From a virus: DNA of 24,066 nucleotides. The DNA lies in IMG/VR virus record IMGVR_UViG_3300025000_000416, positions 1-24,066 of that record; one strand, 5' to 3'. Made by a program: the position numbers and the translations under genes. The notes under the pieces are model-generated. The model ran no database searches, was not told the DNA's origin, and saw nothing but the letters and a program-made list of their open reading frames with translations. Below, one piece after another: positions 1 through 24,066 of the stretch (within the stretch, counting starts at the first letter, position 1; each line of letters starts with the position of its first letter).

Positions 1-131
1 GGCATTGATTGGAAACCCTTAGAAACCATGATATCTATATCAGAACATAGTGTATATTGAATATTTTTACTATCTAGTTTAAGTTTTAATATTTTGCATT
101 TAGGGCAATCATTTGAGTATAAAATAATCAT
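1..131 (-). CDS. Glutaredoxin-like protein, N-terminal part (runs off window)
   Basis: About 43 codons are visible before the window edge. The ATG (129-131) follows a strong ribosome binding site (GGAGG, 6 nt upstream). The start of the protein reads MIILYSNDCPKCKILKLKL: a short beta strand, then a CPKC pair at residues 9-12, then a helix. This is the layout of the glutaredoxin/NrdH/thioredoxin fold, whose two cysteines make the redox-active disulfide. In phages such proteins often supply electrons to ribonucleotide reductase; no reductase is visible here, so that role is inference. It is the last visible gene of the small operon downstream of the 3852-3880 promoter. The C-terminal part, with the cis-Pro loop needed to confirm the fold, is outside the window. 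Confidence 0.75.
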   Translation of the reverse strand, partial: MIILYSNDCPKCKILKLKLDSKNIQYTLCSDIDIMVSKGFQSM

Positions 132-184
132 CTAATTCCTCCAATATTTTATATTTTATTAATAAATCCGATCAAAAGATTGTT

Positions 185-385
185 CTATGCTAAAATATAA
201 TTTATATCACCACATTTTTCACACAACACTTTTCTTTTTGGTGGATTTGATGTATATATCATCCATGTATCTACTAATAATTCTTCACCGCATAATGAGC
301 AAATAATATTGCATTTTTGCCATTGCTTATTTTCTATTTGAATAGTCTTCATTTTTTCTTGATTATATTCATCAATGGTTTTCAA
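185..385 (-). CDS. Small zinc-ribbon-like protein (66 aa), unknown function
   Basis: The start is TTG (383-385), chosen because a strong GGGAGGTG lies 7 nt upstream; the stop is TAG. The C-terminal half has two CxxC pairs (CSLC near residue 30 and CEKC near residue 55) about 22 residues apart. That is the pattern of a four-cysteine zinc ribbon, which in phage proteins of this size usually means nucleic-acid or protein binding. The N-terminal 25 residues are charged and helical. It lies 20 bp after the preceding gene, so the two are probably co-transcribed. I do not recognise a named family. Confidence 0.7.
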   Translation of the reverse strand: MKTIDEYNQEKMKTIQIENKQWQKCNIICSLCGEELLVDTWMIYTSNPPKRKVLCEKCGDINYILA

Positions 386-405
386 TATGTATCACCTCCC
401 TTCAA

Positions 406-645
406 TTACTTCCAATGATTATTCTTCTTTAGAATATCAACAACCTCATCAGCATAATCAACATCAACATTAATAATAAGATATTTATTTCCTGTATTCT
501 TATTGAATTTATATCTACTGATTCTAATATTTTTAAGTATTCTAGCTAAATCTATCCTATCTTGTTCTGAAGCGTGTTTAGTCATATCCTCTTGTTTAAT
601 GACAATGTATTTATTGAAATCTGCACCACTTAAATTAACACTCAA
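406..645 (-). CDS. Unknown 79-aa protein, TTG start
   Basis: Open from a TTG at 643-645 to TAA. The product is a small mixed alpha/beta protein without signal peptide, membrane segment or cysteines, ending in a charged tail (DILKKNNHWK). I do not recognise it. The start is uncertain. An AAGGA lies about 15 nt upstream of the TTG, which is rather far, and an internal ATG (residue 21) is the alternative. The reading frame upstream is the same as that of the gene fragment at 652-736 and is separated from it by one TAA and two codons. It could therefore be translated by reinitiation after that fragment. Confidence 0.6.
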   Translation of the reverse strand: MSVNLSGADFNKYIVIKQEDMTKHASEQDRIDLARILKNIRISRYKFNKNTGNKYLIINVDVDYADEVVDILKKNNHWK

Positions 646-651
646 ATGTTT

Positions 652-736
652 TTATTCACATCCTTCTTCTTTATCTTCGATTAATTCTACCTGAACCATC
701 TTACTCCTATCTCCATAAAACCATTGCCAATTGTCC
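652..736 (-). pseudogene. 3' fragment of the gene split by the IS607 element
   Basis: Read from the GG next to the transposon end, this piece encodes 27 residues starting DNWQWFYGDRSKM and ends at TAA (652-654). Its frame matches the frame entering the other end of the transposon at 2802, provided the element is removed at the GG dinucleotides. It is therefore the C-terminus of the gene whose 5' part lies at 2802-3125. Inside it an ATG (697-699) sits behind a GGAG..AGGAG stretch, so a 15-codon remnant might still be translated, but I regard it as the tail of a broken gene. Confidence 0.75.
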
Positions 737-765
737 GTTACTAAAAACTTATAAGAAGTTATAAA
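737..765. repeat. Inverted repeat copy 1, right end of IS607 element
   Basis: This 29-bp stretch is the exact reverse complement of 2763-2791. It contains a self-complementary core (CTTATAAG) and a 5-bp stem of AACTT with AAGTT, as expected for a dimeric recombinase binding site. It abuts the GG at 735-736. A recombinase (TnpA) binding role is inferred from position. Confidence 0.9.
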
Positions 766-905
766 ATACATACATAATTTATAACTCTACGTTTCATTCC
801 TTGTTCATCGTGTTCTTTTTCGCAATATTGCTATTGCTACTCAAGTTACTTAACACTCCAAAGGCTTAAACTCCTCGGCAACGTCCGAGTACATAATATT
901 AACTT
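737..905 (-). ncRNA. Probable TnpB guide RNA (omegaRNA/reRNA) scaffold
   Basis: In TnpB systems the guide RNA covers the end of tnpB and the non-coding right end, and its guide is the flanking DNA just outside. Here about 165 nt separate the tnpB stop from the right end. They contain a tight hairpin at 874-889 (CTCGG, loop ACGTTG, CCGAG) followed by GAGTTTAAGCC, a layout typical of these scaffolds, and a 10-bp palindrome (GCAATATTGC). The guide would be the bases on the minus strand running down from 736. Limits of the RNA are estimates; function is inferred from family knowledge. Confidence 0.65.
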
Positions 906-2094
906 AACTAACCTTAAATATCTTATACTTATCAGTATCTCTTAAATTTAATGATGCATTTAAATCTCTATCTAAAATACTACCACAATTAGTACAAATC
1001 CATTCTCTATCGCTCAATTTCAACAACCTATTTACATTTCCACAATCGTGACAGGTTTTAGAACTTGGATACCATCTATCTACAATTCTTATCTCAATAT
1101 GATTCCATAATCCTTTATACTTAATCTGTCTTCCAAACTCATATAGACTTTGTTGCTGAATTGCTTTAGATAAATGTTTATTCTTCATCATTCCTTGAAT
1201 GTTTAAATCCTCTAACGACACATAAGATGGTTTGGTTTTTACTATCTCAGTAGTCGTTTGTTGAGTGTAATTATCTCTAACACCATTAAGTTTATGTTGA
1301 ACTGATTTTATCTTAAGTTCTAATTTGATGATATTCTTGGTTTTGATATACTTTAATCCATCACGATTATCTTCATATTTTCTAGAAACTTGTCTTTGAA
1401 ATCTCTTCTTTTGTTTTTCTAATCGTCTCATCTTTTTAATCTTATTAATATTACCATAAGTTTTTCCATCTGAACATATTGCTAAATCTTTAATTCCTAA
1501 ATCAATACCAATTCCTTTATTTAATGGTGTTTCAATGCTATTTGGATACTCTATCCCAACAGAAATCCACCAATTTAATCCGTCGAATGAGATCCTTGGA
1601 TTAATGTACTTAACATCTTTACCAAAAGGAATTCTATTATGTTCAGCCAATCTTACCCAATTTAACTGTTGTTTGTTTCCTTTTTTACTTTTAGCAAGTC
1701 CTTCAAATTTAACATGAGTAGATGTAAATTGGATTTTTACATTATCTTGATAGAATTTAGGAGGAGATTTCTTTCGAGTTTTGAATTGAGGGAATTTTGC
1801 TTGACCTTTAAAGAACCTTTGATAAGCTGTGCAAGCGTCTTTAATAGCTTGTTTTGGTACATTATTAGAAATACTGTTCAACCAACCAAATTCATCTTTT
1901 TTCTTCAATTGAGTTAATTCTTTTCTGAGATCATTATCAGAAATAAATTTCCCACCATTAGCATAATTCTCTTTTTCTCTACCTAACGCCCAATTAAAGG
2001 CCCATCGAGCAGTTCCAGCATTTTGAAACATTAATGTATTTTGCTTATTGTTCGGTACAAGCATTATCTTAATTCCCTTGATCAATTTCCTCAT
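904..2094 (-). CDS. tnpB: TnpB RNA-guided nuclease (IS607 accessory protein)
   Basis: The 396-aa protein has the full TnpB layout. An N-terminal helical/WED-like part begins KGIKIMLVPN. The RuvC-like triad has Asp198 in GIDLGIKDLA, Glu295 in SLEDLNIQGM and Asp377 in LDRDLNASLNL. A zinc finger with Cys348, 351, 367 and 370 sits between the last two. All catalytic and zinc residues are present and the length is normal, so it is likely active. TnpB proteins cut DNA guided by RNA from the element's right end, which favours keeping the transposon at its site. It overlaps tnpA by 26 bp and is probably translated by coupling. The ATG lies almost on top of an AAGGAG; a TTG three codons on (2085) has better spacing and may be the real start. 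Confidence 0.95.
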   Translation of the reverse strand: MRKLIKGIKIMLVPNNKQNTLMFQNAGTARWAFNWALGREKENYANGGKFISDNDLRKELTQLKKKDEFGWLNSISNNVPKQAIKDACTAYQRFFKGQAKFPQFKTRKKSPPKFYQDNVKIQFTSTHVKFEGLAKSKKGNKQQLNWVRLAEHNRIPFGKDVKYINPRISFDGLNWWISVGIEYPNSIETPLNKGIGIDLGIKDLAICSDGKTYGNINKIKKMRRLEKQKKRFQRQVSRKYEDNRDGLKYIKTKNIIKLELKIKSVQHKLNGVRDNYTQQTTTEIVKTKPSYVSLEDLNIQGMMKNKHLSKAIQQQSLYEFGRQIKYKGLWNHIEIRIVDRWYPSSKTCHDCGNVNRLLKLSDREWICTNCGSILDRDLNASLNLRDTDKYKIFKVS

Positions 2095-2704
2095 CTCCTT
2101 CCTTAATTAAATCGTCAATCATTTTTCTAGTCCTATTAGCTCTTTTCCCTTGAAGTCTACAACTGAATACAGTAATGATTTGGATTAAATCTTCTACCAA
2201 TTCTTCTTGTTGTGTCTTTTCTGTACTATCCAATATTTCAATTTCACAACCATTGAGATTTGCCATATATTCAATTAGTTCAAAGCCAAATCTAAGAAGT
2301 CTATCTTTGTACAAGATAATTATTTTATCTACTTCTTTATTATTGATTTTCTTTAATAATTCCCTTAAACCCTTTTTCTTGTAATTTATACCACTTCCAA
2401 TGTCTGTGATAATTTCATATGGTTTGTTTAGAGATTCTAAATACTTTGTTAGGTTATCCACTTGTCTTTGTAAATCGTCTTTTTGTTTATTAGAAGAAAC
2501 TCTACAATATCCAACTATAAGTTTAGGCTTCTCTAAATCATCTTCAATATTTAAAACCTCTTTTAATTGCTTATGAGAATAATATCTATAACCATTTGCT
2601 CCAGTATGATTAGGAGTTAGTTTACCACTTTTATCCCAATTTCTAAGAGTTTGTGGAGTTCTAGATATTAACTTTGAAAATTCATGTATGCTGTAATACT
2701 TCAT
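2069..2704 (-). CDS. tnpA: IS607-family serine recombinase (transposase)
   Basis: This protein catalyses excision and insertion of the element. Residues about 1-50 form a MerR-like helix-turn-helix (YYSIHEFSKL, then TPQTLRNWD and GYRYYS), which binds DNA. Residues from about 60 form the small serine-recombinase catalytic domain, with GYCRVSSNKQKDDLQRQ carrying the nucleophilic serine and KDRLLRFGFEL carrying conserved arginines. The frame is open to a GTG at 2716, but that GTG is part of the ribosome binding site AAGAGGTG. The ATG at 2702-2704, 9 nt downstream, is the better start and gives 211 aa. It overlaps tnpB. The domain order and length are normal for the family. Confidence 0.95.
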   Translation of the reverse strand: MKYYSIHEFSKLISRTPQTLRNWDKSGKLTPNHTGANGYRYYSHKQLKEVLNIEDDLEKPKLIVGYCRVSSNKQKDDLQRQVDNLTKYLESLNKPYEIITDIGSGINYKKKGLRELLKKINNKEVDKIIILYKDRLLRFGFELIEYMANLNGCEIEILDSTEKTQQEELVEDLIQIITVFSCRLQGKRANRTRKMIDDLIKEGDEEIDQGN

Positions 2705-2726
2705 TTGTATTTTCACCTCTTAATAT

Positions 2727-2755
2727 ATTATAGCATACATGAATTATAATGTAAA
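2727..2755 (-). promoter_or_regulatory. Sigma-A promoter of tnpA
   Basis: On the minus strand TTTACA (2750-2755), 17 nt, TATAAT (2727-2732), with a TG one base before the -10 (extended -10). It lies 23 bp upstream of the tnpA ATG, inside the left end of the element next to the inverted repeat, so recombinase binding there could repress it (inference). Confidence 0.8.
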
Positions 2756-2762
2756 GTATAAA

Positions 2763-2791
2763 TTTATAACTTCTTATAAGTTTTTAGTAAC
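2763..2791. repeat. Inverted repeat copy 2, left end of IS607 element
   Basis: Perfect 29-bp reverse complement of 737-765. Nine bases separate it from the GG at 2801-2802, whereas the other copy abuts its GG, so the two ends are asymmetric outside the repeat. Confidence 0.9.
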
Positions 2792-2801
2792 TGTTATGTG
2801 C

Positions 2802-3125
2802 CTCTTTTGAACAAATGTTTTTAAATTTAATGTAAACAGGATTAGAGGAGTTTTTATATAAGAATCTACTACATACCATTGATTGTACGCAATCGGAGTA
2901 TTCACATAAGCAGAAATCGAACACTAATCAATCTTCCATCCTTTCGTTTTTAATTTCTGATGATTTATTACAGAACTCTGATACCTCTAATTTATCCATT
3001 ACTTCCTTGCGATAATAACCAATTTTACCTGTATCTTGTTCAAAACAATGCATATAGTTAATTTTATCATGATAGTTTGATTCGTATTCTTCTTTGAAAA
3101 TTTCTATCCACTTTGATCCGTCCAT
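2802..3125 (-). pseudogene. 5' part of unknown gene with in-frame TGA, interrupted by IS607
   Basis: The first 65 codons (MDGSKWIEIFKEEYESNYH...) run to a TGA at 2928-2930. The same frame stays open after it for 42 codons, to the transposon's GG at 2802, and continues in frame at 735-652. The restored gene is 136 codons with one internal TGA at codon 66. The part after TGA is rich in cysteine (FCLCEYSDC, then MVCS, NIC). I do not recognise the protein. The start is also odd: a good AAAGGAAG lies about 30 nt before the ATG at 3125, and only non-standard codons (ATA at 3144-3146, ATT at 3138-3140) lie nearer. It follows the SLOG gene closely. Confidence 0.65.
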
Positions 3126-3161
3126 TGCGTCTTTTAGAATTTTTATGCTTAATCACTTCCT

Positions 3162-3551
3162 TTAAAATTTAACAATAAATACTTTTAATCCATCTTTTGT
3201 TGCTAGATTAATCATATGTTGAGTTCCTTTGCTAACTCCATTATGGTAAGCAATTAACACTCCTAATTCTGAATCTTGTTTTGCATATTTACTCATTTCA
3301 GAGTTTCTTAAATATCCTGCTTGTTTTCCAATATTCCAATCAGGAATAAATTGTTTTATTTCTAACCCATATTGTTTAGCAAATCTCTCACCAAGAATAT
3401 CTGCCCCTCTAGCTCCACCAGAAACAATTTCAACAAATTCTCTTCCTGTATTAAATCCTTCTGACTTTAATTCTCTGAAGATATGAAGTGTTTCATTTTT
3501 AAGCAATTCATAATCATTGAATTCTCTAGATCCTGCTATAATAACTCTCAT
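3162..3551 (-). CDS. SLOG-family protein (DUF2493/YpsA-related)
   Basis: The 129-aa protein shows the hallmarks of DUF2493, a Rossmann-like SLOG domain thought to bind a nucleotide ligand: GSREF (residues 7-11), SGGARGAD (44-51), PDW (70-72), GKQAG followed by RN (75-83), and a C-terminal NGVSKGT (104-110). The whole domain is present at normal length. Genes of this family are common in phages and mobile elements; their reaction is not established, though SLOG domains elsewhere sense or process nucleotide-derived signals. The start ATG follows GAGGATG with good spacing. A 15-bp inverted repeat lies immediately upstream (3574-3627). Confidence 0.9.
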   Translation of the reverse strand: MRVIIAGSREFNDYELLKNETLHIFRELKSEGFNTGREFVEIVSGGARGADILGERFAKQYGLEIKQFIPDWNIGKQAGYLRNSEMSKYAKQDSELGVLIAYHNGVSKGTQHMINLATKDGLKVFIVKF

Positions 3552-3573
3552 TTATATATCACATCCTCAGTTG

Positions 3574-3627
3574 TAGCAAGAATTTGATTAGTAGTGTTAA
3601 TAAGATAATGTGATCAAATTCTTGCTA
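3574..3627 (-). promoter_or_regulatory. 15-bp inverted repeat in the leader of the SLOG gene
   Basis: Positions 3574-3588 and 3613-3627 are perfect reverse complements with a 24-nt loop. In mRNA they would form a stable hairpin 23 nt before the ATG at 3551, just ahead of the ribosome binding site. There is no U-run after it in either direction, so it is not a standard intrinsic terminator. It could be an RNA-processing or regulatory hairpin, or a protein-binding site on DNA. Confidence 0.6.
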
Positions 3628-3675
3628 ATAATTATGATATTTATTTTATGATTTGCGTTTGTAAATTATGATTAT

Positions 3676-3822
3676 TTAACCAATCTTTTTATAGTATGTA
3701 GTTGTGTTGGTTAAATCACTTTTGCTGAACATGAAGTTTACTGTGTCTTGGGAATTGTATTCTTGGGAAGTGCAGGTAGTCCATTGACCGTCGATTCGAT
3801 TGATGATTTTTGTGGGATTCAT
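3676..3822 (-). CDS. Small protein of 48 aa, unknown
   Basis: A short ORF (MNPTKIINRIDGQW...) starting at ATG 3820-3822 with an excellent GGAGGTG 9 nt upstream and ending in TAA. A consensus sigma-A promoter lies 30 bp upstream, so this is the first gene of the operon that continues to the SLOG gene. The product is hydrophilic, rich in Thr and Ser, has one cysteine and no membrane segment. No family recognised. Confidence 0.8.
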   Translation of the reverse strand: MNPTKIINRIDGQWTTCTSQEYNSQDTVNFMFSKSDLTNTTTYYKKIG

Positions 3823-3851
3823 TTTTATTTTCACCTCCTCTCTATGTTATT

Positions 3852-3880
3852 AGTATACTACTTTGTGAGTTGTATGTCAA
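3852..3880 (-). promoter_or_regulatory. Consensus sigma-A promoter
   Basis: On the minus strand TTGACA (3875-3880), 17 nt, TATACT (3852-3857). It lies between the end of the HNH/AP2 gene and the 48-aa gene, with a GAGAGGAGGTG leader after it. It should let the host RNA polymerase transcribe the small operon independently of the replication operon. Confidence 0.88.
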
Positions 3881-3910
3881 GTAATTTTATTTATTGATTT
3901 ATAAGTTTGT

Positions 3911-4840
3911 TTAGTCAGTAATTTCAACCCGATACCCATACAAAGCTTTATATAGTTCTTCAGGAATATATTCTTTGTATCTATCTGCTATTTCTTTTAT
4001 ATGAGATTCCTTAAACTTCTTATATGCTAGATACGCATCTTCTGGATTATTATAACCACCTAACCATTTATTCTTTCTAGTTCCATTATCTGTAATATAA
4101 GAACATTGTGCTCTATATTCTTGATCTCTTTCGTGCCAGTATACTCCTATTGGTAAGTTTCCTCTAGATTTATCTGCTTTTACGAATAATGTGTTTATTG
4201 GTTGTGGAACAAATACGCAAACATCTGGATTATATGTTTTATTTCCTTTAAGTAGGATATCTTTATCTAATTCCATTCTTATATTTTGTGTTATGTAATA
4301 ATTTTCTTCTGCCCATTTAGCAAAGTTTTGATAATTATACCATTCTTCATAAATTGTTACATCTGCATAAGTACGATGAAAGTTATTATTTTTTATGTTA
4401 ACTCTTTCTATCATTGCTCGCCAATGATCATACCATATATCATCACAAGTATATTTCCCTTCACCTAAAAATCCAATACCATATAATGTTTTGCAGTAAG
4501 GCGATTTTATATTCCCTTTGTCAAAAGTGCTCCACGTAGTTACATCTTTATGACCATTGTCGAATTGTATATGTACATTACTACTATTTATATAATTTAT
4601 TACTTTAATTTTACTTCCATAACTATTACTTCTTACTTCGCCTATTCTTTTTGAATAATCAACATGATCCACTGCTCCTAATTGAAAGTCTTTATACGCT
4701 ACATTATTCCTAATATATCCACTTTCAAATTGGACATTCATATTAGTAGCACCTGTGTAATTAATTATTTTCATTTTATGTCCCTTATTGTTTATTCCTT
4801 CTTCTCCAACTCTATATGATTTTATTGTTATAACTTTCAC
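3911..4840 (-). CDS. HNH-type homing endonuclease with AP2 DNA-binding domain
   Basis: The 309-aa protein has three parts. Residues about 20-112 hold two copies of a beta-rich module (KIINYTGATNMNVQFESGY at 24-42 and KVINYINSSNVHIQFDNGH at 79-97). Residues about 130-220 match phage HNH-like endonucleases, with W-x-x-M-x-x-R spacing, ADVTIYEEW and LDKDILLKGNKTYNPDVCVF. Residues about 228-275 are an AP2 domain (IGVYWHERDQEYRAQ ... KWLGGYNNPEDAYLAY). Free-standing enzymes of this kind cut DNA and spread their own gene. It starts with GTG, 6 bp after the helicase gene, and is the last gene before the 3852-3880 promoter, so it looks like a selfish insertion at the end of the replication operon. 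Confidence 0.88.
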   Translation of the reverse strand: MKVITIKSYRVGEEGINNKGHKMKIINYTGATNMNVQFESGYIRNNVAYKDFQLGAVDHVDYSKRIGEVRSNSYGSKIKVINYINSSNVHIQFDNGHKDVTTWSTFDKGNIKSPYCKTLYGIGFLGEGKYTCDDIWYDHWRAMIERVNIKNNNFHRTYADVTIYEEWYNYQNFAKWAEENYYITQNIRMELDKDILLKGNKTYNPDVCVFVPQPINTLFVKADKSRGNLPIGVYWHERDQEYRAQCSYITDNGTRKNKWLGGYNNPEDAYLAYKKFKESHIKEIADRYKEYIPEELYKALYGYRVEITD

Positions 4841-4848
4841 TTCTCTTT

Positions 4849-7302
4849 CTATAATTTATTTTCAATTGTATTTATTTCATAATTCTCAAACATCTCACTC
4901 AGAAATGTATTTCTTGGTTTATTATTTTCATCATCTAAACAAACTTTAAACGCTCTAGGTTCACTAATGAGCATACATTTTTTTCTTGCTCTGGTAATTG
5001 CGGTATACAAGATTTTGCGATTTAGCATAATATAACTACTTGTATCGAAAACACAAATTACAGAATGGTACTGGCTTCCTTGTGATGCGTGTACACTTAT
5101 ACAATAACTAAGTTCAATTTGATCTAATTCGCTATTAGTATAAATAACTTCTCTTTTGCCATTTTCAAGAGTAAAACTTATAGTAAAACCATTTTTATCG
5201 ATATCAGTTATATAACCTTCATCTCCATTAAAAACCATTTTATCTTTATCATAATTATTTTTCTTTTGCATAACTTTCGCACCAAGTTTAAAAATACATT
5301 GTTCTCCATCTTTCCATCTTGTTAAACTTTTTACCCCATAAGGAATCAATTTATCTTGTATGATCTTATTCAGTTCGGTAGCACTATTAATACATTTACG
5401 TTTTCTTGGTGTAATAATAACTGCCTCTTCTAAACCAACATCTTCTACCGATTTGAGATAAGCTTCAACCGCCATATCCCTCATTTTTTCTTTATCTGTC
5501 TCAAATCTGTAAAACATATCTTTTAATTCACCATGAACTATTTTCTTTTCTAATTTTTCTATTGGATTAATACCCACTCTTATTTTGTTAGCGTCCATTA
5601 ATATTCCACTTTTTTCACCTTGTCTGTGAACTTTAGTAAATTTATTAATACACAATTTACTTTTCAAAATATCTCTCGTAAAATCACCTGAACCAATAGG
5701 TGGTAGTTGGGCAAAGTCAAATATTAATACTAATTTGCTATGTGGCCGTATTGCATTAATATAACTATTAATTAAAGACTTGTTAACTAAACTAACCTCG
5801 TCAAATACATTAACATGATACTTCATTGGGAAATCCTTTTTAAACGCAAATCCTCCTTTTCCACCATCTCCATTATTTCCACCAAAACCTAGCATTCTAT
5901 GCATTGTCATCGCTTGTTGCCCAGACACTTCTTTCATTCGTTTAGCAGCTTTCGCAGATAATGCTGATTGACCAATCTTTACAACCGAATGATCACCAAT
6001 TACAGATATATCTCCATACGAACCTTGACACAATTCATTACTAGTAGAAAATTCATCATTCCCCATTATATCTTCTGAATGTATTTGATTGTATTCACTA
6101 CTTATAAATTCATCCTTAACTTTTGCCCTAGTAAGTAAATCAAAAATCCCCTTAATTGTCGTGCTTTTCCCTGCCCCACTTGGAGCTGTAACTATTATTA
6201 CGTTATGTTCGTTGATACTTTTAATAGCTTCTTTCTGTTCCAAAGTAAACTCAAAACCCAATTCTTTTTCAGTTTGTTTTATAGATTCATCCATTTCGTC
6301 TTCTGTAAAAGGTTCTATCATACTTTCCAAACTATCTAACCAAAATAAACTTTCAACAATATTTTTAGCAGTATTGTAGTATTTTAATAGGCCAATCTTC
6401 TCATCGTAAATATAAAGCAACATTGGATCTTCAGTCTCTTGTTCAATAAAGTCTTTATAAATGTCAATACATTCTCTTAAATCCTTTCTCACATAACCAA
6501 TCAAATCCCTTTTACTAATCCACGTATGACCTTCAGAACTTGCAATTTCTCTAAATATATAGAATAGAAATGCCTTTGTTCTTTGTAAACTTGATTTTAA
6601 ATCAGGGTTTAATTTTAAGGCTAATTCATCTACTTTTTTAAACCCTAACCCATGAACAGATGTGAGTATATAGGGATTTTCCATTATTTTTTGTTTAAGT
6701 AATGATGGATTATCTTCAACCCCTAACATTTTTTTAATAGTATTAAATGTAACACCTAAAGGTCTTAATAAAACAACAATATCTTGAATAATATAATTCT
6801 CTAATATCTTATCTTTAATTGGTTGAAATGTTTTATCTCCAATTCCTTTAAATTTTGAAGTATCAATATGTTTCCCAGTCATTACATCTTCAATAATATT
6901 TGGATAAGATTCTAATATTATATCTGCTTGACGTTTAGTACATAAAACCTCTAGAAATTTTCTTTGTTCATTTGGTGTTTTTGGTTGCTCACTAAAGATA
7001 CTTTCAATAAAATAATCATATTTTTTATATTTCTTATTATACTTAAGTTTAGCAATAACCTTATAATCTGTTTCACAATATAATTCTTGCATATTTCCAC
7101 TTAAACATCCTAGATATTTAGATTTGTCTTTATATAAATAATCATTAGTATATGGCAATTTATCATCTGTAGTAAACTCATATATGCCATAACTTGTTTG
7201 TTGATTATAATATATAGAGTATGTGATAGTTGCTATAAATTCATAGGTTTTATCTAAGTCTGGTTTTTCTTCTAATTCTTTAGATGATTCTAATTCTATC
7301 AT
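4849..7302 (-). CDS. RecD2-like SF1B DNA helicase
   Basis: 817 aa. Residues about 110-230 are the helix-hairpin-helix region typical of RecD2 (FKGIGDKTFQPIK, SVHGLGFKKVDELA). The ATPase core follows: Walker A APSGAGKST (373-381, Lys379), AAKRMKEVSGQQAMTMHRML (452-471), Walker B VFDEVS (499-504), DFAQLPPIGSGD (529-540) and VHRQ with Arg560. Near the C-terminus are SVHASQGSQYHSV and YTAITRARKKCML, the 2B/UvrD-C-like motifs. RecD2 enzymes are 5'-3' helicases. Here it probably helps fork progress or recombination during phage replication (inference). A hydrophilic stretch of about 45 residues (395-440) between Walker A and the next motif seems longer than usual. Start ATG with AAAGGA, 3 bp after dnaE. 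Confidence 0.93.
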   Translation of the reverse strand: MIELESSKELEEKPDLDKTYEFIATITYSIYYNQQTSYGIYEFTTDDKLPYTNDYLYKDKSKYLGCLSGNMQELYCETDYKVIAKLKYNKKYKKYDYFIESIFSEQPKTPNEQRKFLEVLCTKRQADIILESYPNIIEDVMTGKHIDTSKFKGIGDKTFQPIKDKILENYIIQDIVVLLRPLGVTFNTIKKMLGVEDNPSLLKQKIMENPYILTSVHGLGFKKVDELALKLNPDLKSSLQRTKAFLFYIFREIASSEGHTWISKRDLIGYVRKDLRECIDIYKDFIEQETEDPMLLYIYDEKIGLLKYYNTAKNIVESLFWLDSLESMIEPFTEDEMDESIKQTEKELGFEFTLEQKEAIKSINEHNVIIVTAPSGAGKSTTIKGIFDLLTRAKVKDEFISSEYNQIHSEDIMGNDEFSTSNELCQGSYGDISVIGDHSVVKIGQSALSAKAAKRMKEVSGQQAMTMHRMLGFGGNNGDGGKGGFAFKKDFPMKYHVNVFDEVSLVNKSLINSYINAIRPHSKLVLIFDFAQLPPIGSGDFTRDILKSKLCINKFTKVHRQGEKSGILMDANKIRVGINPIEKLEKKIVHGELKDMFYRFETDKEKMRDMAVEAYLKSVEDVGLEEAVIITPRKRKCINSATELNKIIQDKLIPYGVKSLTRWKDGEQCIFKLGAKVMQKKNNYDKDKMVFNGDEGYITDIDKNGFTISFTLENGKREVIYTNSELDQIELSYCISVHASQGSQYHSVICVFDTSSYIMLNRKILYTAITRARKKCMLISEPRAFKVCLDDENNKPRNTFLSEMFENYEINTIENKL

Positions 7303-7305
7303 TCT

Positions 7306-10300
7306 TTAATTCCTTTCAGACAATTCTTTTTCTTCTAACCATTCATTAAATCCTTTCATTAATTTAACAAACAATTGCTCATTATTCTTTCTTCCAAAAA
7401 TAGCTAAACTATTTCCTTTTTTAATCAAGTCTTGATATTTTTTATATTGAGAAGACCAACAAGTACATTCAATCATCCCAGATGGGGTATATAAATCAAT
7501 GTAAACAAACGCATTACCATTCTTATCTTTTTTTCTTTTTATGTCTACTACAATACAAATTGTTGTTGCTTCAATTCCATTTTCAACATCCTCCCAAGGA
7601 GTAATATATTTACTTGCTTCTTTTAAAGGGTTTTTAGTCAAAAACATTGAAAGTGTTTCAAATTCCCACATATATTCATCTTTTAAATACTTATCAATAA
7701 AATCATTAATAAACTGCTCCTTTTTTGTTTTATGATTATTTTGCATTTCTATATCGAATTGTATTTTCTTTTTTCTATTGTAAATTCTTAACTTTTCATC
7801 TTTATCTTTTATGACACTTGAATCAATGCCCCATTTTTCTTTTAATTCTTTTTGTGTAGGTAAAGAAATTACATCTTTATATTCTCTAAAATTAAACGAA
7901 GAATCAAATAACTTTTCTGCATATTTGATCAAGAAATCTCTTTTATTTTTAGTTGGAAATGCTCCACTTTTAGCTAACGCTATTACATTTCCTTTATCAA
8001 TCTTTCCATCATTTTTATTTCGATCATAAAAATCATCAAAGTTCTTATATGGTCTATTGTTAATAATTGTTTCGACAACAGAATCACCAAGTCCCTTAAT
8101 TGCTTTTAATCCAAATAATATCTCATTTTTTGTAGGTATTGTACCAAATTCTTTACTAGAATAATTAACACTAGGAGGAGAAACTTTAATGTTTAATCTT
8201 TGGCATTCATTAATAAAAACCCCCAGTTTTGAGACATTATCACTTTTGGAAGATAAGCATGATGTCATAAAAGAAAGCGTATAGTGAGTTTTAAGATAAG
8301 CAGTAAGATAACTTAATAGACTGTAAGATATGGAATGCCCTCGATTAAAACAATATTCTGCTTGTTTCGACATTAAATTCCATATTTCTTGAATTTGATT
8401 TTCTGTCCAGTTTTTTTCTTTTAATCCTTCATAAAATTTTACATATAATTTTTGCATAGTTTCTTTTTCTTTATGTCCAATAGCCCTTCTTGCATTATCT
8501 ACATCATTTTCTGGGAATCCTGCATATCTAAATATTTGTAAAGCTTGCTCTTGATATAATAGAACAAATTGTGTCTTTTCAAATATCTTCTTTAAGTCGT
8601 CGTGTAATATTTCTATTTTATCAGGATTTTTTTTATTAAAACAATAAACTGGGAAACTATCTTTTGTGCCTGGACGATTGGCTGCATTGACTACACAAAT
8701 CCCTTCTACGTCCTCAATCTCAGCTTCAATGCACATTTTTTTTGCTTCAGAAGATTCACATTGAAATATGCCAACTGTGTTTCCAGTTTTATATATAGTA
8801 TCAAATACTTTTTTGTCAGAAAGATTAAGATTGTTTATATCTACATCATCCCAAGTTAATCCTTCCATTTTTAAAGTATCATCAATAATATCAACTGTTT
8901 CAAGTCCAAGATAATCCATTTTAGTAAGTCCTAGATCATCCATTGCAGAATGCATTTCAAGTTGAATCATTTTATTCCCATCTGAGTCATAACATATTGG
9001 GCAATACTCTATAATAGGTTTTGGAGTTAATAGAGTACCAGCAGCGTGTCTTCCCATACTTTTTGGCAGTCCTTCAAGTTCCATAACATACTTAAACCAC
9101 AATGGATATTGTTCGTAAATATCTTTTAAACGTTTTGTTTTAAATAATATATCTTTAAGTAGAAATTCTTTTTCTTCTTCCTCGCCTAAATCATTAATTG
9201 TTTTAATAGTTGGAATCATTTTTGCTATTTCGTCACGCATTTTATATGGGATTTTTTTATAATATTCTCCATTGATATCTTCGTCTAATACTTTTCCAAT
9301 ATCTTTGATCGCTACTTTTGTACTTAAACTATTAAATGTGGCAATTGGAGCAACATTATCTTTACCAAATAATTCTTCGGATATTTCTACAAATTCTTTT
9401 CTTCTACGCTTTGAAATATCCCAATCAAAATCCCCGACTGATTTCCTTCCTAAATTAGCAAATCGCGTAAAGTCTAAATCCCATTTAATACTATCAACTT
9501 GTGTTACTCCTAACATATAAAGACACAAACAATTAGCTCCAGATCCACGACTATATCCCCTTGGGATACCTCTCTTATTTGCTTCTTGTGCCAACATATA
9601 AAGCATAATAAAATAATCTGTATAGTTTAACGCGAATAATACTGGTAATTCAATTTCTATTCTTTCTTTCCTAATTTTCTGATCTTGTGTAGACATATTA
9701 CTAAACTTTTTATCAAAATCTTTATATACTAGATATTTTAGATATTCTTCATTTGAATCAAATCCTTCTTGAATTCTAACTTGTGGCATGATAACACCTT
9801 TATTAAGTCCTATATCAATATTCTCAATCATATCAGCGATATTTACAGTTTGTTCAATACCTTTCTTTATGAATTCTTTATCAAATTGATTCTCTAAGAT
9901 GTCATAAACGTCTTGCTCAGTTTGAAGATAGCAATCAACATAACTTTCTCCAACTTCTCTATCTTCGCTTATTTTTACAAAAACAGCATGTGAATTAATT
10001 TGATCTTTACTTATCATATGAGCATCAGTAGTAATTACGTAAGGTAAATTATATTCATTAATAAAGTCATAAATCTTTTTGTTTGCCTCTTTCTGAGAAT
10101 CCGTACTGTGTGATTGTATCTCACAAAATACATTATCAAATATACTTTCTAAACTAGAATAATATTCATAAACAATTTTATTTTCCACTCCACTTGTCAA
10201 CCATCTACTCACTCTTCCGACTTGACAAGCAGTTAGACATATAATTCCTTCCCCTAAATTATTCTCTTTTATGTAGTCAATTGATACTCTTGGTTTTTTA

Positions 10301-10644
10301 TAGAAACCAAGAGTACAAGCATCAGACGTTATTTTAAACAAATTAATAAGACCTTGCTTTGTTTTTGCAAATAAAACCAAATGATATCTTTGTTGATGAT
10401 ATTCTTTTGTATCTTGTTTTTCAAACATATTATCAACTTCATACATTTCATTACCAATTAAAGGTTTTATATTGTTTTTATTACATGCTTTTACAAAATC
10501 AACAAATGAAGACATTTTCCCATGATTGGTTAACCCCAATGCTGTTTGATTATTTTTCTTAGTATGCTCAACCATTTGCTCAACAGTTTGGATAGCATCC
10601 AACAAAGACCCTTTTGCATCGTGCGTATGTAAATTTATAAACAT
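7306..10644 (-). CDS. dnaE: DNA polymerase III alpha subunit, DnaE type
   Basis: 1112 aa, normal for DnaE and without the internal exonuclease of PolC. The N-terminal PHP domain keeps its likely metal ligands (LHTHDA with His6/His8, TNHG with His41, TTDAH with Asp207/His209), so it may retain phosphatase or proofreading activity. The palm has GRGS-like YSRGSGA (364-370), catalytic Asp405 and Asp407 in VGDFDWDIS, GRHAAG (531-536), and the third Asp577 in KMDYLGLET. A HhH segment (LKAIKGLGDSVVETI) and a C-terminal OB domain (about 1030-1098) follow. It is the replicase of this element. The ribosome binding site (GGAGG) lies in the last codons of the upstream homing-endonuclease gene. No epsilon or clamp gene is in the window. 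Confidence 0.97.
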   Translation of the reverse strand: MFINLHTHDAKGSLLDAIQTVEQMVEHTKKNNQTALGLTNHGKMSSFVDFVKACNKNNIKPLIGNEMYEVDNMFEKQDTKEYHQQRYHLVLFAKTKQGLINLFKITSDACTLGFYKKPRVSIDYIKENNLGEGIICLTACQVGRVSRWLTSGVENKIVYEYYSSLESIFDNVFCEIQSHSTDSQKEANKKIYDFINEYNLPYVITTDAHMISKDQINSHAVFVKISEDREVGESYVDCYLQTEQDVYDILENQFDKEFIKKGIEQTVNIADMIENIDIGLNKGVIMPQVRIQEGFDSNEEYLKYLVYKDFDKKFSNMSTQDQKIRKERIEIELPVLFALNYTDYFIMLYMLAQEANKRGIPRGYSRGSGANCLCLYMLGVTQVDSIKWDLDFTRFANLGRKSVGDFDWDISKRRRKEFVEISEELFGKDNVAPIATFNSLSTKVAIKDIGKVLDEDINGEYYKKIPYKMRDEIAKMIPTIKTINDLGEEEEKEFLLKDILFKTKRLKDIYEQYPLWFKYVMELEGLPKSMGRHAAGTLLTPKPIIEYCPICYDSDGNKMIQLEMHSAMDDLGLTKMDYLGLETVDIIDDTLKMEGLTWDDVDINNLNLSDKKVFDTIYKTGNTVGIFQCESSEAKKMCIEAEIEDVEGICVVNAANRPGTKDSFPVYCFNKKNPDKIEILHDDLKKIFEKTQFVLLYQEQALQIFRYAGFPENDVDNARRAIGHKEKETMQKLYVKFYEGLKEKNWTENQIQEIWNLMSKQAEYCFNRGHSISYSLLSYLTAYLKTHYTLSFMTSCLSSKSDNVSKLGVFINECQRLNIKVSPPSVNYSSKEFGTIPTKNEILFGLKAIKGLGDSVVETIINNRPYKNFDDFYDRNKNDGKIDKGNVIALAKSGAFPTKNKRDFLIKYAEKLFDSSFNFREYKDVISLPTQKELKEKWGIDSSVIKDKDEKLRIYNRKKKIQFDIEMQNNHKTKKEQFINDFIDKYLKDEYMWEFETLSMFLTKNPLKEASKYITPWEDVENGIEATTICIVVDIKRKKDKNGNAFVYIDLYTPSGMIECTCWSSQYKKYQDLIKKGNSLAIFGRKNNEQLFVKLMKGFNEWLEEKELSERN

Positions 10645-10646
10645 AT

Positions 10647-11507
10647 TTAACCTCCATTTATTTGTGTTTTAAGCATTAAGAATCTATCATATTTTCTTTG
10701 TAAAAATCTTTCCGTATCTTCGTACAAATACTTCATTATTTTGTATACTTGTTGATTACCACCATAATCAAGACTTTCAACAATATCATAACTATGCCTT
10801 TTATAAGTATTTGAAATTTTATATATTGTTTCATTATTATATAGATGTTCCATAATAAAACTTAGCATCAATTTTGTACTTGTAATTCTAAATTTAAAAT
10901 CAAATCCACTATTTTTATCTTTTGACATTGAAATACTTCCATTGCCATCAAAATATCCTAATATAAAATATTTTTCATATTCTTTAGGTAAATTTTTAGG
11001 AGGTTCTTTTACTTGCGACTTATGTTCTACTAGTCCATGATTAACTAAATCACCATATATGGTTTTGCTATTTAAGATAAGTCTGACATATGGTGTTTCT
11101 GAATACCCCTTACCCTTACTAACTTTATAATGTTTTATTTCATGTGTTGATTGAATATCATTTTTGAATTTTAAAAGGTGTTCCTCGTCTTTTTCATGGA
11201 TTGATAAACCAACAAGCCCACTATTATATCTTTCTTTATTCTTAGATATGTATCCATCAGCGTATAAAAATCCTAACCAATAGGCTTTGATTGGATCATT
11301 AATCACTTCAAAATAATTTTCATTAAAAGTATATTTTTTAGAGTTAATAGAATTGCTTCTTCTTTCAATATTGTTATCTTCTAAAGTTTTATATACCCTA
11401 TAATTATTAATGTTTAATTCTTTTGCTATTTTTATAGCAGAACTACCTTCTATGTACGAAGATATTATTTCTTGCCTTAAAATATCTTCGTTATTATAAA
11501 TATTCAT
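10647..11507 (-). CDS. Free-standing LAGLIDADG homing endonuclease
   Basis: 286 aa. The N-terminal 50 residues look like a helix-turn-helix (IKIAKELNINNYRVYKTLEDN). Two LAGLIDADG motifs follow, WLGFLYADGYIS (77-88, Asp84) and FILGYFDGNGSIS (181-193, Asp187), so one chain carries both active sites. Such enzymes cut a specific site in alleles lacking the gene and so spread. It sits flush between the RecJ-like gene (TAG then ATG, no gap) and dnaE (2 bp). Both neighbours are intact and there is no room for an intron, so it is an intergenic, free-standing copy. Its last codons (GGA GGT TAA) supply the ribosome binding site of dnaE, which keeps the polymerase expressed. Confidence 0.9.
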   Translation of the reverse strand: MNIYNNEDILRQEIISSYIEGSSAIKIAKELNINNYRVYKTLEDNNIERRSNSINSKKYTFNENYFEVINDPIKAYWLGFLYADGYISKNKERYNSGLVGLSIHEKDEEHLLKFKNDIQSTHEIKHYKVSKGKGYSETPYVRLILNSKTIYGDLVNHGLVEHKSQVKEPPKNLPKEYEKYFILGYFDGNGSISMSKDKNSGFDFKFRITSTKLMLSFIMEHLYNNETIYKISNTYKRHSYDIVESLDYGGNQQVYKIMKYLYEDTERFLQRKYDRFLMLKTQINGG

Positions 11508-13196
11508 CTATTCAATCACTTCCCATTCGTCAACAAATATTTGCCCAGTAAGTTTTCCATTATACTCATTAATACTTGCTCTACCAACAATATTTAATAC
11601 CACTTCATCTTTCCAATCAACCATATTACTATACATTTCTTCATTGCTTTTAAATCTTATAAAATCAACTTCGTCCGTTTCTATTTTAATAGTATTTTTA
11701 CCTTCACCTAATAATTTAATATCTTGTGCACGAACTTTAACATTATCGACATAAATTAATGGTTCTTGGATATTTGTACTATAGATATATTTTAAGTCGC
11801 AAATATCTTTTATAAACTCAAACGACATTTCTTCAAATGGAATTTTAAAGTCTACAAAATAAATCTTCTCAAAAGTCTCATCTTTAAAAAACTCATTAAG
11901 TTTATCATCAATTCCTTCTAAACATTTTTCTTTAATTTGTATTCCTGCTGCGTCTTGATGTCCTGCTACAAAAACAAATAAATTAGTTTTTTGCAACTTA
12001 TCTTTAAAATCTCCTGTATTTGATCTCATACTACCTTTAATTTCGTTCTTTTCATTAATAGAATAGACAATTGTTGGTTTGCTATATTTACCCAATAAAG
12101 CATTTGCTAAAAGCCCAGACATACCTTCAGATTCTTCTTTATTAACTTTTACACATATAATTTTATTATCTAGATTAATCTGATCTTCGACAGGTTTAAT
12201 TAATTTATCCGACAATCTTTTTCTTTTACCATTATAACTAACACACATTCTAGCAGATTGTTGATGTATTGACTCTTCAATTTCTTCTCCTTTTTTACTA
12301 CCCCTAGTAGGTTTATATATGTACATCTTATCTGTATCTATATTTGCAAAAGATTTAAACATTAAGTCTTTATCTTCTATTTTCCCTAACCTATAAACTG
12401 AATTAATTAAAGGTGCAATGTAAAACGCTATAGCAATTGGATTTATTTCTCCTTTTAGAGAAAAATCTTGTGCTTCTATTAATGCTTTTAGAGCAGGACT
12501 TTTAATATTACTTAATCCTTTGCGAACATAATATTGCACTTCTAAATCTTTGGTATTCATATAATCTGCGATTAATCCAACTGCTACTAAATCTAAATAT
12601 TTATCAGCTTTATCTTCCCACAATTCTTCATCTAGTGCTTTACAAAATTTATGCACCATTCCAACCCCTGATAAATTAGTAGAAATCTTAGATAGTTGAT
12701 TATTAACAACAATGGCATTTGTACTATAATCTTTTACGCTATGGTGGTCAAGAATTATAATATCAATTCCCATATCTTTTACAATTTTATGTTCTTTAAA
12801 TTGTTCGCTTGAAGCGTCTGGAAGAATTAATAGTTGAATTGTTGGTAGTGTATCTTTCAAATCATCCAACATAATACCATGTGTTTTTTTGATGTGGTTT
12901 TGGAAAAATAGATTAGCATTTGGATAGACCTCTTTTATGTAATTATAGAGTAATGTAGAAGATGTAAGGCCGTCACAATCGGCATCACAAATAATCAATA
13001 TATTAGACTCTTTTTCTAAATGCTCCAACAAACACTTAACTGCAATATCCATATTCTTAAAATCTAATGGATTAGTAACAACACTGTCATTAATATCTAG
13101 GAATTTTTCAATATCTTTTATTTCTCTATTATGAAGTATTTCGTATAATAAATTTGTAGCATTGTAATTGTTTTCTCCAATAATTTTATATTTCAT
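11508..13196 (-). CDS. recJ: RecJ-like DHH-family single-strand exonuclease
   Basis: 562 aa. The DHH domain has motif I DADCDG (Asp71, 73, 75), motif II LPDASS (Asp127) and motif III LDHHS (150-153). The DHHA1 domain has AGHQDAAGIQI, close to the family's GGHxxAAG. A C-terminal OB-like region ends the protein. RecJ enzymes degrade single-stranded DNA 5' to 3' with Mn2+. In a replication operon it may process flaps, Okazaki ends or recombination intermediates (inference). The ATG overlaps the TGA of the primase gene (ATGA), with GAGG about 12 nt upstream, so the two are translationally coupled. Confidence 0.93.
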   Translation of the reverse strand: MKYKIIGENNYNATNLLYEILHNREIKDIEKFLDINDSVVTNPLDFKNMDIAVKCLLEHLEKESNILIICDADCDGLTSSTLLYNYIKEVYPNANLFFQNHIKKTHGIMLDDLKDTLPTIQLLILPDASSEQFKEHKIVKDMGIDIIILDHHSVKDYSTNAIVVNNQLSKISTNLSGVGMVHKFCKALDEELWEDKADKYLDLVAVGLIADYMNTKDLEVQYYVRKGLSNIKSPALKALIEAQDFSLKGEINPIAIAFYIAPLINSVYRLGKIEDKDLMFKSFANIDTDKMYIYKPTRGSKKGEEIEESIHQQSARMCVSYNGKRKRLSDKLIKPVEDQINLDNKIICVKVNKEESEGMSGLLANALLGKYSKPTIVYSINEKNEIKGSMRSNTGDFKDKLQKTNLFVFVAGHQDAAGIQIKEKCLEGIDDKLNEFFKDETFEKIYFVDFKIPFEEMSFEFIKDICDLKYIYSTNIQEPLIYVDNVKVRAQDIKLLGEGKNTIKIETDEVDFIRFKSNEEMYSNMVDWKDEVVLNIVGRASINEYNGKLTGQIFVDEWEVIE

Positions 13197-14251
13197 TTAT
13201 ATTTAATTCCTCTCATTATTCGTTTATTTTCATATAATTTTTTAAACTTAATCTTATCATCAGTAGGACTTTCCTTTTCTCCCAATATCCCATATTCGTC
13301 AACTAAACAATAAATAGTTTGATTACCTAAAAATTTGTTACATTCTTTGTCATAATATTCTTTATTAAATTTTCCATCTTTAAACATTACGTCCTTATCA
13401 TATGCTAAAACAATATCTACTCCTAAGTGTGTTAATTTCTTTACTTGGTATTTTGATAATGTATGAGCACCAATACTTACAGCATTTCTTATCCCGTATG
13501 ACCATAATTGAGCAGTCGCTTTTTCTGCCTCCGTAATAATAACGTAACCTTCTCTTTTTATATACGGCATAGTTTTATTTAAACCATACAATATTTTAGA
13601 CTTAGCACATGGAACTAAATAAAAATACTTACTTTCCCATTGTTCTAATTCTTCTTGTGTTTTATAAAGTCTAGCTTTTATTCCAACTAGCGTATTTAAT
13701 TCATCTCTAATTGGTACAGTAATAGAATGTGTTTCTAAATCATAACCAAAACCAAAATCTATTTGTGTTTGCAAGTCTATATTATCTTGTAAGAATAATT
13801 TATTAGCATAATTGCCATAATATTGCAAAATATCTTCATCTATCGGTTTTAAGTTTATTATTTCATCTTCTTCACTTTTATTCGTACCATTTTTTTGCTC
13901 ATAGATATAATCGAGAAATTTTAGCATTTCTGTTTTACTTGTTGGTTCCTCATAATAATTATATGAACAAGTGTCACATATCCATTTTATACTTTGAGAA
14001 AAATATAATTTCTTTATAAAAGATGTAAGTGAAATAATATTTGTATAACCATATTTGTCTGAGATATCTCTAGTATAAGCATTCACCCAAAGATTGTCTT
14101 TATAAATTACAACATGTTTGGCATCGCCATCTGGAAATCCACAAGTAAAATATTCTCCTTTATCTTCTATATGATGCATATCTAAATTTTTAAGTATCTT
14201 TTCTATATCATTATTTTCTATAATTTTTGCAAATAATTCTTTTACCTCCAT
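13193..14251 (-). CDS. DnaG-like primase (TOPRIM)
   Basis: 352 aa. The central TOPRIM domain has VIITEAEKATAQLW (catalytic Glu241) and IVLAYDKDV (Asp285, Asp287), preceded by the RNA-polymerase-like region (GFGYDLETHSITVPIRDE, then LYGLNK). The first 100 residues resemble a shortened primase N-terminus: YFTCGFPDGDAKHV is a relic of a zinc-binding region, but I do not see four clear ligands there. It makes RNA primers for the DnaE-type polymerase together with the DnaB-like helicase encoded just upstream. It ends in TGA overlapping the RecJ-like ATG, the only long gene here with a TGA stop. Start ATG with AGGAG about 10 nt upstream, in the end of the helicase gene. Confidence 0.9.
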   Translation of the reverse strand: MEVKELFAKIIENNDIEKILKNLDMHHIEDKGEYFTCGFPDGDAKHVVIYKDNLWVNAYTRDISDKYGYTNIISLTSFIKKLYFSQSIKWICDTCSYNYYEEPTSKTEMLKFLDYIYEQKNGTNKSEEDEIINLKPIDEDILQYYGNYANKLFLQDNIDLQTQIDFGFGYDLETHSITVPIRDELNTLVGIKARLYKTQEELEQWESKYFYLVPCAKSKILYGLNKTMPYIKREGYVIITEAEKATAQLWSYGIRNAVSIGAHTLSKYQVKKLTHLGVDIVLAYDKDVMFKDGKFNKEYYDKECNKFLGNQTIYCLVDEYGILGEKESPTDDKIKFKKLYENKRIMRGIKYK

Positions 14252-14257
14252 AAAGTT

Positions 14258-15823
14258 TTATGCTCCTAACCTTTGTTTAGGTTTTGAATCACTATTCCTA
14301 TTCCCCTTCTTTACTAATAATCCAACCTCAATCCATGTATTTCTGTCTAAATCAACTTCACATACTGTAACCTTACCTTTACCACCAGTCCTACTTTTAG
14401 CAAATCTATGACCATAATATATTTTTGTGATATCTAGTGGTACTTCTCCACCCCAGTCATCAATAATAGAATATTTGTCATAATCATCTCTAAATAATCT
14501 CTTACCTAAAACAAGATAATCCAATACGTGGAATATTTGTTTACAGTTTGCTAAGTTCATGCTATTTAAATCAAACACTTCTAAGTATACCGAGTCATCT
14601 GTGAGTTGAAAATTGGCATATATTCCTATCATTAACTCTTTAGCTAATTCTTCCAATCTAGTTGCTGTTTGTTTTATAGTTTCCCACGCATCTGTTCTAT
14701 ATCCTTTTAAAGTATCATACATCACGTACTCAACATTTTTTGACAAGACATGCTTTCGTATTTCCATTTCTATATCATAATCGGCATATTCTCTCATCTC
14801 TTTAAAATATATCTTAGTATTTTGTTCTATCCATTCTCCAACTATTAATGTGTTTCTATATTCTGTTGATTCATCATATAGTTTTTGTTCATATTCTTCG
14901 TCAGTTAATATAGGGTCTTCATTTTCATCCAATTCTCTAACAATAAATTTACCAGTAATGTCACTTTTGTATCTTCCAAGTACAATTTCTTCCTCAGTCT
15001 TATTTAAATCAAAATCAAAATGTAGTTTATGTATTGGATCATTAATAACTGTAACAATTTTACAAGCTTCAATATCCTCTTCTGACATTTCATTAGTCAT
15101 AATAAGTACAGCTTTTTTCTCGACTAAAGATATATGTGTAGCAAGGGCAACCATTTTTCTTGATTTACCTTCATTAGACAACATCCCCTCAACAATTAAT
15201 TTCCCTTTGCGGAAACCTCTAAAAAATAAATTCCAGCAATTCCAAGGGAATGTAATTCCAAAACTAGGTTTCTTAATCCATTCTTTAATTCTTTTTACGG
15301 ATTTTTTGCCCAATACAACACTTTCTTCACCTCCACTAATTATAGTATTAATAGTATCCGCTTTTGCTTTAATCATTTTATAAATATCATTAGCAGAAAA
15401 CTTTTCAAAATTCTTATGTTCGAGTATTTTCTGAACAGGATAACCACTTCTCTCGTACTCCCTCACTAAAGAGAATTTCTTAACTATATTAAAATAGTTT
15501 TTAAAATCATCAACAGTTGAAAGTTCTTTCATTTTTTCTATTGTTTTATAACCACCATAATTTTTGTATTCGGCGTTTCTTTTCTTATCTTGTGACATAT
15601 AAATATTAATATTATTTTCTGTAAACTCCTGTGAGAATGTTTGAAACATAATATCAAAACTATCATAGAAAAATTTGCAAGAACTATCATAAAAATCATA
15701 TTTAGGACGCATTATATGTCCATATTCAACATAAATATCAGGATTTTTATATAGAGAACCAACTAATAAAGTTTCTGCCTGAACATTATAATTTTTTACT
15801 TCTTCCAATAAATATAACACCAA
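14258..15823 (-). CDS. DnaB-like replicative helicase
   Basis: 521 aa. Residues about 10-160 form an N-terminal helical domain and 185-500 the RecA-type motor. Walker A is GMLSNEGKS (213-221, Lys220), preceded by FFRGFRKGKLIVE as in DnaB. LIMTNEMSEED and a Walker B-like VEYVMYDTLKG follow, then YANFQLTDDS in place of the usual motif-4 sequence. It probably unwinds DNA ahead of the polymerase and recruits the primase encoded downstream. The region around 260-340 is unusually acidic. The start is uncertain: TTG at 15823 or GTG three bases on both lie close to AAAGAGAG. Confidence 0.88.
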   Translation of the reverse strand: MVLYLLEEVKNYNVQAETLLVGSLYKNPDIYVEYGHIMRPKYDFYDSSCKFFYDSFDIMFQTFSQEFTENNINIYMSQDKKRNAEYKNYGGYKTIEKMKELSTVDDFKNYFNIVKKFSLVREYERSGYPVQKILEHKNFEKFSANDIYKMIKAKADTINTIISGGEESVVLGKKSVKRIKEWIKKPSFGITFPWNCWNLFFRGFRKGKLIVEGMLSNEGKSRKMVALATHISLVEKKAVLIMTNEMSEEDIEACKIVTVINDPIHKLHFDFDLNKTEEEIVLGRYKSDITGKFIVRELDENEDPILTDEEYEQKLYDESTEYRNTLIVGEWIEQNTKIYFKEMREYADYDIEMEIRKHVLSKNVEYVMYDTLKGYRTDAWETIKQTATRLEELAKELMIGIYANFQLTDDSVYLEVFDLNSMNLANCKQIFHVLDYLVLGKRLFRDDYDKYSIIDDWGGEVPLDITKIYYGHRFAKSRTGGKGKVTVCEVDLDRNTWIEVGLLVKKGNRNSDSKPKQRLGA

Positions 15824-15829
15824 CTCTCT

Positions 15830-16501
15830 TTAAAAAACCTCATCTAAAATATCAGCAATATTTATCTCTTCATTTTCCTTTTGATTGTTCCGTTGTAATG
15901 ATGTGATTGTATTAATATTTATATCATTTTTTAATACTAAATCATTTTTAATTTCCGTTTTTACTATATCTTCTGTTTTTTGTTTTTGTTTCCATTTTAA
16001 ATATTCATCATAATTATTGATTACAATTGCTAAATCATAATCAATTCTTCTAATAACATCTATTTTTTTACCTTTCCTTTCATTATTATTATTTACTTTG
16101 TCAAGATAGGTTTTCATTTTTTTAAAAATTTGTAATAAATCATAATATGAGATTGGAGCATTTATACGCATACTAAATGTTCCATCATTGATCTGTTTAG
16201 TTTTCTGGAAAAACAATGCTGGCAGTACAGTTAAATTATAATTATCATATATCCAATATGTAAGCCTATCTCTATCTATCAAACTATTTACATAATCTGA
16301 TTTTGTAGTTTTAATAACCATTTCATTAGCTAATTTTATTGCATTATCTAGTGTTAAACATTTTTTATCTGTTTGAAATTTAATAAAACAATCATAATGA
16401 TAATAAGATTGTTGATAAAATATGAATTTATCTACTTCTAAATTAATTGTTTTAGTTTTTGGTTTATCACACACTTTACATTTTCTTAATATCTCTTTCA
16501 A
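15830..16501 (-). CDS. Unknown 223-aa protein with N-terminal Cys/His cluster
   Basis: Starts with TTG (16499-16501), supported by GGAGTG 6 nt upstream. The first 40 residues have CKVC (8-11) and HYDC (35-38), a likely zinc site. The middle is helical and basic; the end is acidic and closes with NIADILDEVF. It lies between the RecA-like ATPase and the DnaB-like helicase, which suggests a replication accessory role. A helicase loader or adaptor is possible, but no ATPase motif supports a DnaC-type loader, so this is only inference from position. A 12-bp hairpin sits in its leader. Confidence 0.75.
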   Translation of the reverse strand: MKEILRKCKVCDKPKTKTINLEVDKFIFYQQSYYHYDCFIKFQTDKKCLTLDNAIKLANEMVIKTTKSDYVNSLIDRDRLTYWIYDNYNLTVLPALFFQKTKQINDGTFSMRINAPISYYDLLQIFKKMKTYLDKVNNNNERKGKKIDVIRRIDYDLAIVINNYDEYLKWKQKQKTEDIVKTEIKNDLVLKNDININTITSLQRNNQKENEEINIADILDEVF

Positions 16502-16526
16502 ATATTTTCACTCCAATATTCTGCTC

Positions 16527-16559
16527 AAATGAGGAATGATAAAAAACCATTCCTCATTT
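16527..16559 (+). terminator. 12-bp perfect hairpin with U-tract on plus strand
   Basis: Stem 16527-16538 pairs perfectly with 16548-16559, loop 9 nt. Read on the plus strand it is followed by TTTTTACTATTCTT, the form of an intrinsic terminator. On the minus strand, the direction of the operon, the stem is followed only by TTTGAGC and would terminate weakly. It may block antisense transcription or act as a partial attenuator or RNA-processing site between the RecA-like gene and the downstream genes. Confidence 0.6.
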
Positions 16560-16580
16560 TTACTATTCTTACTTTTGCTA

Positions 16581-17759
16581 TTAATTCTTTGCCATAATAT
16601 CATATATTTTTTGAAGTGTCTCAATTGACAAATCTGGCGTAAATTGAATTGGTAAACCTTCATTTTCTAATAACGGTTTCATCGCTTTACGTTTTGTGGG
16701 AGGCATAGATTCTTTAAGTTTCTCAATAGTTTTAATTAAAGACTCTACTGTAACATTAGCATTATCAGTTGTTGTAGTATTTTGATTTGTATTATTAGGA
16801 ACATCAGCATATCCTGCAATTTCTTTATAAGTTTCTTCATTTTTCTTAACAGTATCACTAACTTTCCCTTGAGACATTCCTACATTTTTACCCCTATTTT
16901 TATTACTATCAATGACATCTTGCCATAATGCTACTGATGGATTTTTAACAATCTCATTAGGTTTATATTTCCCTGTCCTATCCTTTTGTTCAATTACAGC
17001 ATAAATTTCACCATCTGCATCCGTCATATTATGAATAACTGTAAATACTTCATATTGAATAAAATCCCATGACTCAGGAACTTCATAACCCATATATGTA
17101 AGAACCATTTCTCCTTTATTATTCTTAACCATTTCCTTCTTATCTTTTGCTCTACCAGTGATAGCAACATATTTATCAGTATTTGTAATAAGATTACGAA
17201 CAAGCGACTTGCCACTTGATTTAATCTTATTATGATCTTTAAATTCAAGGCCAGCAGTACCTACCATTACTTCTTTTTCGTCAGAGGTTTTACCTTGTAA
17301 TTCTGCTCTGATGGCTGCCCTTTTTTCAGAAAGATTAATTGCCGCATCTGAAACATTATCTGCAACAACAGTAATTCCGTCAATTACAATAGCGTCTGCA
17401 ATAAATTGATTACCATCAGCATCTAATACAACTTCTTCTGTTTCAATACCATCTTCGTCTAAATGATATAATGGTTCATTATTAATAACTTTATCGCAAT
17501 AATATCTAATCTCTGAAAGTGCAGATGTGTAAACTAGATAAATATTCTCAAGATTTACACCTTCTTCTTCTAACCTATCTAATCCAAAACCATCAATACT
17601 ACCTGTCTCGCAGTCAATATACAGTACACGTAAAGGTTTACCTTCTTTATTCATTTTAGCAAAGTCTGCTACACAGTTACTTTTTCGGACACCATGCTTA
17701 CCGTAAACAAAATATTTTAGACCTTTTTCCACATTACTTCCAGTTCTTGCTCTTGCCAT
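16581..17759 (-). CDS. RecA/Sak4-like ATPase with altered P-loop
   Basis: 392 aa from the ATG at 17757-17759 (MARARTGSNVEKG). The frame is open 66 codons further up, but that stretch overlaps the SSB-like gene and looks random. The N-terminus reads LKYFVYGKHGVRKSN, the position of the Walker A loop (20-27), followed by VLYIDCETG and Walker B ADAIVIDGI (Asp127). This is the architecture of phage AAA_24/Sak4-type ATPases, which act in single-strand annealing or recombination with an SSB. The second glycine of GxxxxGKS is Arg25 (codon CGA) here. The C-terminal region is hydrophilic, with a Thr/Asn-rich linker and a final helical domain. Its gene follows the SSB-like gene, as in phages with Sak4. 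Confidence 0.82.
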   Translation of the reverse strand: MARARTGSNVEKGLKYFVYGKHGVRKSNCVADFAKMNKEGKPLRVLYIDCETGSIDGFGLDRLEEEGVNLENIYLVYTSALSEIRYYCDKVINNEPLYHLDEDGIETEEVVLDADGNQFIADAIVIDGITVVADNVSDAAINLSEKRAAIRAELQGKTSDEKEVMVGTAGLEFKDHNKIKSSGKSLVRNLITNTDKYVAITGRAKDKKEMVKNNKGEMVLTYMGYEVPESWDFIQYEVFTVIHNMTDADGEIYAVIEQKDRTGKYKPNEIVKNPSVALWQDVIDSNKNRGKNVGMSQGKVSDTVKKNEETYKEIAGYADVPNNTNQNTTTTDNANVTVESLIKTIEKLKESMPPTKRKAMKPLLENEGLPIQFTPDLSIETLQKIYDIMAKN

Positions 17760-17798
17760 ATTATTAAATCCAACCCTTCTATTTTTATTTATTATTTT

Positions 17799-17828
17799 GT
17801 ATGGGGTGGCGTTTTGAACCACCCATAC
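17799..17828 (-). promoter_or_regulatory. GC-rich hairpin between SSB-like and RecA-like genes
   Basis: On the minus strand GTATGGGTGG (17819-17828) pairs with CCACCCCATAC (17799-17809) with one bulged base and a 9-nt loop. It stands out in very AT-rich DNA. No U-run follows it in the operon direction, so it is more likely an mRNA-stability, processing or attenuation element than a full terminator. Confidence 0.5.
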
Positions 17829-17853
17829 TTTTGAACTATTGTTAATTAAGTGA

Positions 17854-18894
17854 TTACCATTCCATTTCTGGGTCTTCAGATTCTCCTTTATTTCCTTCGT
17901 CACCATTCCAATTGTCATTACCAAACTCATCTTGAGCTTTAAATGCTTTAATAACAATATCTTCGGTATAAGTTTTTGTATCTATATCTTTTGTATCGAT
18001 TCCAGTAATTTCAAATTCAAATTTACGAGGACTACCAACTTGATTAAATGGATCTGCATCCCCACCCCAATCTTCTGGACTATTATTTTCAACCTCTTCT
18101 GCCATACGTTTATTATTTATTTTACCATGAATTGAAATTCTATTATATGGTTTTAAATGTTTTCTAAAATTTGATGCTAACGTTTTGTTTCTAATAACAA
18201 ATTCAATATCTTCAAGTGTTTTATATGTAACAATTTTTGCCTTAATAATCCATCTTGGATCATCATTATCAGGTTTATTATTTTTTTGAGCTTGAACAAT
18301 CTCCATAAATAAACACTTTTGTTTAAAATTACTTTCTTCCTTAAAATCTTCTTGCGCAAAGTCAACAACCGAATTGTAAATCTTTTTAATATTTAATCTT
18401 TTGAATCTACTTTTACCATTTTCTCCTTCCATTGAACTAAATTCTAATTCGCCAACTATTAATACAGGCATATCATCCTTCAATCTTTTAGAAAGAAGTT
18501 CAGCAGCATCATAATCCCACATACTTTTAGTAATGTTTTTATTTTTATCATCTTTGTCTAGGCCGATAATTACACCAATAGGTTCAAATCCCTCTTCTTT
18601 AAAATTTATACGTTGCCCCCAAGATATTTTCTTACTAATTCCTTGTTCTCCTTTTGTCTCAGATTTTTTATAAAACCATGCATCTTCTTTTTCTGAGTCT
18701 GAAATTTGAACATAAACTTCATTATCTTCTGATGTTTTTACACCAAAATTAACCGTATTTCTCTCAAAACCATTTTTTTGTGGTTTTTGTTTAAAGAAAT
18801 TCTCACCTTTTTTTGTGCCAGTTACTAAACCTCTAGCTTTAAATTGTCCCTCTGTGAGTGGTAGTCCATGTTCACCAGTTTTAACTTTTGCCAT
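17854..18894 (-). CDS. Large single-stranded DNA-binding-like protein
   Basis: 346 aa from the ATG at 18892-18894, chosen because AGAAGGA lies 9 nt upstream; the frame is also open to a TTG at 18915 that overlaps this site. The protein starts MAKVKTGEHGLPLTEGQFKA, has two beta-rich halves (about 25-175 and 195-315) suggestive of tandem OB folds, and ends in an acidic tail (NKGESEDPEMEW). An acidic tail with a hydrophobic or aromatic end is typical of SSBs, where it recruits partner proteins. Its position directly before the RecA-like ATPase supports this. The SSB assignment is inference from these features; I do not recognise the exact family. Its translation start is covered by an inverted repeat (18904-18972). 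Confidence 0.68.
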   Translation of the reverse strand: MAKVKTGEHGLPLTEGQFKARGLVTGTKKGENFFKQKPQKNGFERNTVNFGVKTSEDNEVYVQISDSEKEDAWFYKKSETKGEQGISKKISWGQRINFKEEGFEPIGVIIGLDKDDKNKNITKSMWDYDAAELLSKRLKDDMPVLIVGELEFSSMEGENGKSRFKRLNIKKIYNSVVDFAQEDFKEESNFKQKCLFMEIVQAQKNNKPDNDDPRWIIKAKIVTYKTLEDIEFVIRNKTLASNFRKHLKPYNRISIHGKINNKRMAEEVENNSPEDWGGDADPFNQVGSPRKFEFEITGIDTKDIDTKTYTEDIVIKAFKAQDEFGNDNWNGDEGNKGESEDPEMEW

Positions 18895-18903
18895 ATTATG
18901 TAT

Positions 18904-18972
18904 TCCTTCTTTCAATATTTTTATTTTATTATTTAATGCACATGATCTTTTAAAATATAATTGAAAGAAGGA
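18904..18972 (-). promoter_or_regulatory. RBS-sequestering 13-bp stem before the SSB-like gene
   Basis: Positions 18904-18916 (ATTGAAAGAAGGA on the minus strand, containing the ribosome binding site) are perfectly complementary to 18960-18972. In mRNA the 13-bp stem with a 43-nt loop would hide the binding site of the SSB-like gene. The upstream arm lies within the probable 31-codon leader ORF, so a ribosome translating the leader would open the stem. Confidence 0.65.
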
Positions 18973-19028
18973 GGTGGTTTGCTTCTACAGATAGGAACTT
19001 GGCCCCATGCTTTTGTTTTAATAAGCAT
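18933..19028 (-). CDS. Probable 31-aa leader peptide
   Basis: ATG at 19026-19028 with AGAAAGGA just upstream (short spacing), ending in TAA at 18933-18935. The product (MLIKTKAWGQVPICRSKPPP...) has three consecutive prolines just before the codons that form the upstream arm of the stem at 18960-18972. Its size, and the placement of the stop inside the loop, suit a regulatory leader more than a functional protein, but no conservation evidence is available here. Confidence 0.45.
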   Translation of the reverse strand: MLIKTKAWGQVPICRSKPPPSFNYILKDHVH

Positions 19029-19048
19029 CTTTCCTTTCTATTATTATT

Positions 19049-19624
19049 TTATCTCACAACCTTAACATCAAAATTAAACTCTAAACATTTTCTACTGGCT
19101 AAATAATCACACCAATGTACAAAATGTTGTATTTTATTTTTTGGCGTAGGTAAGATTTTTTGTTTTGTTTTATAATCAAATGCAAATTGACCCATATGTG
19201 ACTCAATATTGCCAATAATCATATTTAGCGTTTCTTCATCAATACAACTATTAATGTCTGTGTTAGTTCTAAGCATATTAGTAACAATTAAAGGATGCTC
19301 AGTAACAGTGTGAGAACTATTATTTATACCCGATTTAAATCCATCGTGTAATATCAGTGATGAAACAATCATGTCTTTATCATCTTCTGTATACTTAAAA
19401 ATATCTAATCTAAACATTTCTACTGCAATTCTTACTGCCGATTTGGTATGCCTCACTAAACCTCCCTCTCCTAAAGCATATTGTGGATGATATTTACCAG
19501 ACGAACTGGCAGGAATTGAGAAGAAATACTCTGGTAAGTTATTTAATGCTTTTTCTGTGAATTCTTTGATCTTAGGATTTAATATGTATGATAGTTCTGT
19601 TTTGAATATATCTAATCTATCCAC
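19049..19624 (-). CDS. HD-domain protein (putative nucleotide or RNA phosphohydrolase)
   Basis: 191 aa starting with GTG (19622-19624) behind AAAGGAG. HD-type metal ligands are His59 (GGLVRHTKSAV), His93-Asp94 (LILHDGF) and later His110 (TEHP) and the His in ESHMGQF. The pattern resembles the HD domain of YhaM-like exoribonucleases, without their OB domain. HD proteins cleave phosphate esters of nucleotides or nucleic acids; the substrate here is unknown. It is the first gene after the 19655-19683 promoter and heads the replication operon. Confidence 0.85.
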   Translation of the reverse strand: MDRLDIFKTELSYILNPKIKEFTEKALNNLPEYFFSIPASSSGKYHPQYALGEGGLVRHTKSAVRIAVEMFRLDIFKYTEDDKDMIVSSLILHDGFKSGINNSSHTVTEHPLIVTNMLRTNTDINSCIDEETLNMIIGNIESHMGQFAFDYKTKQKILPTPKNKIQHFVHWCDYLASRKCLEFNFDVKVVR

Positions 19625-19654
19625 TCGCTACTCCTTTCATTAACCCACTTAATA

Positions 19655-19683
19655 AGTATACCACACAACTAAAACAACGTCAA
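19655..19683 (-). promoter_or_regulatory. Consensus sigma-A promoter of the replication operon
   Basis: On the minus strand TTGACG (19678-19683), 17 nt, TATACT (19655-19660), 30 bp before the GTG of the HD gene. The downstream genes are tightly spaced for about 15.7 kb and I see no other promoter within them, so this probably drives the replication genes with host RNA polymerase as an early operon. Confidence 0.85.
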
Positions 19684-19745
19684 GTATTTTATTTCTTACT
19701 TCTAACAAAACAAAACCACTTAAAATTCCACTTCAATTCATTTTC

Positions 19746-20189
19746 TTAATGCAATCCATTTTTCCTAAGAGCATCATTAAGTTGCTTTAAGAAATATGTC
19801 GGATCATCATTCGCATCAACAGTAATATTAATTGTGATATTATTTACTACATTCTTTAACTCATTATCAGATTTATCATTCTCTACCTCATTCTCTTTCT
19901 TAACCTCCTCTACCCAATCCCATTCTTCCGGTTCATTCTCATCTAAAACATCACACACAACTCTCACACAACTATCTAGTTGCTTAATTGCTACGATGTC
20001 GTAATCGTCACCTTCGCTTGACAATTCTTCATCATAATCATTTATTGATATACAATAAGAACTATACCCTAATTGAATATCTTCTTTATTGCAGAACATT
20101 TTTCCATTCTCAATATCATCTAACAAAGCACACAAATCTCCGTCACGCATTTTGAAAAGCATTGAGCTATTTAATTGTGATTTTTTCAT
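19746..20189 (-). CDS. Unknown acidic 147-aa protein
   Basis: Starts at ATG (20187-20189) with a weak GTGGGA upstream; stop TAA. The N-terminal half (SSMLFKMRDGDLCALL...) looks like a compact beta-rich domain. The middle (residues 75-115) is very acidic and low in complexity, and the C-terminal 35 residues alternate Ile/Val/Thr (NNITINITVD) before a short helix. No family recognised. It is the last gene before the replication promoter. Highly acidic small phage proteins sometimes mimic DNA or bind host factors, but nothing here supports a specific role. Confidence 0.7.
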   Translation of the reverse strand: MKKSQLNSSMLFKMRDGDLCALLDDIENGKMFCNKEDIQLGYSSYCISINDYDEELSSEGDDYDIVAIKQLDSCVRVVCDVLDENEPEEWDWVEEVKKENEVENDKSDNELKNVVNNITINITVDANDDPTYFLKQLNDALRKNGLH

Positions 20190-20235
20190 TTTAATATTCC
20201 CACTTTCATTTAATTATTATTTTTATTTATTTACA

Positions 20236-20460
20236 CTATTGTATCAATACTGCCGTAATATTCTTTGCATCATACAAGTCATCAATCTCTACCCAATCAA
20301 TATCTTCTCCATAATAAGGTGCTTTACCATCTTCAAATTCTTCATCTGTTACTAATACTCTAGATGTTTGCTCTGATTGTTGTCCATGGTCTGCTTCTAT
20401 GTAAATAATTGCGTTGTCTGGAATATTGGATAATAATTGTTTAAGTTCTAATGTATTCAT
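20236..20460 (-). CDS. Unknown 74-aa acidic protein
   Basis: Starts MNTLELKQLLSNIPDNAIIY at ATG (20458-20460), with AGGAG in the end of the preceding gene, and ends in TAG. The opening (helix, then PDNAIIYIEADHG) is a pattern I associate with small phage and mobile-element proteins of unknown function. There are no cysteines, signal peptide or membrane segment. It lies 5 bp after the 58-aa gene, so the two are translated from one mRNA. Confidence 0.75.
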   Translation of the reverse strand: MNTLELKQLLSNIPDNAIIYIEADHGQQSEQTSRVLVTDEEFEDGKAPYYGEDIDWVEIDDLYDAKNITAVLIQ

Positions 20461-20465
20461 ATTTC

Positions 20466-20642
20466 CTAACTCCTCTCTACTACTTGAAACAAAACACCAT
20501 TGTCTCTTTTTGGTAATCTGAACTTATCTAAGGTATGTAAATTCTCTTGAATATAATAATACTCACTATCTTCTGCAAGAATAACTCTGAATGAATCCTT
20601 ATCAAATGTGTAAAAATCTTTAAGGAATTTTACTTTTCTCAT
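20466..20642 (-). CDS. Small 58-aa protein, unknown
   Basis: ATG at 20640-20642 with a strong AGGAGGTG 6 nt upstream; stop TAG (20466-20468). The product begins MRKVKFLKDFYTFDKDSF, has mixed charge, a YYYI stretch at residues 28-31 and no cysteines. It fills the gap between two tightly packed genes, so it is very likely real. No family recognised. Confidence 0.8.
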   Translation of the reverse strand: MRKVKFLKDFYTFDKDSFRVILAEDSEYYYIQENLHTLDKFRLPKRDNGVLFQVVERS

Positions 20643-20672
20643 AATCCACCTCCTTTTGATAAAGTTTATAAC

Positions 20673-20834
20673 TTATTGCATTAAACAAACGCTACAGGAG
20701 CATCCCATACAATCTCCTTCAAACCCCATTGCTTCACATTTATCAGCGTCTTTATTCATTTCCTCAGTCATTTGTTTTACAATATATCCATTTTCATGTA
20801 ATAGTTTAATTGCTTCTTTAATCTTATTTTCCAT
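20673..20834 (-). CDS. Small 53-aa protein with Cys-rich C-terminus
   Basis: ATG at 20832-20834 behind GGAGGTG; stop TAA. An N-terminal helix (MENKIKEAIKLLHENGYIVK) is followed by a cysteine cluster: Cys33, then CMGCSCSVC at 42-50. Five closely spaced cysteines suggest metal binding. The spacing CxxCxCxxC is not a classic zinc ribbon, so which metal, if any, is open. It sits in the run of small genes after the 21764-21792 promoter. Confidence 0.8.
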   Translation of the reverse strand: MENKIKEAIKLLHENGYIVKQMTEEMNKDADKCEAMGFEGDCMGCSCSVCLMQ

Positions 20835-20871
20835 AGTTTTTCACCTCCTCAATTAAAATAACTGTTTTAAA

Positions 20872-21225
20872 TTATTTTATCAAAGATTCAATAGTTCTCT
20901 CTAATCCTAATTCTTGTCTACAATAATGTAAGAAATCTTTACTATTCATTAAACTTTGAAGTTCATTTAATGAGTAATTTTTGGTAGATGAATAACATAC
21001 TACTTCTTTTGTAACATTTCTCCCTTCTGATTGCCAAAGACTTAATTCGCAATTATCAACCGCATATCTACTATTAAATAATTCGATTGCTTCTTCTTTA
21101 GATTCTGCGAATATTGGAGTAACCCATCTATATGAATGATCTTTTTCTTTGAATCTATATTTAAAGAAATATAATTTATACAGGTCATATGTAAACTTAA
21201 CTGCAATAGTATAGACTTTTCCCAT
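20872..21225 (-). CDS. Unknown 117-aa protein
   Basis: ATG at 21223-21225 with GGAGGTG upstream; stop TAA. The first half (VYTIAVKFTYDLYKLYFFKYRFKE by parts) is beta-rich and aromatic. It continues with WVTPIFAESKEEAIELFNSRY, a motif seen in small domains where a strand leads into an EAIELF helix, and ends in a helical segment. No catalytic residues stand out and I cannot name a family. The SKEEAIELF segment resembles NTKEEAIDEF in the protein at 21811-22329, so the two may share a small domain. Confidence 0.75.
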   Translation of the reverse strand: MGKVYTIAVKFTYDLYKLYFFKYRFKEKDHSYRWVTPIFAESKEEAIELFNSRYAVDNCELSLWQSEGRNVTKEVVCYSSTKNYSLNELQSLMNSKDFLHYCRQELGLERTIESLIK

Positions 21226-21264
21226 AATTCACCTCCTAATCCCATCAATCTAAACTTTTATAGA

Positions 21265-21471
21265 TTAGTGTATTTCAGTTCCAAATTCACAAACACATTC
21301 ATATTCGCCTTGTGTTGTATTGTCAATATGTATTGGTGCTAATGCATTCTCAAGATTATAAATATCTCCATCCTTAACTTCTTTTCCATTGACTGTCTTT
21401 AAAGGAAATTTATCAACTGCATACTTTAAATATAATGCTTTTCCAACTTTACCATAGTTATCTTTATTCAA
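21265..21471 (-). CDS. Unknown 68-aa protein, TTG start
   Basis: TTG at 21469-21471 with a weak AGATGGTG upstream; stop TAA. The product (NKDNYGKVGKALYLKYAVDKFPL...) contains VNGKEVKDGDIYNLENALAPIHIDN, best described as a small beta-rich domain, and two cysteines (CVC) near the end. The frame stays open six codons above the TTG, to a TAG. It lies 20 bp after the gene at 21492-21725 in the same operon. No family recognised. Confidence 0.65.
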   Translation of the reverse strand: MNKDNYGKVGKALYLKYAVDKFPLKTVNGKEVKDGDIYNLENALAPIHIDNTTQGEYECVCEFGTEIH

Positions 21472-21491
21472 ATTTTCACCATCTTTCTAAT

Positions 21492-21725
21492 CTATTCCTT
21501 AACAATCTCAACCTCGTCTTCATACATCCATATCCATTCATCTGTGCTATTCTTAGCAAATATATCATTATCATCCCATAATGTTTGAGACTCTTCTTCG
21601 CCTTTTAAAACGTTGGCTCATTTTACCTTTTCTTCTGATGACATATCTTTAAAATATTTTGCTTCTACTAATGATTCGACAGGGATATCTTCAATGAAAT
21701 CATTGGTTAGTATTTTAACTTTCAT
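21492..21725 (-). pseudogene. 77-codon gene with one in-frame TGA
   Basis: ATG at 21723-21725 follows GAGGTG and a consensus promoter. The frame encodes 35 residues (MKVKILTNDFIEDIPVESL...), meets TGA at 21618-21620, then continues for 41 residues with good coding character (ANVLKGEEESQTLWDDND..., DEWIWMYEDEVEIVKE) to TAG. A Trp in place of the TGA would fit the sequence, and one G-to-A change of TGG would produce it. It may be a recent nonsense mutant, a gene read through TGA, or a sequencing error. Product unknown; the first 35 residues alone would form a short truncated protein. Confidence 0.7.
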
Positions 21726-21763
21726 TTTCTCACCTCGTTTCTATGTAATTTCTTTACTAAATA

Positions 21764-21792
21764 ATTATATCATTTCACCAACCATATGTCAA
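21764..21792 (-). promoter_or_regulatory. Consensus sigma-A promoter of the small-gene operon
   Basis: On the minus strand TTGACA (21787-21792), 17 nt, TATAAT (21764-21769), 39 bp upstream of the ATG at 21725. It is a near-perfect consensus and should drive the small genes from 21725 down to 19746. Confidence 0.9.
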
Positions 21793-21810
21793 CATATTTT
21801 ATTTTTATAT

Positions 21811-22329
21811 TTATAAAATTTCCTCGAAAGTAATTTTCCTTACATATTCTTTAATAATCTTAACACTGATTTCAACTTTATGAATTACAAAATCTTCAGG
21901 TGAGTCCATATGCCTAAATTCATCAATCGCCTCTTCTTTAGTATTATATACCTCAACTTCCTTGAAATCATTTACTTCATATTGATTGTTATCTATGTAT
22001 TTTTTACTAGACTTATTGAACACGGCATATCCCTCTTGTGTATTAATCATATTTAAATTCTCCTTTACATTTTCTTCTCCAATAATCTCAACTGTTGCAT
22101 TCTTCATCTCTACAGTTATTATATTTTCTTTAATAAGCGATTCCGCTATTTTTTCTCTAAATACACTCTTTTCTAATTCAAGACAATCATCATATTCACA
22201 AGCATATTGATTATCTTGAATTTTATACCAAATTTCTATATATCATTTGTTATCAAACCCATCTTGTTGATAATTTTTGAAAGTAAATTTTAATTTATTT
22301 CCTTCTTCTATTAATTTAAAATAATCCAT
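21811..22329 (-). pseudogene. 172-codon gene with one in-frame TGA
   Basis: The strong AAAGGAGGAG before ATG 22327-22329 marks the true start. Residues 1-28 (MDYFKLIEEGNKLKFTFK...) are followed by TGA at 22243-22245, then 143 more codons in the same frame to TAA. The part after TGA starts YIEIWYKIQDNQYACEYDDC. An internal ATG at 22107 opens the last 98 residues, but it has no good ribosome binding site and lies in the middle of the restored protein. As in the gene at 21492-21725, TGA stands where Trp would fit (NK-x-YIEIW). The second half contains KEVEVYNTKEEAIDEFRHM. Function unknown. Confidence 0.72.
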
Positions 22330-22391
22330 AATTTACTCCTCCTTTGTTAAGCATATGAAAATATCCTTTTATTGGATTATTTGATTTTAGA

Positions 22392-22412
22392 AACCCTTAT
22401 GTAGCAAGGGTT
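22392..22412. promoter_or_regulatory. 7-bp hairpin in a 115-bp gap
   Basis: AACCCTT (22392-22398) and AAGGGTT (22406-22412) with a 7-nt loop, between the Cys-rich protein gene and the gene starting at 22329. No clear U-run follows it on the minus strand, so termination would be weak. I see no other feature in the gap apart from the ribosome binding site at its end. Confidence 0.45.
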
Positions 22413-22444
22413 ACAGGGTTTTACTTTTATGGTTTTGCTATAAT

Positions 22445-22672
22445 TTAACTCAATAATTCCCCACAATCTTTACATGCAATCCAACCATAAGGATGAGTTG
22501 ATTCGGTATGTAAATGACGACAGCCAGTACCCTCTTTTCTACATTCACATTTATCAGATAATTGTTTAACCTTATCAAGAAACCATTTTTGAAAATCTAC
22601 TGCATTGCCTTCAAAATTCATGTCTGAACTGATTCCTTTTCCGCAATACATACAATCATAAATAACTGCCAT
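22445..22672 (-). CDS. Small Cys/His-rich, probably zinc-binding protein (75 aa)
   Basis: ATG at 22670-22672 with AAGGAAGTG upstream; stop TAA. The N-terminus has DCMYCGKG (Cys7, Cys10), the middle CECRKEGTGCRHLH and the C-terminus CKDCGELL. Seven cysteines and several histidines in 75 residues strongly suggest one or two zinc sites, with the first and last CxxC pairs perhaps closing one ribbon. The role is unknown; such small zinc proteins are common in phage early regions. Confidence 0.8.
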   Translation of the reverse strand: MAVIYDCMYCGKGISSDMNFEGNAVDFQKWFLDKVKQLSDKCECRKEGTGCRHLHTESTHPYGWIACKDCGELLS

Positions 22673-22708
22673 TATTTAATTCACTTCCTTTTCATTATTT
22701 ATCCATGA

Positions 22709-22751
22709 GTGGTGGACTTTCTGATGTATTTTATGTAATTATGTCCACCAC
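22709..22751 (-). promoter_or_regulatory. 9-bp GC-rich inverted repeat
   Basis: GTGGTGGAC (22709-22717) and GTCCACCAC (22743-22751) are perfect reverse complements separated by 25 nt, between the 102-aa gene and the Cys-rich gene. It is one of several GC-rich hairpins in otherwise AT-rich gaps. No U-run follows it, so it is a candidate RNA-processing or protein-binding site, not a standard terminator. Confidence 0.5.
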
Positions 22752-22763
22752 ACAGATATCCTA

Positions 22764-23072
22764 TTACTTTTTAGATTTAACACCAGAAGATAATTTATTC
22801 AATTTCTCTTCTAATTTCTTAGCATCATTTAATACTAAACTCATAGATTGCTCATCTGAAAATCCTACATTAACATAAGCATCATATTGATTCTTTTTAG
22901 CAATTGCAGTAGTGCTAAAATATTCAATATTATTCGCATAATCTTTATAGATATTGAATAATTCTTCTGCAACGCCATATAATAATGGTTTATATTGATC
23001 TACCAATTCACTTACCATTGGTTTAGCTAATTTAGGATTTGACATTACCATCTCAATTAATTTATTAAACAT
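22764..23072 (-). CDS. Unknown 102-aa helical protein next to the SPFH gene
   Basis: ATG at 23070-23072 with AGAGGT upstream; stop TAA. The product is almost all helical, begins MFNKLIEMVMSNPKLAKPMV and ends in a lysine-rich tail (LEEKLNKLSSGVKSKK) with a likely coiled coil at about 80-95. No signal peptide or catalytic motif. It lies 33 bp after the SPFH-like gene and is probably co-transcribed with it, so it may work with that membrane protein (inference from position only). Confidence 0.8.
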   Translation of the reverse strand: MFNKLIEMVMSNPKLAKPMVSELVDQYKPLLYGVAEELFNIYKDYANNIEYFSTTAIAKKNQYDAYVNVGFSDEQSMSLVLNDAKKLEEKLNKLSSGVKSKK

Positions 23073-23105
23073 TATTTATTACCTCTTTCTTTTTTTAATT
23101 TATTA

Positions 23106-24020
23106 TTATTTTCCTGATCCATCTGTAATTGGCAATTGAATCATTTGATTTCCACCCACAACTTGAGGATATGCTCCATTCCATTTCAATACAGATTGAT
23201 ATTTAACAAGTGTATCAGTTAAAGATGCTTGTAATAGATTATTAGCTTCTGCTTCACCTTTTGCCTTAATAACTGCTGCATCTGCTACCCCTTGAGCATC
23301 TACTCTTGCTTTATTTGCGGTAACTGTGGATTGTGATAGTTCAATTTCCATTTGTTGAAGTTTTTGTTGTGCGTCAACTTTTGCCTGAATTGCTTTCATA
23401 GTATCAGCGTCAGGACGAATTTCTCCAAAACTAAATGTTTCAACTTCTAATCCAAATGGAGTTAATTCTTTGATTAATATATCATGAATTTTATTTTGAA
23501 TTTCTGAGCGTTTATTACCATATAAATCAAGAACACTATAACTAGATGTAACAGATTGTGACGCTGTTTTGACTTGTTGTTTTAAATATCCAGATTGAAT
23601 GGATTCAATATCTGCACCTTTGAAGCGATTAAAAATAGCAGGTAATTTTTCTACATTCACATGATATGTAAAATAAGCGTCTACGTTTACAGGTTTTCCT
23701 TCCATAGTAGAAGTATTATATGAATCATCATTGGGTGAACCCTCAGTTGCACCTTTGGTTAACCATACGGTTTCTGTAGAAATTGGATATTCTCTAATGC
23801 TTTTCCAAGGAGCTACAATATGCCATCCTTGACTCAAAGTAATTTCTTCTAGTCCACCAGATACATTATAAACAATTCCTGCATGACCAGGATTAATTTT
23901 TGTAGTAGATGCCCCAAATCCTGCAAGCAAAACAACTGCCGATACTCCGGTAGCAATCAAACCTTTAGTGAATTTATTCATTTTAAAATTACTCATATCA
24001 ATATTAATATTATTTCTCAT
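23106..24020 (-). CDS. SPFH/prohibitin-like membrane protein
   Basis: 304 aa. One N-terminal membrane segment (about 18-37, GLIATGVSAVVLLAGFGAS) is followed by an SPFH/band-7 domain: INPGHAGIVYNVSGGLEEITL, PWKSIREYPIST, the long middle with YFTYHVN, and LTPFGLEVETFSFGEI. A helical region rich in Ala, Gln and Glu (about 205-265, KVDAQQKLQQMEIEL and then KAKGEAEANNLL) is typical of the coiled coil that lets these proteins form ring-like scaffolds. Prohibitins act as membrane scaffolds and protease regulators. In phages their role is not settled; a host-membrane function is inference. ATG with AGAGGAG 10 nt upstream; it overlaps the preceding gene by 11 bp. Confidence 0.9.
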   Translation of the reverse strand: MRNNINIDMSNFKMNKFTKGLIATGVSAVVLLAGFGASTTKINPGHAGIVYNVSGGLEEITLSQGWHIVAPWKSIREYPISTETVWLTKGATEGSPNDDSYNTSTMEGKPVNVDAYFTYHVNVEKLPAIFNRFKGADIESIQSGYLKQQVKTASQSVTSSYSVLDLYGNKRSEIQNKIHDILIKELTPFGLEVETFSFGEIRPDADTMKAIQAKVDAQQKLQQMEIELSQSTVTANKARVDAQGVADAAVIKAKGEAEANNLLQASLTDTLVKYQSVLKWNGAYPQVVGGNQMIQLPITDGSGK

Positions 24021-24066
24021 TATTTTTAATCTCCTCTTTAATTTTATTTTCTACTTCTTCAATTTT
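24010..24066 (-). CDS. C-terminal end of an upstream gene (partial)
   Basis: The frame entering the window edge is open for 18 codons (KIEEVENKIKEEIKNNEK) and ends in TAA at 24010-24012, overlapping the SPFH-like ATG. The two other frames hit stops at once. The residues are charged and look like the end of a coiled coil. Too little is visible to name the protein. Confidence 0.55.
   Translation of the reverse strand, partial: KIEEVENKIKEEIKNNEK

Follow-up and report, generated by a model that had tools for sequence, protein, structure and literature searches.

How is a phage SSB-like gene translated when its ribosome binding site (RBS) is buried in a stem whose other strand lies within a short ORF directly upstream? 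This question is raised by the window, the stretch of 24,066 nucleotides of viral record IMGVR_UViG_3300025000_000416 that was analyzed here at its full length. A first-pass annotation made from the sequence alone had described a perfect 13-bp stem over the RBS of the SSB-like gene, with the complementary arm inside the upstream ORF after three Pro codons and the stop codon of this ORF in the loop. The arrangement proved real in every part: the Shine-Dalgarno (SD) of ssb, AGAAGG, was found inside the 3' arm, the 5' arm begins within the three Pro codons, and the TAA of the leader lies between the arms (Table 1). The arms are perfectly complementary over 13 bp and enclose a loop of 43 nt, and folding of the minus strand gave a minimum free energy of -31.0 kcal/mol (z = -2.0). 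In Markov-simulated windows, inverted repeats this perfect (13 bp, loops of up to 120 nt) were expected 0.15 times per window, and since such arms held only 0.026% of the bases, chance coverage of a given SD is very unlikely. Folding gave the ssb SD an unpaired probability of 0.00, as compared to 0.37-0.95 at 15 further starts in the window. No match to this region was obtained in Rfam at E up to 1.

Table 1. Features around the ssb leader of the window, and leaders of related phages (peptides run to the stop codon)
Feature	Position	Strand	Sequence	Remarks
5' arm of stem	18972-18960	minus	TCCTTCTTTCAAT	Overlaps last two Pro codons and Ser-Phe-Asn of leader
3' arm of stem	18916-18904	minus	ATTGAAAGAAGGA	Inverted repeat; contains ssb SD AGAAGG (18910-18905)
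Leader ORF read from in-frame ATG	19028-18933	minus	MLIKTKAWGQVPICRSKPPPSFNYILKDHVH	First-pass annotation
Leader ORF as probably translated	18933..19022	minus	(f)MKTKAWGQVPICRSKPPPSFNYILKDHVH	AUU 19022-19020 to TAA 18935-18933
PPP codons	18969..18977	minus	CCA CCT CCT	Proposed ribosome pause/arrest site
Extended SD of leader	19032..19039	minus	AGAAAGGA	8-nt match to anti-SD complement
In-frame ATG	19026..19028	minus		Probably not the start
SSB-like gene	17857..18894	minus		346 aa, PHROG 2367; start ATG 18894-18892, stop codon 17854-17856
RecA/Sak4-like ATPase gene	16584..17759	minus		PHROG 1366; second in ssb cassette, downstream of ssb; P-loop-like
Gene upstream of leader	19049..19624	minus		PHROG 5889; HD-type by eye
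Leader, Geobacillus virus E3			...IKRIGRDPPECRRCLK	RDPP; no CDS annotated there
Leaders, L014, L016, L017			...IKTLGRDPPYFIKSN	RDPP (L017)
Leader, Brevibacillus L012			MTAMRSPPCTSYE	RSPP
Leader, L124			MTDMRAPPKCK	RAPP
Leader, L118			...LIGRSPPK	RSPP
Leader, L023			VRSPPSNS	RSPP
Leader, L093 (=L173)			...IKNKLGLRVPIKNLREPPIESF	REPP
Leader, L130			...KRGVPPPIAI	
Leader, L145			...RPIKRCNPPPIL	
Leader, L188			MISRLRSPPMSLIN	RSPP; precedes distant SSB homologue in Bacilli genome

The name SSB-like is justified by family assignment and modeled structure. The product belongs to PHROG 2367, its match to PF00436 (SSB; E 4e-5, 24 bits) falls slightly below the cut-off of 26, and the best-ranking PDB matches of its AlphaFold model (30 sequences, mean pLDDT 84.7) were the two-OB-fold SSBs of D. 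radiodurans and T. aquaticus (E 2e-8). The predicted OB-fold domain is accompanied by an acidic C-terminal tail, as in the bacterial SSB family; this tail is DDLPF/W in relatives and DPEMEW in the window protein. The RecA/Sak4-like ATPase has invariant P-loop-like positions G20, G23, K26, and S27. The PHROG 5889 gene had no match in Pfam; in the window clade, it and the leader block are physically linked. The gap between ssb and the recA-like gene holds a bulged hairpin (GTATGGGTGG...CCACCCCATAC, about 17790-17830, minus strand), a possible second control element or processing site, and 3' of the recA-like gene we observed a perfect, terminator-like 12-bp stem (AAATGAGGAATG / CATTCCTCATTT, 16527-16559, minus strand). 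Elsewhere in the window, an Rfam RAGATH-18 RNA (797-864, minus strand) immediately follows genes that resemble TnpB and a serine recombinase, with ORFs at 904-2094 and 2069-2716 (both on the minus strand), which marks an IS607-type element; the RNA is probably its guide RNA.

The first-pass annotation had read the leader as a 31-codon ORF. The ORF upstream of ssb stands, but its ATG start is probably wrong, judging from SD spacing and from relatives (designated here by L numbers). Specifically, the aligned SD of the window stands 7 nt from the ATT and about 1 nt from the ATG, so that the leader probably starts at the former. The SD is likewise 7 nt from a conserved Ile codon in L162, L164-L166, L168, L170-L173, and L176, 6 nt in L163 and 8 nt in E3, and the ATG starts of the L012 and L124 leaders also have a spacing of 7 nt. 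No in-frame ATG, GTG, or TTG occurs there in L164, L172, L173, and L176, in which the ATG is absent or out of frame. The conserved Ile start position is occupied exactly by TTG in L177 and L178, and by AUU, AUA, or AUC in the others. Over 4,983 bp, the sole difference between the window and L004 falls between the ATG and the ATT. A GTG in E3 was discarded as a start since it lies inside the SD, and AUA was preferred. From these comparisons, the leader likely starts at an AUU, AUA, or AUC codon 6-8 nt from an extended SD, and not at ATG. In S. aureus, initiation at AUU or AUA behind extended SDs reaches about 10-30% of AUG levels (PMC13009471). An extended SD followed by a non-canonical start codon is also found in infC and in S. 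aureus cvfC1 and ccpN (PMC13009471); however, those are protein genes, whereas in the phages the weak codon would determine the input to a regulatory leader.

To follow the leader in other genomes, SSB homologues were gathered by SSB or RecA similarity without using the leader itself, yielding 49 upstream regions. In this homology-selected set, short unannotated Pro-Pro ORFs were found upstream of several SSB homologues: ORFs with RxPP occurred 7 times (0.13 expected in shuffles, maximum 1), and ORFs with PP 10 times (1.6 expected). Such Pro-Pro leaders precede the same gene family, PHROG 2367, in related phages and range from 8 to 36 codons. Close relatives keep IKTKAWGQVPICR..PP or IKNKxKYRVPIK..PP at the codon level. 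Searched as a degenerate DNA pattern, the window-type peptide matched 16 viral contigs, which are mostly metagenomic and in several cases from related samples, making them less independent than their count suggests. A query devoid of prolines (AWGQVPIC only) retrieved 12 contigs, and all 12 matches were ssb leaders with PP 5 or 6 codons further on. The earlier idea that the Pro codons slow ribosomes gains from this comparison, in that PP is kept in every relative retrieved with the PP-free query. Each whole record that could be searched had the window-type motif a single time, and without exception the leaders preceded an SSB gene of PHROG 2367 or a similar kind. Leaders related to that of the window recur across many Gram-positive-type phages. 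KYRVPIK matches in L179 and L180 were excluded as leaders because they lack PP and a stop precedes the motif. The strict window-type pattern had no match in 398 Bacillota genomes, NCBIfam had none for the leader peptides, and neither DNA similarity within the phage collection nor tblastn of the peptide gave anything useful, the leader being too short for both.

Other arrangements were also observed upstream of ssb. L102 carries a different small ORF (MVGVRAPTEKSFKKVLHYCTRC...) that overlaps the ssb start and has a CxxC motif. Bacillus phages of another branch (L009, L010, L031, L040, L042, and L045) have a promoter, then a hairpin of variable sequence (GGGAG..CTCCC), and then TTCACCATAAA. This promoter plus hairpin (GGGAG...CTCCCTTCACCAT) before the ssb-like gene is a second kind of structured ssb leader, and it is not homologous to that of the window.

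Patterns of substitution indicate that the leader is translated and that purifying selection acts in its frame only. Among nine window-type leaders, pN/pS over the IK...PP stretch was 0.34 in the leader frame, against 1.04 and 3.23 in the two others, and the variable positions in the first 13 codons comprised 8 third, 2 first, and 1 second positions. Synonymous changes included Arg as AGA, CGC, or CGT and Ser as AGC, AGT, or TCA. Beyond PP-Ser-Phe-Asn, frame and length vary freely among relatives (versions of 25-31 codons), and therefore selection on the peptide ends at the prolines.

The PP codons and the bases that follow them are complementary to the ssb RBS of the same phage in 17 of the 22 leaders (p<=0.03), among them L124, whose duplex is interrupted. 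The duplex spans 13 bp in the window and 18 bp in L162, and re-matched arms were found in L017 (UCCUCCUUAU with AUAAGGAGGA, extended by 3 bp), in L173 (CCUCCUAU with AUGGGAGG), and in L170, where the arm followed a change of the RBS to ATTGGAGG. Covariation of the two arms had been put forward as a check of the stem. Because indels shift the arms in the alignment, partner specificity was assessed by permutation in place of column covariation. Swapping leaders and RBSs between families (one per family) weakened the pairing (p=0.0006), which speaks for partner-specific complementarity, but strong column-wise covariation was not seen in the window clade, as 87 of 500 shuffles reached the observed level in the MAFFT alignment. 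About five or six leaders have no convincing RBS stem (p>0.1: L176, L012, L118, L023, L130, and L145), and that of L124 is weak. The leader is thus more conserved than the stem, which is not universal. Every SD being rich in purines, a certain degree of pairing with CCU Pro codons would arise in any case. The PP could be a mere by-product of an anti-SD arm, but stem-poor leaders keep it (L023 and L118 have RSPP) and differ in the Pro codons they use; conversely, pairing as a mere by-product of the PP codons conflicts with its partner-specific extension beyond the SD core. Both were rejected as sole causes. What the sequences themselves show is the stem, a conserved leader under codon-level selection with its PP motif, the match between each arm and the RBS of its phage, and a non-AUG start position.

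We consider it probable that a cis-acting leader-peptide switch governs how the phage SSB-like gene is translated. The ssb SD would by default be hidden in the stem. Initiation on the leader would take place from the extended SD, probably at the weak AUU start, and the ribosome would then pause or arrest at the consecutive Pro codons, where its footprint would cover the 5' arm, prevent the stem from forming, and allow a second ribosome to load on the ssb SD. The stem would reclose once the ribosome leaves the prolines for the stop codon, or if the leader is untranslated. The modulator, if there is any, might be host EF-P or translation rate, IF3 via the AUU start, or a nascent-chain ligand. 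We infer both that ribosomes pause at the prolines and that the pause raises SSB synthesis; on its own, the PPP of the window may cause only a pause that EF-P relieves.

In freely folded RNA, the ssb SD was closed in the window and in the majority of relatives that have the stem. A ribosome at the prolines was modeled, crudely, by masking the RNA as far as 10 nt beyond the second Pro codon. Under this model the unpaired probability of the window ssb SD changed from 0.00 in free RNA to 0.96, and that of the other window-type and E3-type leaders from 0.00-0.35 to 0.65-0.98, with L176 as the exception (0.47 to 0.79). When the ribosome was placed at the stop codon, the window SD stayed closed (0.00), and the SD was open in several relatives. 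An SD that is closed with the ribosome at the stop and open with it at PP implies that a pause, and not passage, should express the window SSB. The earlier prediction of an ssb site opened by leader translation therefore holds in this model of the window for a ribosome at the prolines but not for one at the stop codon, so that the stall matters; comparatively, it is well supported by the conserved translated leader, by the retained PP, and by arms matched to their own RBS.

The leader also behaves as a movable block. In most window-type phages, the upstream gene and the leader are 85-100% identical (54% in L170), with the identity of the SSB below going down to about 25%. L162 and L172 have SSBs that are 97.5% identical and leaders of different subtypes (AWGQVPIC versus KYRVPIK). 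L114 has an SSB 76-77% identical to that of the window and no leader, and the switch would therefore be dispensable for that gene. These comparisons suggest that the leader is a portable control unit. Very different SSB-RecA cassettes were seen swapped beneath a near-constant upstream-gene/leader block (L162-L176, L114, and the window). In L172, the leader is separated from the PHROG 5889 gene by an HNH-type ORF, and homing-endonuclease-like ORFs are present in the window at 3911-4840 and 10647-11507.

Other explanations of the locus have to be weighed against a pause-dependent switch. Any translation of the leader might transiently melt the stem with no specific pause, in which case the peptide would matter via its RNA and codons only. 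A translated leader with its stop in the loop and the distance to the ssb start (21-68 nt in most leaders, 124 nt in L118) would fit such coupling, but the amino acids before PP are kept through synonymous changes of Arg and Ser codons, leaders without a stem keep PP, and the window SD is still buried with a ribosome at the stop codon; we therefore regard this explanation as unlikely, albeit the most serious of the alternatives. The leader might also be kept mainly as part of a recombination junction for swapping ssb-recA cassettes, given that one upstream block precedes SSB genes of about 25-97% mutual identity. Yet the substitutions are synonymous in pattern, and the leader is kept in contexts as unrelated as E3, Brevibacillus, and L173; both observations need selection on the peptide, which leaves this possibility with hardly any credit.

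Two further alternatives place the activity in a protein, and we judge each of them very improbable. The first-pass annotation had proposed that the SSB-like protein binds its own leader and represses its synthesis as T4 gp32 does, a proposal that gained no support in the analysis. The protein is an SSB by fold, and the loop that it would occupy together with the RBS is AU-rich and largely unstructured; however, the conserved leader peptide would be left unexplained, and the leader is nearly unchanged above SSB proteins of about 25% identity. If the leader were instead a micro-protein acting in trans, with the stem being secondary, its conserved 13-residue core would be accounted for, but not a C-terminal half that is frame-shifted and variable in length among relatives, leaders of just 8-13 aa (L023, L124, and L012), or a location that is always directly 5' of the SSB gene, once per record where checked.

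The switch that we favor has parallels in known systems. In ErmC-type attenuators, a ribosome that stalls on a short leader ORF releases the RBS from sequestration; here, the pause would be at prolines, and we know of no drug inducer for the phage ssb leader. T4 gp32 is likewise a phage SSB gene under translational control, but its control is exerted by protein-operator binding without a leader peptide. By analogy, the window leader would resemble a SecM/ErmC-like switch in which a ribosome paused at prolines unmasks the ssb SD. SecM unmasks the secA SD (PMC10987492) by the logic proposed here, and both systems share a stem hiding a downstream SD that a stalled ribosome would open. As in SecM and RAPP-type systems (ApdA, ApdP, ApcA, and the RQH family; PMC10951233), we found a short, co-oriented, apparently translated uORF directly upstream of the regulated gene, an SD predicted to be sequestered and then freed by a stalled ribosome (unpaired probability 0.00 to 0.96), and, in several relatives, a C-terminal arrest-type motif. 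The present leaders differ in being phage-borne, SSB-controlling, 8-36 codons long, and in many cases started at a non-AUG codon. No N-terminal localization signal was evident by eye in these 8-36-residue leaders and the target is SSB, not sec or yidC, so a Sec-monitoring substrate is not indicated. The mgtQ-mgtB system of Salmonella (PMC8092293) is similar in that a translation event on a small intergenic uORF favors an accessible downstream RBS, but mgtQ is described there as acting via ribosome-destabilizing acidic residues, its Pro codon reportedly not being required. CruR-bfrG (PMC9426467) shares a uORF with a required C-terminal RAPP motif; unlike the phage leader, CruR is a copper-sensing CxxC protein that acts on Rho-dependent termination.

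RAPP is well established as a motif that arrests ribosomes (PMC10951233), whereas RDPP and RSPP permit arrest in part (PMC12992588). The motifs of the distant leaders, namely RAPP (L124), RSPP (L012, L023, L118, and L188), RDPP (E3 and L017), and REPP (L173), thus match or resemble known arrest motifs. The window carries SKPPP, and because its own motif is KPPP, not RxPP, and arrest is only predicted, its leader was not classed among the RAPP arrest peptides. Proteomes of Bacillota are depleted of RxPP, and many Gram-positives, Bacillota among them, have been reported to lack RAPP/RGPP uORFs, in surveys that cover bacterial proteomes without mention of phages (PMC12992588). The first-pass annotation knew of no such leader for this SSB family, and our search of the open-access literature, which leaves subscription journals mostly outside, likewise returned no report of phage or SSB leader peptides.

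More tentatively, these leaders may form a phage-specific, portable arrest-leader family with conserved AUU/AUA/AUC starts that gates SSB, so that SSB output would report the IF3/EF-P state of the host during infection, the same leader being reused over very different SSB-RecA cassettes. Current annotation does not see leaders of this size (about 30 codons or fewer), and at least the E3 record leaves its leader unannotated. Natural AUU- and AUA-started leaders would serve studies of initiation fidelity. Arrest-peptide leaders have so far come from bacterial housekeeping genes (secretion and metal uptake), and the open-access literature searched describes none in phages or for a replication protein. 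A conserved leader would explain how phages tune SSB, which is needed in controlled amounts, and the switch would show phages using paused ribosomes as switches.
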